The notes beneath the pieces were generated by a model that ran no database searches, was not told the origin of the DNA, and saw only the letters and a program-made list of their open reading frames with translations. 64,000 bases of DNA from NCBI RefSeq assembly GCF_018215265.2, contig NZ_CP136562.1, positions 3,410,001 to 3,474,000 on the forward strand, read 5' to 3'. This document shows, in pieces, positions 1 to 64,000 of this stretch. The translations under genes were made by a program, and so were the position numbers. This stretch comes from Paenarthrobacter sp. GOM3 (lineage in GTDB: Bacteria; Actinomycetota; Actinomycetes; Actinomycetales; Micrococcaceae). Position 1 is the stretch's first letter, and each line of letters opens with the position of its first letter.

Positions 1-768
1 AGCGTCGAAGAAGCCCGCAACGGTGCACGACGGATTGCACAAACATCGGGGGGCGTGCGGCTCAACATTGCCGTTCAAGACGGAATGGGTACTGGCAAGG
101 GTGGCGCATTCACCAGCAGCGAGGCAACCTCCCCGGTTGATGCGTTTGCCGCCAGCATTGTTGGCAACGGGACTTGGGGGCAGAAGTACGTCGCGCCTAA
201 CAGGGACTACTTCCTTGCGGCGGCCGCCGGAATTAACGGCACAGGAGCTGTCCTTTGGGCAAATGTGGAAGGGATGGCACCAGCCACCAAGTTCAATCCT
301 TGCGGCGACAGCTTCCGCGGCCAGACAACCAAGGCAAGAATTGACCGCCAGCTTCAGCAAGTTGCCAACGCCCAAAAGGTTGTCTCCTTCATGTGGGACT
401 CGTACTTCACGTGCAAGGGGTCGGGTACCCCCCTCAGGAGCCAAGTCGAGTCTGGCCTCGCAACACCCATTGTCACGGACGCAACGTTCCGCCCCGACAC
501 CGGGCAGGTCCAGATAGTGGGCTTCAATTTGAAAGGGGGTGCAGTCACTGTCAAATGGACCGCTAGCAAAGGGAGTCCGAACGAAAGGACGGCGAGGGTA
601 AGCAGCATTAATCCGTCTTATGGGCTGGAGAACGGAATGAACCCAAAGCTGGAAATGATCAACGTCAACGTCGGCGCTACTTCCGTGGGCGCCTCCAAAA
701 GCTATTCGGTTACGGTCACTAATGGGTGGGGTGCTGAGGCCACTGAATTCGCGGCGAGAGTGGGCTGA
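1..768 (+). CDS. Secreted or surface protein, C-terminal part (cut by window edge)
   Basis: The frame is open from the first base, so the true start lies upstream and this is a 3' fragment of about 255 codons. The first part (SxxAxxGARRIAQ, then NIAVQDGMGTGKGG and VLWANVEGMAP) reads like the end of a TIM-barrel glycosidase-like domain such as DUF4434. After about residue 155 the sequence becomes beta-rich (TGQVQIVGFNLKGG, SYSVTVTNGWGAEA), which suggests a C-terminal Ig-like module. It precedes an LCP cell-wall ligase gene, so a role in surface polysaccharide handling is plausible. The family assignment is by eye. The C-terminal boundary is secure (TGA at 766-768). Confidence 0.6.
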   Translation, partial: SVEEARNGARRIAQTSGGVRLNIAVQDGMGTGKGGAFTSSEATSPVDAFAASIVGNGTWGQKYVAPNRDYFLAAAAGINGTGAVLWANVEGMAPATKFNPCGDSFRGQTTKARIDRQLQQVANAQKVVSFMWDSYFTCKGSGTPLRSQVESGLATPIVTDATFRPDTGQVQIVGFNLKGGAVTVKWTASKGSPNERTARVSSINPSYGLENGMNPKLEMINVNVGATSVGASKSYSVTVTNGWGAEATEFAARVG

Positions 769-851
769 GAACATCCATCGAACGCCTTCGAGGCTATAAC
801 TGATCCCGCCTTGATAGAATCATCACTGCTGATGCCGACCCCAAGGAACTC

Positions 852-1928
852 ATGACGCTCCCGACAGACACCGAAGCCCCCTCTGCAGACTCCCGTCCCA
901 GACGTCAGAATAAGGGGAAAAAGACTGCTCGGAATGTCCTCCTAGGGTTCGCGGCCGCCGTGCTCGTTGCAGGCCTGGTTGGAGGAGCGTACATCTTCAA
1001 TCTGGCCCAAACATTCAACTCGGGCACGACCAAGATTGAAGCCGCCTTCCCGGAAGAGTCCACGCGCCCGCAGAAACCCCAGGCCGTAAACGGGACGGCA
1101 GCGATGAATATCCTCGTCATGGGAAGCGATACCCGCGGATCCGCCGACTTGAATGTTGACACTCAGACGCCAACTGACCAGCGCGCCGACACGCTTATGC
1201 TCGTTCACATCCCGGCTGACCGCAAGAACGTCTACGCAGTTTCACTCATGCGTGACCTCTGGATAGACATTCCTGGACACGGCGAGTCAAAGATCAACGC
1301 AGCACTAGCCCTTGGCGGTGTGCCTTTGATGGTTCAGACTGTTGAATCCCTGTTCCAGCAGCGAATCGATCACGTCGCAATGGTGGACTTCGAAGGATTC
1401 AAGGGTCTGACCGATGCTGTGGGTGGCGTGGAAGTCGACGTCAAAATCCCGTTCGCGCCGGCATCCGGACCAATGAAGGGCCATTTGTACGAGGCCGGAA
1501 AACAAACACTGAACGGCGACGAAGCACTGGCCTTTGTCCGGGAACGAAAGTCCTTCAGTGATGGTGACTACCAGCGTGTGCGCAACCAGCAGGCATACAT
1601 GAAAGCGATCATCAGCAAGACCATTGCCCGCGAAACGCTCACCAACCCAGTGACAGTGAACAGCATGGTCAGTGCGGTTTCGCCTTTCATTAGCGTCGAC
1701 AAGAGTTTCGATGCCGCTGCCATCGGTGGCCTGGCGTTGGGAATGAAGGACCTCAGAGCGAACGACACCGTAATGTTCACGTTGCCCACCCTGGGCACCG
1801 GGTCGTCCGCGGATGGTCAGTCAATCGTCGTCCCGGACACCACGGCAAACTCCGAGATCGCGGCCGCCCTTTCGAAGGACCAGCTGGGCGCGTACGTCTC
1901 AGCTCATGCCCTCGAAAAGGGAAACTGA
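852..1928 (+). CDS. LytR-CpsA-Psr (LCP) family cell-wall glycopolymer ligase
   Basis: LCP proteins transfer undecaprenyl-linked glycopolymers onto peptidoglycan outside the membrane. The 358-residue protein has a basic cytoplasmic N terminus (about 1-27), one membrane segment (28-50) and a linker. The LCP domain starts at about residue 85 with MNILVMGSDTRG. Family hallmarks are visible: RADTLMLVHIP, the SLMRDLWIDIPG strand, DHVAMVDFEGF, GGVEVDV, and the C-terminal ALAFVRERKSF...DYQRVRNQQ arginine cluster that binds pyrophosphate. The ATG has an AAGGAA site about 7 bases upstream. Its neighbours (possible glycosidase-like protein, DUF6270, secreted propeller protein) suggest the end of a surface-glycan locus. 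Which LCP paralogue it is cannot be told. Confidence 0.93.
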   Translation: MTLPTDTEAPSADSRPRRQNKGKKTARNVLLGFAAAVLVAGLVGGAYIFNLAQTFNSGTTKIEAAFPEESTRPQKPQAVNGTAAMNILVMGSDTRGSADLNVDTQTPTDQRADTLMLVHIPADRKNVYAVSLMRDLWIDIPGHGESKINAALALGGVPLMVQTVESLFQQRIDHVAMVDFEGFKGLTDAVGGVEVDVKIPFAPASGPMKGHLYEAGKQTLNGDEALAFVRERKSFSDGDYQRVRNQQAYMKAIISKTIARETLTNPVTVNSMVSAVSPFISVDKSFDAAAIGGLALGMKDLRANDTVMFTLPTLGTGSSADGQSIVVPDTTANSEIAAALSKDQLGAYVSAHALEKGN

Positions 1929-2072
1929 GCCTTCCTGAATCGGCCAAGGAATGTGTAATGCGCTGGCGCTGCACTTCACCGAGCGGGCGACTACCGCAAA
2001 CCCGGAATTGAGACTCTGGGCTCCCCTCTCACGGGTGCCATCACCCTTCGGAGGCTCGTGTAGGCTGACCCA

Positions 2073-2774
2073 GTGCCTTCAGTCTTCATATACGGGAGCT
2101 GCGTATCCCGGGATCCTTTCGAGCAACCAAGTGACTTCAAGCTCGAGGGTTACTTCGCCAGATCGTCCTTGGGGAGCGCCTTTAGCCAACCGCTCGCCCC
2201 TGATACTCCCCTCCCGGAGATCGACTTACTAAAGAGCCAGTTCCAAAGGCGCATGCTTCACGCTGACATCAACAAGGCCCTCCCGGACCTTCTCGTGTCC
2301 ACCGCTTACGATGTCCTGGTGGTCGACTTCATTGACGAGCGCATGAACACGATCGAGCTCGGGGGGACAACGATAACGGCGTCTGAGGAGCTCAAGGCAA
2401 CCGGATATCCCGTTGATCCCGCTGACATCCATGAACCCTGGAGCGAGACTGGGTTTGCGAGGCGCGTTCAGGGCCTTCGCAGGCTCCTTCAGACCGTTGA
2501 TCCGTTCAAGATCGTTGTCAACCGCGTGTATTGGGCGACCGTGGACACTGACGGAGTTCCGTTCCCTCGTTCGCGTTGGTTCGACCGGAACAACAGGCTG
2601 CTCTATGACCTGTACAAGGAAATGGAGAAGACACCTGGGGTTAGGTTCATCGATTACCCCGGAGGTGCCCCCTTGGCAGCTACGGATCACAAGTGGGGCC
2701 GACAGCCGTATCACTATTCGCAGGCTGCGAATGATCACTTCCTCCGTGAACTTGAACGCCTCACCACTATGTAG
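2073..2774 (+). CDS. DUF6270 domain-containing protein, SGNH-like
   Basis: This 233-residue protein starts at GTG with MPSVFIYGSCVSRDPFE. The GSCVSRD signature at the very N terminus is typical of DUF6270 proteins, which look like SGNH/GDSL-type hydrolase relatives and are common in polysaccharide biosynthesis loci. Near the C terminus, ATDHKWGRQPYHYSQ could supply the Asp-His part of such an active site. There is no signal peptide, so it is probably cytoplasmic. It lies between an LCP ligase and a secreted propeller protein, 144 bp after the LCP gene. Start choice: the GTG gives the motif directly after Met; no clear Shine-Dalgarno was seen, so the start is moderately certain. Function is inferred. 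Confidence 0.72.
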   Translation: MPSVFIYGSCVSRDPFEQPSDFKLEGYFARSSLGSAFSQPLAPDTPLPEIDLLKSQFQRRMLHADINKALPDLLVSTAYDVLVVDFIDERMNTIELGGTTITASEELKATGYPVDPADIHEPWSETGFARRVQGLRRLLQTVDPFKIVVNRVYWATVDTDGVPFPRSRWFDRNNRLLYDLYKEMEKTPGVRFIDYPGGAPLAATDHKWGRQPYHYSQAANDHFLRELERLTTM

Positions 2775-2904
2775 CTCAGGCGAGGAAGCACTCGTCCCGT
2801 TTGAAATGCCATGCATAGTTAGTTCTTAGTCGGGAATCGAGTTCGCGTCCGCTATAGAATCCTCGTACCGACGCGCTTCCGCGACACGACTTCTGGGGGA
2901 TTCT

Positions 2905-4779
2905 ATGGGTGGTTTTTTGGCTGGCTTAACTGTGGCCGAGAGGACGATCGTTCGTGGCCGACGCGGAACAATTGCAATCTCAGTCGCCCTAGGTTTAGCA
3001 CTGGCGGCCCTGTCCATAGGCCCAGTTTTGCCGGCAAATGCCGATAGGGTGACCGATGATTTTCCTATAGGCCACGGCCCGAATAGCATTGCCGTGAACC
3101 CTGCGACGGACACCGTCTATGTCTTGAATCAGGAAGGCATGTATATCCACGGTGGCCCCGCCGGAGGTCGGAATTTTCCGATTTACTACACTTCGGATGT
3201 CAGCGTCAACTCATCAACTAACAAGATTTACGTCAGTTCATATCATGGCTACGTCGCCGTCGTGGATGGCGCTACTTACGGCGAGCCCGAGCGGATTCCC
3301 GTAGCCGGTCGTACTCTTGCGGTCAATGAAACGAACAACAAGATCTATCTTGGCAGTGCCAACGCCCTCACGATTATCGACGGGGTCACCAATGCCACCA
3401 CAAGCCTGCCTATCGCTGGCGGAGTGGAAGACATCGTGGTGAATGAGGTAACAAATAAGGTCTACGTTATGGGTGACGGCACTATCACTGTCATCGACGG
3501 CGACGTTGTCAGCTCTTCAACCAAAATCGGTGCGGGCGGGATCGTAGCCATCGCTGTCAACCCTATAACTAATAAAATCTTCTTCACGACCGCCAGCAAA
3601 TATGGAGCTGGCATCCGGATCATTGACGGCAGAACGGACACCGTATCGAGTTTCATTCCATCAAAATACCCTGTGGGCAAACTTGCGATAAACAAATCAA
3701 CCAATAGGATCTACGTTGAAGTGGAACACGCGTCCACAGACAGATTCGTTCAGGTCATCGATGCGGGAAATCAGCAGCAGGTGGCTGAATTTAGAACCCC
3801 TGCTCGAATCACTGACTTGGTTATTAACGAAGGCAACAATAAGGTTTATGCCCCGACGACCGCGGGGAGAACCACTATCTTCAACGGTGCAAACAACGGC
3901 ACGTCAGTGGTTGCAACTGGAGGCTCGTCTGGGGACGCGGCGGTCAACCCCGTTTCGAACAGGGTCTACGTCGGCGAATCCTCCGGATGGAACTTGGCTG
4001 TTATTGACGGGTCCGTTTCTTCTCCGGTTAAAAATGATTTCACTGGCGATGGTAAGTCCGATGTTTTGGCCAGGGACAGCGCAGGCGTGCTGTGGCTTTA
4101 CCCCGGCAACGGCTCCGGGGGATGGCTGCAACGCCGCCAGGTAGGACAGGGCTGGAATGTCATGACCGCCATGGTTTCTACTGGCGACTTCAATGGCGAT
4201 GGTAAATCCGACGTTTTGGCCCGGGACGGAAGCGGAGCGCTATGGCTTTACCCAGGTAACGGCTCCGGAGGATGGCTGCCCCGCAGTCAGGTGGGGCAGG
4301 GCTGGAACGTCATGACAGCAATAGTCGGAGTCGGTGATCTCAATGGAGACGGAACCGCAGACATTGCAGCCCGTGACAGCAGCGGTACTCTGTGGTTGTA
4401 CAGGGCCGATGGACGGGGTGGATGGCTGCCGCGTCATTGGTACACCTCTGGCTGGAACAACTATTCTCAGATTATCGGCGTAGGCGATTATGACGGTGAT
4501 GGAGCGTCTGATGTGGCCGCCCGTGATGGCTCCGGGGCGCTGTGGTGGCTCTACCCGCAAGCGGGCGCTGGTACGCTACCCAAGCAAATAATCGGTCAGG
4601 GCTGGAATGCAATGAACTCCCTGGCTTGGCCGGGCGACTTCAACGGTGACGGATGGCCCGACATCCTTGCCCGAAACTCAGCAGGCGAGCTTTGGATGTA
4701 TTCGGGGCACGGGGGATTCTCCTGGCCTACGGCTACCAGGGTGGGCGCGGGTTGGAACGTCATGACGGCAATTCTCTGA
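2905..4779 (+). CDS. Secreted YVTN beta-propeller protein with C-terminal FG-GAP/VCBS repeats
   Basis: A 624-residue exported protein. A basic n-region (RGRRGT), hydrophobic core and VLPANA cleavage region give a signal peptide ending near residue 47. About residues 50-370 contain repeated NPATDTVYVLN / NETNNKIYLGS / NPVSNRVYVGE blocks, the YVTN/YncE beta-propeller pattern of roughly seven blades. From about residue 375, four or five FG-GAP repeats follow, with calcium-binding cores of the type DFNGDGKSDVLARD and LWLYPGNGSGGW. FG-GAP domains are usually involved in extracellular ligand or carbohydrate contact. A GGGGG run sits 7 bases before the ATG. No anchor is seen at the C terminus. The ligand is unknown. 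Confidence 0.88.
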   Translation: MGGFLAGLTVAERTIVRGRRGTIAISVALGLALAALSIGPVLPANADRVTDDFPIGHGPNSIAVNPATDTVYVLNQEGMYIHGGPAGGRNFPIYYTSDVSVNSSTNKIYVSSYHGYVAVVDGATYGEPERIPVAGRTLAVNETNNKIYLGSANALTIIDGVTNATTSLPIAGGVEDIVVNEVTNKVYVMGDGTITVIDGDVVSSSTKIGAGGIVAIAVNPITNKIFFTTASKYGAGIRIIDGRTDTVSSFIPSKYPVGKLAINKSTNRIYVEVEHASTDRFVQVIDAGNQQQVAEFRTPARITDLVINEGNNKVYAPTTAGRTTIFNGANNGTSVVATGGSSGDAAVNPVSNRVYVGESSGWNLAVIDGSVSSPVKNDFTGDGKSDVLARDSAGVLWLYPGNGSGGWLQRRQVGQGWNVMTAMVSTGDFNGDGKSDVLARDGSGALWLYPGNGSGGWLPRSQVGQGWNVMTAIVGVGDLNGDGTADIAARDSSGTLWLYRADGRGGWLPRHWYTSGWNNYSQIIGVGDYDGDGASDVAARDGSGALWWLYPQAGAGTLPKQIIGQGWNAMNSLAWPGDFNGDGWPDILARNSAGELWMYSGHGGFSWPTATRVGAGWNVMTAIL

Positions 4780-4810
4780 GCCATTCGCCCTTCGGAGACA
4801 GCAATCCGGC

Positions 4811-4834
4811 TGGCCCTTGAACCATCAAGGGCTA
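4811..4834. terminator. Bidirectional terminator hairpin between convergent genes
   Basis: GCCCTTGA, ACCA loop, TCAAGGGC form a perfect 8-bp stem. It sits between the stop of the FG-GAP protein (+) and the stop of the alpha/beta hydrolase (-), and its 3' arm touches the hydrolase stop codon. No long T-run is present on either side. Confidence 0.6.
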
Positions 4835-5650
4835 GTCGCTCTGCACAGAACCAAGAAACCCCCGCACATCCTCAGCCACCCTCTCGGGACATTCCCACAA
4901 CACCAGATGCCCGGTTTCCTCGTAGATCCTCAGCAGGGACCCCGGGATCCGCGCGGCAAGGGTCTCCTGATGATGCCGCGGAACCAGGTGATCGTGGGCA
5001 CCCCACAGAATGAGTGTGCGCGCTGAAATATGGCCGGTTTCCGTGGGTGGGACGGCCTCGCAGAACCCGCGCAACGTCGACTTCCACACGGCTGCCGGCA
5101 TGGCCATGCCGTCCTGGACGCGGTCCTCAATGTAAGCGGCCGGGACGGTGTGCAGCAGCCGGTACCAGGACAGCGATTCCCGAACCCAGGTTTCCGGCAC
5201 AGGATCAACAAGGGCCTCCACCTCGTCAGCGAAGGCGGGCTTGCTGTGAAGGCTGAGCGGCGCTCCAACCAACACCAACGACGAGACCCTCTCCGGGTAC
5301 ATCACGGCCAATTGTTGGGCAACGTATCCCCCGCTGGAAGAACCCAGAACGTGCGCCCGGCCGACGCCCAACGCGTCGAGGACCGCCACAGCATCACGCG
5401 CCACCTGGGCCAGCGAGTAACCGCCCAAAGGCTTGTCGGCGCCGCCCTGCCCCCGCAAGTCGGGGCCTACCAGTACAAAATCCGGGAGCGAGGCAATCAG
5501 CCGCTCAAAACTGCGCCAGGATTCGCACCAGGCGTGCAATAAAAGCAACGGTGCGCCGCCGTCGTCGTGCGTTTCCTCAGTGCGACCCTGAACGAAACAC
5601 GGCACGCTGATCCCCGTGCTCAAAGCAAGTGTCCTGACCTGGGACTTCAT
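4832..5650 (-). CDS. Alpha/beta-fold hydrolase
   Basis: A 272-residue cytoplasmic alpha/beta hydrolase. The oxyanion strand is LLLLHAWCESWRSFE, the nucleophile elbow is GSSSGG at about residue 125, the acid is in WGAHDHLVP near 222, and the catalytic His is in EETGHLVLWE near 246. That spacing matches epoxide-hydrolase and lactonase-type members. ATG start at 5650, divergent from the secreted nuclease gene with 136 bp between. Substrate cannot be predicted; no catabolic operon partner is adjacent. It ends convergently with the FG-GAP gene. Confidence 0.88.
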   Translation of the reverse strand: MKSQVRTLALSTGISVPCFVQGRTEETHDDGGAPLLLLHAWCESWRSFERLIASLPDFVLVGPDLRGQGGADKPLGGYSLAQVARDAVAVLDALGVGRAHVLGSSSGGYVAQQLAVMYPERVSSLVLVGAPLSLHSKPAFADEVEALVDPVPETWVRESLSWYRLLHTVPAAYIEDRVQDGMAMPAAVWKSTLRGFCEAVPPTETGHISARTLILWGAHDHLVPRHHQETLAARIPGSLLRIYEETGHLVLWECPERVAEDVRGFLGSVQSD

Positions 5651-5786
5651 GGGCCCAGCGTACGCCGGCCGTCAGGGGGACACACGCAGCGTCACACACT
5701 GCGAGGTTCCTGATCAGCTGGCCCGCACCGGTACGATCCGATGTATGCGCTGCTCAGAGCGCACTAATCGAATATGGGGAACCCAG

Positions 5787-7307
5787 ATGCCCAAGGCACT
5801 CTCGTGGTTGGCGATCCTATCGCTGACCGCGTCGGCGGCTGTCTTTTTGCCGCAACCCGCGACCGCCTCAGACACGGCAAGCGTCGCAACTCTTTTCTCT
5901 TCATTGACCGTCACCCAGGAAACGAACACCGGGTACAACCGCGACCTTTTCCAGCATTGGGTGGACGCTGACAACGACGGCTGCGACACCCGCTCAGAGG
6001 TGCTCCAGCAGGAGTCGCTGACGCCGGTAACGTTCAATCCCGGTAACTGCACTGTTGCCACTGGCCAATGGAACTCCTGGTACGACGGAGCGACGTGGAC
6101 CAACGCGTCCGACGTCGATATTGACCACTTGGTGCCGCTCGCCGAAGCGTGGGGTTCCGGCGCAAGCGCCTGGACAGCCGCACAGCGACGTGACTATGCC
6201 AACGACCTCACCCTTGACGTCGGCCTCGAAGCCGTGACCGACAACGTGAACCAGTCCAAGAGCGACCGCGACCCTGCAGAATGGATGCCACCGCTGGCCG
6301 GAACCGCCTGCCGGTACGTCACGGATTGGGTGCTGGTGAAGTACCGCTGGCAACTGACCATGGACGCGGCCGAATCAGCGGCTGTTTCGAACGCCCTTGA
6401 GGGCTCGTGCGGAACCACGCAGGTCACCGTCCCGGCGATCGCCATTGAGACCGCCCCCACGCAACCGATCACGTTCAGTGACGTCAATTCCTCCACACAG
6501 TTCAACGTGGAGATCTCCTGGCTTGCGACACAGGGCATCTCAACCGGCTGGGTTGAAGCCAACAGCACCCGGACCTACCGGCCGCTGAACGCCGTGAACC
6601 GTGACGCCATGGCCGCTTTCCTCTACCGCCTGGCCAAGAAGCCCGCCTTCACTCCCCCGGCGACGTCGCCGTTCAGCGACATCACGCCGTCGAGCCAGTT
6701 CTACAAGGAAATCACCTGGCTGGCCGCCAGCGGCATCTCGACAGGTTGGACCGAAGCCAACGGCACCAAGACCTTCCGTCCGCTCAGCCCGGTCAACCGT
6801 GACGCCATGGCCGCATTCCTCTACCGCTACGGAGGCAACCCAGCCTTCACGGCACCGGGCACGTCGCCATTCCAGGACGTCCCCGTCAGCAGCCAGTTCT
6901 ACAAGCAGATCACGTGGCTGGCAGCCCAGGGCATCTCCACTGGTTGGGATATCGGCTACGGCTGCCGCGCCTACAACCCAGTTCAGCCGGTGGCGCGCGA
7001 CGCAATGGCCGCGTTCATGTACCGGTTCGTCAACGGCGGCACCGGCGGCATCACAGGAAGCACCTGCTCTCCACCCCCGCCGCCCGTAGTGACGCCGCCC
7101 GCACCGAAGCCGCCGGTCACGCCCCCGCCGCCGGTCACGCCGCAGCCACCGGCGAACCCGGGCGACAGCGTGAACTGCACCAGCTTCAGCACTTGGCGCC
7201 AGGCCCAGGACTGGTTCGACAAGTACTACCCCTGGTACGGCGACGTTGCAGGTCTTGATCGCGATAAGGACCGGATCGCCTGCGAGACACTGCCCGGCCA
7301 CCCATAA
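5787..7307 (+). CDS. Secreted HNH nuclease-like protein with SLH-like repeats and Excalibur domain
   Basis: The ATG at 5787 has GGGGA 8 bases upstream and opens a Sec signal peptide (MPKALSWLAILSLTASAA, cut after PATA). Residues about 30-205 form a DUF1524/GmrSD-type HNH domain: DADNDGCDTRSEV, then DVDIDHLVPLAEAWGSGA with the DH pair, then LDVGLEAVTDNVNQSKSDR and PAEWMPP. Three tandem SLH-like repeats follow (FSDV..S..F..EI.WLA..GISTGW, then NRDAMAAFLYR). A Pro-rich linker leads to a C-terminal Excalibur calcium-binding motif (DLDRDKDRIACE type). The architecture suggests a wall-associated extracellular nuclease. An upstream in-frame extension to 5616 lacks a ribosome site and would bury the signal peptide. 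Confidence 0.88.
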   Translation: MPKALSWLAILSLTASAAVFLPQPATASDTASVATLFSSLTVTQETNTGYNRDLFQHWVDADNDGCDTRSEVLQQESLTPVTFNPGNCTVATGQWNSWYDGATWTNASDVDIDHLVPLAEAWGSGASAWTAAQRRDYANDLTLDVGLEAVTDNVNQSKSDRDPAEWMPPLAGTACRYVTDWVLVKYRWQLTMDAAESAAVSNALEGSCGTTQVTVPAIAIETAPTQPITFSDVNSSTQFNVEISWLATQGISTGWVEANSTRTYRPLNAVNRDAMAAFLYRLAKKPAFTPPATSPFSDITPSSQFYKEITWLAASGISTGWTEANGTKTFRPLSPVNRDAMAAFLYRYGGNPAFTAPGTSPFQDVPVSSQFYKQITWLAAQGISTGWDIGYGCRAYNPVQPVARDAMAAFMYRFVNGGTGGITGSTCSPPPPPVVTPPAPKPPVTPPPPVTPQPPANPGDSVNCTSFSTWRQAQDWFDKYYPWYGDVAGLDRDKDRIACETLPGHP

Positions 7308-7320
7308 ATAAACGCACGAC

Positions 7321-7352
7321 GGCGGGCCGTGGCTTGAGTGCCAGGGCCCGCC
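7321..7352 (+). terminator. GC-rich terminator hairpin after the secreted nuclease gene
   Basis: Nested stem: GGCGGGCC and GGCCCGCC flank an inner TGGC-TTGAGT-GCCA hairpin, 14 bp after the nuclease stop codon. No T-run follows, so it may be a weak or factor-assisted terminator. Confidence 0.5.
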
Positions 7353-7388
7353 GGTTGCGGCTCGACAACAGGAACAAGGAGACGGACG

Positions 7389-7967
7389 ATGACTGACATT
7401 CCATGGAGCCGCGGCGAGTGGACCAACCAGCCGGCCGCCGTCGTCCAGCAGGAAGGTGACCTGCTGGTGACCGCAGCCGAGAGCAGCGACGCCTGGCGCA
7501 TCACCTCCTACGGGTTTATCCACGACACCGAACACGCCCTTCTGGCACCTTTCCCGCAGGACAGTGCCATGGAGGTCGAATTCACCGCCGCCTTGTCCCA
7601 ACAATTCGACCAGGCGGGCATCTTCGTGCGCGTCAGCCCGGAGCACTGGATCAAGGCCGGCGTTGAATTCGCCGACGGCGCCGCCCAGTTGGGCGCGGTT
7701 GTCACCGACCGCTTCTCGGACTGGTCTTTGGCACCTGTTCCTGACTGGAATGGCGGCCATGTCCGCATACGCATCAGCCGCGTGGGCGACGCCCTCACCA
7801 TCCGAGCCGCGGCAAACGGCGGGGAACTCCAGCTGGTGCGGGTGGTGCCGCTGGACCCTGAGCTGAGCGCCCTCGCCGGGCCGTTCACCTGCTCGCCGAC
7901 GCGGGCCGGGCTGACTGTCCCGTTCCACGCATGGCGGACCACTCCTCCGGACAGCCAACTTCACTGA
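7389..7967 (+). CDS. DUF1349 domain-containing protein
   Basis: A 192-residue protein starting MTDIPWSRGEWTNQP, with AAGGAG about 8 bases before the ATG. The pattern (WSRGEWTNQP near the start, AWRITSYGFIHDTEHALLA, QAGIFVRVSPEHWIKAGVEF, SDWSLAPVPDW, VRIRISRVGDALTIRA) is typical of DUF1349, a concanavalin-like beta-sandwich family related to regulation of K(+) conductance protein. No signal peptide, hence cytoplasmic. No operon partner is evident. The biochemical role of the family is poorly known. Confidence 0.85.
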   Translation: MTDIPWSRGEWTNQPAAVVQQEGDLLVTAAESSDAWRITSYGFIHDTEHALLAPFPQDSAMEVEFTAALSQQFDQAGIFVRVSPEHWIKAGVEFADGAAQLGAVVTDRFSDWSLAPVPDWNGGHVRIRISRVGDALTIRAAANGGELQLVRVVPLDPELSALAGPFTCSPTRAGLTVPFHAWRTTPPDSQLH

Positions 7968-8076
7968 GCCGGAACTTGCGGGCGTGACCGTTCGTGAGAT
8001 TATGGAGTCTTCTGCAGCCCGATGATCGAGGCTGCAACTGAGCTGGCTCCGTAACAGTCCTATGGGGGGCATCACG

Positions 8077-8589
8077 GTGGAAGATACTGCAAGTTTTTGG
8101 CGTACTGACCCTGCGACGTTCCGCGACGTGGTGATCAATCGCGACGCCCTGAACGCTGCCCTGGCAGGCGAGTGTCCACCGGTGGAACGCATCCGATACC
8201 TGGCGTTGCTCGGACGGGACGCTGAGGCATTGGACGAGGGCTTCAAGCTGCTTCCCGATTCACCCGACCGCCGGGAACTGCTCCTGATCCTTGCCCAAGT
8301 GAAGCAGCGCCAGTACCGCTGGCATGACGCCGCCGTGCTGCATGAAAAGGCCCTCCGGACAGTCCGAACACCGGAAGAGGAAGCCTACGTCCGCCACCAC
8401 ATCGGCCGGCGGCTCTTTGACGAAGCCCGCTTCCGCGCCGCTGCCGACGAATTTCAGTGGGCCGCCGACCTGTATCGCGTCGCCGGCCAGCCCGAACCTG
8501 CTGAAGAAAACCGCCAGGCGATGCGCCACGCCCTGCACGTGCACAGCGCCGAGCGCACCACAGGGCACCCTGAATTCGAGCTCTCTTGA
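8077..8589 (+). CDS. TPR-like hypothetical protein
   Basis: About 170 residues, entirely alpha-helical in appearance. Repeated short helices such as RRELLLILAQVKQRQYRWHDAA and the alternating block at DEARFRAAADEFQWAADLYR look like two or three degenerate tetratricopeptide repeats. No signal peptide or membrane segment. A GGGGGG run lies 7 bases before the GTG at 8077, so I prefer that start; an ATG at 8062 would add five residues. It has its own intergenic spacers on both sides. No specific function is recognised; TPR folds usually bind proteins or peptides. Confidence 0.7.
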   Translation: MEDTASFWRTDPATFRDVVINRDALNAALAGECPPVERIRYLALLGRDAEALDEGFKLLPDSPDRRELLLILAQVKQRQYRWHDAAVLHEKALRTVRTPEEEAYVRHHIGRRLFDEARFRAAADEFQWAADLYRVAGQPEPAEENRQAMRHALHVHSAERTTGHPEFELS

Positions 8590-8630
8590 CCTCATAGCTC
8601 CATACCTCCGGCCCGCGAGATATAGTCTTA

Positions 8631-8653
8631 GTAAGTAAGCTGACTATTCTTAC
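8631..8653. promoter_or_regulatory. Possible operator upstream of the marR gene
   Basis: GTAAG and CTTAC arms, 13 bases apart, lie 18 bp before the MarR-family start codon in an AT-rich patch (TATAGTCTTAGTAAG). MarR proteins usually bind dyads over their own promoters, so autoregulation is likely, but the arms are short and could be chance. Confidence 0.35.
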
Positions 8654-8670
8654 GAGGCTGGGGGGCCCGA

Positions 8671-9087
8671 ATGCCTGACATGGACTATTGGCCAACAAGC
8701 CGGTTGCTGTCCACCGCAGCACGGCTCGTGGAACTTGGGTGGAACGAGCGGCTCCGCCCTCTGGGACTGACGTACCCAACAGTGCTAACCCTCGACGCCG
8801 TGGCGCATGCCGGCCCCATCTCGCCAGGCAAGCTAGCCGAGAACATCCGTGTGCAAGCCCAGACCATGGGCCCGCTTCTGACCAGGCTCGAATCCCGGGG
8901 CTTCATCCGCCGCGAGGTGAACCGTTTTGACCGGCGCAGCCAACTCATATCCATCACAGAGTTGGGCCTGGAGTTGCTGAACCAATCCCATGGTCAAGAG
9001 AACACGGTACTCGAAGGAATCGAGCTGGACTCCGAAAGCCTCCGGGCGGAACTCATGGCTATCGTTCGGGACACCAAAGTCAACTAA
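8671..9087 (+). CDS. MarR family transcriptional regulator
   Basis: 138 residues with a winged helix-turn-helix: LTYPTVLTLDAVAHAG, the recognition part LAENIRVQAQTMGPLLTRLES, then the wing RGFIRREVNRFDRRSQLISITE with the family Asp/Arg pair (NRFDRRS). Flanking helices for dimerisation are present at both ends. The ATG follows a GGGGGG ribosome site. A possible dyad overlaps the region before the start. The downstream small gene might be a target, but no obvious efflux or detoxification gene is adjacent, so the ligand is unknown. Confidence 0.88.
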   Translation: MPDMDYWPTSRLLSTAARLVELGWNERLRPLGLTYPTVLTLDAVAHAGPISPGKLAENIRVQAQTMGPLLTRLESRGFIRREVNRFDRRSQLISITELGLELLNQSHGQENTVLEGIELDSESLRAELMAIVRDTKVN

Positions 9088-9235
9088 GGGTTCAGAACGC
9101 CCGCTTGGACGGATGCCAGGACAACAAGGCAGTATGGAGTTATCCGCTGATGAAGTCCGGCGCCAAGGAAACAAGTTTCCTACACCCAGGGCAGGCACAC
9201 CCAAACCGCCATGCCCGGACAAACCAAAGGGCATC

Positions 9236-9415
9236 ATGACTGAACTTCGCATTGGCGACAACCTCCCCGTAGACCTCCTGAGTTTCAGGGCAACAGAGTG
9301 CTTGGTGTCCACAGGCCCTCCGGGATCCGAAGACATGTGCATCCTGGATGCAGGACACACCGGCAGTCACCTGGCCGCTGGCGCAGACATGGTTGTTAAG
9401 GCCGTCTGGAGCTAG
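9236..9415 (+). CDS. Small hypothetical protein with Cys-Cys-His-His motif
   Basis: A 59-residue protein starting MTELRIGDNLPVDLLSF. Its C-terminal half carries ATECLVSTGPPG...MCILDAGHTGSH, i.e. C-x(11)-C-x(4)-GH-x-G-x-H. Short actinobacterial proteins often contain such a C..C...GHxGxH block, which could bind a metal. AAAGGG lies 5 bases before the ATG. An in-frame ATG at 9134 would add 34 residues of low-complexity Pro/Lys sequence and seems less likely. It follows the marR gene on the same strand and ends before a strong bidirectional terminator. Function unknown. Confidence 0.6.
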   Translation: MTELRIGDNLPVDLLSFRATECLVSTGPPGSEDMCILDAGHTGSHLAAGADMVVKAVWS

Positions 9416-9436
9416 TGGACGCGGAGAACCAGCTAA

Positions 9437-9467
9437 GGGCAAGCGACCCGGTCAGGGTCGCTTGCCC
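9437..9467. terminator. Perfect 13-bp bidirectional terminator
   Basis: GGGCAAGCGACCC, loop GGTCA, GGGTCGCTTGCCC: a perfect 13-bp stem between the convergent small Cys/His gene (+) and selO (-). No T-run follows on either strand. Confidence 0.8.
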
Positions 9468-9479
9468 TCGCAATTCCCG

Positions 9480-10946
9480 CTACGTTCCGCAAAATGTCCG
9501 GTAAGGACCGAAACTGTCGGGGGCCGGAGCAGCGTACTTCTCCATACCGCGACGTTCCTTGAACGGGGACGCCAAAGCTTCCAGCAATCCCTCCGTGGGT
9601 CCGATGTCCCCCTCTGTTGCTGCGGCAAGAGCTTCCTCCACCAAGTGGTTGCGCGGAATGTAGACCGGGTTAACCGCATCCATGGCGTCCGCGTCAGGTG
9701 CCAGTTCCCGCCAACGCACCAGCCACGCATCGAACGCGGGCAGGTCCAGGATCACGCCCCGGGCCTGCTCCCCCTCGCCGCGGGCCGCTCTGCCCAAGCT
9801 ACGGAAGAACGACGTGTAATCCGCGCGCGCCTCCTGGACCAACTCGAGTAAGTCGTCCACCAAAGGCGAGGCAACGCCGTCGTCAATGTCTTCTGGAAGC
9901 CCAAGCTTGGCCTTCATGCCGCTGAACCACGCGGCACTGTACTGCGTGCGGAAGCCATTGAGGGCCTCAACGGCCATCGCTACCGCCTTCTCCTCGTCCT
10001 GGTGGATCAGGGGCGCAATGGACTCGGCGAAACGCGCAAGATTCCACTCGGCAACCAGCGGCTGGTTCCGATACGCGTAGCGGCCCATCTCATCGATCGA
10101 GCTGTACACCGCACCCGGGTCGAAGCCCTCTATGAAAGCGCACGGACCGTAGTCAATGGTTTCGCCCGAGATGGTCATGTTGTCAGTGTTCATGACCCCA
10201 TGCACGAACCCCACGAGCATCCACTGGGCCACCAGTTTCGCCTGGACCGACACGACGTCTTTCAGGAGGCCAAGGTAGCGATCGGCGTCACCAACCGACG
10301 ACGGGTGGTGACGTTCGATCGCATGGTCAGCGAGCCGACGCAGCAGATCCAGGTCATCCGAGGCCCTGGCATATTGGAAACTGCCGACGCGCAGATGGCT
10401 GCTGGCCACCCGCGTCAGGACCGCACCCGGCAAGACAGTCTCACGCTGAACCGGGCGCCCGGTAGCGACAACGGCGAGGGAACGGGTGGTCGGGATCCCC
10501 AGCGCATGCATCGACTCACTCACGATGAACTCGCGAAGCATGGGACCGATGACCGCCCGGCCATCGCCATTACGGGCGAAGGGCGTCCGGCCCGAACCTT
10601 TGAGGTGGATGTCGCGGAGCTTACCGTCGGTTCCCTCCACCTCGCCCAGCAGCAGGGCACGCCCATCCCCCAAACGCGGCGAGTAAAAGCCGAACTGGTG
10701 CCCCGAGTAGCCCTGGGCCACCGGTGTCGCGTCCTCCGGAACCTCGTTGCCGAGCAGCAGCCGTACGCCCTCTGGGCTCCGCAGGAAGTCCGGATCAAAA
10801 CCAAGCTCGACGGCGAGTGGCCCGTTGAGTGCCAGCAGCTGCGGATCTGGAGCTTCCTCCGCCCGCCATGGAACAGCCAGCTCCGGGAAGTCCCGGGCGA
10901 AATGGCTCTCGAAAGCAATGGTGGAATGCGCGATGTCACTCATCAA
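9480..10946 (-). CDS. selO: Protein adenylyltransferase SelO (YdiU/UPF0061)
   Basis: 488 residues, the usual length for SelO, a pseudokinase-fold enzyme that AMPylates Ser/Thr/Tyr of target proteins and is linked to redox stress. Family blocks are clear: [87 protein letters not shown], and later [22 protein letters not shown], where NTDN and DYG are the magnesium-binding elements. The extreme C terminus is [10 protein letters not shown], with the single Cys that in many SelO proteins is selenocysteine. Two tandem Met codons at the start make the exact start ambiguous by one residue. It stands alone beside the paa operon. Confidence 0.95.
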
Positions 10947-10991
10947 CCAAGGATATCGGCAGCGTTACTCAGCAGCCTCGATCGCAAGGGA

Positions 10992-11771
10992 CTACCCCTT
11001 GAATACCGGCGCCCGCTTCTCCTGGAACGCCCTAAAGCCCTCGGCATAGTCGTCGGTCTTGCACAGCCGTGCCTGCTCGGTGTTTTCCTCAGCCATGGAC
11101 GCCCAGAGGCCCAGGCGCTGGTCGCGGATGTGGGCCACGAGTTCCTTCGATGTATTGAAGGCGCCTGTTGCCCCTACAGCTACCCTGGCGACGATGGCAC
11201 GGGTCTCGTCAAGCAGGACATCGGCAGGCATCGCCCGGCTGAACATCCCCTGGGCAACGGCTTCCGCCCCGGAAATGAGGTCCGCCGTGTAGATCAGGTC
11301 CAGTGTGCGGTGCATGCCCAGACGCTCGGTGAAGTACCAGTGGCCACCGGAATCCAGGGTGGCACCAAGCTTTGCGAAGGGTGAGCCGAACTTTGCGTTC
11401 TCCGCCACGTACACAACGTCGGTGGCCAGCAGCAGCCCCAGCCCAACGCCCAAACACGCGCCGTGTGCAGCAGCGAAAGTGGGTGCCGGGAACGCAGCCA
11501 TTTTCTTGAGCAGCGGCTCCACCAACCCACCAAGGTACGCCTGGGCATCGTCGGTTTCAGGTGTCACTGCGCCGATGTCCCGGCCGGCACAGAAGGCCCT
11601 GCCCTCGCCGCGAAGCAGCAGCGCCCGCACCTCACCGCGGGCGGCGGCGGCAGCAGCGTCGTCGTACGCCTTATCCAGTTCGGCAAGTGCGTCCTCGTTG
11701 AGCGAGTTCAGCTTTTCCGGGATGTTGAGGACAATTTCGGCAATGCCGTTGGCAATGGAGAGCTCGATCAT
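10992..11771 (-). CDS. paaG: Enoyl-CoA hydratase/isomerase, probable 1,2-epoxyphenylacetyl-CoA isomerase PaaG
   Basis: A 259-residue crotonase-fold protein at the end of the paaABCDE operon, 9 bp after paaE. Oxyanion loops are visible (GRAFCAGRDIG and AAHGACLGVGLGL). The segment FGSPFAKLGATLDSGG aligns with the FSKLGL.PDCGG block of PaaG, keeping the catalytic Asp. PaaG converts ring-1,2-epoxyphenylacetyl-CoA to oxepin-CoA. By sequence alone another crotonase is possible, but position and the conserved Asp favour PaaG. Strong SD (AAGGAG) just before the ATG. Expected to be controlled by the PaaR site before paaA. Confidence 0.85.
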   Translation of the reverse strand: MIELSIANGIAEIVLNIPEKLNSLNEDALAELDKAYDDAAAAAARGEVRALLLRGEGRAFCAGRDIGAVTPETDDAQAYLGGLVEPLLKKMAAFPAPTFAAAHGACLGVGLGLLLATDVVYVAENAKFGSPFAKLGATLDSGGHWYFTERLGMHRTLDLIYTADLISGAEAVAQGMFSRAMPADVLLDETRAIVARVAVGATGAFNTSKELVAHIRDQRLGLWASMAEENTEQARLCKTDDYAEGFRAFQEKRAPVFKG

Positions 11772-11780
11772 GGGGACTCC

Positions 11781-12986
11781 TTAGACGTCGAAGTCGACGG
11801 TAACTTCTTCGCTGGTGGGGTGGGACTGGCAGGTCAGGACGTAGCCCTTGTCCAGCTCGTCCTGCTCCAGGGCGTAGTTCTCATCCATGCTCACGGTACC
11901 GGTGATCAACTTGGCGCGGCAGGTGCCGCAAACGCCGCCTGCACACGCGAACGGAACGTCCGGGCGGACGCGCAGGGCCGCGTTGAGGATGGACTCGCGG
12001 GCATGCGTGGGGCTGGCGACATCGCCGGTCAGGCCATCGAGCTTGAAAGTGATCTTGAACGTGTCCTGCGATTCGTCGGCTAGGACGGGTCGGCCGGCGT
12101 TGCCCTCGGGGCGGTCCGGACGGCCGGTGGTGAACAGCTCGAAGCGGATATGCTCCGGCTCAACCCCGCGGGCGGCAAGGGTGTCGCGGCACAGCTGGAC
12201 CAGCTCAAACGGCCCGCACAGGAACCACTCGTCAACATCCTCGGCATGAATTGCACTGCTCAACAGCGCCTGCAATTTCTCCGAGTCGATACGGCCGGTC
12301 ATCAGCGGCGCGATGCGCTGCTCACGGGACAGCACATGGTGCAGCGCCAGGCGGGACGGGTACTTGTCTTTCAGGTCCGCCAACTCCTCCAGGAACATCA
12401 CGTCCATGGCAGCTTTGTTGGCGTACACCAGGTCAAACTTGGTTTCCGGATTGGCAGCCAGCAAGGTCCGCGCAATCGCGATCACCGGAGTGATGCCTGA
12501 ACCTGCGGCAATGGCCACAAAGCTGCCGGGCTCCCCTGCAAGCTCCTCCGGGTGGTTCATGGAGTTCATGACGTTGTGCTGGACGGCGGAACCGTCCTTA
12601 CCGTGACGGGAAATGAACGCGCCCTGCGGGCTCATAACATCCAGGACATCGCCGGCCTTCAGCTCGGCATTGGCCCATGTGGAGAAGATGCCGCCGAGGT
12701 CCTTCTTGATGGCCACCCGGATCTCGCTGCTGCCATCCTCGAAACTGCGGGGCTCTGCGCAAATCGAGTAGCTGCGGCGGACCTCGTGCGGCTCACCGGT
12801 CTCGTCCGGCAGCGTGGTTCGCAGGGCAACGTACTGGCCGGGAAGGTAGTCATACTGGCCCGCCAGCTCGGCAGGAACACCGAACGTGACCTCGATGGCA
12901 TCGTCCGTGAGGCGCCGGACTTCCGCGACGGTCAGGTTGTGGAAAGACGCACGACGGCGGCTGGCCGTCTGTGTTTCGGTGGTCAT
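11781..12986 (-). CDS. paaE: 1,2-phenylacetyl-CoA epoxidase reductase subunit PaaE
   Basis: The reductase feeds electrons from NADPH to the PaaABC diiron epoxidase. Of 401 residues, about 15-120 form the FAD domain (EVRRSYSIC, the RxYS motif). About 130-270 form the nucleotide domain (AAGSGITPVIAIARTLL, then EWFLCGPFELV). The C terminus is a plant-type 2Fe-2S ferredoxin with CAGGVCGTCRAKL and the fourth Cys in VLTCQSHP. I chose the ATG at 12986, preceded by AAGGAAGC; an extension to 13073 lacks such a site and would overlap paaD. It sits 10 bp after paaD in one operon. Confidence 0.95.
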   Translation of the reverse strand: MTTETQTASRRRASFHNLTVAEVRRLTDDAIEVTFGVPAELAGQYDYLPGQYVALRTTLPDETGEPHEVRRSYSICAEPRSFEDGSSEIRVAIKKDLGGIFSTWANAELKAGDVLDVMSPQGAFISRHGKDGSAVQHNVMNSMNHPEELAGEPGSFVAIAAGSGITPVIAIARTLLAANPETKFDLVYANKAAMDVMFLEELADLKDKYPSRLALHHVLSREQRIAPLMTGRIDSEKLQALLSSAIHAEDVDEWFLCGPFELVQLCRDTLAARGVEPEHIRFELFTTGRPDRPEGNAGRPVLADESQDTFKITFKLDGLTGDVASPTHARESILNAALRVRPDVPFACAGGVCGTCRAKLITGTVSMDENYALEQDELDKGYVLTCQSHPTSEEVTVDFDV

Positions 12987-12996
12987 GGCTGCTTCC

Positions 12997-13566
12997 TTAG
13001 AGGACTTTGAAGTAGTCGAACGGTTCCTTGCAGTCCTGGCAGACGAACAGCGCCTTGCAGGAAGTGGAACCAAAACGGGTGAGTTCCTTGGTGTTGAGTG
13101 AGGAACACTGCGGGCATTTCACGGCGAGGCTCAGGCGGACAGGACCGGAGTGCCCACCGGCGGCAGCCATGCCGCTGGGCGGGGCGATCCCGTATTCCTC
13201 CAGCTTGGCCTTGCCGGATTCGGTCATCCAGTCCGTGGTCCATGCCGGGGACAACACCAGGTTGACGTGGACACTCGCGTAGCCCTCCCGTTCGAAGGCC
13301 TTCCGCAGGTCGTCACCGATGGCATCCATCGCGGGGCAGCCCGAGTACGTCGGCGTGATGGTGACCTCGACGGCGGTACTGGCCGGGCCGCCGTCGTGCG
13401 TTTCCGTCGCTTCAGTCGAGGTGACCCGCACACCGCGAAGGATTCCCAAGTCCTCGATGGTGAGGACCGGGATCTCCGGATCGCAGACCGTGGACGCGAT
13501 GTCCCAGGCCCGCTGCTCTTCGGTCTGTGCCTGCGTTCGTGACTGCGTTGGTGACTGCGTCGTCAT
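12997..13566 (-). CDS. paaD: 1,2-phenylacetyl-CoA epoxidase subunit PaaD
   Basis: PaaD belongs to the DUF59/MIP18 family and is needed to assemble an active epoxidase, probably through Fe-S or iron maturation. Residues about 20-110 carry the DUF59 core (ASTVCDPEIPVLTIEDLGIL, then TPTYSGCPAMDAIGDDL). The C terminus has a four-Cys zinc-type module (KCPQCSS...KALFVCQDCKEPFDYFK), as in other PaaD proteins. I use the ATG at 13566, 5 bp after the paaC stop; a GTG at 13575 would add three residues. The N-terminal 20 residues are Gln/Thr-rich and not conserved-looking. Confidence 0.93.
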   Translation of the reverse strand: MTTQSPTQSRTQAQTEEQRAWDIASTVCDPEIPVLTIEDLGILRGVRVTSTEATETHDGGPASTAVEVTITPTYSGCPAMDAIGDDLRKAFEREGYASVHVNLVLSPAWTTDWMTESGKAKLEEYGIAPPSGMAAAGGHSGPVRLSLAVKCPQCSSLNTKELTRFGSTSCKALFVCQDCKEPFDYFKVL

Positions 13567-13571
13567 GCTGG

Positions 13572-14492
13572 TCACCAGCTCGCGCCGGGGTGTTCGCGGG
13601 CGAGCACCTGCATCTCGGCAAGGATGTAGCCCAGGAACTCGGAGTGCTTGCCGCGTCGACCGCCGCCCAGGGACTGCGGAACGCCGGGGATCTCAAGCTC
13701 AGCTTCGGCCATGATTTCGCCGGTCAGCCGATCGAATTCTGCGCGAAGGCTGGACGGCTGAACCGCGACGCCGGCCTCGGCGAGACGCGTGGTGAGCTCG
13801 TCGTCCTCGAAAATCTCGTCGACGTACGGCCATACAAGCTTGAAACCCTGGATGATCCGTTTCCGGGACTCGTCCGTGCCGCCGGCCAGGCGCAGCACCC
13901 ACTGGGCGCTGTGGTCGCGGTGGTAATCCACTTCCTTAACGGCCTTCGCGGAGATGGCTGCGAGGGTGGGGTCGGTTGAGGCGGCGAGCGCCGCGTAGAG
14001 CTCAAACTGGTAGTAGCTCACGATGAACTGGCGGGCGATGGTTACCGCGAAGTCACCGTTGGGCTGCTCGAAAAGGTGCGCCGAGCGGAACTCGTGCTCC
14101 CGGCGGAAGTAGGCGAGATCGTCCTCGGACTTGCCCCAGGCAGCACCAGCGTAGGTCAGGAACGAACGCGCGTGCCCCAACTGGTCCAGGGCGATGTTGC
14201 CCAGGGCGATGTCTTCCTCGAGCTCTGGCGCACGGGAAATCCAGTGCCCCAAACGCTGGGCGAGGATCAGGCCGTCGTCGCCGATCCGAAGGGCGTACTC
14301 GGCGACATCCTCGCTGGGCTTGACCTGGCCCTTTTTGATCTCCAGGGCGATGTCCTCGGGGCGCAGTGCGTTGCCCGGGGTAATGCGGGTGGCACTGGCC
14401 GATCCGTCGCCTGATGCGCCGGCTCCGTGGACACCGACGGAAATGTCTCCGTGGCCCTCGATGACGAAGTCAGTGGTCTCTGGAGTGCTCAC
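13572..14492 (-). CDS. paaC: 1,2-phenylacetyl-CoA epoxidase structural subunit PaaC
   Basis: 306 residues. PaaC is the non-catalytic ferritin-fold partner that binds PaaA in the epoxidase. Matching blocks are DDGLILAQRLGHWISRAPELEE, DIALGNIALDQLGHAR and DLAYFRREHEFRSAHLFEQPNGDFA, followed by KAVKEVDYHRDHSAQWVLRL. The N-terminal 40 residues (Gly/Ser-rich) are longer than in the E. coli protein. It starts with GTG that overlaps the paaB stop by four bases (GTGA), indicating translational coupling. Part of the paaABCDE-G operon. Confidence 0.94.
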   Translation of the reverse strand: MSTPETTDFVIEGHGDISVGVHGAGASGDGSASATRITPGNALRPEDIALEIKKGQVKPSEDVAEYALRIGDDGLILAQRLGHWISRAPELEEDIALGNIALDQLGHARSFLTYAGAAWGKSEDDLAYFRREHEFRSAHLFEQPNGDFAVTIARQFIVSYYQFELYAALAASTDPTLAAISAKAVKEVDYHRDHSAQWVLRLAGGTDESRKRIIQGFKLVWPYVDEIFEDDELTTRLAEAGVAVQPSSLRAEFDRLTGEIMAEAELEIPGVPQSLGGGRRGKHSEFLGYILAEMQVLAREHPGASW

Positions 14493-14866
14493 AGGTGCTT
14501 CACGCCTTCGCTCTTGGTGTAGTACGTCGCGTGGCGGTAGTCCTTGCCCTGCGGGGACTCGAAGAAGGAACCCTTGGAGTCCGGATCGCTGGAGGAAATC
14601 GCCTCGGCCGGGACAACCCAGATGGAGACGCCCTCGTTGCGGCGCGTGTAGAGATCACGTGCGTTCCGGAGGGCCATGGCCGCATCCGGGGCATGCAAAG
14701 AGCCAGCGTGGACGTGGGACAGGCCTCGGCTGGAGCGCACAAAGACCTCCCAGAGCGACCAAGGCGACTCCTGGTGCTCCTCCGTGGTGGCCGCTACTTT
14801 GGGGGCCTCGCGGTTGATTTCGCTGGCGGCGCTGCCAGGTGCTTCGGGATTTCCGTGGGGAGCCAT
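14489..14866 (-). CDS. paaB: 1,2-phenylacetyl-CoA epoxidase subunit PaaB
   Basis: PaaB is a small bridging subunit that joins PaaAC heterodimers. The 125-residue protein contains WSLWEVFVRSSRGLSHVHAGSLHA, then ALRNARDLYTRRNEGVSIWVVP and GKDYRHATYYT, all typical of PaaB. The ATG at 14866 overlaps the paaA stop by one base (TAATG). A longer frame reaching 15040 would lie inside paaA and is rejected. The first 30 residues before the conserved domain are a poorly conserved extension. Confidence 0.94.
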   Translation of the reverse strand: MAPHGNPEAPGSAASEINREAPKVAATTEEHQESPWSLWEVFVRSSRGLSHVHAGSLHAPDAAMALRNARDLYTRRNEGVSIWVVPAEAISSSDPDSKGSFFESPQGKDYRHATYYTKSEGVKHL

Positions 14867-15861
14867 TATGCTGCGTTCTCTTTCTGTGCTTGCTTGCGGG
14901 CGTAGGCCACTGCGGCTTCGCGAACCCAGGCACCGTTTTCGTGTGCCTCGCGGCGGCGCTCTACGCGCTGCGAGTTGCAGGGACCGCGGCCGGCGAGGAC
15001 TTCCTTGAACTCGTTCCAGTCCAGGGGTCCGTGCTCCCACTTCTTGGTTTCTTCGTTGAAACGGATGTCCTTGTCAGGCAGCGTCAGGCCGAGGACCCGG
15101 ACCTGCTCCACCATCATGCCGACGAACCGGCTGCGCAGTTCGTCATTGCTGAAGCGCTTGATGTTCCAGGCCATGGATTGCTTGGAGTTGGGTGAATCCT
15201 CATCCGGCGGGCCGAACATCATCAGCGACGGCGCGTACCAGCGGTTCACTGCGTCCTGGGCCATCTGCTTCTGCGCAGGAGTGCCGTTGGAGAGCTCAAG
15301 CAGGATCTCGAAACCCTGGCGCTGGTGGAATGATTCTTCCTTGCAGATGCGCACCATTGCGCGACCATAAGGACCGTACGAGGCGCGGCACAGGGGCACC
15401 TGGTTGCAGATGGCAGCACCATCAACAAGCCATCCGATGGCTCCCATGTCAGCCCAGGAAATCGTGGGGTAGTTGAAGATGGACGAGTACCGGGCCTTAC
15501 CGGCGATGAGGTCTTCCATCATCTGGTCCCGGGACTGGCCCAGGGTCTCGGCGGCCGAGTACAGGTACAGGCCGTGGCCGGCTTCGTCCTGGACCTTGGC
15601 CATGAGGATGGACTTGCGCTTCAGGCTCGGCGCCCTGGTGATCCAGTTGGCTTCCGGCTGCATGCCAATGATTTCCGAGTGTGCGTGCTGCGAGATCTGG
15701 CGCAGCAAAGTCTTGCGGTAAGCCGCCGGCATCCAGTCGCGCGGTTCGATGCGCGAGTCCTCCGAAATGATGCGATCAAAATATGCCTGTCCGGCTGCCT
15801 CCCGCTCCTGCTCTTCCGGGGACAGCTCAGCGGGCACTGACTGCAGATTCTGCGATGCCAT
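14866..15861 (-). CDS. paaA: 1,2-phenylacetyl-CoA epoxidase catalytic subunit PaaA
   Basis: PaaA holds the diiron centre that epoxidises phenylacetyl-CoA. About 331 residues in the ferritin-like fold. Motifs seen: [20 protein letters not shown], then [35 protein letters not shown] (iron-ligand ExxH) and [15 protein letters not shown] (second ExxH). A stretch [13 protein letters not shown] precedes the latter. The ATG at 15861 has TAGGAGCAACC upstream; a longer frame to 15951 would begin upstream of the operator and lacks an SD. First gene of the operon; the 22-bp PaaR-type site ends 16 bp before the start codon. Confidence 0.96.
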
Positions 15862-15877
15862 GGTTGCTCCTAATAAA

Positions 15878-15899
15878 TTACCGACCGTTCGTTCAGAAT
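15878..15899. promoter_or_regulatory. PaaR-type operator A upstream of paaA
   Basis: The core CCGACCGTTCGTTC within TTA...AAT lies 16 bp before the paaA start codon. It aligns without gaps over 22 bases with three other sites in this window (before paaI, paaZ and paaJ), all at heads of phenylacetate units. TetR-type PaaR repressors are relieved by phenylacetyl-CoA in known systems. The match is read directly; binding is inferred. Confidence 0.8.
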
Positions 15900-15996
15900 A
15901 TGCGGAGCGGGTGTTTTCAGTCAAGCTTTTCGGGCGGTGGCACAGATTCACCCACGCCTCACTTTCCGTTCATGACGGGCCACAACAGTGGACTAC

Positions 15997-17652
15997 ATGA
16001 CTGACTTCACGCGCCGCACCCTCGTCAAAACCTCCCTCGCAGGACTCACACTGGCAGGCCTGGCCAGCGGGACAGCCCCCGCCCACGCCGCCATACCCCT
16101 GGTCCGCAAACGGCTCACGCTCCCCACCGGCATAGCTACCGGCGACGTCACCACCGACTCCGCCGTCCTCTGGTCCCGCGCCTCCGGCCCAGGCCGTATG
16201 ACGGCTACCATCCAAGCCGTGGACAACGCAGGCGAAATCCTCCGCGGACGCTTCGGCTTCAGCCGCACAATTCGAGGTCCACTGGCCACCGAGGCCAGCG
16301 ACTTCACCGCCAAGATCCAAGCCAACGGCCTCCCCGCAGGAACCCGGTTCGCCCTGGAACTTGGTTTTGAAGACGAGAACGGGTCCAGCGAGACAGTCCG
16401 CGGTACGTTCAGCACGGCGCCCGGTTCAGTCAACGGCAAGAACGACGGCGGCACTGAAGACGCCGGCGGAGGCGGCAGTCCGTCGTCGTCCTCCCAAACG
16501 TTCGTGTGGACCGGTGATACCGCCGGCCAGGGTTGGGGCATCAACGAAGACCTAGGCGGCATGCGCGGATACAAAGCCATGCACGCCACCAGGCCGGACT
16601 TCTTCATCCACTCCGGCGACACCATCTACGCCGACGGTCCCATCGCCGCCACGGTGACCGAAAAGGACGGCCAGGTCTGGCGGAACATCGTCACCGAGGA
16701 AGTGTCCAAAGTGGCCGAAACCCTGCAGGAATACCGCGGCCGTCACCGCTACAACTCGATGGACGCCAACATGCGCGCCATGTTCGCGGAGGTCCCCGTG
16801 ATCGCGCAATGGGACGACCACGAAACCCACAACAACTGGTACCCGGGCCAGATCCTGGACGACGCCCGCTACATCGAACGAAACGTCAACACCCTCGCCG
16901 CCCGGGGCCGTCAGGCATGGCAGGAGAACATGCCGATCGCCGACGCCGCCGCGCTGTGGCGACCCGGGAAGTTCGACGCCGGCCAGTACCAGCCCGCGCG
17001 CATCTACCGAAAGATCCCCCGCGGCCCGCAACTGGACATCTTCTGCCTGGACATGCGCACCTTCAAGTCCCCCAACACCGACGGCATGGAGCCATACACC
17101 ACCAACATCCTGGGCCAGGAGCAAGTGGACTGGCTGATCAAGGAGGTCCGCAAATCCAAGGCCACATGGAAAGTCATTGCGGCCGACCTGCCACTGGGCA
17201 TCATCGTCCCGGACGGCGCCGTGAACCAGGAAAGCCTGTCCAACCGCGACAACGGGGCGCCGCTGGGCCGCGAGCTGGAGATCGCGGGAGTGCTCTCGGC
17301 TTTCAAGAAATTCGGCGTGAAGAACACCGTATGGCTGACCGCGGACGTGCACTACTGCGCTGCGCACCACTACTCCCCCGAGCGCGCGTCCTTCACGGAT
17401 TTCGACCCGTTCTGGGAGTTCGTGGCCGGTCCCATCAACGCGGGCTCGTTCGGCCCGAATGACGTGGACGGGACATTTGGTCCGGAGGTCGTTTTCTCGA
17501 AGGCCGGGCGCTTTGCCGGCGAATCACCGCGCGACGGCGAGAACCAGTACTTCGGGCACGTCGAACTCGCTTCCGACGGCGTCTTCACTGTCAGCCTCCG
17601 CAACGCCCTGGGCGCGGTGCTTTATTCGAAGGCCCTCACCCCGCAGCGCTGA
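15997..17652 (+). CDS. PhoD-like alkaline phosphatase/phosphodiesterase, Tat-exported
   Basis: PhoD enzymes hydrolyse phosphate mono- and diesters outside the cell. The 551-residue protein has a twin-arginine signal (TRRTLVKTSLAG, cleaved after PAHA). A Fibronectin-like N-terminal PhoD domain follows (about 35-150: GIATGDVTTDSAVLWSRA). The metallophosphatase core includes WTGDTAGQGWGINE, FFIHSGDTIYADGP, VPVIAQWDDHETHNNW and TADVHYCAAHHYSP. A low-complexity linker (about 150-170) separates the domains. The ATG at 15997 is preferred; a GTG at 15988 adds three residues. The gene is divergent from paaA with 135 bp between. No Pho box was identified by eye. Confidence 0.92.
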   Translation: MTDFTRRTLVKTSLAGLTLAGLASGTAPAHAAIPLVRKRLTLPTGIATGDVTTDSAVLWSRASGPGRMTATIQAVDNAGEILRGRFGFSRTIRGPLATEASDFTAKIQANGLPAGTRFALELGFEDENGSSETVRGTFSTAPGSVNGKNDGGTEDAGGGGSPSSSSQTFVWTGDTAGQGWGINEDLGGMRGYKAMHATRPDFFIHSGDTIYADGPIAATVTEKDGQVWRNIVTEEVSKVAETLQEYRGRHRYNSMDANMRAMFAEVPVIAQWDDHETHNNWYPGQILDDARYIERNVNTLAARGRQAWQENMPIADAAALWRPGKFDAGQYQPARIYRKIPRGPQLDIFCLDMRTFKSPNTDGMEPYTTNILGQEQVDWLIKEVRKSKATWKVIAADLPLGIIVPDGAVNQESLSNRDNGAPLGRELEIAGVLSAFKKFGVKNTVWLTADVHYCAAHHYSPERASFTDFDPFWEFVAGPINAGSFGPNDVDGTFGPEVVFSKAGRFAGESPRDGENQYFGHVELASDGVFTVSLRNALGAVLYSKALTPQR

Positions 17653-17802
17653 CCCAACTGAGTCGCATTTGTGCGCGTTATGTAGCGTCAAAACGCGCTC
17701 AACTGCTACTTAGTTGGGTCTGCACGGCGTATGCTCTCCTCAGCGCAGAGGCAGGACGCGTTGTTCGCTTTTGGTGGGGCCACTTTCGAAGGCAGGGGTT
17801 CA

Positions 17803-20800
17803 GTGGCAGGAGTGAAGCACGGGGTTCTTCCGGAGCGCTCGGTCGGGCGGCAGGGATGGCCACTCTTTTTAGTGCCCGTCGCTTTGTGTTTGGTACTGCT
17901 GGCTGTCGGTTTGGCCAGCGGAGCAGGAACGACGACGGCGCAACTCGCCGGCGATTTGGCGATCCTTCTCGCTGCACTCACCGCGCTGTCCACCCACGCC
18001 CGCGCCGTACTGAAAAAGCGCGGCAACTCTGTGGGCCGGTGGTTTGTCGTCGCCGGGTTGGCGCTCTGGTCAGTCGGCCAAGCAGTGTGGACCGTCAACG
18101 GCATCACGCTCAACCACGAATACCCATTCCCGTCCTTCGCCGACATCGGCTTCGTTTGGTACGCGCTCCCGGTTTCTGTTGGCTTGGTGCTGCTGCTCCG
18201 CGGCCAAGGTCTGCGGCTCCCCTTGCGCCGGACCATCCTGGACGCCGGCGTCGTGGCCAGTTCCACTTTCTTCATCGCTTGGAGTTCGGTGCTGGGGCCC
18301 TTGGCCGCCGACAAGGACCAGGACGCTTTTGCCCATGCGACGCAGATGGCGTATCCCATCGCAGACGTCTTCATGGTCTCAGTAGTGATCGTCCTGACCA
18401 TGCGAGCCGCCCGCGGACGAAGGCTGCCCTGGCTGAGCATGGGACTCGGCTTCTGGATCCTCGCCATTACCGACCTGGCGTACATGCGTTTCACCCTCGA
18501 AGGCATCACAGGTGTCACCGGATCACCCCTGGCCCTGGGATGGGTGCTCGCCTTCCTGCTGGTAGGGCTCAGCCCGCTGCTCCCCGAAGCCGGCAGCACG
18601 CGGAAGGACGGACGCGCCTACGCTGCGGCCCTGGAACTCCTCCCCTACCTGCCCGTTTTCAGCGCCGTGTTCTTCTCCCGCAGCCGCCCCATCGGCCAGG
18701 ACCCCATCCTGCTGGTCACCGGCCTGGTGGTGGTGGTTTTCGTGATCGTGCGGCAGGTGCTGATCGTCGTCGAAAATGTGACCCTGACCCGCGACCTTGA
18801 GACGAAGGTGGCCCAGCGCACGGCGGAACTCGAGGGGCTCGGCGCGATCGTCAACTCCTCAGGCGACGCCATCATTGGCGAGACGCCCGACGGAGTGATC
18901 ACCAGCTGGAACCCTGGCGCCGAACGGATTTTCGGCTATCCAGCCTCGGAAGCACTCGGAAAGAAGGGCGACTTCTTCGTTCCGCAGCACCTGATGGAAA
19001 CAGAGCGCCTGGCCTTGGAAAACACAGCGCAAAGCGGCGAGGTGCACAACTACGAATCCCTCCGTCTCCGCGGAGACGGCGCCACCATCCCCGTCTCCGT
19101 GACACTGTCCCCCATCCGCAGCGAGTCAGGTATCCGGGGCGTCGCAACCATCTCACGGGACATCACCGAACGCCGGGCCGCCGAAGCCGAACTGCTCGCG
19201 GCCCGCGAAGCCGCACTCGAAGCCAGCCGACTCAAGTCAGAGTTCCTGGCCACCATGAGCCACGAAATCCGGACCCCCCTCAACGCCGTCATCGGGCTGA
19301 CCTCCCTGATGATGGACACACCCCTCAGCGAGGGCCAGCGGCAGTACGCCCAAGGCGTCAAAGGCGCCGGCGAGGTCCTCCTGACCCTCATCAACGACAT
19401 CCTGGACTTCTCCAAGTTGGAAGCGGGGAAGGTGGACCTGGACGTGAACGCGTTCGACCCGCGGGCCTTGGTGGACGAAGTGGCCGGCCTTGTCGCAGAA
19501 GCCGCGCAGGCCAAGAACCTGGAACTCATCTCCTACTGCCACCCCGCAGTCCCGGAACGACTCATGGGCGACGCCGGCCGCATCCGGCAAATACTGGTGA
19601 ACCTCGCCTCCAACGCCGTGAAGTTCACACCCGCCGGTGAGGTTGAAATACAGGTCTCAGTCCTCAACGAAGACAAGCACAAAGCCTCCCTCCGCTTCGA
19701 GGTCCGCGACACAGGAATAGGCATCAGCGCCGAGGACCATCACAAACTCTTCGAATCCTTCGCGCAAGCGGACGCCTCCACCACGCGACGCTACGGTGGT
19801 ACCGGCCTGGGCCTTGCCATCTCACGCCGGCTCACGGAGGTCATGGGCGGCGAAATCGGCCTGGACAGCGAGCCGGGACACGGCAGCAAATTCTGGTTCG
19901 TGCTGGACCTCCCCATCGGGCCCCCGGCGACAGACACCGCTGCCCTGCCTGCCTCGCTCTCGGGACGTAGGGTGCTGGTGGTCGACGACAATGCAACCAA
20001 CCGTCTAGTACTGGAAACCCAGCTGGCCAGCTGGGGGATGCTGCCCGTTGCCGTCCCCGATGCCGCAAGCGCCATGCGCGAATACCGCTCCGCCAAGTCA
20101 GCCGCTGAACCCTACGACATTGCCGTGGTGGACATGTGCATGCCCGACACCGATGGACTGGAACTTGCACGACAAATAAACCACGAAAGCAACGGCTCGG
20201 GCGGCCCCGGCATCATTCTGCTGACCTCCACCATGATGGTGGACCGGGAGGACCTCGTCTCGGCCGGCATCCGGGAATACCTCACCAAACCAGTGCGCAG
20301 TTCCGAGTTCTACAACCGGATCCTACGGCTCATGTCCACCCGGACAATCGGCGCGCCTTCAGCGGCTGCCCCCTCTACTCCGCCGGCATCACCCACGCCG
20401 GCGCACCGGGCCGGCAGGCTCCTGGTCGCAGAAGACAACCAAGTCAACCAACTCGTGGCACGCGGCATGGCCAACCGGCTCGGCTACGACGTGGACATCG
20501 TCGAAGACGGAGCCCAAGCCGTCGCAGCGGCGCTCACCGGGGCCTACGCCGCAGTCCTCATGGACTGCCACATGCCGGTCATGGACGGCTTCGACGCAAC
20601 CAAGGCCATCCGCTCACGCAACGGCCACGCTTCCCGGATCCCCATCATCGCCATGACGGCCGGGGCCCTTAACGAAGACCGCGAACGCTGCTTCGCCGCC
20701 GGCATGGACGACTACGTCAGCAAACCCGTAGACCTGGCCACCTTGCGGGAAGTACTCGGACGCTGGGTACCGGAGGGCGACGCGCCACAGGCGGCGGCAG

Positions 20801-21180
20801 CACCGCCGTCGAACGCTGTTGTCCTGGATGAGCAACGGCTGCAGATCCTCCGCGACCTCGGACCAGGGGACGGACTGGGCCTGCTGCCCGACGCGGTCAA
20901 GGCTTTCCGCGAGGACGCCCAAGGCGCCGTGGAAAAGCTCCAAGCCGGACTGGACGGTGGGCAAGCCGCTGCAGTGGAGGAAGCTGCCCACAAACTTGCC
21001 GGCGCTGCAGCCAACATTGGTGCAGTCGGCGCGGCGAACCTTTGCCGGAACCTCGAGCGGCTCGGGCGCGAAGCAGGCCCGGACTTCGCCGTTACCGGGC
21101 CAGGATTGCTCGTCGAACTCCGAGCGGAACTTGCTCGGGTGGATGATGCCCTCGGGCGCACACTATTGGGAGCGCCATGA
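17803..21180 (+). CDS. Hybrid sensor histidine kinase: 7-8 TM, PAS, HisKA, HATPase, two receivers, HPt
   Basis: A large multistep kinase, about 1125 residues. The N-terminal 280 residues hold roughly eight hydrophobic segments of a membrane sensor. Then come PAS ([20 protein letters not shown]), HisKA with the phosphoacceptor ([19 protein letters not shown]), HATPase ([28 protein letters not shown]), receiver 1 (RVLVVDDN, Asp in [17 protein letters not shown]), receiver 2 ([27 protein letters not shown]) and a C-terminal HPt domain ([14 protein letters not shown]). It ends in an ATGA overlap with the receiver-GGDEF gene, its likely partner. I favour GTG 17803 (AGGGG upstream); ATG 17731 would add 24 residues. 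The signal sensed is unknown. Confidence 0.92.
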
Positions 21181-22103
21181 AAGTACTGATCGCCGACGAC
21201 GACCAGATCTCCCGGATGATCACCAAGGCCGCCGTCGAGCAGTCAGGCCACGAATGCATCGTGGCCGTGGACGGCGACTCAGCCTGGGAGCTCTACCAGA
21301 CGCACGCACCGGAGGCCGTAGTCACTGACCTGATGATGCCCGGACTGAACGGACTCGATCTGTGCAGGGCGATCCGTTCCTCCGAGGACGACAACTACAC
21401 CTACGTGATCCTGGTGACCTCGCACGGATCACGGAAAGACGTCCTTGCTGGAATGGAAGCCGGGGCGGACGATTACGTGACCAAACCCCTGGACCCCTTC
21501 AACCTGCACATCCGGCTCCTCGCCGCCCAACGGATCACGTCCCTACACTCGGACCTGGCCAAGTATCGGACCGCCCTCAGCAACCAGGCCCGGACCGACC
21601 CGTTGACCAAGCTGCACAACCGGCTCAAGCTGACGGAGGACCTTGGCGAACTCCACAACCGCGGCGACCGCCCGCCCAGGGACTACTGCCTGGCCATGGT
21701 GGACGTGGACAACTTCAAGAGCTACAACGACATCTACGGGCACCAAGCCGGCGACGCCGCCCTGGTGGCCATCGCCTCCACCCTGGCGCGCGAAGTCCGG
21801 GAGTCGGACGGCGTCTACCGGTTCGGCGGAGAAGAATTCCTGCTGGTGCTGGGGGAACAGTCAGAGGAAACCGCAGCGGTGATCCTGGAACGGGTCCGCT
21901 CCGCCGTACACGACTTACGGATCGAGCACTCGGGCGACCCCGACGGTGTCCTGACCATCAGCGCCGGAGTCTCGGCCTTCACCCACGGGCATCGCGCCGC
22001 CGCTGAGCAGCTCCTACGCGAAGCCGACCTCGCCCTGTACGCGGCCAAGGCCTCCGGCCGGAACCGTGTGACGCTGGCCAGCGCCCTCACCACCGACCGT
22101 TGA
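21177..22103 (+). CDS. Response regulator with GGDEF domain (diguanylate cyclase)
   Basis: 308 residues. Receiver at about 1-120 (LIADDDQISRM, phospho-Asp in AVVTDLMMPGLNG, TKP loop in DDYVTKPLDPF). GGDEF domain at about 140-300: DPLTKLHNRLKL, MVDVDNFKSYNDIYGHQAGD, and an intact FGGEEF signature, so it should make c-di-GMP. The start codon overlaps the kinase stop (ATGA), so kinase and cyclase are probably co-made and form a phosphorelay to c-di-GMP, as in WspR-type systems. The RxxD inhibitory site is not evident before GGEEF (RESDGVYRFGGEEF contains RESD, which fits RxxD). The 3' end overlaps the convergent PIG-L gene by 17 bp. Confidence 0.93.
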   Translation: MKVLIADDDQISRMITKAAVEQSGHECIVAVDGDSAWELYQTHAPEAVVTDLMMPGLNGLDLCRAIRSSEDDNYTYVILVTSHGSRKDVLAGMEAGADDYVTKPLDPFNLHIRLLAAQRITSLHSDLAKYRTALSNQARTDPLTKLHNRLKLTEDLGELHNRGDRPPRDYCLAMVDVDNFKSYNDIYGHQAGDAALVAIASTLAREVRESDGVYRFGGEEFLLVLGEQSEETAAVILERVRSAVHDLRIEHSGDPDGVLTISAGVSAFTHGHRAAAEQLLREADLALYAAKASGRNRVTLASALTTDR

Positions 22104-22896
22104 TGACGCCGGGAACAAAGTACGTTTCCGGTTTCAAGGGGATCTCCCCATCGGGGAAGAGTGCATCCGCTTGCGTGGCGTACTCCCTGATCCGGGGCGG
22201 CTTCGCGGACAGACCGTGGTCCCACGACCACGGCACGTAGCCCAGGCCTTTCATATGGGGTTCATCGGGTTGCTGGGTCAGGTCGTAGGGAAAATCCGAA
22301 TAGAGGACCAGGTTGTCCGGGTGCCCTTCGCCCAGCTCACGGGTCATGAGGTGATCTACGTGCTTGCCCACTCCGGCAGGGCAAAAGAGCAGCTCGGCTT
22401 GGGTTTGGGCCAGGAGGCCGGCGACGTCGGTGCGGAGCTCACGGATGAGCGACCGATCGCCCCTGGCTATCCGGCCCATGGCGATATCAAACCGGTACGT
22501 GGGGTAACGGTGGGTGAATTCGGGGAGGAGCCGTTCCCACACACTGCTTCCCAGCCGTGGAGGCTTCCGGCGGCGCCGAAAGAGCGCATCGACTTCGCCC
22601 AAGTGGATGGACTGGATGCCCATGCTTTCCAGGACGGCCCGGTCCTCCGCCTGCCTGGCCCCGTACAGTTGGGCCGCGTCGCCGATGGTGCATTGGCGCA
22701 GGAAGGAACGCGCAGCCCTGGTGTGCGGTTGATCCGTAGCCTCGGTGAAGATCGTTGCGACGATGATCTGGCGGCCCTGGGCTTGTGCCTCCATGAGCGC
22801 ACCGCACGACAACACGGCATCATCCAGGTGGGGTGACAGGAACAACCATGGCGCATCGCCCTCCAACGAACGTTCGATCCTGGTTCGGTACGGCAT
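22087..22896 (-). CDS. PIG-L family deacetylase
   Basis: 269 residues of the PIG-L/LmbE fold, zinc-dependent N-acetylglucosamine-type deacetylases. The N-terminal metal motif is PWLFLSPHLDDAVLSCGA (PHxDD), followed by QIIVATIFTEA. A second His cluster GKHVDHLMTRE completes the site. In actinobacteria relatives include MshB of mycothiol synthesis, but here it is the last gene of a glycosyltransferase operon, so deacetylation of a sugar in a surface glycan or glycolipid is more likely. Its ATG directly follows the GT4 stop (TGA-ATG adjacency). The 3' end overlaps the convergent diguanylate cyclase gene. Confidence 0.88.
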   Translation of the reverse strand: MPYRTRIERSLEGDAPWLFLSPHLDDAVLSCGALMEAQAQGRQIIVATIFTEATDQPHTRAARSFLRQCTIGDAAQLYGARQAEDRAVLESMGIQSIHLGEVDALFRRRRKPPRLGSSVWERLLPEFTHRYPTYRFDIAMGRIARGDRSLIRELRTDVAGLLAQTQAELLFCPAGVGKHVDHLMTRELGEGHPDNLVLYSDFPYDLTQQPDEPHMKGLGYVPWSWDHGLSAKPPRIREYATQADALFPDGEIPLKPETYFVPGVINGRW

Positions 22897-24045
22897 TCAA
22901 GCCCTTTCATGGGTTGTGGGTTTGCGCTGACCCGTGTGGGTGCCACTGAGCGCAGCCAATGAGTCGTTGTAGGACTGGGCCTGCTTCTCAGCGAGTGCAT
23001 CCCAGTTGTAGCCGGCTGCGAACTCGCGCCCGAGCGCGCCGGCTTCTTCCAGCCCTGGCTGGGCGTATCTGACGGCGATTTCCTCCGCGAAGGCATCCAC
23101 ATCGAAGGCTTCCACGAGCCACCCCGCACCCCGCGGCACGATCTCCCGGAGGCAAGGGATATTGAAGGTGATGACAGGAGTTCCGGCGGCCAACGCATCA
23201 ATAGCTACCAAGCCGAACGTCTCATGGCGTGAAGGCACCACCACCAGCCGGGCATTGCTGAGCGCCTGGAACTTCTCCTCACCGCTAAGCCACCCGAGCA
23301 TCTTTACCCTGCTGGTGAGCCCGGCGTCGAGGATGGCCGACCGAAGCCGGGCTTCGTCCGGGCCTGCACCCGCGATCAGCAGATTGCCGTCGACGCGGTC
23401 GCAGCACTTGCTCCAGGCAGCCAAGAGAAGATCGAGGCCCTTATGCCCGTACTCCAGGCGCCCGATGAAGAGGACATTCGCGCCCAGGTGCGGCGCTGGT
23501 ATCCACGCTGCAGGATCAACTCCGTTTCCGATCACGTCCACATGGAGCCCCGGGTTCATTCCGGTCAGGCGGTCCGCGATCCCCTGCGAAACGGAGATCA
23601 GGCGTCGGTGCTTCCGGACACCCAGGCGTTCAACCCAATGCAACGGAAGTTTGTACTGTCGCGCTTTCTCCTCGGCATGCAACCACTGCACCACACCCAC
23701 CGTGGGGCGAGCCGTCCACAACGGTGCGGCCATGGTGGAGAACGGTGCGAAGAAATCCTCCACTACCAAATCCGCCATGGCACGACGCCGACGAACCTCG
23801 AAAGGCAAGCGCGCCACGTACGTCAGCAGGCGGGCCAATCTGTTCCGCCCCGAACCGAAACCGATGGGTACATAGTGAACGCCGTCCTGGACCCGTTCCT
23901 GCCAGCCCGGGTAGCGGGTGGTCAACACTGTGACGTGGAAACCCCGCGCTGCAAGGCGGCGGTTGATCTCGTGGGTACGGACAGACCCCCCGCCCGCGCC
24001 AGGCATTCGCGGATCCTCGAAGCCCAAATGCAGAACCCTCATCAT
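22897..24045 (-). CDS. GT4 family glycosyltransferase
   Basis: 382 residues with GT-B architecture. N-terminal domain: MMRVLHLGFEDPRMPGAGG and RTHEINRRLAARGFHVTVLT. C-terminal GT4 signature: ANVLFIGRLEYGHKGLDLLL, then VVVPSRHETFGLVAIDALAAG, which holds the E-x7-E motif. It overlaps the end of the flippase-fusion gene by four bases and abuts the PIG-L gene. A retaining transferase using an NDP-sugar is expected; donor and acceptor are unknown. Part of the five-gene glycan operon read from 28815 to 22087. Confidence 0.9.
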   Translation of the reverse strand: MMRVLHLGFEDPRMPGAGGGSVRTHEINRRLAARGFHVTVLTTRYPGWQERVQDGVHYVPIGFGSGRNRLARLLTYVARLPFEVRRRRAMADLVVEDFFAPFSTMAAPLWTARPTVGVVQWLHAEEKARQYKLPLHWVERLGVRKHRRLISVSQGIADRLTGMNPGLHVDVIGNGVDPAAWIPAPHLGANVLFIGRLEYGHKGLDLLLAAWSKCCDRVDGNLLIAGAGPDEARLRSAILDAGLTSRVKMLGWLSGEEKFQALSNARLVVVPSRHETFGLVAIDALAAGTPVITFNIPCLREIVPRGAGWLVEAFDVDAFAEEIAVRYAQPGLEEAGALGREFAAGYNWDALAEKQAQSYNDSLAALSGTHTGQRKPTTHERA

Positions 24046-26564
24046 GACCTTTCTGTCCTGTCATCCCCGGAAGAAACCCCTATGCGGGCTTTGGGGAACC
24101 TCTCACAAAGTTCCACCACCATCACGGCCCCGCAGATGGCACCAGCTACAGCGGCCGCATAAGCGGTCTGTTCAGTCAACGTTCCCTGCACTGCGGAACA
24201 GGCGCCCGCTACCCCTACGGCCAGAACTCCCAGTCCGACGAGGCGTCGCCCCGAGTGGTGGCTGAAGCACAAAAACACGCCAGCCAAGGAGCAGAGGACC
24301 AGCAACATCAGGCCCGCACAGCCGTACCCGGTCATCGTGGCCGTGGTCCGGGGCCCTCCTTCGGCCGGCAAACCTGTGGCGTAGCCGTGGGCTGCCACCA
24401 CCAGGAAGTAGTCCGCGTACAGCACCAAGGCAAAGCCTGCCGCCACAACCGCCTGGCGCCACGGAAGCGTCCACTTCCACACCGTCGCTACGATCACGGG
24501 GGCCACGGCCCATAAGAAGGACAAGTCTTGGCAGATGATGGAGTAGCCCAACAGAACCCCTGCTGCCGCTGGCCTCACGAAAGACGGCCACCCCGCGGAG
24601 ACGTCACTGGCAGTGGGATCTGTACCTGTACCTGTATCTGGACCGGGGCCTGTGAGGAGCAACAGTGCCGCGAGGGCCGCCACCATCCCTGACGTCTCAA
24701 GGAACTCTTGATGGCCGATGCGCAAGATCAGGGGTTCGAAGGCCACCAACGCGGCAGCCAGCCACGCAGCAGCACGTGTCGCCAGTCTTCGGACCACCAG
24801 GAAACACAGACCCACGGCCACGGCGCCCAACACCGGGTTGAGTAAGCGCAATTGGAGTGCCGCGTCCATGGCCCCGCCGGACAGGATTGCGGCCACGGTT
24901 GCGGTTCCGGTCCCTGTTCCTGTTCCGGTCCCGGTCCCGGGCAGGCCAGGCTCAGGGATCAACTCACGGACAGCGCATGCTGCGGCAACCACCACGACAA
25001 ATGCGGTCAAGTTGCCTGCGAGCGCCCGGGCGGCCCCCGTGGACCGCGTTTTCACTGTGGAGCGGCGGCCTGCGGAACGGGCGTGATCGCCGGCCGGACG
25101 ACGTCGGGCAATCCTGAAGTCGTTCCTGTGTGGCAACAGGTTTCGTTGGTGGGCGAGGACCGCGACACCGCTGATGCCCGCCAGGCCGAGCCACAGCAGG
25201 GGCTGCAAATAGGAAGCAGCTGCCAAAAGCACGATCAGGACTAAGCCCAGGAGCATGAACTGCCCGGCACCCTTTCCCGGACGGGCTTCCATTAACACGG
25301 GCCGAGCCAAGACCACCAGGACCACTCCTGACAGGACCGCCCCGGCCGCTGAACCCACCGCCAGGCCAGTGACGGCATCCCACTGCCATCCGGCCCACAG
25401 TCCACCCACCACCAGGACGCACGAACAAGCCAGGCCAAGCTGGCAACGCCGGTAAGCACGCATGGCCAGGAGGATCGTGGACAAGACCATCAGGACTGCA
25501 TAGCCAAGACCCGAGGCTGCCAACCACGGCAGGAGCTGAAGGGAACCGTGATATTTCGGTGGAACTATTACGCCCGCCATGGTGGGTGGTGCGGTGGCGA
25601 TGATGGCGAAAGCGACAACCACGAGTTGCCCAAAGGAGGCAAACGACGCACGCAATACCTCTCCAGTCTTGATCCCGGGGGTACGCAGCAGGGGAAATGC
25701 CACTAAAGCCGTTCCGGCCGCCACGTAGACGGGTCCCTTGGCGATGGTGGCCAGTGCCTGGAATCCTGCTGCCGCGGCGGACCCGTTATCCAGGAAGCCA
25801 ACCACTACGACGTCGACGCCCACCAGAACGGAAACGACGCACAGTACGGACGCGATATCGCTGGTTTCGGCCCATCGCCACTTGTCCAGCAGGACCCGGG
25901 GCCGCCAACGGAGGTCCCGGTAGAAGGACCGTGGCACAACCAACGGCGCAAGGCACGCCACAACGAAGCCCAGGACCGCTCCCCCGGCACCCCAGGCCAT
26001 CACGATCACCAGCAAGCTGAAAAGCAATCTGAGGACGACCTCGCCGATGGTGGACGCTGCGTACCAGGTGAAGCGAAGCTCGCCCTGCAACCATCCGGCG
26101 GGCGCATTAACAATGAAGATGGCCAAGGCCGCCAGGGCCACTGCGGCTGCCAGGGCAGGTGTCGCCAACGCCAGGGTGACGGCCCCGGTGATGACCGCGG
26201 CCAGCATGCCTGCCAGGAACGAAACGAAGACCGAGAACGCCACTCCGTTCTGCCGTTCCCGGGAACCTTCCGGGTGGACGGCGACCACGTGCGACAAGGG
26301 CAGCGGAACCAGAGCGTTGGCAACGATTCCCACCACACCAAGGATCATGGCCGCCGCGGCGAACATTGTGTAGTCGGCAGTCACCAGCATGTTGGCCATG
26401 AGAAGTGTGCAGGCATAGCTCACCACACCCACAACCCCCGCAGAGACGGCCAGGAAGCCGCTGTTCTCGGCGATTTTTACGTCGTCAGCCGGCGCACTCT
26501 CCCGGCGTTCGGCCCTTGGCCTCGCGCGCACGGCAGTGACCGGTCTTTCCAGGGACACCTCCAC
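24042..26564 (-). CDS. Membrane protein: MOP-type flippase fused to a GT39-like integral glycosyltransferase
   Basis: 840 residues, more than twice the size of a Wzx-type flippase. About 1-470 have 12 or so hydrophobic segments with the layout of polysaccharide transporters (SGFLAVSAGVVGVVSYACT, ...VVPRSFYRDLRWRPR). After a basic linker (residues about 480-510: RIARRRPAGDHARSAGRRS) a second membrane block starts. It resembles the polyprenyl-sugar-dependent mannosyltransferase class (RLLNPVLGAVAVGLCFLVVR, AALVAFEPLILRIGHQEFLE). A (GT)6 dipeptide tract encoded by hexamers joins helix 1 of that block to the rest. No clear catalytic Asp-Glu pair was found in the first loop, so transferase activity is uncertain. 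Located between two GT4 genes. Confidence 0.75.
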   Translation of the reverse strand: MEVSLERPVTAVRARPRAERRESAPADDVKIAENSGFLAVSAGVVGVVSYACTLLMANMLVTADYTMFAAAAMILGVVGIVANALVPLPLSHVVAVHPEGSRERQNGVAFSVFVSFLAGMLAAVITGAVTLALATPALAAAVALAALAIFIVNAPAGWLQGELRFTWYAASTIGEVVLRLLFSLLVIVMAWGAGGAVLGFVVACLAPLVVPRSFYRDLRWRPRVLLDKWRWAETSDIASVLCVVSVLVGVDVVVVGFLDNGSAAAAGFQALATIAKGPVYVAAGTALVAFPLLRTPGIKTGEVLRASFASFGQLVVVAFAIIATAPPTMAGVIVPPKYHGSLQLLPWLAASGLGYAVLMVLSTILLAMRAYRRCQLGLACSCVLVVGGLWAGWQWDAVTGLAVGSAAGAVLSGVVLVVLARPVLMEARPGKGAGQFMLLGLVLIVLLAAASYLQPLLWLGLAGISGVAVLAHQRNLLPHRNDFRIARRRPAGDHARSAGRRSTVKTRSTGAARALAGNLTAFVVVVAAACAVRELIPEPGLPGTGTGTGTGTGTATVAAILSGGAMDAALQLRLLNPVLGAVAVGLCFLVVRRLATRAAAWLAAALVAFEPLILRIGHQEFLETSGMVAALAALLLLTGPGPDTGTGTDPTASDVSAGWPSFVRPAAAGVLLGYSIICQDLSFLWAVAPVIVATVWKWTLPWRQAVVAAGFALVLYADYFLVVAAHGYATGLPAEGGPRTTATMTGYGCAGLMLLVLCSLAGVFLCFSHHSGRRLVGLGVLAVGVAGACSAVQGTLTEQTAYAAAVAGAICGAVMVVELCERFPKARIGVSSGDDRTERS
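24901..24942. repeat. In-frame hexanucleotide repeat coding (Gly-Thr)6
   Basis: On the coding (minus) strand six imperfect GGRACM hexamers encode GTGTGTGTGTGT in an extracytoplasmic loop of the flippase fusion. A shorter GT tract is coded near 24625-24645. Being a 6-mer array, copy changes keep the frame and would only alter loop length. Confidence 0.75.
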
Positions 26565-26578
26565 GTATGGACCGCCCG

Positions 26579-28021
26579 CTACTGGCCATCGACGGCATCT
26601 GCGGGAGCAAACGCACTCCCGGGACCGGCAAGCAAAGTGTTGGGTCCTGCCGGACGGAGTTCAGCGGTCTCCACGCCAATCTGTTTCAGGGCAGCGAAAG
26701 CCTCGAACTCGTCACGGCCTTTCATCATGACCGAAACATGCCCGTCGTCTGTCAGGGCGACTTCGTCCGTTGGCCGCAGGATAGCCCTGAGGTCCGCTCC
26801 CTCGGGCAGTTCGAAGCGCACCAGCGTGGAAAGGTCGGAGTGCAGGGAGCGCGGGTCCCGGCCCTCGCGGCGTATCTTCTCCTCTTCCAACAGGACGCCC
26901 GTGAGCAGCCTGGTGCTGCGATCCCAGGTAAAGCAGCTCGCCCATTCCTGGCATTCCACTGAAACGTCCCTGGCGGCGTCCGGCTCACCCATGACCGACA
27001 AAGCCTCGACCATGGCTTTCCCAAACTCCTTGGGGGTATCCACCAACCAGCCTGTCCTGCCATCAACCACGGAGTCCCGAATGCCCGGCACCCGCAAGGC
27101 AAGGCATGGCACGCCCCACGCGGCGGCCTCGATGACTGAGCATCCCCAACCTTCCGAGGCCGAGGTGGAGCCTGTCAGCCAGGCCCTGCTCAGCAACTCG
27201 TCGCGGACCTCATTGGGCTGGTATCCGTGGAACGTCACAGCATGATCCAGGCCCAGGTCCATGGCCAACTGCTGCAGGCGTGCCCGTTCCGGACCGTCCC
27301 CGACGATGTCCATCCGCAGTTTGGGGATACTCCGTGCGGCCACGGCGAATTGTCCCAACAGCAGGTCCAGCCGTTTGTGCGGTACCAGGCGGCTGACGAC
27401 GGCGAGGGTAGGCCTGAGTGCGCGGGCGGCAACCGGCCGCGGACTGTCCGTGGTTCCGTTGGGAACCACATGGACGGGTCCGGAGAAACCGAGCTTGCGC
27501 AGTTCCAGCCGGGTGGAGGCTGACACCGCCACTATTGAGCGCTGCCCGTACACGGATTTGGCGCCTGAACTCTCCAGGAACCGGCCCACCGCCGCCATGG
27601 GAGGTGAGAACTTGGTACGGAACTGTTCCTGATGGACATGGTGGATCAATTGGATGATCGGGATGTCCCGCCGCAGGAACAAGGGAGAGAAGAACGGAAT
27701 GCCGTTCTGGCAGTCCACCACGGCATCAAACTGACCGTTGGTCCGTAGGAGCCGCAACGCCGAATGGGCGTAGATGGATAAGGCTCCGCCCCCGCGCACT
27801 ATGCGGATGCCGTCGATGAGGTCCTCAGCGGACTGACCGGCGTCGCGTCCCGTGAACCAAGTGACCTGGACTCCGTGTTGCACCCATCTCTTGGAGATTT
27901 CATGCATGTACTGCTCCGCGCCACCAGCCTGTGAGTGCTTGATGTCGCGCCAGTTGAGGACAAGCAAGTGCTTCCCCGCAAGCCGGGATGGAGAGTTCAG
28001 GTCGGGTAGAGCAAAGGTCAT
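26579..28021 (-). CDS. GT4 family glycosyltransferase with C-terminal extension
   Basis: 480 residues. GT-B fold: HLLVLNWRDIKHSQAGGAEQYM (acceptor-side Gly loop), VDCQNGIPFFSPLFL, HHVHQEQF, then TLAVVSRLVPHKRLDLLL and the GT4 EX7E region ASEGWGCSVIEAAAWG. After about residue 400 there is an extra domain of some 80 residues (LRAILRPTDEVALTDDGH) of unknown role, absent from most GT4 enzymes. The ATG at 28021 overlaps the GT2 stop by four bases (ATGA); a longer frame to 28111 lies within the GT2 gene. Operon with GT2, flippase fusion, GT4 and PIG-L. Confidence 0.9.
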   Translation of the reverse strand: MTFALPDLNSPSRLAGKHLLVLNWRDIKHSQAGGAEQYMHEISKRWVQHGVQVTWFTGRDAGQSAEDLIDGIRIVRGGGALSIYAHSALRLLRTNGQFDAVVDCQNGIPFFSPLFLRRDIPIIQLIHHVHQEQFRTKFSPPMAAVGRFLESSGAKSVYGQRSIVAVSASTRLELRKLGFSGPVHVVPNGTTDSPRPVAARALRPTLAVVSRLVPHKRLDLLLGQFAVAARSIPKLRMDIVGDGPERARLQQLAMDLGLDHAVTFHGYQPNEVRDELLSRAWLTGSTSASEGWGCSVIEAAAWGVPCLALRVPGIRDSVVDGRTGWLVDTPKEFGKAMVEALSVMGEPDAARDVSVECQEWASCFTWDRSTRLLTGVLLEEEKIRREGRDPRSLHSDLSTLVRFELPEGADLRAILRPTDEVALTDDGHVSVMMKGRDEFEAFAALKQIGVETAELRPAGPNTLLAGPGSAFAPADAVDGQ

Positions 28022-28815
28022 GGTGTTGCTTTCTGGAGTTGAAGCACCGAGGCGAAGCTGGCAACTCCGTCCTGGAAAGGGCGGAAGGTTGATTCCGCGC
28101 CATCGGTCCACGCCACGGGCAGTTCGATGATGCTGGCGTTGTTGTCCTGGAGCCGAAGTAGGAGCTCAACGTCAAAGGCGAACCCGGTGCTGCGGCATTG
28201 CACCATGGCAGCTGTCAGTGCATCGCGTTCAAAGAACTTGAAGCCGCACTGGGTGTCCTGGATGCCCTTGACCTTGGACCGGGTCAGGACCCGGAACGCC
28301 GTTCCGCCCACCCGACGCCCAATGTGTTGGGGACGGACGAAGGTGGAGCCGGGGGCATGGCGGGACGCGATGACAGCGGCCGCACCGTTGGACAGGTGGG
28401 ACATGGTTTCGGTGAGCGTTTCCAAGGGAGTGGCCAGATCGGCGTCGAAGAAGCCGGTGAACCTGGACGTTCCGCTGAGGAGACCCCGGCGGACTGCCGC
28501 TCCCTTCCCGCGCCGGGAGCAACCGACGACAGAGATGGGAACCACGCCCCCTTTCTCGCGGGAGATCCTGCGGACAACCGCCGCGGTCTCGTCAACACTG
28601 CCGTTGTCCACCACCACGATGCGTGACGACCAGGGCTGGGTCGCCAGGAAATCGACTGTCTGCCGGAGGGTGCCTGGAATCCTCGCTGCCTCGTTGTAGG
28701 CCGGGATAACCACCTCGAGATCCACGTGGGAGCGCCGCAAAGTCTCTAAATGTCGGCGTGCTTGTAGACCTCCTCTCCTGCCGATGTGCACACTGTGGGA
28801 TTGCAGCAGAACCAT
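28018..28815 (-). CDS. GT2 family glycosyltransferase, polyprenol-phosphate type
   Basis: 265 residues. GT-A signature: VDLEVVIPAYNEAARIPGTL, RIVVVDNGSVDETA, RRGKGAAVRRG, the metal motif FFDADLATP, and DTQCGFKFFERD. This pattern matches dolichol/polyprenyl-phosphate sugar synthases (DPM1-like), which load a sugar onto a lipid carrier for a membrane transferase. That fits the GT39-like half of the flippase fusion two genes downstream. Start: ATG 28815 has GGAGG 7 bases upstream; ATG 28845 lacks an SD. First gene of the glycan operon. Confidence 0.88.
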   Translation of the reverse strand: MVLLQSHSVHIGRRGGLQARRHLETLRRSHVDLEVVIPAYNEAARIPGTLRQTVDFLATQPWSSRIVVVDNGSVDETAAVVRRISREKGGVVPISVVGCSRRGKGAAVRRGLLSGTSRFTGFFDADLATPLETLTETMSHLSNGAAAVIASRHAPGSTFVRPQHIGRRVGGTAFRVLTRSKVKGIQDTQCGFKFFERDALTAAMVQCRSTGFAFDVELLLRLQDNNASIIELPVAWTDGAESTFRPFQDGVASFASVLQLQKATP

Positions 28816-29008
28816 CTGAGCCTCCAAATATCCGGTAGCGGGCACGAAAACATGCCCGCAATATATGGAGTGGCGGAACCCGGCAACTCATGACGCCAAT
28901 CCTGGTTTGTGGTCCAAGCCGTGGACTGCTGCCGTGGCCTTGGGCGCTTCCCGGCGCTCTGAGCGAAATTGCTGGTTGGTTGTCTGGGCCCGTCTATAGA
29001 GTTGCCAC

Positions 29009-31243
29009 ATGAGCCACTCATCTTCCGTTCCTTCGGCCGCCCCGGAAACTACTGCCCCGGAATCACCTGTTGGGCCACCTGTCGCCAAGCGGGTGCCCAC
29101 GCACCGCGAACACCACGGCGATGTTTTTGTGGACAACTATGAGTGGCTGAGGGATAAGGAATCCGCGGAGGTGGTGGAACACCTCAAGGCCGAGAATGCC
29201 TACCAGGAAGCTGTCACCGCGCACCAGGAGCCATTGCGCGAAGCCATGTTCCAGGAGATCAAGGGCCGCACGCAGGAGACCGACCTGTCCGTGCCCAACC
29301 GGAAGGACGGCTGGTGGTACTACAGCCGCTCGGTGGAGGGCAAGGAATACAGCATCCAGTGCCGTATCCAGGCAAAAAACTCAGGCGACCCCGTGGCAGA
29401 CTGGACTCCCCCTTCGGTGGAGGCAGGCGTCGAGCTCCCGGGCGAGGAAATCCTCCTCGACGGCAACGTCGAAGCTGAGGGAAAGCCGTTCTTCAGCGTT
29501 GGTGGCGCTGCGGTCACCGTGGACGGAAACCTCTACGCGTATGCAGTGGACAACGCCGGCGATGAACGCTTTACCCTCCGGATCAAGGATCTCCGCACCG
29601 GTGAGCTCCTCCCGGACGTCATCGAGAACATCTTCTACGGGGTGGCTTTCTCCCCCGATGGCACCCGCCTCTTCTACACAGTGGTGGATGACGCCTGGCG
29701 TCCGTACCAAGTGAAAGCCCATGTCCTGGGCACTCCGGTCGCCGAGGATGAGGTCCTGTACCAGGAGGACGACGTCGCCATGTGGCTGGGTTTCGACCTC
29801 GCCTCCGACCGGCGTCACCTGGTGCTCAGCATCGGCTGCTCCGAGTTCAGCGAGACGCGGCTGCTCCGCTTCGATGACTACGAGGCCGGCCTCAGCACCG
29901 TTATTTCCCGCGACGAACATATTCTTTACGAGGCCGAGCCGTTCTTGCTCGATGGCCGCGAGACCCTCCTCCTGACCCACAACAAGGACGCCATCAACTC
30001 CATGGTGAGCCTGGTGGACCCCGCCGAACTCGACAAGCCGCTGGAACAGCAGGACTGGCGGACCGTCGTCGGGCATTCCGACCAGGTGCGGGTCAACGGC
30101 GCTGGCGTAACGTCCACGCACCTCGTGCTGTCCATTCGCAAGGACACCATCGAACGGGTGCAGGTGCTGCCGCTTGCCGGGCTTGGTACTGCGTCGCAAG
30201 GCATGGCGGTGGAGCCAGCATTCGATGAGGAGCTGTACACAGCGGGTGTTTCCGGCTCGGACTACGAAGCTCCCGTGATTCGCATGGGCTACACCTCCTA
30301 CTTCACGCCGTCGCGCGTGTACGACTTCGTCTTGCCCACCGCCGAGTTGCCCGCGGGCCAGTTGCTGCTCCGCAAGGAAAGCCCGGTCCTTGGTGGCTAT
30401 AGCTCCACCGACTACGTCGCCACCCGCGAATGGGCAACGGCCGACGACGGCACCCGGGTCCCGCTCTCGGTGTTGCGTCACGCTTCGGTTCAGCAGGACG
30501 GCACTGCGGCCGGCCTGGTATACGGCTACGGATCCTATGAGATGAGCATGGATCCGGGCTTCGGCGTGGCCCGCTTGTCGCTGTTGGATCGCGGGATCGT
30601 CATGGTGATCGCCCACATCCGCGGCGGTGGCGAGCTGGGACGCCACTGGTACGAGGATGGCAAGAAGCTCAGCAAGAAGAACACCTTTACCGACTTCATC
30701 GCCGCGACTGACTGGCTCGCCGGATCAGGCTGGGTTGACCCGTCACGCGTAGCAGCCATGGGCGGCTCGGCCGGCGGCCTTCTCATGGGCGCCGTGGCGA
30801 ATATGGCCCCCGAAAAGTATGCCGCGGTGGTGGCACAGGTGCCCTTCGTGGACGCCCTGACCACCATCCTTGACCCGGAGCTTCCGCTGTCCGCCTTGGA
30901 GTGGGAGGAATGGGGCAACCCCATCACGGACCCCGAGGCCTACGCCTACATGAAGTCCTACACTCCCTACGAGAATGTGGGGGCTGTGGCCTACCCCAAG
31001 ATCGCTGCGGTGACCTCCTTCAACGACACCCGGGTGCTCTATGTCGAACCGGCAAAATGGGTGCAGGCGCTGCGTTCCGTTTCCACCGGGTCCGAGCCAA
31101 TCGTCATGAAGATCGAGATGGATGGCGGCCACGGCGGTGCGTCCGGCCGGTACGTGCAATGGCGCGAACGGGCATGGGATTACGCGTTCGTCGCGGATTC
31201 CGTGGGTGCTACCGAGCTTCTCCCCGGAGCCGGCCCCAAGTAG
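29009..31243 (+). CDS. S9A serine oligopeptidase, oligopeptidase B-like
   Basis: 744 residues, normal for prolyl oligopeptidase/oligopeptidase B. An N-terminal propeller starts with HREHHGDVFVDNYEWLRDKES and FTLRIKDLRTGE. The C-terminal alpha/beta hydrolase domain has Ser in MGGSAGGLLMGAV, Asp in SFNDTRVLYVEPAKW and His in DGGHGGASGRY. RGGGELGRHWYEDGK supplies the oxyanion region. Cytoplasmic; cleaves short peptides after basic residues in oligopeptidase B, though S9A prolyl specificity cannot be excluded. Divergent from the glycan operon. Confidence 0.93.
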   Translation: MSHSSSVPSAAPETTAPESPVGPPVAKRVPTHREHHGDVFVDNYEWLRDKESAEVVEHLKAENAYQEAVTAHQEPLREAMFQEIKGRTQETDLSVPNRKDGWWYYSRSVEGKEYSIQCRIQAKNSGDPVADWTPPSVEAGVELPGEEILLDGNVEAEGKPFFSVGGAAVTVDGNLYAYAVDNAGDERFTLRIKDLRTGELLPDVIENIFYGVAFSPDGTRLFYTVVDDAWRPYQVKAHVLGTPVAEDEVLYQEDDVAMWLGFDLASDRRHLVLSIGCSEFSETRLLRFDDYEAGLSTVISRDEHILYEAEPFLLDGRETLLLTHNKDAINSMVSLVDPAELDKPLEQQDWRTVVGHSDQVRVNGAGVTSTHLVLSIRKDTIERVQVLPLAGLGTASQGMAVEPAFDEELYTAGVSGSDYEAPVIRMGYTSYFTPSRVYDFVLPTAELPAGQLLLRKESPVLGGYSSTDYVATREWATADDGTRVPLSVLRHASVQQDGTAAGLVYGYGSYEMSMDPGFGVARLSLLDRGIVMVIAHIRGGGELGRHWYEDGKKLSKKNTFTDFIAATDWLAGSGWVDPSRVAAMGGSAGGLLMGAVANMAPEKYAAVVAQVPFVDALTTILDPELPLSALEWEEWGNPITDPEAYAYMKSYTPYENVGAVAYPKIAAVTSFNDTRVLYVEPAKWVQALRSVSTGSEPIVMKIEMDGGHGGASGRYVQWRERAWDYAFVADSVGATELLPGAGPK

Positions 31244-31247
31244 GAGC

Positions 31248-32057
31248 TCATCGTTGGCGGGCCCGCAGCAGCGCGAAGTACCCCGGGATCACGTCCGGGG
31301 CGGAAGGGTTGCTGAGCGGGCGCGTCTCGATGCTCGCTGAGCCTTCCTCCACCAGGTTCCAGTCCGCCGTCGGGAATGCCTTGGCGCGTTGCTTGGCACC
31401 GAAGCGGCCAGGCATCGGCAGCCCACGAATCGCCCACTCGAGCGGTCCGGGGATGGATTTCCGGGTAGCTCCGAGGTGGCTCACGTAGTCCACGGGAGTG
31501 CCTGGAAAATTCGTTTCAGCCAGGAAAACCCCGCCGCGGGTCCCGACGACGGGCAGCAGGTTCGCTGCCAGGGCGGCACGGCCGTCGCTGTCCAGTACGT
31601 GGAGGACACCGCGGATGAACACGTTTGCGTCGCCTGTCCAGCCTGCCTCGGCCAGGGCCGCCGCCACAGTAGCCGCAGCGTCCGGTGCGGTCATGTCGCA
31701 GACCGCGAATGACGCCGTCGTGATGTCCGTTGATTCCTGACGGGCGCGGTCAACTGCATTCGCCGAGTAATCGAGTCCCACAGCGAGGGGGAAGTGCTGT
31801 GCGAGAAGGCGGGTGAAGCTGCCGTTGCCGCAGCCAACGTCCACCACGGGAAGGTTCGGGTCCAGTTGCGTCACCTTGGGCAGGTAGCCGTTGAGTTCGT
31901 GGTCGCTGCCCGAGTCCCACAGGACATCACCAGTGGCACCTGTCGAGCGGACGTCGCCCCAGTACCGGTCCCACGCCGTCAGCGGGTCCTTGGGTGCGCC
32001 GGAGGAGAGCCTGATGAGGCGTGGAATCAGCAGGTACTTCCTGAGGGCGGAGAACAT
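31248..32057 (-). CDS. Class I SAM-dependent methyltransferase
   Basis: 269 residues. Rossmann motif I is VVDVGCGNGSFTRLLA at about residue 72, motif II is VGLDYSANAVD, motif IV is FAVCDMTAP. A C-terminal insertion (LPMPGRFGAKQRAKAFP) may bind substrate. Ends 5 bp from the convergent oligopeptidase stop. Starts 20 bp after the STAS-like gene ends, so the two minus-strand genes may be co-transcribed. Substrate unknown. Confidence 0.87.
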   Translation of the reverse strand: MFSALRKYLLIPRLIRLSSGAPKDPLTAWDRYWGDVRSTGATGDVLWDSGSDHELNGYLPKVTQLDPNLPVVDVGCGNGSFTRLLAQHFPLAVGLDYSANAVDRARQESTDITTASFAVCDMTAPDAAATVAAALAEAGWTGDANVFIRGVLHVLDSDGRAALAANLLPVVGTRGGVFLAETNFPGTPVDYVSHLGATRKSIPGPLEWAIRGLPMPGRFGAKQRAKAFPTADWNLVEEGSASIETRPLSNPSAPDVIPGYFALLRARQR

Positions 32058-32076
32058 TCTCCAAATATAGGTGGCG

Positions 32077-32472
32077 TTATGCCTCCACCAGCCACTCCAG
32101 GGCTTCTGTTTCGGAAGTGAAGAACTTGGTGGGGCATGGAGGCTTCATAATGCCAAGGAAGAAATTGGCAATCACCCTGTCCACCGGAGACGCACCCCAC
32201 AGGGCGATGCGATTGGCTTGGCAGGGCTTGGCGAACACCGATCTGGCGCCACGGGTGACGTCGTCCGTGGTCGCCATGTCAACAATCATGGGGTGCCGGT
32301 CTTCGCCGCACAGTTCATTGACCCTGTCCATGGCCCGTTGGGCATCCGATTCCTGGATCCTGGCGCCGCGCGGCCACGTCAGGCGCAGGATTCCCTGCTC
32401 TTCGAGTTCAAGTTCGAACGACACCTGCTGGTGGTCTTGCGGTGTAGCGTGCTGATCCACAGTGCTCCTCAT
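32077..32472 (-). CDS. STAS/SpoIIAA-like small protein
   Basis: 131 residues from the ATG at 32472. An alternating beta-alpha pattern (EEQGILRLTWPRGARIQESDA, HPMIVDMATTDDVTRGAR, NRIALWGASPVDRVIANFFLG, TKFFTSETEALEWL) resembles the STAS/SpoIIAA-like actinobacterial family sometimes called DUF7793. No Ser phosphorylation motif could be confirmed. It is divergent from a histidine kinase, with a shared 205-bp control region, so a partner-switch or signalling link is possible. A longer frame to 32889 is rejected because it runs through the opposite-strand kinase. Confidence 0.65.
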   Translation of the reverse strand: MRSTVDQHATPQDHQQVSFELELEEQGILRLTWPRGARIQESDAQRAMDRVNELCGEDRHPMIVDMATTDDVTRGARSVFAKPCQANRIALWGASPVDRVIANFFLGIMKPPCPTKFFTSETEALEWLVEA

Positions 32473-32677
32473 GCGTTTCGGTGCCCGTGCCGGGGCTGAC
32501 GTCGTCACCCGGTTCGGCTCCCTCAAGGCTGACGAATCCATCGGCCAATGTAAAGGGTGTGTTCCACGACTCATCCGGAGGATTTCACGCGGGGAAGCCG
32601 CGAGCCTCAATGCCGCTGATAGGGTGTTGCCAAATCCGGAAATACCGTGAATGGAACGTTGGAACGGAAGGGGCTCC

Positions 32678-34318
32678 GTGGGCGAGACCGTTGCCGATGT
32701 ACAGCACTCTCCGTCCGCCCTTGTGGCGGATTCGGACGGGGACCGTTTGGCCGCTGCCCAAGCTGCGCTCACCTCAGCCGGCTTCGACGTTTTTACTGCT
32801 TCGGACAGTGCGGCATTGGCCCTCAAGCTCCAGCACCACAGTCCTGCCGTGATCGTTGCCGGGAGCAGTTTGGCACGCGGCCTGCGCAATGCGGGGATTC
32901 CGGTGCTGCTGCTCCTGGAAGCCGAAGAATCAGTGGACTTCGCCGACGTCGAGTCCTGGCGGATGGCGGACTACCTCCTGGGCCCAGTGCGGTCCGGGGA
33001 ACTGGTCCACCGCGTCAGGACCCTGATCGGCCGGTCAAAGGAACGCGACCGCTCCCGTGGGGAGATCGAGGCCCTCCGCGAAAGCCTTCGGAATGTGTCA
33101 TCGGCGATCCGGGAAACCAACGATCCGCAGCTGATCGCCGACCACGTGGTGCGTGGCTTCGGCGAGGCCCTGGGCGTGGACCACGTCTGGTTTGCGACGT
33201 TCCGGGACGAACGCGTCCCCAACATCCGTGCCCAATGGAACCGTCCGGGCGTGCCACCCCTTCCCGCCAGGCTGGGTGACAGTGAAGACGCCATCACCGA
33301 GACAGCCAATAGGCTGTGGGCCGAGGCCGACGTCCTTGCGGTGTCGGACCACAGGAAAGATCCCGAATCACCGATCGCCAGGGCTTTGCGGGATTGGTCC
33401 TGCGAGCTGCACCCCGTCTCCACCGTGCTGCTGCCGGTCGGCGAAGGCGCAACTGCCATGGGCATCATCCTGCTGTCCACCGTGCAGGACGAGCACGACT
33501 GGACCCGTCCCGAGATCGCGCTGATGCAGCACGTGGCCGGGAACGTGGCACACGGTCTCATCCAAGGCCACCTCATCAGCGCCCAGCAGCGGGTGCTGCA
33601 CCAACTCCGGCAACTGGACAAGGCCAAGACCGACTTCCTGGCCACCGTAAACCATGAGCTGCGTACTCCCTTGACCTCCATCACCGCGTACCTTGACATG
33701 ATCCAGGACGGTTCCGGCGGCCCGGTACCTGAAGGCATTTCCAAGATGCTGGACGTCATCGGCCGCAACTCGGATCGCCTCCGCCGCCTCATCGAGGACA
33801 TGCTCACCGTGTCCATGCAGGACGGCAGCAACCTGGACCTCAAGCCTGTGGACATCGCCAAGCTGCTTCAGGTAGTTGTGGCAACGCTGCGGCCGCTGGC
33901 CGAGTCCCGGCACGTTTCCGTTTCCTTCACGGAGGCGAGCGAGGACATCGAAATCACGGCCGACGAAGCAAAGCTGGAGCAGGTCTTCACGAACATCGTG
34001 GCCAACGCCATCAAGTTCACCCCCGAGGGCGGCCGCGTAGGCATCACCAGCTCGGTGTCAGCCTCCGATAACGGCGCACGGGCGGCCACTGTGCGGATCG
34101 CCGACAACGGCCTGGGCATCCCCGAGCACGACCTCCCCCACATCTTCACGCGCTTCTACCGGGCCTCCAATGCCACCTCCGCCGCAGTCCCCGGCAGCGG
34201 GCTGGGGTTGGCCATTGCCCACGACATCATCAGCCGTCACATGGGCCGGCTCCTGCTGGATTCCACGCTGGGCTCCGGGACGACCGTGTCCGTGGAGCTG
34301 CCGGTGGGAGGGCCGTAA
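32678..34318 (+). CDS. Sensor histidine kinase: receiver-like, GAF, HisKA, HATPase
   Basis: About 546 residues, no membrane segment. Residues about 15-110 form a receiver-like fold (ALVADSDGDRLAAAQAAL) that lacks a clean phospho-Asp motif (VIVAGSS), so it is probably a pseudo-receiver. A GAF-like region follows (ADHVVRGFGEALGVDHVWFA), then HisKA (FLATVNHELRTPLTSITAYL) and HATPase (VFTNIVANAIKFTPEGG, ADNGLGIPEHD, GSGLGLAIAHDII). GTG 32678 has GGAAGGGG 5 bases upstream and is preferred; ATG 32651 would add nine residues. No cognate regulator is adjacent. Divergent STAS-like gene may be related. Confidence 0.9.
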   Translation: MGETVADVQHSPSALVADSDGDRLAAAQAALTSAGFDVFTASDSAALALKLQHHSPAVIVAGSSLARGLRNAGIPVLLLLEAEESVDFADVESWRMADYLLGPVRSGELVHRVRTLIGRSKERDRSRGEIEALRESLRNVSSAIRETNDPQLIADHVVRGFGEALGVDHVWFATFRDERVPNIRAQWNRPGVPPLPARLGDSEDAITETANRLWAEADVLAVSDHRKDPESPIARALRDWSCELHPVSTVLLPVGEGATAMGIILLSTVQDEHDWTRPEIALMQHVAGNVAHGLIQGHLISAQQRVLHQLRQLDKAKTDFLATVNHELRTPLTSITAYLDMIQDGSGGPVPEGISKMLDVIGRNSDRLRRLIEDMLTVSMQDGSNLDLKPVDIAKLLQVVVATLRPLAESRHVSVSFTEASEDIEITADEAKLEQVFTNIVANAIKFTPEGGRVGITSSVSASDNGARAATVRIADNGLGIPEHDLPHIFTRFYRASNATSAAVPGSGLGLAIAHDIISRHMGRLLLDSTLGSGTTVSVELPVGGP

Positions 34319-34398
34319 GCCGTATGACATCGCTGTCATGCGGGCCTCCAGGGATTTGTCCCGCCGTCACTAATGCTCGACATGCGGCGAAACAAAAC

Positions 34399-34428
34399 TG
34401 ATGCCCCAGGCAGCGGCCCAGGGCATCA
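34399..34428 (-). terminator. Terminator downstream of the small secreted peptide gene
   Basis: On the minus strand an 8-bp stem TGATGCCC/GGGCATCA is followed by GTTTTGTTT, a rho-independent layout. It lies 40 bp after the IGWWPN peptide gene stop and 80 bp after the convergent kinase stop, so it may act both ways. Confidence 0.7.
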
Positions 34429-34467
34429 ATTTATGTCATATGGCCTCGAGAGGCGCTCCCCCAATGT

Positions 34468-34638
34468 TTAGTTTGGCCACCAACCGATGCTGGTGGTGTT
34501 CGTCTTGGTTGTGGTGACGCTGTTAGGCCACCAACCAATGGCCGAGCTGTCCTGCGAAGAGTCGGCATTGGCTGGAGCAGCGAATCCCGTTACTGCCAGA
34601 ACCGCCGCCATGAGCAGGGTTGCCGCAAATTTTTTCAT
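34468..34638 (-). CDS. Small secreted peptide precursor with two IGWWPN repeats
   Basis: A 56-codon gene. The product begins MKKFAATLLMAAVLAVTG and a Sec signal peptide ends at APANA, giving a predicted 31-residue mature peptide. The peptide has IGWWPN twice: once in the middle and once as the last six residues, separated by a Thr/Ser-rich spacer (SVTTTKTNTTS). No Cys. AAAGGG lies 9 bases before the ATG, a TATAGT -10 element lies about 65 bp upstream, and a terminator follows. These signs support a real gene. It is divergent from the TPR/GGDEF-EAL pair. Repeated hexapeptides at a C terminus recall pheromone or antimicrobial precursors; function unknown. Confidence 0.75.
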   Translation of the reverse strand: MKKFAATLLMAAVLAVTGFAAPANADSSQDSSAIGWWPNSVTTTKTNTTSIGWWPN

Positions 34639-34676
34639 CCGCTATGCCCTTTCGTACTGATGCGAATTTGTTGTGT

Positions 34677-34710
34677 GTGACTTGAATAAAGTCACGGGGC
34701 AAACTATACG
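34677..34710. promoter_or_regulatory. Overlapping divergent promoters with dyad operator
   Basis: GTGACTT-gaata-AAGTCAC (34677-34695) is a perfect 7-bp inverted repeat. On the plus strand TTGAAT (34682-34687), a 17-base spacer and TATACG (34705-34710) form a near-consensus promoter for the TPR gene. On the minus strand TATAGT (34708-34703) could be the -10 of the peptide gene. A protein bound to the dyad would cover the plus -35 and the minus start site. Confidence 0.65.
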
Positions 34711-34730
34711 AGCTTTTCGTCTGTAATGAC

Positions 34731-35798
34731 ATGGATAATGGGCATATGCAAAGTCCGCAGCTCGCCGCCCACGTAGTAGCCGGGCTTTCGGCACGTGCCA
34801 AATGGAAGGAGCGGGACTTCGACGAAGCCGCTCGTTTGGCGAGTGAAGCCGCCACCATGGCTACGCTGGCCGGCGACGAAGAAGCATGGTGGAACATGCG
34901 CTACCTGCAGGCTGAGTGCCTGCGTGACCAGGGCCGGATCGAGGAATTCCTTGCCCTGGTTTCCGAACTCAACGATCACCCCCTTACTGCCACCTCAGCA
35001 GAGCTTGGCGCCAAGGCCGGCACCATGGTTGCCGTTGCCCTCCAAGGGCTGGGCCGGTTGGCGGAGGCGGCGACCATGGCGGCAGACGCAGCGAAACTTG
35101 CGGCCCGGGACACCGACCTGCTCTACGTCCAGATCCTCGCCCAACGTGCCCTGATCGCCGCCCTGGCCGAAAGCCGCCTGCTCGATGACGCCTGGCGGGA
35201 GTGCTTGGCCCTGGAGACGCTGCTGACAGAGGATGTGGACGAGGACACCGCGGGCAAGGGCTACTGGGTGATTGGCAACGTTGCATTCCTTGCAGACCGC
35301 GTCAACGACGGAGGGCGGTACCACGACCTCGCGGCTGAGCTGCTTTCGCCGTCAAAGGACGTTGATCTCTGGGCCCGCTTCAACAGGGCCTCCGCCGAAA
35401 TGCGCCTCCAGGCGAAACTCAGCGACGCCGCTACCCTCCGCTGCATTGAAAGGGCCGAGCTCGCCACGGACATTGTGGGTGGCTCCGAAAGGGACCACTT
35501 GGAAATGTCCCTGGTCCGGGCCCATTGGCATTTCCTCAGCGGAGATATGCAGCAGGCTGCGGCAATCCTTGAACCTCTTTGTGCGCGGTCCTCCATTTTG
35601 GCCACGCAAACCTCCGCGGAAGCGCACTTCCTCCTCGCGCGGACGCTGCTCGAATTGGGCCGCCGGGATGAAGCGCTTGCAAATTTTGACGAAGCAGCCA
35701 CACTGTTCGAACAGGCCGCACTGCCTGAACGAAGCGCCGCCGTCCGCGAACACCTACGGCATAACGATGAGCAACGAGGCCAGCCGCACGGGGGGTGA
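34731..35798 (+). CDS. Tetratricopeptide-repeat protein
   Basis: 355 residues, all helical, with six to eight TPR-like pairs from the N terminus: ARAKWKERDFDEAARLASEA, GRLAEAATMAADAAKLAARD, DAAILE-type helices and the clean final repeat AHFLLARTLLELGRRDEALANFDEAATLFEQA. No DNA-binding or membrane domain. It stops just before the GGDEF-EAL gene (spacing 2 bp), so the two are likely co-translated. TPR superhelices bind peptides or proteins; the divergent secreted-peptide gene makes a peptide-binding role attractive but unproven. Start: ATG 34731 or in-frame ATG 34746; neither has a strong SD. Confidence 0.85.
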   Translation: MDNGHMQSPQLAAHVVAGLSARAKWKERDFDEAARLASEAATMATLAGDEEAWWNMRYLQAECLRDQGRIEEFLALVSELNDHPLTATSAELGAKAGTMVAVALQGLGRLAEAATMAADAAKLAARDTDLLYVQILAQRALIAALAESRLLDDAWRECLALETLLTEDVDEDTAGKGYWVIGNVAFLADRVNDGGRYHDLAAELLSPSKDVDLWARFNRASAEMRLQAKLSDAATLRCIERAELATDIVGGSERDHLEMSLVRAHWHFLSGDMQQAAAILEPLCARSSILATQTSAEAHFLLARTLLELGRRDEALANFDEAATLFEQAALPERSAAVREHLRHNDEQRGQPHGG

Positions 35799-35800
35799 GC

Positions 35801-37357
35801 ATGTCCGAAGGAAATATCTCCAACGAGGATCCCCGTTTGGGGTTGCTGCTGGACGGTATCGTGCGGTTGGCAGCTGGTGACCTGAACACCAGGATCGAGG
35901 TCTCCGACGCCCGAGATGAGATCGATGCCGTGATCATGGGTACAAACCTCCTGGCCGAGGACCTCCAGATCATCTACGAGGAACTGGAGCAGCGGGTCAA
36001 CGCCCGGACGCAGCAGCTCAACCAGGCACACCTGGCAATGCGCCACATGGCCATGACGGATCCCTTGACGGGCCTGAATAACCGTTCAGCGTTCGCCAAC
36101 GCACTGGCCGAGGCCCAGGCGACCGGGCAGAAGGGCAACAAGCGGCCCGCCATCCTGCTGCTGGACATGGACGGGTTCAAGTCGATCAATGACACCTTGG
36201 GCCACACCATCGGGGACAAAGTCCTTGAAACCGTTGCCGCCCGGATCAGCGGGGCAGTCCGCGATCAGGACATGGTTGCCCGCATGGGCGGCGACGAATT
36301 CGCCGTCATGATCCCGGACGTAACCCCTGCCGAAGCGGCTTCGATTGGCAATCGCATCCTCGCGTCCGTGGTGGGCGTCATGGAGATCGAGGGCCAACAC
36401 CTGCGTTGCGGGGCCAGCATGGGCCTGCGGATGGCTGACCCCGGCCACCGCGCCGAAGAGCTGATGATGGAAGCGGACATCGCCATGTACGAGTCCAAGG
36501 CGGACGGACGGGGCAAGCTCAAGGTCTTTGAACCGGCCATGCTTCATGCCCGGCAAATGCGGAACCAGCTGGTGGGCGAACTCAAAGAGGCCATCGCAGG
36601 TTCGCAACTGGTGCTCTACTACCAGCCGATCATCCGTTTGGACACCCGTGAAATCGAGGGTGTGGAGGCTTTGGTCCGCTGGAACCATCCCACCCGCGGG
36701 TTGGTCATGCCGGACGAGTTCATCCCGATTGCCGAGGAAACGGGCATGATCTCCGATTTGGGTGGTTGGGTGCTCCGCACCGCCGTCGAGCAGTTAAGGC
36801 AATGGCGCAGCGATCCCCTGACGGCGGGCCACAACTTCAGCATGCGCATCAACGTTTCGGCCGCCGACCTGCAGCGGCTTGAGTTCATCGAGGACGTCAG
36901 GGAAGCGTTGGCGGCCGCGGACCTGGACCCATCGCTGCTGGTGCTGGAACTGACCGAGAGCGCCGTCATCCTTGGCAACGACCTGGACCGCTACACGCTC
37001 AACAGTCTGCGCCGCCTGGGCGTGGGACTGGAAATCGACGACTTTGGTACGGGCTACTCCTCCATCAGCTACCTGCGTCGGCTGCCCGTCGATACCGTCA
37101 AAGTGGACCGGACCCTGCTATCCGCCCTGGGGAGCGACCCCTCACAGCCGGCACTGCTCGCCGCCGTCCTGCAGCTTATCCGGGCCTGTGGCCTGAATGC
37201 CGTGTGGGAAGGCATCGAGACTGCCGAGCAAGCCCAGTACCTCCTGGGCATCGGCTGCACCAGCGGCCAGGGTTACTACTTCAGCCGGCCGTTGCCCGGG
37301 GAGCAGCTAACGGAGCAGCTGAAGCACCACAAGACGTGGCCCGTCGCCGAGGACTAA
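35801..37357 (+). CDS. GGDEF-EAL dual-domain c-di-GMP enzyme
   Basis: 518 residues, cytoplasmic. An N-terminal HAMP-like helix pair (GIVRLAAGDLNTRIEVSDAR) and coiled coil lead to GGDEF (DPLTGLNNRSAFANAL, LLLDMDGFKSINDTLGH, intact RMGGDEFAV). The EAL domain follows with VEALVRW, LELTES, IDDFGTGYSSISYLRRLP, KVDR and EGIET. Both active sites look intact, so it could make and break c-di-GMP. GGGGGG lies 5 bases before ATG 35801; a GTG at 35795 overlaps the TPR stop but is too close to that site. Operon with the TPR gene, which may control it. Confidence 0.93.
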   Translation: MSEGNISNEDPRLGLLLDGIVRLAAGDLNTRIEVSDARDEIDAVIMGTNLLAEDLQIIYEELEQRVNARTQQLNQAHLAMRHMAMTDPLTGLNNRSAFANALAEAQATGQKGNKRPAILLLDMDGFKSINDTLGHTIGDKVLETVAARISGAVRDQDMVARMGGDEFAVMIPDVTPAEAASIGNRILASVVGVMEIEGQHLRCGASMGLRMADPGHRAEELMMEADIAMYESKADGRGKLKVFEPAMLHARQMRNQLVGELKEAIAGSQLVLYYQPIIRLDTREIEGVEALVRWNHPTRGLVMPDEFIPIAEETGMISDLGGWVLRTAVEQLRQWRSDPLTAGHNFSMRINVSAADLQRLEFIEDVREALAAADLDPSLLVLELTESAVILGNDLDRYTLNSLRRLGVGLEIDDFGTGYSSISYLRRLPVDTVKVDRTLLSALGSDPSQPALLAAVLQLIRACGLNAVWEGIETAEQAQYLLGIGCTSGQGYYFSRPLPGEQLTEQLKHHKTWPVAED

Positions 37358-37971
37358 ACGCCCGACGTCGGCGACTCACCGCCCGGTGCGGTCTGACCGG
37401 TGGTGGCATGCCCACTGCGGGCCCGCCACTCGGTGTCCAGAATGGCGTAGATGTTCTCGGTGGCCCACTGGCCCTTGTAGTGCCAGTTGTCCACAAGGGT
37501 TGCTTCGAGCCGCATCCCCAGGCGTTTGCAGATACCCGCGGAACCGGCGTTGAGCGCATCGAGCTTGGCGTCGAGGCGATGGAAGGACAACTTCCCAAAA
37601 GCCAGTTCCATGACGGCTTGGGCGGCTTCCGTAGCGATTCCCTGGCCGCGGGCCTCCGGATGCAGGATCCAGCCCAGCTCACCTTGCCCCGTCCCCTCGA
37701 GCCATTTCAGCACTATCTCGCCCATCAGCCCGGGCTGGTCCTTGCGTTCAATGGCGAGGCAAACCCAGTCTCCTTCCTGCTTGAACTCGAAATTCGCATA
37801 CCGTCCCAGGACCTCCATGGCCCGTGTTTTGGTCAACTCGTTGCGGAAGAGAAAGCGTGCGGTTTCAGGGAGGGACTGGTATCCGTAGAAACGCTCAAGG
37901 TCTTCAGCTTCGAAGCGTCGGAGGACGAGTCGGTCGGTGACTATGGGGAGCTCAATGTCGGGCATGAACAT
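37354..37971 (-). CDS. GNAT family N-acetyltransferase (RimJ/RimL type)
   Basis: 205 residues: TDRLVLRRFEAEDLERFYGYQ, GEIVLKWLEGTGQGELGWIL, the acetyl-CoA loop HPEARGQGIATEAAQAVMEL and NAGSAGICKRLGMRLEATLV with VDNWHYKGQW. This is the RimJ/RimL-like GNAT subgroup acting on protein N termini or small amines. The start is ATG 37971 (or 37965); a very long upstream open frame is an artefact opposite the paaI-paaK genes. Overlaps the convergent GGDEF-EAL stop by four bases. Substrate unknown. Confidence 0.87.
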   Translation of the reverse strand: MFMPDIELPIVTDRLVLRRFEAEDLERFYGYQSLPETARFLFRNELTKTRAMEVLGRYANFEFKQEGDWVCLAIERKDQPGLMGEIVLKWLEGTGQGELGWILHPEARGQGIATEAAQAVMELAFGKLSFHRLDAKLDALNAGSAGICKRLGMRLEATLVDNWHYKGQWATENIYAILDTEWRARSGHATTGQTAPGGESPTSGV

Positions 37972-38029
37972 GAGGCTACTAGTCGCGGGTGAATAGTGGT
38001 CCAGTCTTGACACTTGGCGCGATCTGGGA

Positions 38030-38051
38030 TTACCTAATGAACATTCGGTAA
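38030..38051. promoter_or_regulatory. PaaR-type operator B upstream of paaI-paaK-paaR
   Basis: TTACCTAATG and ATTCGGTAA arms form a near-perfect 22-bp palindrome ending 22 bp before the paaI start. It aligns with the sites before paaA, paaZ and paaJ. As paaR is the last gene of this unit, it would provide autoregulation. Confidence 0.8.
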
Positions 38052-38073
38052 ATAAAGCTGGAGGCAATGACGC

Positions 38074-38538
38074 ATGGTTGAAACAACCCTCTCCGGTGCA
38101 TCGCACCACATCCTGACGAACGACTACGCGTCCGAGTGGATGGGCATCCAGGTGCTCAAGATCGACGACGGCCACGCCACCATCCGGATGCACCTCCGCC
38201 AGGAGATGCTCAACGGCTTCGGCATGGCCCACGGCGGAATGATCTTCGCCTTCGCCGACACGGCCTTCGCACTGGCCTGCAACCCGGCCAACCCCACGCC
38301 CGAGGAAGCCGCCAACATCACGGTGGCGTCCGGCGTCGACATCAACTTCATCAAGCCGGCGTTCCAAGGCCAGGTGATCACCGCCGTCGCAAACCGCCGC
38401 GCGAGTACCGGCCGAAGCGGCCTGTACGACATCCAGATCTACGCGGCCGACCCGGCCCCCGCACCCTCCCCTGACGCCGAGCCCGGCGAACTCATTGCTG
38501 AGTTCCGTGGCCGCAGCCGCACCATCTCCAAGAAGTAG
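38074..38538 (+). CDS. paaI: Hydroxyphenylacetyl-CoA thioesterase PaaI
   Basis: 154 residues, single hotdog fold. The family block MLNGFGMAHGGMIFAFADTA with HGG and the catalytic Asp is clear, followed by ACNPANPTPEEA and INFIKPA. PaaI hydrolyses dead-end CoA esters to free CoA when the epoxidase stalls. GGAGG lies 8 bases before the ATG. First gene of the paaI-paaK-paaR unit; paaK begins 6 bp later. The operator B overlaps the promoter region. Confidence 0.93.
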   Translation: MVETTLSGASHHILTNDYASEWMGIQVLKIDDGHATIRMHLRQEMLNGFGMAHGGMIFAFADTAFALACNPANPTPEEAANITVASGVDINFIKPAFQGQVITAVANRRASTGRSGLYDIQIYAADPAPAPSPDAEPGELIAEFRGRSRTISKK

Positions 38539-38544
38539 GAAACC

Positions 38545-39894
38545 ATGACCCAGAACACCGTGGCAGCACCCGACGTTCCCGCCTCCAAAGTCAGCGCCCC
38601 GGTGCTGGATCGGGAAGAAACCATTTCCCGCGACGAGCTCGAGGCCCTGCAACTGACCCGGCTCCAGCACACTGTGGCCTACGCCTACGACCGCGTGCCC
38701 CTCTACAAGCGCAAGTTCGACGAAGCCGGGGTACACCCCTCGGACCTCCGCGAGTTGAGCGACCTCGGCAAGTTCCCGTACACCACCAAGGAAGACCTTC
38801 GCCTGGAATACCCCTTCGGGATGTTCGCGGTCCCCCAGGACCAAATCGCGCGAATCCACGCCAGCTCCGGCACCACCGGGCGCCCCACAGTAGTTGGCTA
38901 CACCAAGAACGACCTCGCCAACTGGGCAACATTGGTGGCACGGTCGTTCCGCGCATCCGGCGTCCGCCCCGGCATGAAGGTCCACAACGCCTACGGCTAC
39001 GGCCTGTTCACCGGTGGCCTGGGTGCACACGCAGGCGCTGAGGCGCTCGGCTGCACCGTCATCCCCATGTCCGGAGGCCAGACGGAACGCCAGATCCAGC
39101 TCATCCAGGACTTCAAGCCAGACGCGATCCTGGCCACCCCCACCTACCTACTCACCATCGCTGACGCCATGGCACACCAGGGCATCGACCCCACCTCCAC
39201 CTCGCTGAAATACGCCGTGCTCGGGGCCGAACCGTGGACCGAAGAGATGCGCCACGAACTCGAAGTCACCATGAACATCAAAGCCTCGGACATTTACGGG
39301 CTCTCCGAGGTCATGGGCCCGGGCGTCGCCGGCGAAGCGGTTGAAACGCAGGACGGCTGCCACATCTGGGAGGACCACTTCCGCCCCGAAATCATCGACC
39401 CCTTTGACCACTCCACGGTCCTGGCCGACGGCGATCCCGGGGAACTCGTCTTCACCTCCCTGACCAAGGAAGCCCTGCCGATCATCCGCTACCGCACCAA
39501 GGACCTCACCCGCCTGTTGCCCGGCAGCGCCCGGCCCGCACACCGCCGCATGGGCCGCATCACCGGCCGCAGCGACGACATGATCATCCTCCGGGGCGTA
39601 AACCTCTTCCCGTCACAGATCGAAGAAATCGCCCTGCGCATCCCGGAACTCAGCCCACACTTCCAACTCGAAATCACCCGCCCCGAAGGCAAGCGCATGG
39701 ACTCGCTCACGGTCCGTATCGAGCGGCGTGAGGCTGTCTCCCCCGAGGCAAGTACGACGGCGGCACACACCTTGCGTGAGCAGATCAAGATTCACGTCGG
39801 CTCGTCTTGCGTCGTCGACGTCGTAGAGCCCGGTTCCCTGGAGCGTTCCAACGGCAAGCTGCGCCGCATCTACGACCTGCGTCCCAAGGGCTGA
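38545..39894 (+). CDS. paaK: Phenylacetate-CoA ligase PaaK
   Basis: PaaK forms phenylacetyl-CoA from phenylacetate, ATP and CoA, the first step of the pathway. 449 residues of the short adenylate-forming type: LQHTVAYAYDRVPLYKRKFDEA, the P-loop motif ASSGTTGRPTVVGYT, AYGYGLFTGGLG, DIYGLSEVMGPGVA and GRITGRSDDMIILRGVNLFP, typical of PaaK. AGGAAA precedes the ATG. Co-transcribed with paaI and paaR (6 and 24 bp spacings). Confidence 0.96.
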   Translation: MTQNTVAAPDVPASKVSAPVLDREETISRDELEALQLTRLQHTVAYAYDRVPLYKRKFDEAGVHPSDLRELSDLGKFPYTTKEDLRLEYPFGMFAVPQDQIARIHASSGTTGRPTVVGYTKNDLANWATLVARSFRASGVRPGMKVHNAYGYGLFTGGLGAHAGAEALGCTVIPMSGGQTERQIQLIQDFKPDAILATPTYLLTIADAMAHQGIDPTSTSLKYAVLGAEPWTEEMRHELEVTMNIKASDIYGLSEVMGPGVAGEAVETQDGCHIWEDHFRPEIIDPFDHSTVLADGDPGELVFTSLTKEALPIIRYRTKDLTRLLPGSARPAHRRMGRITGRSDDMIILRGVNLFPSQIEEIALRIPELSPHFQLEITRPEGKRMDSLTVRIERREAVSPEASTTAAHTLREQIKIHVGSSCVVDVVEPGSLERSNGKLRRIYDLRPKG

Positions 39895-39918
39895 TCCGCT
39901 TCATGAGAAAATGCCAGC

Positions 39919-40521
39919 ATGCCTACTGAGACCAGCACCAAGCGCGGACGGCCCGGCTACGACCAGCAATCGGTGCTCCGCATCGCCGTCGACGTCTTCA
40001 ACCGCCACGGTTACGACGCAACGTCCATGGGCATCCTGGCTGAAAACCTGGGGATTTCGAAGTCCGCCATTTACCATCACGTGCCGTCCAAGGGCGATCT
40101 GCTCAAGCTCGCCCTGGACCACGCGCTGGGCGGCCTGGAGGCCATCCTGGAGGAACCCTCCGCAACCTCCGGGCCCGCCGACGCACGCCTCGAGTTCGTG
40201 CTCCGGCAGACCATAGCCGTACTGGTGGACCGGCTGCCGTTCGTCACCCTGCTGCTGCGCCTTCGCGGCAACACGGAGATCGAACGGGACGCGCTGGAAC
40301 GCCGTCGCGCATTCGACCACAAGGTGGCTGCCCTGATCTCCGCAGCCCGCGAGGACGGCTCCCTGCGCCAGGACATCGATCCCCGCACCGTCACACGCCT
40401 ACTGTTCGGCACCATCAACTCGATCGTGGAGTGGTACAAGCCCGGGGGCTCGCTGTCGCCGGAGAAGCTCGCGGACGACGTCATCACCATGGCTTTCGAC
40501 GGCCTCCACACGACCTCCTGA
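39919..40521 (+). CDS. paaR: TetR family regulator, probable PaaR repressor of phenylacetate genes
   Basis: 200 residues. N-terminal TetR HTH: SVLRIAVDVFNRHGYDATSM, GILAENLGISKSAIYHHVPS, KGDLLKLAL. The C-terminal helical domain carries ALERRRAFDHKVAALISAA. It follows paaK by 24 bp. In Thermus and Corynebacterium, PaaR-type TetR proteins repress paa genes until phenylacetyl-CoA binds. Four matching operator sites in this window, one before its own operon, support the same role. The stop codon is followed at once by 32-bp tandem repeats. Confidence 0.88.
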   Translation: MPTETSTKRGRPGYDQQSVLRIAVDVFNRHGYDATSMGILAENLGISKSAIYHHVPSKGDLLKLALDHALGGLEAILEEPSATSGPADARLEFVLRQTIAVLVDRLPFVTLLLRLRGNTEIERDALERRRAFDHKVAALISAAREDGSLRQDIDPRTVTRLLFGTINSIVEWYKPGGSLSPEKLADDVITMAFDGLHTTS

Positions 40522-40640
40522 CCCTCACTCACGACCCACCCCCTTCCGGCCAACCCTCACTCACACCCCGCCCCCTTCCGGCCAACCCTCTCTCACGACC
40601 CACCCCCTTCCGGCCAACCCTCTCTCACGACCCACGCCAG
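40522..40640 (+). repeat. 32-bp tandem repeats directly after the paaR stop codon
   Basis: Units begin at 40522, 40554, 40586 and 40618 (the last partial): CCCTCWCTCACGACCCACCC then CCTTCCGGCCAA. Exactly 32 bases each, no unique spacers. The first unit starts at the base after the paaR TGA. Related 32-bp units follow the stop of the GT2 gene near 47190, and the motif CCCTCTCTCACG follows the paaZ stop. Confidence 0.85.
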
Positions 40641-40720
40641 CGGTGGCCGACGGCGGCGGCCAGGTGACGTCGTCGTGCTGGAGCGTTTGCCTCCAACACG
40701 GCGGAACGTGAGAGACGGTC
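40631..40720. repeat. Long repeat copy R1 left of the IS element
   Basis: CACGCCAGCGGTGGCCGACG through GGAACGTGAGAGA recurs at 42349-42502 on the other side of the IS. R1 lacks the 42402-42455 block that holds a hairpin in the second copy. The segment GCGGTGGCCGACGGCGGCGG is identical in both. Confidence 0.85.
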
Positions 40721-40743
40721 GCTTTTCCAAGAGGGTCCGGATG

Positions 40744-40812
40744 CCTTCCGGCCAACCCTCACTCACATCCCACCCCCTTCGTCCTGTCCCTCTCTCACAT
40801 CCCACCCCCTCC
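40744..40812 (+). repeat. Further 32-bp-family repeat units up to the IS left end
   Basis: CTTCCGGCCAACCCTCACTCAC and CCCTCTCTCACATCCCACCC continue the tandem family and run to the IS left end. Together with the units at 40522-40640 they fill the 346-bp gap between paaR and the IS transposase; no gene is seen there. Confidence 0.75.
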
Positions 40813-40867
40813 CTCTAAGTCAGGCTGGTTGTGAGTCAGTCGGTGATTGAAGAGAGCAGGAGCTGCC

Positions 40868-41302
40868 ATGACTGTTGGGCCGCGTGGTATTAGCCGCGAT
40901 GAGATCAGGGATTTGGTGCATGAGTATTACGTGCAGCCGTACGGGACGAGGAAGGAGTGGCTTGCTTCCCAGCCAGTGACTGAGTGGACGTTCCGGAAGT
41001 GGCGGAGGATGATCCAGGAAGGTGACCTCGACCGGAATCTGATTCCACGAGAGCATGGGAACATGGCCCGCACGAATGGCGAGTGGTCCGCGTTTGAAAG
41101 AGCGCGCGCCAAGGAAATCGCCCAACACCAGTCCGACGTCGAACAGCTCAAGAGCCGCGTCCGGGAGCTTGAGGGCACGAATGAAGCTTTGGGAAAAGCT
41201 ATCGGGCTCTTGCACGGGTTGAGCGTGCCAGAGCCCGATACGGCTCCGACGAACGATCCGAAAAGTTCATCGAAGCCGAGAACCTCCTCGTCCGGGACCT
41301 GA
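40868..41302 (+). CDS. IS3-family transposase OrfA
   Basis: 144 residues, ATG with AGGAG 6 bases upstream. N-terminal helix-turn-helix region ISRDEIRDLVHEYY and QPVTEWTFRKWRRMIQ binds the IS ends, and a coiled coil (ARAKEIAQHQSDVEQLKSR) serves for multimerisation, as usual in IS3 OrfA. A GGGAAAA slippery site near codon 109 sends ribosomes into the orfB frame. The tail after that site (LLHGLSVPEPDTAPTNDPKS) is only made by non-shifted ribosomes. Confidence 0.85.
   Translation: MTVGPRGISRDEIRDLVHEYYVQPYGTRKEWLASQPVTEWTFRKWRRMIQEGDLDRNLIPREHGNMARTNGEWSAFERARAKEIAQHQSDVEQLKSRVRELEGTNEALGKAIGLLHGLSVPEPDTAPTNDPKSSSKPRTSSSGT
41191..41197 (+). promoter_or_regulatory. Programmed -1 frameshift site (GGGAAAA)
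   Basis: In the orfA frame this reads G-GGA-AAA, the canonical X-XXY-YYZ heptamer for -1 slippage. orfB is open in the -1 frame from 41185 to 42408, so slippage would yield an OrfAB fusion. A downstream stimulatory structure was not assigned. Confidence 0.75.
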
Positions 41303-42408
41303 AAGAGCTCACCGGCTCGCAGCGGCAAGCCCTCAAGGTCGCGGGCGTTTCGCGCTCGACGTGGCACTACCGGCAGAACCCCCGCGAACGAGTGCAAGAC
41401 CCGCTCGGGCAGTCCGAGCGGGCCTATGAATCGCGGATCAGCGGCCGGGACCGGGACCGGATCGCCGAATACATCATGGGAGGCTGGGCCGATCAGGTCT
41501 CCGTTGACCATTCCTTCGCGACGGCCTGGGACGCCGGGGTGATGCTTGCGTCCCGCCGCACCTGGTGGCGGGTCGCAGCGCAGATCGAGGACCAGATGCT
41601 CCGCCCAACCGTCCCTACCAGAAGCGAGAACAAACGGCCCCCGCGGGAGAAACCCGTTCTGAAGGCCACCGGCCCGGGCCAGGTCTGGTCCTGGGACATC
41701 ACCGATCTCTACTCGCCCTGGCGCGGAAAAACGTTCAAGGCCTACTCGGTTCTGGATATCTACTCCCGGCAGATGGTCGCCTGGCGGATCGAGGAACGAG
41801 AAGCGGACCACCTCGCAGCCGAGATGTTCGAAACCGCCATCGCCCGGCACGGCGCACCCCGCATCGTTCATGCCGATTCAGGGCCGGCCATGAAATCAAA
41901 CCTGCTCCGTGACACACTCACCGGACACGGCGTGGAACTCACCCACAAACGGCCCTACGTATCGAACGACAACCCTTTTTCAGAGTCCGGGTTCCGGACC
42001 ATGAAATACAGGCCCGGCTACCCACGGATCTTCAAAGATCTCGAAACCGCCAGGACCTACCTCGGAGACTACGTGCCCTGGTACAACACCGAGCACAAAC
42101 ACTCAGGCATCGCCTTGTTTTCACCAGCTGAAGTCCACGACGGCTCCTGGAAAAACATCTGGAAGACACGCGACCGAGCCCTCCAGCACTACTACGACCA
42201 GAACCCTCACCGATTCCGGCAACGACCCACCACACCGGCCCCACGAAGCCACGTCGGAATCAACCTCCCCGAAAAACCAACCAACAACCCACCCACTGAC
42301 TCCACACAGTTTGACAACCTGCGCTTTCAGGCCAACCCTGACTCACATCCCACGCCAGCGGTGGCCGACGGCGGCGGCCAGGTGACGCCGTCGCGCCCTC
42401 GGCGTTAA
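41191..42408 (+). CDS. IS3-family transposase OrfB (as OrfAB fusion)
   Basis: The integrase catalytic domain has the first Asp in VWSWDITDLY, the second in IVHADSGPAMK and Glu in NPFSESGFRTMKY, with exactly 35 residues between the last Asp and Glu (D-D-35-E of IS3). The N-terminal orfB part (ENLLVRDLKELTGSQRQALK) has the linker helix typical of the group. The reading frame has no good own start and is best explained by -1 slippage at 41191. The last 25 or so residues run past the IS end into flanking repeat DNA. Confidence 0.85.
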   Translation, partial: GKSYRALARVERARARYGSDERSEKFIEAENLLVRDLKELTGSQRQALKVAGVSRSTWHYRQNPRERVQDPLGQSERAYESRISGRDRDRIAEYIMGGWADQVSVDHSFATAWDAGVMLASRRTWWRVAAQIEDQMLRPTVPTRSENKRPPREKPVLKATGPGQVWSWDITDLYSPWRGKTFKAYSVLDIYSRQMVAWRIEEREADHLAAEMFETAIARHGAPRIVHADSGPAMKSNLLRDTLTGHGVELTHKRPYVSNDNPFSESGFRTMKYRPGYPRIFKDLETARTYLGDYVPWYNTEHKHSGIALFSPAEVHDGSWKNIWKTRDRALQHYYDQNPHRFRQRPTTPAPRSHVGINLPEKPTNNPPTDSTQFDNLRFQANPDSHPTPAVADGGGQVTPSRPRR

Positions 42409-42502
42409 AAGCAGAAACGCTTCCGCGCACTAAGGCGTGGAAGCGTTTCTAGTAGGTGCCGGAGCGTTTGCTCCCAACACGGCGGAACGTGAGAGAGGGT
42501 TA
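42349..42502. repeat. Long repeat copy R2 right of the IS element
   Basis: Same sequence as 40631-40720 except for an extra 54-bp block containing a hairpin. Its end, GGAACGTGAGAGAGGG, abuts the stop codon of paaZ, so in the paaZ sense the stop is followed by CCCTCTCTCACG, as at paaR. Confidence 0.85.
42413..42450 (-). terminator. Terminator hairpin downstream of paaZ
   Basis: AGAAACGCTTCCGCGC and GCGTGGAAGCGTTTCT pair over 16 bp with one mismatch; on the minus strand GCTTTTAACG follows. It is 50 bp after the paaZ stop and is absent from the sister repeat at 40631. Confidence 0.7.
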
Positions 42503-44599
42503 CTTCTCCACGAGGGTGAGGACGTCGTAGGTCGCCACTATTTCGTCGTTCTGGTTGGTCAGGACCGCGTCCCAGGCCACCTCGCCGTATTCGTCGGTCT
42601 CGCGAGGGGTGATCTTCTTGGCCGTGAGGGTCACGCGGATCGAATCACCGGCGGCAACAGGGGTGATGAAGCGCAGGTTCTCCAAGCCGTAGTTGGCCAG
42701 GACGGGACCTGGCGCGGGCTCAACGAACAGCCCTGCAGCCCAGCTGAGGAGCAGGTAGCCGTGGGCCACGATGCCCGGGAAGAACGGATTGGCTTCGGCG
42801 GCTTCCTGGTTGGTGTGGGCGTAGAAGGTATCGCCCGTGGAATTCGCGAAGGCAGTGATGTCCTCCAGCTTGACGTCGCGCAGCTCCGAGCGCACAGCAT
42901 CTCCGATTCGGAGGGACGCCAACGACTTCCGGAACGGGTGCTCGCCTTCAGTTTCCACCGTGAAGTTGCGCTCCGCTCCCGTGTGCCAAACACCAGTGAC
43001 GGCCGTAAGCATGTTGGGTGAACCCTGGATAGCGGTGCGCTGCATGTGGTGCAGGACCGAGCGGATGCCGCCCAGCTCCTCGCCACCGCCAGCACGACCC
43101 GGACCACCGTGGATAAGGTGAGGAACCGGGGATCCGTGGCCGGTGGACGAGCGGGCGTCCTCACGGTTCAGCATGTGTACGCGCCCGTGGTGGGCAGCAA
43201 TTCCCAACACCAGTTCCTGCGCCACAGCGGGATCGTTAGTGCATACCGATGCCACCAGGGATCCGGATCCGCGGGCAGCCAGGCGGATTGCGTCGGGCAG
43301 GTCCGAGTAGCCGATCACGGAGGACACCGGCCCGAAGGCTTCAAGCGAGTGCACTTCCTCAGCTTCCGCATCGGCCCAGCTCAGGAGTACCGGAGACATG
43401 AACGCGCCGTCTTCCACAACGCCCACGGCGCCCCCAACCGAGGTGACCGACGGCGAATCGAGAGTTCCGTACGCGAGTTCCCCACCGGCGTCGAGCATTG
43501 ACTGAACAGCAGCGCGAACATCGGCGAGCTGATCGAGTGAGGCCAGCGCGCCCATGGTGACGCCCTCGGCGCGCGGGTCACCGATCACGACGCGTTCGTT
43601 GATGCGGGCGCCGACGGCGGCAGCGACGTCAGCGGTCAGCGCTTGCGGAACGATGACTCGACGGATCGCGGTGCATTTCTGGCCCGCCTTGACGGTCATC
43701 TCGGTAACGACGGCCTTGATGAAGGCGTCGAATTCCGGTGTACCTGGCACGGCATCAGGGCCGAGGATGGCGGCGTTGAGGGAGTCGGTCTCCGAGGTGA
43801 ACCGGACACCGCCCTGAACCACATTCGGGTGGGACTTGAGCGACTTGGCCGTGGACGCGGAGCCCGTGAAGGAGACGAGGTCCCGGTAGTCGAGTTCGTC
43901 CAGGAGCGTCCGCGCTGAACCCGAAATCAGCTGGAGCGACCCGGCAGGCAGGATGCCGGATTCAATGATGGCCCGCACCGTAGCCTCCGCGACATACCCG
44001 GTGGGAGTTGCGGGCTTGACGATGGTGGGCACGCCGGCCAGGAATGACGGCGCGAACTTCTCCAGCATGCCCCAGACCGGGAAGTTGAAGGCGTTGATCT
44101 GCACCGCCACGCCCGGAATGCGTGTGTAGATGTGCTCGGCCACGAACGAACCGTCCTTGGAGAGCGTCTCCATGGGGCCGTCCACGATCACCTGAGAGTT
44201 GGGCAGCTCGCGCCGGCCCTTGGAACCGAACGTGAAGAGGACACCAATGCCGCCGTCGATGTCGATCATGTTGTCGATCTTGGTGGCACCGGACTGCAGT
44301 GATGAGGCGTACAGTTCCTCGCGGCGGCCGTTGAGGTACGTGGCAAGCTCTTTGAGCTTGAGGGCGCGCTGGTGGAAAGTCAGCTTACCGAGTTCCGTTT
44401 GACCAGTGGTGCGGCCGTAATTTACGACGGCGGACAGGTCCAGTCCGTCGGTGCTCACGTTGGCCAGGACTTCACCTGTGCTGGCATCGCGAACCGGGAC
44501 TCTCTTCGCGTCAGGTGCCGGGGTCCACCAGGCATCCTGGACGTAGCTGGGGACGGTTGCAACGGCTGTGGTTTCCGGGGCGACTGCTGTAGTGGTCAT
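42500..44599 (-). CDS. paaZ: Bifunctional oxepin-CoA hydrolase / 3-oxo-5,6-dehydrosuberyl-CoA semialdehyde dehydrogenase PaaZ
   Basis: 699 residues, close to the 681 of E. coli PaaZ. Residues about 1-520 are an aldehyde dehydrogenase (FNFPVWGMLEKFAPSFLAG, FTGSASTAKSL, catalytic Cys in VKAGQKCTAIRRVIVP). From about 550 a MaoC-type hotdog hydratase (DITAFANSTGDTFYAHTNQE, FFPGIVAHGYLLLSW) hydrolyses the oxepin ring. ATG 44599 is chosen; a longer frame to 44623 adds eight residues. It is a single-gene unit, with PaaR-type operator C 62 bp upstream and a terminator behind it. Confidence 0.95.
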   Translation of the reverse strand: MTTTAVAPETTAVATVPSYVQDAWWTPAPDAKRVPVRDASTGEVLANVSTDGLDLSAVVNYGRTTGQTELGKLTFHQRALKLKELATYLNGRREELYASSLQSGATKIDNMIDIDGGIGVLFTFGSKGRRELPNSQVIVDGPMETLSKDGSFVAEHIYTRIPGVAVQINAFNFPVWGMLEKFAPSFLAGVPTIVKPATPTGYVAEATVRAIIESGILPAGSLQLISGSARTLLDELDYRDLVSFTGSASTAKSLKSHPNVVQGGVRFTSETDSLNAAILGPDAVPGTPEFDAFIKAVVTEMTVKAGQKCTAIRRVIVPQALTADVAAAVGARINERVVIGDPRAEGVTMGALASLDQLADVRAAVQSMLDAGGELAYGTLDSPSVTSVGGAVGVVEDGAFMSPVLLSWADAEAEEVHSLEAFGPVSSVIGYSDLPDAIRLAARGSGSLVASVCTNDPAVAQELVLGIAAHHGRVHMLNREDARSSTGHGSPVPHLIHGGPGRAGGGEELGGIRSVLHHMQRTAIQGSPNMLTAVTGVWHTGAERNFTVETEGEHPFRKSLASLRIGDAVRSELRDVKLEDITAFANSTGDTFYAHTNQEAAEANPFFPGIVAHGYLLLSWAAGLFVEPAPGPVLANYGLENLRFITPVAAGDSIRVTLTAKKITPRETDEYGEVAWDAVLTNQNDEIVATYDVLTLVEK

Positions 44600-44660
44600 C
44601 GTCGACGGGTCCTTCCAAGGCACATGAAAGCGGCACGGTCATTGCTGACTGACGCCAACA

Positions 44661-44682
44661 TTACTGACCGGCCGTTCGGTAA
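44661..44682. promoter_or_regulatory. PaaR-type operator C upstream of paaZ
   Basis: Core CTGACCGGCCGTTCGG within TTA...TAA, the most symmetric of the four sites. It aligns over 22 bases with the sites before paaA, paaI and paaJ. Confidence 0.8.
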
Positions 44683-44753
44683 TATATACAGGGTACATGA
44701 ATGCCCGGCAGAGTACAGCAGGAATTTCTTTCAGCGCGCCTGGGTATGGCGAA

Positions 44754-44782
44754 GGGCCGGCTCCGCTGCGCGGAGCCGGCCC
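44754..44782 (-). terminator. Perfect 13-bp hairpin after the SLH-like secreted protein gene
   Basis: GGGCCGGCTCCGC, loop TGC, GCGGAGCCGGCCC. It lies 21 bp past the stop of the minus-strand gene ending at 44804. No T-run. Confidence 0.65.
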
Positions 44783-44803
44783 CCATTGATCGTCCTTGTC
44801 AGG

Positions 44804-46999
44804 CTAGATTGAGCCGAACTTGGTGTTGTAGCGGAACATGAATGCCGCCATCGCATCCCTGTTTACGGGCTGCAACGGCTTGAACGACTTGGTCCCGCCT
44901 GCTTCAGCCCAACCAGTGGAGATGCCCTGGGCCGCAAGCCACGTGATCTCTTTGTAGAACTGGGCCGTGGTGGGCAGGTCGATGAACGGCGAAACCTTCG
45001 GCGCCGTGAACTCCGGCTCCCCGGCCAACCGATACATGAACGCAGCCATCGCATCGCGGTTCACCGGCTGCAAAGGCTGGTACGTCCTTGACTTGTCAGC
45101 TTCTTCCCAACCCGTGGAGATTCCCTTGTCCGCGAGCCACGTGATCTCCTTGAAGAACTGGGCACCCGACGGAAGATCCTTGAACGGCGAAGTAGCAGGC
45201 GCCGTGAACGCAGGCTTCCCCGACAGGCGGTACATGAACGCAGCCATGGCGTCACGGTTCACCGGGGTCAGAGGCTGGTAGGTCCTTGACCCATTGCCGG
45301 CCTGCCAGCCCGTGGAGATGCCCTTATCAGCCAACCACTGGATCTCGTCCTGGAACTGCGCGCCCAGCGGGACGTCGTCGAAACCCTGCTTCCCTTCTGT
45401 TGCCGTGGCGTAACTCAAAGTGCCAATATCGGTGTTCTGCCCGACAACGGTTGAGATCGAACGGGCATTGGCCTCGCTGGTCACATTGCCGGAGAAAATC
45501 GGACCCGACTCCGAGCCTGGTTCAGCCGAGACAAAGTACAAGCCCGTGGTCAGGCCCGTGACCTTGAACGTACCGTCCGCAGCGGTCCAACCGGACCTGG
45601 TAACGAACGAACCGTCCTTGGTATAGACGCTGACCAGAGTCTCGCCGACGGCAGTGCCGTTGGAACCCAAAAGCCTTCCGGTGATCGTTCCACCCAAGCG
45701 GACGGTGGAGTTAACCCCGGCGACTGTCTGCCCTGGAGCCACGACGATCGACGTGGCGTTTGCTGCGCCCGCCGACTCCGGGATGCCGTTGTAGTGCTGC
45801 GCCTCGTAGGGCGACATGTGTCCATTGGTCCGGTTGAACTGGACTTTGTACGAACCGGGCAACAGGTGCATCAAGGCATACGAAGTCTGGGACGACTCCT
45901 GAACCGTGTACGCAGCAACGCTGCCGTCCGAAGCAATAGCCGAAATACTCATGCCCGGGCCGCTCATGGTCGGTCCTGGTGCCGGGCCACCCAGAACGGA
46001 CCCGTTGATGGTGGCGGCAGCGACTGCGGAGTCCTGGATACCGCTGAGCTTTTGCCCTTCAGCCACCGTGATGGACGGTGAGGAAGCAGCACTGACAGAG
46101 CCGCCGTGCCACATGTTGGCCCAAGCGCCCTGTGCCCGAAAATTAAGCTTGTAGATGCCCGGTTCAAGGCCGCCGATGGTGTAACTGCCGCTGGCGTCGG
46201 TGCCTTGAAGGAATGCAGTTCCAGCAATCCCCGCGGCGAAGTCGGGTCCCTTGAAAGCGTCGATTTGCCCTGAAAAGCCAGTCGAACCAGCCGGGACCGA
46301 GATTTTGCCAGAGATAAGCGAGGCCGGCCTAAGAGCCTGGTTAATGCCACTGGTGGTGGAACCCTCCACCACGCTGACCAGCGTTTTGTTTCCGTCGGGT
46401 GCGGTTGAGTAATAACCGCCCAACACTGGCGAGGGCGTCCCGGAGTAGCTGAAGTACACCTCATAGCTGCCGGTGGGCACTCCGACCACTGTGTATGACC
46501 CGTCGGCTGCCGCGTAGGCCGTCGGTACGGATCCTACGTGTACATTGACACCGACTTTGGTGGGATCAGCACCCGCCGGAACGGTGACCTTTCCCGAGAT
46601 CTTACCGCCCATTTTCATGACCTTGTTGATACCGACCACTGGGGCACCAGCGACTGTGATGGCCGTCGCTTGGCTTTCCGAGTCGCCGCCATACCAACTG
46701 GAGACCAACTGGGGTTCCAGATATGCACCGAAGCTTAGCTTGTACTGTCCCGGCTCGAGCCCGGTCAGCGAATAGCTGCCATCGGGATTAACTTGAACAG
46801 AACGATAGGTTGGGCCGCCCAACGATTGGACCGAAATCTTGGTTACGTCCGCCCCGGCGGGGACCGTGACCGTGCCCGAGATACTTCCCGTGGCTGCAGC
46901 AAATGCCGGGGATGCGAGTCCGGCGGGAAGGGCTCCAAGGAACAGAGCCACCAACAGTGTCAGAGCGAGCCGAAAACGGCCGCGCGATTTACCCTTCAA
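44804..46999 (-). CDS. Secreted carboxypeptidase-regulatory-like protein with three SLH-like repeats
   Basis: About 731 residues. I favour the TTG at 46999 (GGGGGA just upstream), which gives a classic signal peptide: basic KGKSRGRFR, hydrophobic core, SPAFA cleavage. Longer starts at 47062 or 47107 place 20-35 residues before the basic region and the latter lies in the 32-bp repeat. Mature part: five or six beta-sandwich repeats of the type GSISGTVTVPAGADVTK ... DGSYSLTGLEPGQYKLSF, then three SLH-like repeats (WLADKGISTGW, PVNRDAMAAFMYRL) at the C terminus. These probably bind the cell wall. The same SLH-like block occurs in the nuclease at 5787. Confidence 0.85.
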   Translation of the reverse strand: MKGKSRGRFRLALTLLVALFLGALPAGLASPAFAAATGSISGTVTVPAGADVTKISVQSLGGPTYRSVQVNPDGSYSLTGLEPGQYKLSFGAYLEPQLVSSWYGGDSESQATAITVAGAPVVGINKVMKMGGKISGKVTVPAGADPTKVGVNVHVGSVPTAYAAADGSYTVVGVPTGSYEVYFSYSGTPSPVLGGYYSTAPDGNKTLVSVVEGSTTSGINQALRPASLISGKISVPAGSTGFSGQIDAFKGPDFAAGIAGTAFLQGTDASGSYTIGGLEPGIYKLNFRAQGAWANMWHGGSVSAASSPSITVAEGQKLSGIQDSAVAAATINGSVLGGPAPGPTMSGPGMSISAIASDGSVAAYTVQESSQTSYALMHLLPGSYKVQFNRTNGHMSPYEAQHYNGIPESAGAANATSIVVAPGQTVAGVNSTVRLGGTITGRLLGSNGTAVGETLVSVYTKDGSFVTRSGWTAADGTFKVTGLTTGLYFVSAEPGSESGPIFSGNVTSEANARSISTVVGQNTDIGTLSYATATEGKQGFDDVPLGAQFQDEIQWLADKGISTGWQAGNGSRTYQPLTPVNRDAMAAFMYRLSGKPAFTAPATSPFKDLPSGAQFFKEITWLADKGISTGWEEADKSRTYQPLQPVNRDAMAAFMYRLAGEPEFTAPKVSPFIDLPTTAQFYKEITWLAAQGISTGWAEAGGTKSFKPLQPVNRDAMAAFMFRYNTKFGSI

Positions 47000-47108
47000 G
47001 GGTCCCCCAATATTTTTGAGCGTGCGAAAGGCCGCTACGATTAGCGGCCCTCCCGTGATCATAAGGGGTTGCGCCGGAAGGGTCGATAGTTGGTGCTCAC
47101 ATGTCACC

Positions 47109-47189
47109 GGAACGTGACCGAGCGTCGGCCCGAAACGTCCGGAACGTGAGTGAGCGTCGGCCCGAAACGGCCGGGACGTGAGAGAGGAT
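47109..47189 (-). repeat. 32-bp tandem repeats directly after the GT2 stop codon
   Basis: Units at 47109-47140 and 47141-47172 are exactly 32 bases, plus a partial to 47189: GGAACGTGAGTGAGCGTCGG then CCCGAAACGGCC. Read in the sense of the upstream gene, the stop TAG is followed by ATCCTCTCTCACG. Same length, orientation and core as the paaR repeats, though the filler sequence differs. Confidence 0.8.
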
Positions 47190-48173
47190 CTAGGCCCGGC
47201 CGCCGAGCTTCTTGGCCAACAGCATGGGCTTCTTCAGGAACTCCCCCACGCTGGTCCGCGCCACCACCGTGTGGTTCAGGGCTTCGAGGCGGTCAAGGAT
47301 GTGGTCCAGCTTGGCTGTGGTCTCGTCCAGTCGCCGCTGCTGGGCAACAATGAGGTCCTCTTGCTCGGCGAGCACGCGGGTCAGGTACAGCATGGTGCCG
47401 AGGCCGTTCTGGGCGACACCATCACGCAGGTGCTCGTCGCGGACCAAGGCGTCGTAGTGTGCATGTTCGGCGGCTTTCGAAAAGATGCTGTTTCCCTCCT
47501 GCCCCTCAGATTCCGGCCGCTGCGACCAGAAGGCCAGGGGTTCGCCGTCGAGGAATCCGACGCGTGAGTGGCTCAATACGCGCAGGTGGAACTCCCAGTC
47601 ACCCACCACAGGCAGGTTCTCGTTGTAGTAGCCCACGGCGTCGTGCAGGCTGCGGCGGTACAGGAAGGAAATGGGGACTGCGCGGTTGATCTTGAGCATG
47701 TCCGCGAGCGTTATCTGCCGCATGTCGGCCCAGAAGATCTCCCGGCGGATCGGTTCGATCCTGCCCTCCACGAGCTCCTCGATGACGATCTCCGTCCGCA
47801 CCATGACACCGCTTTCGGCAGCGTGCGCGGGGTCATCGAGGTAGGCCACGGTGCGGGCAAGGAAGTCGGGTGACCAGAAATCGTCGTCATCATGGATCAC
47901 CACGAACTCACCCGTGCCGGCTTTGAGACCGGCATTCGAGGCCGCTTCCATACCCACGGATTCAGCGTGGTGGAGCGTCGTGATTCGAGCCTGCTCCGCC
48001 TCGGACCGCTGGGAGGTGAGGCGGTCGACGTCGGCCGGGTCGCCGCCGTCGTTCACTATCACCAACTCGAAGTCTTGGAACGTCTGGCCAAAGATGTCGT
48101 CCAAAGCGCGTGCCAGGAAGGTGGGTCGATTCTTGGTTCGCGTCACGATGGTGACGCGGGCGCCGGTAGTCAT
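47190..48173 (-). CDS. GT2 family glycosyltransferase
   Basis: 327 residues, GT-A fold: VTIVTRTKNRPTFLARALDD, FELVIVNDGGDPAD, AASNAGLKAGTGEFVVIHDD with the DDDD metal-binding run (HDDDDFW) and GDWEFHLRV. A C-terminal coiled coil (QQRRLDETTAKLDHILDRLE) may mediate dimerisation. Likely acts on a surface glycan. It is followed by the 32-bp repeats and then the SLH-like protein gene. Donor and acceptor unknown. Confidence 0.88.
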   Translation of the reverse strand: MTTGARVTIVTRTKNRPTFLARALDDIFGQTFQDFELVIVNDGGDPADVDRLTSQRSEAEQARITTLHHAESVGMEAASNAGLKAGTGEFVVIHDDDDFWSPDFLARTVAYLDDPAHAAESGVMVRTEIVIEELVEGRIEPIRREIFWADMRQITLADMLKINRAVPISFLYRRSLHDAVGYYNENLPVVGDWEFHLRVLSHSRVGFLDGEPLAFWSQRPESEGQEGNSIFSKAAEHAHYDALVRDEHLRDGVAQNGLGTMLYLTRVLAEQEDLIVAQQRRLDETTAKLDHILDRLEALNHTVVARTSVGEFLKKPMLLAKKLGGRA

Positions 48174-48199
48174 TCGGGTCCATCCATTTCAGATATCAG

Positions 48200-48925
48200 T
48201 CAACTCTGCATGGTAGCAGCGTCGGTTGCTGCCAGCTTTGCGCGCACGGCAGCCAGCTCGGCCGGGGATACGCCGTTGGCAGCCAGGAAGCCGGGAGCGT
48301 CGAGCCACTCAAGGAAAGCCCGCAGGCTGGCCCGCCGACGTGTTAACGTCGCTTCAAGTTCGGCCTCAGGCAGGTACGGGTCGTGGGCATGCGGAGCCCC
48401 GTGCGTGCGATGCCTCTCGTTGATTCCCCGGGCAGCGAGCTCATAGCCGCTCACGATTTCCTCGTCACTGAATCCGGCCAGGCGCTGCAGCATCAGGGCG
48501 ATCACACCGCTGCGGTCGCGTCCCGCCGAACAATGCACCACGACCTTGCCGGGCGAGGCCGCGATCGCTTTGAACACGGCTGCGATTTTCTCCGCGAAAA
48601 GCTGGAGGTAGTCGGCGTACTGGGCAGGGTCCTTCAGGTAGTGGCCGAACAGCTCGCTGAAGCGGCTATGGTCTGGATCCTCCGTGGGGCAATGTACGAC
48701 GTCGATACGCGCCTTCACCTCGGGCGGCACCTCCGGATCGGTGTCGCGCGACGTCCGCTCACGTGCGGCGCGAAGATCGATCACAGTGCGGACGCCGTCG
48801 TCGTACATCTGCTGCCAACCGGCCTCGGTGACCCATTCGTGGCGGCCCATCCTGTATAAGTCACCGGCGATACGCCACGCATTGACGGCGCCGTCCCAGT
48901 GGACGCTTTGGTGCGCTGAATCCAT
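48200..48925 (-). CDS. Tyrosine/lipid phosphatase (MptpB-like)
   Basis: 241 residues. The CX5R P-loop is VVHCSAGRDRSGV; the preceding WVTEAGWQQMYDDGVRTVIDLR and following GYELAARGINERH fit the actinobacterial Tyr_phosphatase3 family related to MptpB, which dephosphorylates phosphotyrosine and phosphoinositides. An N-terminal part AWRIAGDLYRMG matches the family start. No signal peptide. It precedes the GT2 gene by 26 bp on the same strand; co-transcription is possible but function is likely independent. Confidence 0.87.
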   Translation of the reverse strand: MDSAHQSVHWDGAVNAWRIAGDLYRMGRHEWVTEAGWQQMYDDGVRTVIDLRAARERTSRDTDPEVPPEVKARIDVVHCPTEDPDHSRFSELFGHYLKDPAQYADYLQLFAEKIAAVFKAIAASPGKVVVHCSAGRDRSGVIALMLQRLAGFSDEEIVSGYELAARGINERHRTHGAPHAHDPYLPEAELEATLTRRRASLRAFLEWLDAPGFLAANGVSPAELAAVRAKLAATDAATMQS

Positions 48926-48998
48926 AAGAGCCAGCTAAGCACATCGGCGCCGTAGGGTTAGCTTTCGGGACTAAAGGCGTCCATTTACTGCCGGAAGC

Positions 48999-49601
48999 TC
49001 ACCCCTCGGCGCGGTACTTGGCCAGGCGGAACTCCAGGCCGTTCCGCACCGCGGGCCACTCGTGCTCGAGGATGGAGAAAACCACGGTGTCGCGCAGGGC
49101 TCCGTCGGCGCTGCGCGAGTGGTTACGGAGCACGCCGTCCTGCTTTGCTCCGAGCCGGGCAATGGCCTCGCGGGATTGCTGGTTCAGCCAGTGCGTGCGG
49201 AACTCCACTGCCGGGCAGCCGAGCGTTTCGAACGCGTGCCGCAGGAGCAGGAGCTTGGAGTCGGGATTGGTTCCGGTGCCGTGCGCCGACGCCGCGTTCC
49301 ACGTGGAGCCGATCTCGACACGGGGTGTCACGGCGTCGATATTCATGTACGTCGTCATGCCAATGAGCTTGCCGGTGGCATTGGAGCGCGTAGCAAAGGG
49401 CACCATGGAACCCTTGGCCTGCAGGTCCAAACGCCGATCAATCTCAGCGGCCATACCTTCCGGAGCCGGAACGGAGGTGTACCAGAGCTTCCACAGTTCA
49501 CCGTCGCGCGCGGCATCAACCAGCTGATCATGGTGATCCACGCTAAGCGGTTCCAACGTCACGAATTTTCCGGTCAGGGTGATGGGTTCGATTGAAGTCA
49601 C
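48999..49601 (-). CDS. GNAT family N-acetyltransferase (RimJ/RimL type)
   Basis: 200 residues: EPITLTGKFVTLEPLSVDHHDQLV, LIGMTTYMNIDAVTPRVEIG, the acetyl-CoA region GTGTNPDSKLLLLRHAFETLG and NQQSREAIARLGAKQDGVLR. This is the RimJ/RimL-like subgroup. The N terminus differs clearly from the GNAT at 37354, so it is not a recent duplicate. Position between paaH and the phosphatase gives no functional clue. Confidence 0.87.
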   Translation of the reverse strand: MTSIEPITLTGKFVTLEPLSVDHHDQLVDAARDGELWKLWYTSVPAPEGMAAEIDRRLDLQAKGSMVPFATRSNATGKLIGMTTYMNIDAVTPRVEIGSTWNAASAHGTGTNPDSKLLLLRHAFETLGCPAVEFRTHWLNQQSREAIARLGAKQDGVLRNHSRSADGALRDTVVFSILEHEWPAVRNGLEFRLAKYRAEG

Positions 49602-49627
49602 CCGGCTAGCCTAACCGCCCGCGCGAG

Positions 49628-50491
49628 TTAGTCGTTCCAGTCGAAGAAGCCCTTGCCCGACTTGCGGCCGAGCTCGCCGCGCGCCACCTTGTCACGAAGG
49701 ATCTGCGGAGGCGCGAAGCGGTCACCCAGCGTGGAGTGCAGGTACTCTGCAATGCCCAGACGCACATCCAAACCCACAATGTCAGTGGTCTTCAGCGGTC
49801 CCGTGGGGTGCTTGTAGCCCAGCACCATGGCGGCATCGATGTCCTCCGCCGAAGCCACGCCTTCCTCCACCATGCGCATCGCTTCCAGCGCGATGGCCAC
49901 CCCCAGCCTGGAGGACGCGAAGCCCGGTGCGTCATTCACGACGACGGCGGTCTTGCCGAGTGCCTCGGTCCAGCTTTTCGCCGCTTCAGCCAGTTCGGGA
50001 GACGTTTCCTTGGCCAGCACCACTTCAATCAGGGTTGACGCGGGCACCGGGTTGAAGAAATGCAGTCCCACAAAGTGGGCTGGCCGGCGGAGTTCGTTCG
50101 CCAGGCCGGTGACGGACAGCGAGGAGGTGTTGGACGCCAGGAATGCGTCTGCGGACAGGTGCTCCTCCACGGCCTTAAGCGCGCTGACCTTAAGTTCGTA
50201 ATCCTCGGGGACGGCCTCGACTACCAAGCCGCAGTGGATGAAGGAGGCGTAGTCCGTGGACGTGCTGAAGCGTGCCAACGCGGTTTCGGGTGCCTCGTCC
50301 AGGGTGCCTCGGGCGGCGGATTTGGCCACGGCCTCGGCGACCCTGCTTTGGGCACCGGCGGCGGCCTCGTGGTCACGCTCAACGACGATCACGGTGGCGC
50401 CCTTAGTCAGGAAGGCGTGTGCGATGCCGGCTCCCATCCGGCCGCCGCCCAGGACTCCAACAACGTGCGGTAGGGCGGTAACGTCTGTCAT
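49628..50491 (-). CDS. paaH: 3-hydroxyacyl-CoA dehydrogenase PaaH
   Basis: 287 residues. NAD-binding Rossmann motif GVLGGGRMGAGIAHAF, then GLVVEAVPEDYELKV, catalytic HFFNPVP region (GLHFFNPVPASTL) and the C-terminal domain DIVGLDVRLGIAEYL with GRKSGKGFFDW. In phenylacetate breakdown PaaH oxidises 3-hydroxyadipyl-CoA. Its ATG overlaps the paaF stop by four bases (ATGA). Third gene of the paaJ-F-H unit. Confidence 0.93.
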   Translation of the reverse strand: MTDVTALPHVVGVLGGGRMGAGIAHAFLTKGATVIVVERDHEAAAGAQSRVAEAVAKSAARGTLDEAPETALARFSTSTDYASFIHCGLVVEAVPEDYELKVSALKAVEEHLSADAFLASNTSSLSVTGLANELRRPAHFVGLHFFNPVPASTLIEVVLAKETSPELAEAAKSWTEALGKTAVVVNDAPGFASSRLGVAIALEAMRMVEEGVASAEDIDAAMVLGYKHPTGPLKTTDIVGLDVRLGIAEYLHSTLGDRFAPPQILRDKVARGELGRKSGKGFFDWND

Positions 50492-51291
50492 TTCTGGGTC
50501 CTGTCGTGCGTGGGAGTGTCTGTGTCTTGCGAAGCTTTAGCCGATTTCTTGTCGAGGAACGCCTGCATCCTGTCGAACTTGGCCTGGGACTCGAAGAGGA
50601 TGCCTTGGGCGAGAGTGTCGATCAACGGGTGGGCTTCCGCCGGGGCATGGAACACGGACTTGGTGATGCGCACGGCCAGGGGATCCTGCCGGCCGATCCT
50701 GTCTGCCAGGGCGTGGGCCGCGTCCATGAGCTCAGGTGCTTCGACGATGGCGGTGATGAGGTTGATCCGTAGGGCTTCCTCCGCCCGGAGGACCGCACCG
50801 GCCAGGAGAATCTCCTTGGCCTTGGGTTCGCCCACGAGTTCCCTGAGCCGCCATGTGGCACCAGCCGCGGCCAGGATGCCCAGCCCCGTCTCGGGGTTTC
50901 CGATTCGGACGCTTGGAGTACCAATACGGAAGTCCGCGGCGTACGCGAGTTCGGCCCCGCCGCCCAGGCAGTATCCGTCCAGGGCCGCGATGACGGGCAT
51001 GGGAAGTTTGGCGATGCGGGCGAAGATCGTGGAGTTGATTCCCTGAAGGGCGTCGTCCCGTCGGCGTTCGCGCAGCTGGCCGATGTCGGCACCTGAGGCA
51101 AACACGCCCTCCGTGCCGGCAACGATCAGTACCTTCGGGTTCCGTTCGAGCTCGGCACAAACCAGGTGGAACTCGTCCACCATCTGCTGGTCGATTGCGT
51201 TGCGGACCTCGGGACGGTTCAACAGGACGGTGAGTCGGTCTTCGCGCTCCTCTACGAGGAGGGTGGAGAAGTCTTCCGGGTTCAGTGCCAT
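50488..51291 (-). CDS. paaF: Enoyl-CoA hydratase PaaF
   Basis: 267 residues of the crotonase fold: DRLTVLLNRPEVRNAIDQQM, oxyanion loops GVFASGADIGQL and ALDGYCLGGGAELAYAADF, with catalytic Glu in IGNPETGLGILAAAG. It hydrates 2,3-dehydroadipyl-CoA. The start ATG 51291 overlaps the thiolase TAA by one base (TAATG). The tail (about 20 residues, Lys/Thr-rich) is poorly conserved. Operon paaJ-F-H. Confidence 0.92.
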   Translation of the reverse strand: MALNPEDFSTLLVEEREDRLTVLLNRPEVRNAIDQQMVDEFHLVCAELERNPKVLIVAGTEGVFASGADIGQLRERRRDDALQGINSTIFARIAKLPMPVIAALDGYCLGGGAELAYAADFRIGTPSVRIGNPETGLGILAAAGATWRLRELVGEPKAKEILLAGAVLRAEEALRINLITAIVEAPELMDAAHALADRIGRQDPLAVRITKSVFHAPAEAHPLIDTLAQGILFESQAKFDRMQAFLDKKSAKASQDTDTPTHDRTQK

Positions 51292-52517
51292 TACACGCCT
51301 TCCAGCAGCATCGCAGTTCCCTGCCCGACGCCGATGCACATGGTCGCCAAGCCCAGCTTGGGTCCGGTCACGGAGGCGAGTTCGCGCTCCATGCGGCCCA
51401 AGAGCGTGATGGCGATACGTGAGCCGCTTGAACCGAGCGGGTGTCCCAGGCTGATGGCCCCGCCATCGTTGTTCACGATGTCCGGGTCCAGTCCAAGGCG
51501 ACGCATGCTCGCCAGCGACTGCGTGGCAAACGCTTCGTTCAGTTCCACGGCACCAAGCTGGCCCGCTGTCAGGCCAGTGCGTGCCAGGACCTTCTGCGTG
51601 GCCGGGACCGGGCCGATTCCCATGATTTCGGGCTCGCAGCCGGCCGATGCTCCGTCAACTACGCGAGCGCGAGGTGTCAGTCCGAACTTCTTGATCGCGG
51701 CCTCGGACGCAACGATGATCGCTGAGGCGCCGTCATTCAGGGTGGACGAGTTGCCGGCCGTCACCACGGAGCCACCCGGTACGACGGGCCGAAGCCCCGC
51801 CAGGACATCCATGCTGGTGCCCAACCTGGGACCCTCATCAGTGTCCACCACGGTCTCTGCCTTGCGGGTCTTGACTGTCACCGGAACGATTTCGTCCTTG
51901 AAGCGACCCCCTGCGATGGCCGCCAGTGCGCGTTCGTGCGAGCGGACCGCGAAAGCGTCCGCGTCCTCGCGGGAGATGTTGTCGACGCGGCCCACTTCCT
52001 CTGCCGTCTCCGGCATGGAGTAGGTCATCTTGCCGTCGCGCGAGAGCTCGCCCTTGGTGAAGAGCGGGTTGGCGAATCGCCAGCCGATGGAGGTATCGAA
52101 GATTTGGCCGGGCTTGGCGAAAGCCGTGGTGGGCTTCTCCTGGACCCACGGTGCGCGGCTCATGGACTCGACGCCACCGGCCACCACGATGTCCGCGGCA
52201 CCTGACTTGATCATCTGGCTGGCCATGATGATGGCGCTCAGGCCCGAAGCGCACAGACGGTTCACCGTGATGCCCGGTATGTGGAGGGGAAGTCCGGCCA
52301 GGATGGTTGCCATGCGGGCGACGTTGCGGTTTTCCTCGCCCGCGCCGTTGGCGTTTCCGAGGATGACCTCGTCGATGGAGTCAGGATCGACGCCGGCGCG
52401 CGCCACTGCTTCCCGGACCACCAGCGCTGCGAGGTCGTCGGGACGGACGGAGGACAGAGCCCCACCGTAGCGACCTACAGGCGTACGGGCGCCGCCAACA
52501 AGAAAAGCCTCGACCAT
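51291..52517 (-). CDS. paaJ: Beta-ketoadipyl-CoA thiolase PaaJ/PcaF type
   Basis: 408 residues. Thiolase hallmarks: nucleophile in NRLCASGLSAI, VAGGVESMSRAPWV, VELNEAFA, NNDGGAISLGHPLGSSGSR and second Cys in LATMCIGVGQG. Family members cleave 3-oxoadipyl-CoA (and dehydro forms) to succinyl-CoA and acetyl-CoA. Head of the paaJ-F-H operon, with PaaR-type operator D 44 bp before the ATG. A general acetyl-CoA acetyltransferase is the alternative, but operon and operator favour the phenylacetate role. Confidence 0.92.
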   Translation of the reverse strand: MVEAFLVGGARTPVGRYGGALSSVRPDDLAALVVREAVARAGVDPDSIDEVILGNANGAGEENRNVARMATILAGLPLHIPGITVNRLCASGLSAIIMASQMIKSGAADIVVAGGVESMSRAPWVQEKPTTAFAKPGQIFDTSIGWRFANPLFTKGELSRDGKMTYSMPETAEEVGRVDNISREDADAFAVRSHERALAAIAGGRFKDEIVPVTVKTRKAETVVDTDEGPRLGTSMDVLAGLRPVVPGGSVVTAGNSSTLNDGASAIIVASEAAIKKFGLTPRARVVDGASAGCEPEIMGIGPVPATQKVLARTGLTAGQLGAVELNEAFATQSLASMRRLGLDPDIVNNDGGAISLGHPLGSSGSRIAITLLGRMERELASVTGPKLGLATMCIGVGQGTAMLLEGV

Positions 52518-52561
52518 GAGAACATCCTTCGCGAAGTGAAAGGGACCGGCCCGGGAATAAT

Positions 52562-52583
52562 ATACCGACCGTTCGTTCTATAA
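52562..52583. promoter_or_regulatory. PaaR-type operator D upstream of paaJ
   Basis: The same CCGACCGTTCGTTC core as operator A, here in an ATA...TAA context, 44 bp before paaJ. It is the least symmetric of the four because the right arm is TTCTATAA. Confidence 0.78.
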
Positions 52584-52647
52584 AGATTACACGGCCTGGC
52601 GGGACGGTCAACAGATGAAGCTCCCCTGCCGGCCATCCCGCAACCGC

Positions 52648-53304
52648 TCAAATCACCCGGATCCCCAAGTGGCCCGCCAAAAGCGGCGCCATGAGGCTCA
52701 GCTGATAATCGTCAATGACCACACCAGCCAGACCGGCCAGGCCGTTGACTCCGCGGAACTCAGAAGTCCGCAAATCCACGTCCTTCAGCTTGGCGCCGGT
52801 GACATCCAGGGTGCCAATGGTGCAGTTCTTCAACGCCACCCGGGTCCCGGTGCAGCCACCGAGGTCCAACTCATTGATGATGCAGTCGGAAATTTGGACA
52901 TCCATGAGCTTGGAGCCGCGCAGGTTCACGTAATCCAGCTTGCCGCCGTCGATGCGGACCGAGCGCCAGTTGCCTTCGTAGAGTTCGGCTGAACCCCAGC
53001 GGGGGTTGCTGATCTCCACGTCCTGCCACGATGAGCGCGCAGCCATGAAAACAGGTGCGTAGGGTTCGGCCAGGATGCACTCCCGGAACGTGGCACCACG
53101 CAATTGGGCCTCGTTGAAGGACACACTGTTGAACTCGCACTCGATGAAATCGGCGCCGCTCAGTTCTTCTCCCTCCGCAGAGACGCGGGTGAGCCGGACG
53201 CCGTCGTACCTTTCACCCCGCTGCCAGTCCGGGGCGTCGTCGTCACGAAGTTCGTCCAACCGCACCGGGGAAATCTTCGGGGACGCGACCTTTGCCGCCG
53301 GCAT
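52648..53304 (-). CDS. Pentapeptide repeat protein
   Basis: 218 residues. Right-handed beta-helix repeats of the A(D/N)LXX kind: LSGADFIECEFNSVSFNEAQ, LRGATFRECIL, then LDYVNLRGSKLMDVQISDCI and LDVTGAKLKDVDLRTSEF. Such proteins can mimic DNA (MfpA/Qnr) or act as scaffolds; the repeats here are interrupted in the middle (ISNPRWGSAELYEGNW), so a Qnr-like role is not assured. No signal peptide. The start at 53304 overlaps a 37-codon upstream frame by one base (TGATG). Confidence 0.85.
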   Translation of the reverse strand: MPAAKVASPKISPVRLDELRDDDAPDWQRGERYDGVRLTRVSAEGEELSGADFIECEFNSVSFNEAQLRGATFRECILAEPYAPVFMAARSSWQDVEISNPRWGSAELYEGNWRSVRIDGGKLDYVNLRGSKLMDVQISDCIINELDLGGCTGTRVALKNCTIGTLDVTGAKLKDVDLRTSEFRGVNGLAGLAGVVIDDYQLSLMAPLLAGHLGIRVI

Positions 53305-53552
53305 CAGAGGGATTCCCGCGTGGGGGTCGAGGACTCTTCCGGAGAGTGCGACTTACCGGGCCAAACCCTCGATGGTCCGGCGGTCATGTGCTGCGTCAGT
53401 GTGGTGCGTAGTTCCATGCTTCGAGCCTATCCCCGGGTGCCGACAAAGATCGCCGTCCAGGACGGCCCGGCCTTGCCTGAACGGTGCCGATGGCGAAAAC
53501 TGGCCTCAGCCGGCGCACTCCATGCCGCTGGAAGCACAGCGAAAGGCCACCC

Positions 53553-54278
53553 ATGGTCACCATCGATTTGAGCGCGAAGAGCCAGGCCTCGGGAGGTTCT
53601 TCCGCGCTGAAGGGATATTTGGCCGAGCCCGACGGGGTGGGGCCGTTTCCCGGAGTGGTGATGATCCACGAGGCCTTCGGACTGGACGATGTGATGCGTC
53701 GCCAGGCGGATCGGCTGGCAGCAGCGGGGTACTTGACCCTCGCGGTGGATCTTTACAGCGACGGCGGTCCCCGGCGCTGCCTCGTCGCGACCATGCGCTC
53801 TCTGGGTTCCGGGGAAGGCCGCGCTTTCATCGATGTAGCTACCGCCAGGGCATGGCTGCGGGAGGATGCGAAGTGCACGGGAAAGGTGGGCGTCATTGGC
53901 TTCTGCATGGGCGGTGCTTTCGCGCTGATGGCCGCCAACGACGGTTTCGACGCCGCATCCGTGAACTATGGCCAATTGCCGCGGGACCTGTCTGGCGCCC
54001 TTGAAGGCGCTTGCCCGATGGTCGCGAATTACGGCGGCAAGGATCGGACCCTGCCGGGAGCCGCCGCCAAGTTGGAGTCGGCGCTCACCAGCCTGGGCAT
54101 TGAGCACGACGTCAAGGAATTTCCGACGGCGGGCCACGCCTTCATGAACGACGCCCCTGCAGGACCGAAAGTGCTTCGTCCCCTGATGCGGGTTTTGGGA
54201 ATCAAACCCGATCCCGCCGCTGCGCCGGAAGCGTGGCGCCGAATCGAGGACCATTTCGCGAAGCACCTGGCCGACTGA
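53553..54278 (+). CDS. Dienelactone hydrolase family protein
   Basis: 241 residues, alpha/beta hydrolase of the DLH type. VVMIHEAFGLDDVMRR carries the Glu, nucleophile Cys is in VGVIGFCMGGAFALMA, and His in FPTAGHAFMND. AAAGG lies 7 bases before ATG 53553; an upstream extension to 53484 is unsupported. Known DLH enzymes open dienelactones in chloroaromatic breakdown, but many are general carboxymethylenebutenolidase-like hydrolases, so the substrate is unknown. Its 3' end faces the permease gene across a strong hairpin. Confidence 0.9.
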   Translation: MVTIDLSAKSQASGGSSALKGYLAEPDGVGPFPGVVMIHEAFGLDDVMRRQADRLAAAGYLTLAVDLYSDGGPRRCLVATMRSLGSGEGRAFIDVATARAWLREDAKCTGKVGVIGFCMGGAFALMAANDGFDAASVNYGQLPRDLSGALEGACPMVANYGGKDRTLPGAAAKLESALTSLGIEHDVKEFPTAGHAFMNDAPAGPKVLRPLMRVLGIKPDPAAAPEAWRRIEDHFAKHLAD

Positions 54279-54297
54279 ACCTACAACCAAAACAACA

Positions 54298-54356
54298 GAC
54301 GACGGCGGGCGTCGCCTGGGGCGAACTGGTCACCCAAGGCGGCACCCGCCGTCGTG
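54298..54356. terminator. Large bidirectional terminator hairpin
   Basis: ACGACGGCGGG and CCCGCCGTCGT form an outer 11-bp stem with an inner GCCTGGG/CCCAAGGC stem. It lies between the convergent dienelactone hydrolase and permease stops. Confidence 0.7.
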
Positions 54357-54383
54357 CGTTAAGAACCGCTTGTAACGAGGGAG

Positions 54384-55847
54384 TTAGCTGAAGAGCTCGC
54401 TCTTGGGCTCGTTGTTCTTGACCTTCTGCCAGCCCAGCCAAAGGATCAGGGCGAAGAAAGGAATGGTTGCCAGGGTCCACAGGCCCAGCAGGAAGACCTC
54501 GCCGGTTTCCTTGTTGGTCATGGAGTCGAAACCGATCAGCACGGTAATGGCCAGCAGGGCGATCAGGCCCAACCAGCTGGTCCACGGCGAACCGGGCATC
54601 GGCAGGCTGGAGACCTTTCCGCGCTTCTTCCGCAGGGCGATCTGGCTGGCAAAGATGGAGCCCCAGGTGAAGATCACGCCGATGGAGGCGGTGTTCAGGG
54701 CGAGGTCGAACGCGTGCGAGCCACCCAGCCAGATGTTGAGCAGGATACCTACGAGGTAGACGGCGCCAATGGCCAGGATGGCCGCGTACGGCACGTGGCG
54801 GCTGGACATCTTGGTGAGCCACTGCGGCGCGTGACCGTTGTTTGCCATGGTGCGGAAAATTCGGCCGATCGAGTACAGGCCCGAATTGCAGGAAGACAGG
54901 GCAGCGGTGATGACGATCATGTTCATCACGTCGCCCATCCAGCCCAGGCCCATCTGCCCGAACACGGTAACGAACGGCGAGGTGCCGGCCACGTACTGGT
55001 CGGACGGGAGCAGCATCGCGAGCAGGGTCACCGAACCGACATAGAAGACCACAATACGGATCACGACGGCGCGGATCGCCTTGGGGACTTCGCGTTCCGG
55101 GTTTTCCATCTCGCCAGCGGTAATGCCGACCAGTTCGATGGCGTTGTAAGCGAAGATCACGGCGTTGAGGACCAGGATCATCACCAGGCCGCCCTTGGGG
55201 AACATGCCGCCGTCTTCGTGGAACAGGTTGGCAACGGATGCGTGCCCCTCGCCCACCTTGGCGTTGGTAACAACCATGAACGTGCCGACAGCCAGGAAGA
55301 TCACGATGGCCGCGACCTTGAGGCAGGATGCCCAGAATTCGAACTCACCGAATGCCTTGACGCTGAACAGGTTCACGGCAACCAGCAGAACCAGCGCTGC
55401 AATGGCGGACAGTTCAATGGGCACGTTCGGGAAGAAGAACTGGAAGTAGAGGCCGATCGCGATGAGCTCCGCGATGCCTGTCATGGCCCAGTTGATGAAG
55501 TACATCCACCCGGAAAGGTAGGCGCCCTTCTTGCCGAACATTTCGCCGGCGTAGCTCACGAAAGAGCCGGACGTCTGGCGGTACATGATGAGTTCGCCAA
55601 GGGCGCGCATCAGCAGGTAAGCGATGACGCCGGCGATTGCGTAGGAGAAGATCAGGGCCGGGCCGGTGGAGGCCAGGCGGCCACCGGCACCCATGAAGAG
55701 GCCGACGCCGATGGCGCCACCCATGGCGATCATGGTGACGTGGCGGCGGCTCAGGGTCTTCTGGTAACCCTCAGCGCTGAGGGTCGAGCCCGCGGCTGCG
55801 GATGAGGCCTTGGGGCTCTGGAGATCTGTGGGAGTACTTTGCGGCAC
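54384..55847 (-). CDS. APC-family amino acid permease (GABA/Asn-permease type)
   Basis: 487 residues, 12 hydrophobic helices of the amino acid transporter (AAT) subfamily. Family motif LSRRHVTMIAMGGAIGVGLF at TM1; NPEREVPKAIRAV between TM6 and TM7; and a characteristic WGSIFASQIALRKKRG loop. Proton-coupled uptake of amino acids such as asparagine, GABA or proline is likely; the substrate is not resolved. The GTG at 55847 with AAGGAA 6 bases upstream is chosen; ATG 55922 would add a Pro/Gln-rich extension. Confidence 0.9.
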   Translation of the reverse strand: MPQSTPTDLQSPKASSAAAGSTLSAEGYQKTLSRRHVTMIAMGGAIGVGLFMGAGGRLASTGPALIFSYAIAGVIAYLLMRALGELIMYRQTSGSFVSYAGEMFGKKGAYLSGWMYFINWAMTGIAELIAIGLYFQFFFPNVPIELSAIAALVLLVAVNLFSVKAFGEFEFWASCLKVAAIVIFLAVGTFMVVTNAKVGEGHASVANLFHEDGGMFPKGGLVMILVLNAVIFAYNAIELVGITAGEMENPEREVPKAIRAVVIRIVVFYVGSVTLLAMLLPSDQYVAGTSPFVTVFGQMGLGWMGDVMNMIVITAALSSCNSGLYSIGRIFRTMANNGHAPQWLTKMSSRHVPYAAILAIGAVYLVGILLNIWLGGSHAFDLALNTASIGVIFTWGSIFASQIALRKKRGKVSSLPMPGSPWTSWLGLIALLAITVLIGFDSMTNKETGEVFLLGLWTLATIPFFALILWLGWQKVKNNEPKSELFS

Positions 55848-56077
55848 AGCTGTTCCTTGTGGGTCGGGGTGTTGCTGTAGGGGTTTTCGCCCAGTGCCGG
55901 AACACGGGCGGCTTTGGCACACATAATTCGAGCTTTCCCGCTTTGGGGATCACGAAGTGTGACAAAGAACGCAGAACGCCGAAGCTTCGCGCAACCCGTC
56001 CATCTTACGGGATTAACCGGAATGCCCGTGACGCAGGCAACAACACCCGGCAGCGGAAGGCCAACAGGGGGTCGTCA

Positions 56078-57775
56078 CTACAGGAGGAAGCCGTCCGCCA
56101 TCCGCCGGCGTACCCAGCTTCCGGCGCCTGCACTGGCGCCTGCCGCGGGACGGGCGCAACGGTCGAACCACTCCCCCAGCGCGCGATCATGGCTGACGAT
56201 CACCACGGTTCCCGCGAACGAAGCCAGCGCGGCCTCGAGTTGCTCCACGAGCACGGGCGCCAAGTGGTTGGTGGGCTCGTCGACAATCATAGTTTCGTAA
56301 CCGCCCAGAAGCAGGCGGGCGAGGGCGAGCCTGCGTTGTTGCCCCGCGGACAAACTGCCGACAGGAACGTGGAACTCCGCGGGACGGAACAAACCCAGCC
56401 GCAGGAGTCCCTCGGCGTGTTCGTCGATATTTCCGCCCAAGCCAGCGGCGAATGCGGGCAACAACCGCAAACCAGGCCTCGGGGGCACGTGGAGCTCCTG
56501 CTCCAGGTACCCCACAGAGCCGTTGACGGCCACGGTGCCCGTGGCAGGCTCAAGGTTCCCCGTCAGGACTGAGAGCAGTGTCGATTTGCCTGCGCCGTTT
56601 GGACCCGTGATCAGCACTTTCTGGCCTGCGTCCACCGCGAAATCGGTGGGCTGGAGACGTCCCGGAACGCTGATGCTGCGGGCTTTCACCGCCGGTTCGG
56701 ACGCCTCAACAGCCACCGCCTCAACAGCCGCCGCGCCGGAGGGAGCTGCAGTCTTGAGGGGCGCCGCCAAGGTCAGGGGCACGGGCGGGCGGTCCACGGG
56801 ATTCTCTTCCAGCCGGCGGAGCCGCTCCTGCGCGTTGCGGACCTTGCTCGCAGCCGCGCTTTCCCAGGTTCCCGTCTTGAAGCCGAAAGCCATCTTGTCG
56901 TTGTCGCGCTTCCGGCCGTAACCCATGCCGTCGGCCACGGTGGCAGCCTGAAGGCGTTCCGCCGCCATAGCGTCGAGCCAGCCCTCATACTGCTGAACCC
57001 AACGGGCGCGTTCGGCCGCCTTTTCGCGGAGGTAGCCGTCGTACCCACTGCCGTAGCGGTTCACAGAGCGGCGCTCAGCGTCCACTTCCACAATGGTGGT
57101 GGCCACTTTGCGCAGCAGGACACGATCGTGGGACACCACCACCACGGTTCCGCGATGTGCGGCCAGCCGCGATTCAAGCCAGGCGGTTCCCTCCGCATCC
57201 AGATGGTTGGTGGGCTCATCCAGCAGCAGGGCCTCGGCCGGATCGGCAAGGAGGCAGGCCAGCGCAACCCGCTCCTGCTCGCCTCCTGACAAAGATCCAA
57301 GCGTTCGACGGCGGTCCAAGCCTCCCAGCCCCAGCTTGTCCAGCGCTGCTTCCACCCGCGACTCGGCCGCGTACCCTTCGCGGAGCTGGTACTCCGTCTG
57401 CAGGCTTCCGTAGAGTTCCAGGGCATCGGGATCGGCGTCGGCGAGGTCGCGCTCAAGCCCGGCGATGCGATCCTCGAGGTCGCGGAGTGCACCAAGGGAG
57501 GCATCGATGACCTCCCCTACGGTCAGGGATTCGGGGAACCCGTGGGTTTGCGCAAGGTAACCAACGCGGTAGCCGGAGCCACCGGCCAAACCGGCGGCGC
57601 CGTCGTCGGGCGTCTCCACGCCTGAGAGCAGGCGGAGCAGTGTGGACTTTCCTGCGCCGTTCTCGCCCACAATTGCCACGTGCTCGCCGTGATGAATCAC
57701 GAGCTCGGCATTGTTGAGAAGTTCGCGGTCCCCATAGCCATGGGAAACGCCGGAAAGATAAAGGTGGTCAGTCAA
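56078..57775 (-). CDS. ABC-F family ATP-binding protein
   Basis: About 565 residues, two ABC domains and no membrane part, typical of ABC-F translation factors. Domain 1: GENGAGKSTLLRLLSG, LSGGEQERVALACLL, LLLDEPTNHLD. Linker with basic helix (RARWVQQYEGW). Domain 2: GPNGAGKSTLLSVLTG, LSAGQQRRLALARLLLGG, MIVDEPTNHL. Signature 2 is shortened compared with LSGGE but still plausible. I favour TTG 57775 (GAGGA 6 bases upstream, giving MTDHLYLSGVSHGYG); ATG 57817 or 57856 lack an SD. Resistance or ribosome rescue cannot be told from sequence. Confidence 0.9.
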   Translation of the reverse strand: MTDHLYLSGVSHGYGDRELLNNAELVIHHGEHVAIVGENGAGKSTLLRLLSGVETPDDGAAGLAGGSGYRVGYLAQTHGFPESLTVGEVIDASLGALRDLEDRIAGLERDLADADPDALELYGSLQTEYQLREGYAAESRVEAALDKLGLGGLDRRRTLGSLSGGEQERVALACLLADPAEALLLDEPTNHLDAEGTAWLESRLAAHRGTVVVVSHDRVLLRKVATTIVEVDAERRSVNRYGSGYDGYLREKAAERARWVQQYEGWLDAMAAERLQAATVADGMGYGRKRDNDKMAFGFKTGTWESAAASKVRNAQERLRRLEENPVDRPPVPLTLAAPLKTAAPSGAAAVEAVAVEASEPAVKARSISVPGRLQPTDFAVDAGQKVLITGPNGAGKSTLLSVLTGNLEPATGTVAVNGSVGYLEQELHVPPRPGLRLLPAFAAGLGGNIDEHAEGLLRLGLFRPAEFHVPVGSLSAGQQRRLALARLLLGGYETMIVDEPTNHLAPVLVEQLEAALASFAGTVVIVSHDRALGEWFDRCARPAAGASAGAGSWVRRRMADGFLL

Positions 57776-57946
57776 GAGGGATCCTCGCAAAGTCCGCAGC
57801 GGTTGGCAGATAGCCATGTGGGCACTGGGATGCAGCCGAAAGTGGGCTGCGCTCAAGACTTCATCGCTCCAGCCTGCCGGGCGTTCTGCTTCGAGTCAAG
57901 CGGCGGCCCTCCGAGAAGACCACAATGGGTGGCCTAAATAATACTT

Positions 57947-57960
57947 TTCGGTACGCCTAA
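57947..57960. promoter_or_regulatory. DtxR/MntR-like box upstream of mntH
   Basis: TTCGGTACGCCTAA matches the partial palindrome TTNGGNNNNCCNAA of manganese- or iron-responsive DtxR/MntR proteins. A second TTTCGGTTA half follows at 57962. It lies 48 bp before mntH, as expected for a metal-repressed promoter. Confidence 0.55.
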
Positions 57961-58007
57961 CTTTCGGTTATCCTCGTATCAGAGCACCCCCAACGATGAG
58001 GACCACC

Positions 58008-59258
58008 ATGGCTGCACCAACCCTGCAAACACGCGTCACGCCCGGCAAGGTCTGGTCCCGTCTGCTCCTGCTGGGCCCGGCTTTCGTGGCTGCCATCGCG
58101 TACGTGGACCCGGGAAATGTGGCTGCAAATCTTACTGCTGGTGCCAACTACGGATACCTGTTGGTATGGGTCCTGGTGGCCGCCAACGCCATGGCTGTGC
58201 TGGTGCAGTACCAGTCAGCCAAGCTCGGCCTGGCTACGGGACTGAGCCTGCCCGAAATCCTGGGACAGCGGCTGGGCACAAAACGCCGGCGCCTGTACTG
58301 GGCGCAGGCCGAGATTGTTGCCGGAGCTACCGACATGGCCGAGGTAATCGGAGGTGCCGTGGCCCTCAACCTGCTGTTCGGGCTGCCGCTGCTGGCGGGC
58401 GGCGTAATCGTCGGGGTCGCATCCATGCTGCTGCTGGCCTTGCAGTCACGGCGGGGGCAACGCTCCTTTGAGTACGCCATCCTGGTTCTCCTGGGAATCA
58501 TTGCCGTGGGGTTTGTCTCGGGGTTGTTCGTGAATCCGCCTGATGCCGGAAGCGCGCTGGGCGGCTTGCTTCCACGGTTCGAAGGCCCGGACACGGTACT
58601 CCTGGCGGCAAGTATGTTGGGGGCCACCGTGATGCCACACGCGATCTACCTTCACTCTGCCCTGGCCCGGGACCGGCACGGCTTCTCCGAGGACCCCTTG
58701 GTCCGGACCCGACTGATCCGGACCACCCGGGTGGACGTCGTTGGCGCTTTGCTGCTCGCCGGCATCGTCAACATCTCCATGTTGCTGCTGGCAGCCTCCA
58801 GCCTGCGCGGCATCGAAGGAACGGACACCATCGCCGGAGCGCACGCCGCCGTCACCGCAGCCCTGGGCCCCACCATTGGAGTCGTGTTCGCCGTTGGGCT
58901 GCTGGCCTCCGGACTGGCATCGACGTCCGTGGGCTGCTATGCCGGTGCAACCATCATGGGTGGGCTGCTGAAGGTGAAGATCCCACTGCTGGCTCGCCGC
59001 GTCATTACCCTGGTTCCCGCACTGGTCATCCTGGGAGCCGGAATTGAGCCCACACTCGCACTGGTCCTCAGCCAGGTGCTGCTCAGTTTCGGCATCCCCT
59101 TCGCGTTGATCCCGTTGATCCGTTTAACCGGCAAGCGCGAAGTGATGGGAATCCACGCGGACACCCTTCCCCTGAAAATTGCCGGCTGGACCAGTGCCAC
59201 CCTGATTGTGGGGCTGAACTGCGTGCTCATAGCCCTGACCCTTGGCGGCCAGTCCTGA
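58008..59258 (+). CDS. mntH: Nramp-family Mn(II)/Fe(II) transporter MntH
   Basis: 416 residues, 11 membrane segments. TM1 has the metal-binding DPGN motif in AAIAYVDPGNVAANLTAGA; TM6 region carries MPHAIYLHSAL (the MPH motif); a charged loop RRRLYWAQAEIVAGATDMAEV fits TM3. It imports manganese with protons. GAGGA lies 6 bases before ATG 58008; ATG 57996 lacks an SD. A DtxR/MntR-like box lies upstream, so repression under metal excess is likely. Divergent ABC-F gene is probably unrelated. Confidence 0.93.
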   Translation: MAAPTLQTRVTPGKVWSRLLLLGPAFVAAIAYVDPGNVAANLTAGANYGYLLVWVLVAANAMAVLVQYQSAKLGLATGLSLPEILGQRLGTKRRRLYWAQAEIVAGATDMAEVIGGAVALNLLFGLPLLAGGVIVGVASMLLLALQSRRGQRSFEYAILVLLGIIAVGFVSGLFVNPPDAGSALGGLLPRFEGPDTVLLAASMLGATVMPHAIYLHSALARDRHGFSEDPLVRTRLIRTTRVDVVGALLLAGIVNISMLLLAASSLRGIEGTDTIAGAHAAVTAALGPTIGVVFAVGLLASGLASTSVGCYAGATIMGGLLKVKIPLLARRVITLVPALVILGAGIEPTLALVLSQVLLSFGIPFALIPLIRLTGKREVMGIHADTLPLKIAGWTSATLIVGLNCVLIALTLGGQS

Positions 59259-59359
59259 TATCAACCCCGTAGTCCGGTGCGCCTCCGCCGTCCGGAGGTC
59301 CATGCGATACTGGCATCATTTCGCCCGATACAAGCGACGAATGTGCCCAGGGGGACCAC

Positions 59360-61984
59360 ATGGACGAACGCTTTGACGCTGCCGCGGTGGCACACAGAGC
59401 CCAGGAAATCATTGACGCCGGCGAGCAGGGCGAAGCACAACTGCTACTGAGGCAGGCCCTTGAGGGATGCCAACCGGCCCGCAACGTCACCGAAGCGGTG
59501 GCTATTGCCACCATGACGCGGCTGCTGATCACCCTCGACGCCGGACTCCTGCCTTTGGAGGTCCTGGCCGGACACGTTGGGCGGATGCACCTGCTGACCA
59601 CCGGCTTCGACACCGCAGGGGTGGCTGAAGCGTGCGCCCTTGCTGAGTTGCAACAATTTGAATGGGTGCACGAGCAGGTGAATCCCGATCCTGTGGTGCT
59701 GGTGGATGTCCTTCGGGGCGCAAGCAGCTTCGCGGATTCCGCACTGGAGGCCCGCTACCCCGGCGTCCGGCAGGCCGGGGCAGAAGCCGCTTTGACGGCA
59801 CAAATGATCCGTAACTGGCTTGACCAGGATCCACTTTCGATCGCAGTGGCACTGGAATCGCTGGCACTCGCCCTGACCGGCGGCGAGACGGACCGCATTC
59901 GCCACATCCGGATTGATGCGCTGCTGAAGGCAGCGAGGCTGCGGATGCAGCATGGCTCAACCCAGGATGATGTTGGCTTCCTCCTGCACACGGTGGTCAC
60001 CGAGGCTACCAACCTCCCCTCAGCACGGTCGCTGCTCTATACAGCGACCATCTGCATCGCGGACCTGGCCCTCGCTGAGGGCGTGCCTGCTGATGAAGCC
60101 CTCCGGGCCGCGTACGACGCACTGCACGTGGAGTTCGCCGGTACGGAGGACCAAGCGGCACTTCATTGCCGACATCTCGATGAGCTGCTGAAACGGCTGC
60201 CGCCCGGGGAACACGAGCATGCTGCGGCAAAGGAATGGGTCCGGCTGGCTGACCGCTATGCGGCGTCCGGCGTCCCCAAGGCAAGGAACGAATTCCTGAG
60301 CCAAATACGTTACCGCCTGGGATCCGACGGACAAGAAGCCGGGCTCCGGATTCTGCGCCACGCGGATGCCGCTTTCATGTCCGATACAGATCCCGAGACT
60401 GCGCTCGAGCGTTTCCTGCTCGGTGCCCGGGTGGTGGAATTGCTTGGCGCACCGGTTTCCAGTGATTCACCGGGGAAACCCCAAAGCAACCCGTCTCTGG
60501 CGGTCACTCTTTCGGCGGAACTGGAACACCGCTTTCATCCGGCTCTGGATCACCCCCAGCTCGCCGTGCCGATGGCCCGCTTACTCCTTGAAAGGGCCCT
60601 CCGGCTCTCGGACCTGGACCGACTGGAGGGAGCCCAGACGGTACTTGCCTCCATGCGTTCACACTGCGCGTCATCACCCGAGAAAGGCTTGAGGCACCTC
60701 GACGCCCAAGCCGCCTACTGGCAAAGTCGTTTCCATCGGGAAGCCGGCCACCGCAACGAAGCCGCCAAGGCCGTAAACGCAGTCGTTGCGGAATTCGCTT
60801 CTGATCCGGACCCCGACGTCCGCGTATGGGCAGCGAACACCCTTTTCTCGGCGTGGCGGGACTCCAGCCTCACCCCGGCCGAAACTGCAGCCCTCCACCA
60901 AGCCTTCGCTGACCACTTCAACGCCGATTCCGACGTCAGGATCCGCCGTCTGGAAGCGTCCCGGCGCCTCACCGCGGCAGTCAACGCCAACGACCAAGGC
61001 ACAGTTGCCCGGGCGGTGGAACTTCTCAACGAATTGGTGGCGGAATACGGCGAGGACGACGACGCGGATATCGTCCGGACTGTGGGACTTGCACGCGAGA
61101 ACCTGACAGTCCTGTCGCTCGCTAGGGCCGGTGACGGCCAGGCCTCCACGGAACGCCAAGCCGAATATCGCGCTCTCCGCGAGCGCCTCTACGCCTCGGA
61201 CGAAGCCTACGAGTCCGGCAACCGCGACTTTGCCGAGCAGGAGTGGCGGAACATCGCCGACGCAGTATCCGGGACAGCGGACCCCCATTTCGCTTTGCTG
61301 GGGCTGGCTGCGCTGGACGCCTGGGCAGGCCATCTCACCGAATCAGGGCGGTGGCCGGAACTGATCGACGTGGCCCGCCGCGCGATGGTCATGGACGACG
61401 GGATGGACTTCCGTGCCAAGCGCATAAGGGCCCGCGCCCACCTTCGGCTTGGCATCGCCCAAGGAAGGCTGTCCGATCCGCTTTCCGCTATCGCGTCCTA
61501 CGAGGCGCTGGATGCCATGGCCCGCGGATCCGGCGACGACGAGATCGCAACCATCAGGGAGCAGGCCGCCTACAACAGGGCCGTGCTCATCGACGACCTG
61601 GGCGACGCAAGAGCGGCCCTTATCGCCTACGACCATGCCTTGGCCGTCCACGGGGACAGCACCGATTCTCCGAACCGTCGCCTCCGCTGCATCAAAGCCC
61701 TCCGCAACAAGGTTCTTCTGCTGGAGAATTTCGGGCTGCTCGCCGAAGCCGCCGGCGCCCACAAGCAGATCCTGGACATTGCTTCACGAGCCCCTGGGCC
61801 GGAGGTGAACGAACGGGGCAGGCTCTCCGCTTTCGGCTTGGCCGAATGCTTCGCACGGCTCGGCGACCACGCGTCGGCCCGGCAAGCCTACGAATGGATC
61901 CAGGCGAACCCTTGGTTGGGATTCACACCCGTGGACCTCAAGGCTGCAAAGCGCGGGATGAAATTCGCCAAACGGCAAAGCTAG
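59360..61984 (+). CDS. Large helical-repeat (TPR-like) protein of unknown function
   Basis: 874 residues, cytoplasmic, nearly all alpha helix. AGGGGG lies 4 bases before the ATG. The N-terminal 250 residues have no recognised motif (MDERFDAAAVAHRAQEIIDA). The C-terminal half has TPR-like pairs such as GNRDFAEQEWRNIADAVSG, LSDPLSAIASYEALDAMARG and DLGDARAALIAYDHALAVHG, and a final block CFARLGDHASARQAYEWI. Somewhat like the TPR protein at 34731 in style but much longer. A CPBP protease gene follows 9 bp later, so they may be co-transcribed. No function recognised. Confidence 0.75.
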   Translation: MDERFDAAAVAHRAQEIIDAGEQGEAQLLLRQALEGCQPARNVTEAVAIATMTRLLITLDAGLLPLEVLAGHVGRMHLLTTGFDTAGVAEACALAELQQFEWVHEQVNPDPVVLVDVLRGASSFADSALEARYPGVRQAGAEAALTAQMIRNWLDQDPLSIAVALESLALALTGGETDRIRHIRIDALLKAARLRMQHGSTQDDVGFLLHTVVTEATNLPSARSLLYTATICIADLALAEGVPADEALRAAYDALHVEFAGTEDQAALHCRHLDELLKRLPPGEHEHAAAKEWVRLADRYAASGVPKARNEFLSQIRYRLGSDGQEAGLRILRHADAAFMSDTDPETALERFLLGARVVELLGAPVSSDSPGKPQSNPSLAVTLSAELEHRFHPALDHPQLAVPMARLLLERALRLSDLDRLEGAQTVLASMRSHCASSPEKGLRHLDAQAAYWQSRFHREAGHRNEAAKAVNAVVAEFASDPDPDVRVWAANTLFSAWRDSSLTPAETAALHQAFADHFNADSDVRIRRLEASRRLTAAVNANDQGTVARAVELLNELVAEYGEDDDADIVRTVGLARENLTVLSLARAGDGQASTERQAEYRALRERLYASDEAYESGNRDFAEQEWRNIADAVSGTADPHFALLGLAALDAWAGHLTESGRWPELIDVARRAMVMDDGMDFRAKRIRARAHLRLGIAQGRLSDPLSAIASYEALDAMARGSGDDEIATIREQAAYNRAVLIDDLGDARAALIAYDHALAVHGDSTDSPNRRLRCIKALRNKVLLLENFGLLAEAAGAHKQILDIASRAPGPEVNERGRLSAFGLAECFARLGDHASARQAYEWIQANPWLGFTPVDLKAAKRGMKFAKRQS

Positions 61985-61993
61985 TCTGGTCAT

Positions 61994-62722
61994 ATGGGCA
62001 CCATCACCAGCAAGGCACGTTTGTACCGCTTTACCGCACTCGATGCCTTGGCCGTGGCTGCATACCTTGGATTCACCATCTACTTCACGGTCGCTGGCGG
62101 CACCGTCGAACGGCTGATGCTTCAGCTGTTCCGCGACCCGGCCACCGCGTCCTACGCCGTCAACGCACTCTTTTATGCCGGCGTCGGAATATTCGCGATA
62201 GCGTCCGCGTGGCGTGTAGCTGGCCGCGACCTCAGGATTCTTGGCACCCGGCCGTGGTTCACGTTGGGGATGGTCCCGCTGGCCATCGTAGTGATGCTCA
62301 TCCTGACGGCGATCCTGGTATCGGCGTTGGGAACCGCCGAAACCTCGGAAAACCAGCTGGGTATCCAGGGCCTGCTGCAGCATGTGCCGGCATGGCTCAT
62401 GGTTCCGCTCCTGGTGTTGCTGGGCCCGTTTGTTGAGGAATACCTATTCAGGCACCTGCTGATCGGCAAGTTGTCCGGGTACGTGAACATCTGGGTTTGT
62501 TGCATTATCTCCGTGCTGGTGTTCGCATCCATCCACGTGATTGGCCGGGAAGGACTGGTGCTTTCCGCCCTCCCGCCCTACCTCGGCATGGCCGTGGTGC
62601 TGGTGGCCGTATATGTGTGGACCGGAAAGAACCTGATGTTTTCCTACTTTGTCCATGCAGCCAAGAACCTCATGGCCGTGGTCCTTATCTACGCCGTCCC
62701 GCCCGAGCTCCTCCCCAACTAG
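61994..62722 (+). CDS. CPBP-family intramembrane glutamic endopeptidase
   Basis: 242 residues, seven or eight membrane segments. The family motifs are complete: GPFVEEYLFRHLL (EExxxR), FASIHV (FxxxH) and YFVHAAKN with the second His. CPBP/Rce1-like proteins cleave prenylated or peptide substrates, often for bacteriocin immunity or stress. It directly follows the large TPR-like gene and precedes menB by 45 bp. Substrate unknown. Confidence 0.88.
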   Translation: MGTITSKARLYRFTALDALAVAAYLGFTIYFTVAGGTVERLMLQLFRDPATASYAVNALFYAGVGIFAIASAWRVAGRDLRILGTRPWFTLGMVPLAIVVMLILTAILVSALGTAETSENQLGIQGLLQHVPAWLMVPLLVLLGPFVEEYLFRHLLIGKLSGYVNIWVCCIISVLVFASIHVIGREGLVLSALPPYLGMAVVLVAVYVWTGKNLMFSYFVHAAKNLMAVVLIYAVPPELLPN

Positions 62723-62767
62723 GACCACGAGTTCTGCATCGGCTAGCGCCATTACTAGACTCGGACT

Positions 62768-63718
62768 GTGAACAACCAACTCCCTGCCAAGGTTTCCGAC
62801 GTCTTCGACCCCTCCCGCTGGCGCACAGTATCCGGCTTCGATGACTTCAAGGACATGACCTACCACCGGCAGGTTGAGCGATCGGCGGACGGCACGGCCA
62901 AGGACCTCCCCACGGTCCGTATCGCCTTCAACCGTCCCGAGGTCCGCAATGCGTTCCGTCCCGGCACGGTGGATGAGCTCTACCGGGCCATGGACCACGC
63001 CCGCATGACGCCTGACGTCGCCACGGTTCTCCTCACAGGCAACGGCCCTTCGGAGAAAGACGGCGGGCACTCGTTCTGTTCCGGCGGTGACCAGCGAATC
63101 CGCGGGCGGGACGGCTACCGGTATGCCGAGGGTGACACACAGGAGACCATCGATCCCGCCCGGGCAGGACGTCTCCACATCCTGGAAGTCCAGCGGCTGA
63201 TGCGGACCATGCCCAAGGTGGTCATCGCCGTCGTCAATGGTTGGGCAGCCGGTGGCGGCCACTCCCTGCACGTGGTCAGCGACCTCACCATCGCCTCCCG
63301 CGAGCACGGCAAGTTCAAGCAGACCGACGCCACAGTGGGAAGTTTCGACGCCGGATACGGTTCGGCGTTGTTGGCACGCCAGATCGGGCAGAAAGCTGCG
63401 CGCGAGATCTTCTTCCTGGCCCGCGAATATTCCGCGGACGACATGGTCCGCATGGGCGCCGTCAACGAGGCTGTTGAGCACCACCGCCTCGAGGAAGTCG
63501 CCCTGGAATACGCTGCCGACATCGCACGCCAATCCCCGCAGGCCATCCGTATGCTCAAGTTCGCCTTCAACCTGGCCGACGACGGCCTGGCCGGGCAGCA
63601 GGTCTTCGCCGGTGAAGCCACTCGGCTGGCCTACATGACGGACGAGGCCGTGGAGGGCAAGGAAGCGTTCCTCCAGAAACGCGACCCCGACTGGTCCAAC
63701 TTCCCCTACTACTTCTAG
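62768..63718 (+). CDS. menB: 1,4-dihydroxy-2-naphthoyl-CoA synthase MenB
   Basis: 316 residues from a GTG. MenB closes the second ring of menaquinone. Signature regions are present: RWRTVSGFDDFKDMTYHR, IAFNRPEVRNAFRPGTVDEL, GGHSFCSGGDQRIRG, VVNGWAAGGGHSLHVVSDL, KFKQTDATVGSFDAGYGSAL and ARQIGQKAAREIFFLAREY. C-terminal TRLAYMTDEAVEGKEAFLQK fits the hexameric family. It is followed 9 bp later by menE, the preceding enzyme of the pathway. Confidence 0.96.
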   Translation: MNNQLPAKVSDVFDPSRWRTVSGFDDFKDMTYHRQVERSADGTAKDLPTVRIAFNRPEVRNAFRPGTVDELYRAMDHARMTPDVATVLLTGNGPSEKDGGHSFCSGGDQRIRGRDGYRYAEGDTQETIDPARAGRLHILEVQRLMRTMPKVVIAVVNGWAAGGGHSLHVVSDLTIASREHGKFKQTDATVGSFDAGYGSALLARQIGQKAAREIFFLAREYSADDMVRMGAVNEAVEHHRLEEVALEYAADIARQSPQAIRMLKFAFNLADDGLAGQQVFAGEATRLAYMTDEAVEGKEAFLQKRDPDWSNFPYYF

Positions 63719-63727
63719 GACCGGCCC

Positions 63728-64000
63728 GTGGACATTGATCCCGTACTCAAAGCACTCGCCGCTGCCCTGCACGGCGAGGGTCCCGCCGTCGAAATCGTGA
63801 CGGGGGAAAACGGTGGGCTTGCCGCAGTTCCGGTTGAGACCGGCATCGAGGACGCAGCCGTGGTGGTCCGGACTTCCGGGTCCACCGGAGCGCCCAAGGC
63901 CACGGTCCTGACCGTTGACGCCCTCGCCGCGTCCTCTGTATCCACGGCAATGGCGCTCCGCGGCGAAGGGCAGTGGCTGCTGGCCCTGCCTCTGCAGTAC
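63728..64000 (+). CDS. menE: o-Succinylbenzoate-CoA ligase MenE, N-terminal part (cut by window edge)
   Basis: GTG at 63728 opens a frame that runs off the window end (91 codons). The P-loop VRTSGSTGAPKATVLT of adenylate-forming enzymes lies at about residue 44, much closer to the N terminus than in many acyl-CoA ligases, as in the short actinobacterial MenE. The menB-menE order is typical of menaquinone clusters. Only the N-terminal part is visible. Confidence 0.85.
   Translation, partial: MDIDPVLKALAAALHGEGPAVEIVTGENGGLAAVPVETGIEDAAVVVRTSGSTGAPKATVLTVDALAASSVSTAMALRGEGQWLLALPLQY

Follow-up and report, generated by a model that had tools for sequence, protein, structure and literature searches.

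The DNA analysed here is a stretch of 64,000 nucleotides from Paenarthrobacter sp. GOM3 (hereafter the window), in which a very small gene with a signal peptide stands divergent from the gene of a TPR protein, with a GGDEF-EAL gene coupled closely behind it. The original prediction had described this arrangement, and its coordinates and description proved correct; absent from it were a DUF7793 gene, a histidine kinase as part of the module, a sister pair with an HTH-TPR protein and the variable copy number of the peptide motif. The features of the locus are the following.

32077..32460, minus strand: DUF7793 (SpoIIAA/STAS-like) protein, recurrent in the c-di-GMP branch
32651..34318, plus strand: histidine kinase (GAF, HisKA, HATPase_c), its 3' end facing that of the peptide gene
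34468..34638, minus strand: precursor peptide gene, 56 aa, with a Sec-type signal followed by 31 polar residues
34471..34488, minus strand: IGWWPN copy 2, residues 51-56, C-terminal
34522..34539, minus strand: IGWWPN copy 1, residues 34-39
34564..34638, minus strand: signal-peptide part, residues 1-25, also seen in hydropathy (AxA site predicted by eye)
34677..34695, no strand: candidate operator in the divergent intergenic stretch, an inverted repeat GTGACTT-N5-AAGTCAC
34731..35798, plus strand: TPR protein TPR-A, 355 aa, candidate peptide receptor, no HTH
35795..37357, plus strand: GGDEF-EAL protein, candidate output, with a weak HAMP-like N-terminal match

The product of the peptide ORF (34468-34638, minus strand) is MKKFAATLLMAAVLAVTGFAAPANADSSQDSSAIGWWPNSVTTTKTNTTSIGWWPN. 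As had been predicted, it carries a hexapeptide repeat (IGWWPN, exact, twice, the last six residues being copy 2) and a signal peptide, which we assigned by eye as Sec-like. A Pfam scan of this ORF returned no family, and the WGxxGxxG family was rejected, its score being below the cut-off and its match falling mostly on the signal part.

TPR-A has several TPR-type matches in Pfam, among which ANAPC3 alone exceeds its cut-off, and the scan gave no HTH or other recognised DNA-binding domain. Its predicted fold is a TPR superhelix (mean pLDDT of the model 93.6). The next ORF matches GGDEF (E=5e-42) and EAL (E=8e-71) and ends at 37357; it starts either with the GTG at 35795, which overlaps the TPR stop codon (35796-35798), or with the ATG at 35801, two bases beyond. 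Between the precursor and TPR-A genes there are 92 bp, which contain the inverted repeat; when 12 sequences were aligned, 11 kept it intact. It is the sole exact match in the whole genome, where nine other places resemble it with 2 mismatches each; the two HTH-TPR intergenic stretches that we tried contain no inverted repeat of at least 7 bp. The repeat may be bound by a regulator other than TPR-A, given that the latter lacks any recognised DNA-binding domain.

Conservation of the precursor and of its motif

Searching with a profile of the TPR protein, we collected 80 named loci, nearly all from Arthrobacter or Paenarthrobacter and not deduplicated by receptor sequence, in which precursors were recognised by a home-made Sec rule combined with an xWPx motif. 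A divergent secreted xWPx precursor is present in 76 of the 80, the nearest one starting upstream of the TPR match by 90 to 354 bp, while the same-strand control gave 0/80. Two of the four loci without a precursor are close to a contig end (L280, L285), the third is unexplained (L283), and in the last one (L321) the match to the query begins only at residue 55.

Together with loci from the genomes of the genus, the family and the order, this made 195 TPR genes, 171 of them distinct after deduplication: 113 without HTH and linked to a GGDEF-EAL gene, 16 without HTH and unlinked, and 42 with an XRE-type HTH, all unlinked, the HTH of these 42 being assigned by blastp to two references. Counting by class only those TPRs with at least 500 bp upstream (169 in total), we found the divergent xWPx precursor for 110/112 of the GGDEF-EAL-linked, 13/15 of the unlinked HTH-less and 27/42 of the HTH receptors, that is 150/169. 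The controls gave 0/169 on the same strand upstream and 16/169 antisense downstream in all classes, and 0/112 and 12/112 respectively in the linked class. Conservation of the gene order in relatives, which had been set beforehand as a check, is hence borne out; the loci are mutually related, so that the counts are not independent events.

Some particular loci must be mentioned. Of the two misses in the linked class, L077 does have a precursor, at a distance of about 1.6 kb. Among the 27 precursors of HTH receptors, that of L207, with a TTG start and a single QNDWPI, looks spurious. For 15 of the 42 HTH receptors no precursor is visible, and a search of these 15 without the WP condition let a single 23-residue frame pass (L192), which was not counted. 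Precursor copies standing alone occur at L127-L130. Finally, a locus labelled Vibrio cholerae 35D (L288) is counted in both the 80 and the 171; we took its contig for Arthrobacter contamination.

The conservation of the WWPN motif, which the original prediction had also proposed to examine, is complete among close orthologues: in 18/18 of them (17 close named relatives and the window) IGWWPN is unchanged in 36/36 copies, despite synonymous differences in the codons for Ile, Gly and Pro and a variable linker. A chance ORF with a chance repeat could be imagined, as GC-rich DNA is rich in small ORFs, the antisense downstream control is not empty (16/169), and in five named loci the rule picked up an additional ORF, antisense to the kinase, which indicates that it yields false positives. 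Against this stand the 76/80 versus 0/80, the class counts and the motif copies kept through synonymous codon changes, by which we ruled chance out; it is hardly credible as an explanation. The small peptide gene is conserved beyond chance.

Most of the 142 distinct precursors share a core of the form [IVT]-[GN]-x-W-P-x, whose last residue is mostly N, D, H, Y or F. Each precursor has 1-8 copies of the motif, and lengths range from 48 to 140 aa with HTH receptors and from 41 to 121 aa with those linked to GGDEF-EAL. Copies within one precursor never differ in the two residues ahead of WP (70/70 multi-copy precursors), which recent duplication may partly explain. Many single-copy precursors end one residue past WP (40/62 linked, 7/8 unlinked HTH-less, 1/2 HTH), and the copies of the L282 precursor abut with no linker: IGNWPHIGNWPH. 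Copies that abut in this way suggest that the unit is the hexapeptide.

The motif follows the receptor: receptor clades carry their own variants (GWWPN or GWWPD, NNWPY, VGSWPF, IDDWPH, GNWPD and others). At three loci (L201, L284, L290) two HTH-less receptors lie side by side with two different motifs, and the two receptors of L284 cluster with receptors of similar motif from other genomes, not with each other. When a genome has two unlinked GWWPN precursors, Ile in one goes with Ile in the other in 4/4 cases, and Thr in one with Ile in the other in 4/10, so that the two motifs do not clearly covary.

Receptors with and without HTH, and their neighbours

The genome to which the window belongs has one receptor of each kind, TPR-A and an HTH-TPR protein, TPR-B (3589523-3590773), which has a divergent 71-aa precursor with IGNWPDPM twice. 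Pfam found HTH_31 and HTH_3 in all three HTH receptors scanned. By a hand count, 121 of 198 congeneric genomes have at least two TPR matches. In a tree of 83 representatives, made by a quick method and with long HTH branches, the HTH label switches twice, and all HTH-less receptors but L186 fall into a single group (54 rows, SH-aLRT 98). The HTH part of L186 was matched in another reading frame.

The relatives belong to Arthrobacter, Paenarthrobacter and other Micrococcaceae. With the HTH-TPR query at 1e-20, a receptor of either kind was matched in 144/295 genomes of the family, from 17/32 genera. At the level of the order (E<=1e-30), 18/297 genomes match, three of them from another family; of the four loci in these three genomes, two (L230, L231) show a candidate precursor and two (L232, L244) none. 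At the level of the phylum (E<=1e-25), at least 5/396 genomes match, a weak figure as 4 candidates were scored per genome, and the two new matches at class level (L325, L326) have no precursor. A mobile origin was rejected, tblastn with TPR-A giving no match in the plasmid (1e-10) or phage (1e-5) collections.

The linkage to c-di-GMP enzymes is found only in HTH-less receptors. A homologous GGDEF-EAL gene lies near 113/129 of them versus 0/42 HTH receptors, beside which about 1.5 to 4.6 kb of DNA was examined on each side, so that GGDEF-EAL genes farther away would escape; in the genome of the window, all three EAL genes are more than 100 kb from TPR-B. As the loci are related, the Fisher p of 4.5e-27 overstates. 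The linkage exists in two layouts, with the enzyme either downstream of the TPR gene or beyond the peptide gene. Signature motifs of the enzyme were looked for at 110 loci: GGDEF is present at 109, a motif of EAL type at 108 (87 EALVRW, 20 EVLVRW, 1 EALIRW) and DDFGTGYS at 107. DUF7793 shows the same preference, a gene for it being near 93/113 GGDEF-EAL-linked TPRs versus 0/16 unlinked HTH-less and 0/42 HTH ones. In Arthrobacter globiformis NBRC 12137, a single 493-residue frame encodes TPR and DUF7793 together, and the two are likewise fused in a metagenomic protein of 495 aa.

On an unlikely reading, peptide and TPR protein are a true pair of signal and receptor, the GGDEF-EAL protein is only a co-regulated neighbour, and the target of the HTH-less TPR protein is elsewhere, for example DUF7793 or the kinase, just as a phosphorelay protein is the target of Rap. 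The two fusions with DUF7793 favour it, as do the gaps between TPR and GGDEF-EAL genes, which are at most 20 bp in just 18/63 of the downstream layouts with both genes in the same direction, and the 16/129 HTH-less TPRs with no GGDEF-EAL gene in the DNA examined. What argues against it is that the linkage of 113/129 holds across two gene orders, with 0/42 among the HTH receptors.

The kinase itself, rather than the TPR protein, could also be imagined to sense the peptide. A paralogue of it is indeed tail to tail with another GWWPN precursor in 11/11 further loci (L131-L138, L140-L142), where no TPR gene was found in the 8 kb examined. This sensor would, however, have no clear membrane helix, the highest 19-residue hydropathy of the kinase at 32651-34318 being 1.58, and the loci of layout 2 and of A. 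agilis type have no such kinase within the DNA examined, so that we regard this as very improbable.

Comparison with RRNPP systems and a proposed module

The original prediction had likened the locus to the RRNPP systems. Their criteria, as given in the accessible part of one survey (PMC10075063), are a receptor of 250-500 aa with TPRs and an adjacent propeptide gene. The 355 aa of TPR-A are inside this range, and receptor and propeptide genes are adjacent here as well (76/80 and 150/169). Both systems have a small propeptide with an export signal, recognised here by the home-made Sec rule; of the HTH or Rap-type helical domain that precedes the TPRs in RRNPP receptors, the HTH is seen in the sister receptors and is absent from TPR-A. 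The comparison stands in part: HTH paralogues with repeat precursors of their own, and a fold similar to those of Rap and NprR, speak for it, whereas the TPR fold is widespread and the fold comparison places the eukaryotic LGN first, ahead of Rap. Excerpts of two surveys treat RRNPP as systems of Firmicutes/Bacillota (PMC10075063; PMC9765709), whereas the relatives found here are Micrococcaceae; a 2026 review describes them for Gram-positive bacteria and Firmicutes, with no actinobacterial case in the parts of it that were available (PMC13220807). We call the system RRNPP-like, and not an RRNPP member, because the profile search of the PDB turned up no relationship in sequence to known RRNPP receptors and because the phylum differs.

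The Rap-Phr pairs of Bacillus and its phages (including Rap3T-Phr3T) differ from the present one by their phylum, by the order of the genes (receptor then propeptide there, divergent here) and by the 3-helix N-terminal domain of Rap, none being identified here; the candidate output gene is here GGDEF-EAL and the motif [IV]GxWPx. NprR-NprX and PlcR-PapR have HTH-TPR receptors, as do the Actinomycetota studied here. RpfR is itself a GGDEF-EAL protein, in which a fatty acid is sensed within the enzyme, unlike the separate TPR protein and peptide that we propose. The likeness lies in the coupling of a quorum signal to c-di-GMP, proposed here and described for RpfR-DSF of Gram-negative bacteria in the available part of PMC6361424. 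The accessible text of a review of quorum sensing in Actinobacteria (PMC4748050) gives for Arthrobacter only bioinformatic evidence of LuxR type, and a 'TPR' component, with no detail, for Streptomyces, Rhodococcus, Saccharopolyspora and Thermobifida. Among the listed titles and beginnings of abstracts of the open-access literature, a scope outside which most subscription papers fall, we found no RRNPP-like system of Actinomycetota, nor these peptides.

We consider it fairly likely that the locus is a peptide-signalling module working like RRNPP systems (Rap-Phr, NprR-NprX), with TPR-A acting on c-di-GMP. The anatomy of the genes, their conservation, the predicted receptor fold, the match of motif to receptor clade and the confinement of GGDEF-EAL linkage to HTH-less receptors are shown, whereas the way in which the peptide is processed, imported and bound, the target of TPR-A and the sense in which c-di-GMP changes are inferred, as follows. 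The small gene would give a Sec-exported precursor, from which extracellular proteases would free the hexapeptide IGWWPN, two per precursor. The hexapeptide would be re-imported, probably via an Opp-type permease (the genome has 11 SBP_bac_5 matches, which makes import possible), and would bind in the concave groove of TPR-A. TPR-A, liganded or free, would then act on the coupled GGDEF-EAL protein, possibly via DUF7793, and c-di-GMP would thereby be set by cell density, while the related HTH-bearing receptors of the same genome and family would act on transcription.

Several observations count against the module: the common TPR fold, the rank of LGN above Rap, and the lack of any RRNPP protein among the best 50 Foldseek matches listed or of any RRNPP chain matched by the TPR protein in a sequence-profile search of the PDB; to these must be added the HTH receptors with no visible precursor (15/42), the stand-alone precursors and the 18/63 gaps within 20 bp. 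The peptide might also act outside the cell, as an antimicrobial, in the matrix or at the surface, the TPR and c-di-GMP proteins merely controlling its production. The predicted export, the tandem copies, which would raise the dose, and the stand-alone copies at L127-L130 agree with such a role. We find it quite unlikely, since the HTH-less TPRs have no DNA-binding domain with which to control a promoter, paralogous receptors go with different motifs, and Phr propeptides are known to be built in the same way, from a short core and a linker that varies (PMC11343458, accessible part). Repeated pheromones within one propeptide are also known in Firmicutes/Bacillota, from the same source.

The whole is best read as a pheromone family of Actinomycetota that resembles RRNPP systems, and in which a single branch gave up DNA binding and became coupled to c-di-GMP. 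In its widest form, which we hold to be just on the probable side, it is a superfamily outside Bacillota whose HTH-TPR and TPR receptors occur in Micrococcaceae, with outliers in one further family of the order, and each read a private [IV]GxWPx variant from a tandem-repeat precursor. In one branch the DNA-binding domain would have been lost and the receptor connected, together with DUF7793, to GGDEF-EAL, so that cell density would directly set c-di-GMP.

The exported Trp-Pro peptide of Arthrobacter type, with its receptor-like TPR protein and often a c-di-GMP enzyme, looks like an undescribed peptide signalling system. If this is true, Actinomycetota that are common in soil and on plants would possess a genetically encoded peptide language, its words legible in their genomes. 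Only a short path would then separate a peptide receptor inside the cell from c-di-GMP, and a family of receptors would have shifted from transcription to a second messenger.

DUF7793 genes and a contig labelled Vibrio

In the c-di-GMP branch, where candidate TPR receptors without an HTH domain are linked to GGDEF-EAL enzymes, a gene for a DUF7793 (STAS-like) protein is recurrent: it was found in the window and at three other loci, L264, L203 and L265, the TPR protein and DUF7793 being fused in the last of these. Elsewhere in the window, a putative transposase pair was recognised by eye.

Window 32077-32460 (-): DUF7793 (STAS-like) gene
L264 5101-5508: DUF7793 (STAS-like) gene
L203 3791-4168: DUF7793 (STAS-like) gene
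Window 40847-42408 (+): two ORFs, putative IS3-type transposase pair

An Arthrobacter-type set of TPR, peptide and GGDEF-EAL genes is present on a contig labelled Vibrio cholerae 35D (L288); this set is most likely a contamination of that assembly.

Further copies of the GWWPN precursor

At the compared loci L131-L138 and L140-L142, the gene for another GWWPN precursor, the second of its kind, is in tail-to-tail arrangement with that of a kinase paralogous to the histidine kinase of the window, and there is no TPR gene near this pair. Judged by eye, the sequence upstream of the precursor at L131 encodes a putative OmpR-like response regulator. Additional copies stand alone at L127, L128, L129 and L130: the 8 kb covered at each of these loci showed neither a TPR or GGDEF-EAL gene nor one for a related kinase.

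The HTH-TPR sister branch

The window's own genome carries a pair of this branch at locus L175.

G000:C1:3589523-3590773 (= L175 1524-2771): HTH-TPR candidate receptor gene
L175 1183-1398 (-): divergent precursor, IGNWPDPM x2

In another family of the order, both L230 and L231 contain an HTH-TPR gene with a divergent candidate precursor, the motifs being VGGSWPT (x3) and SDTWPA, respectively. Hence, the origin of the system may predate the family.
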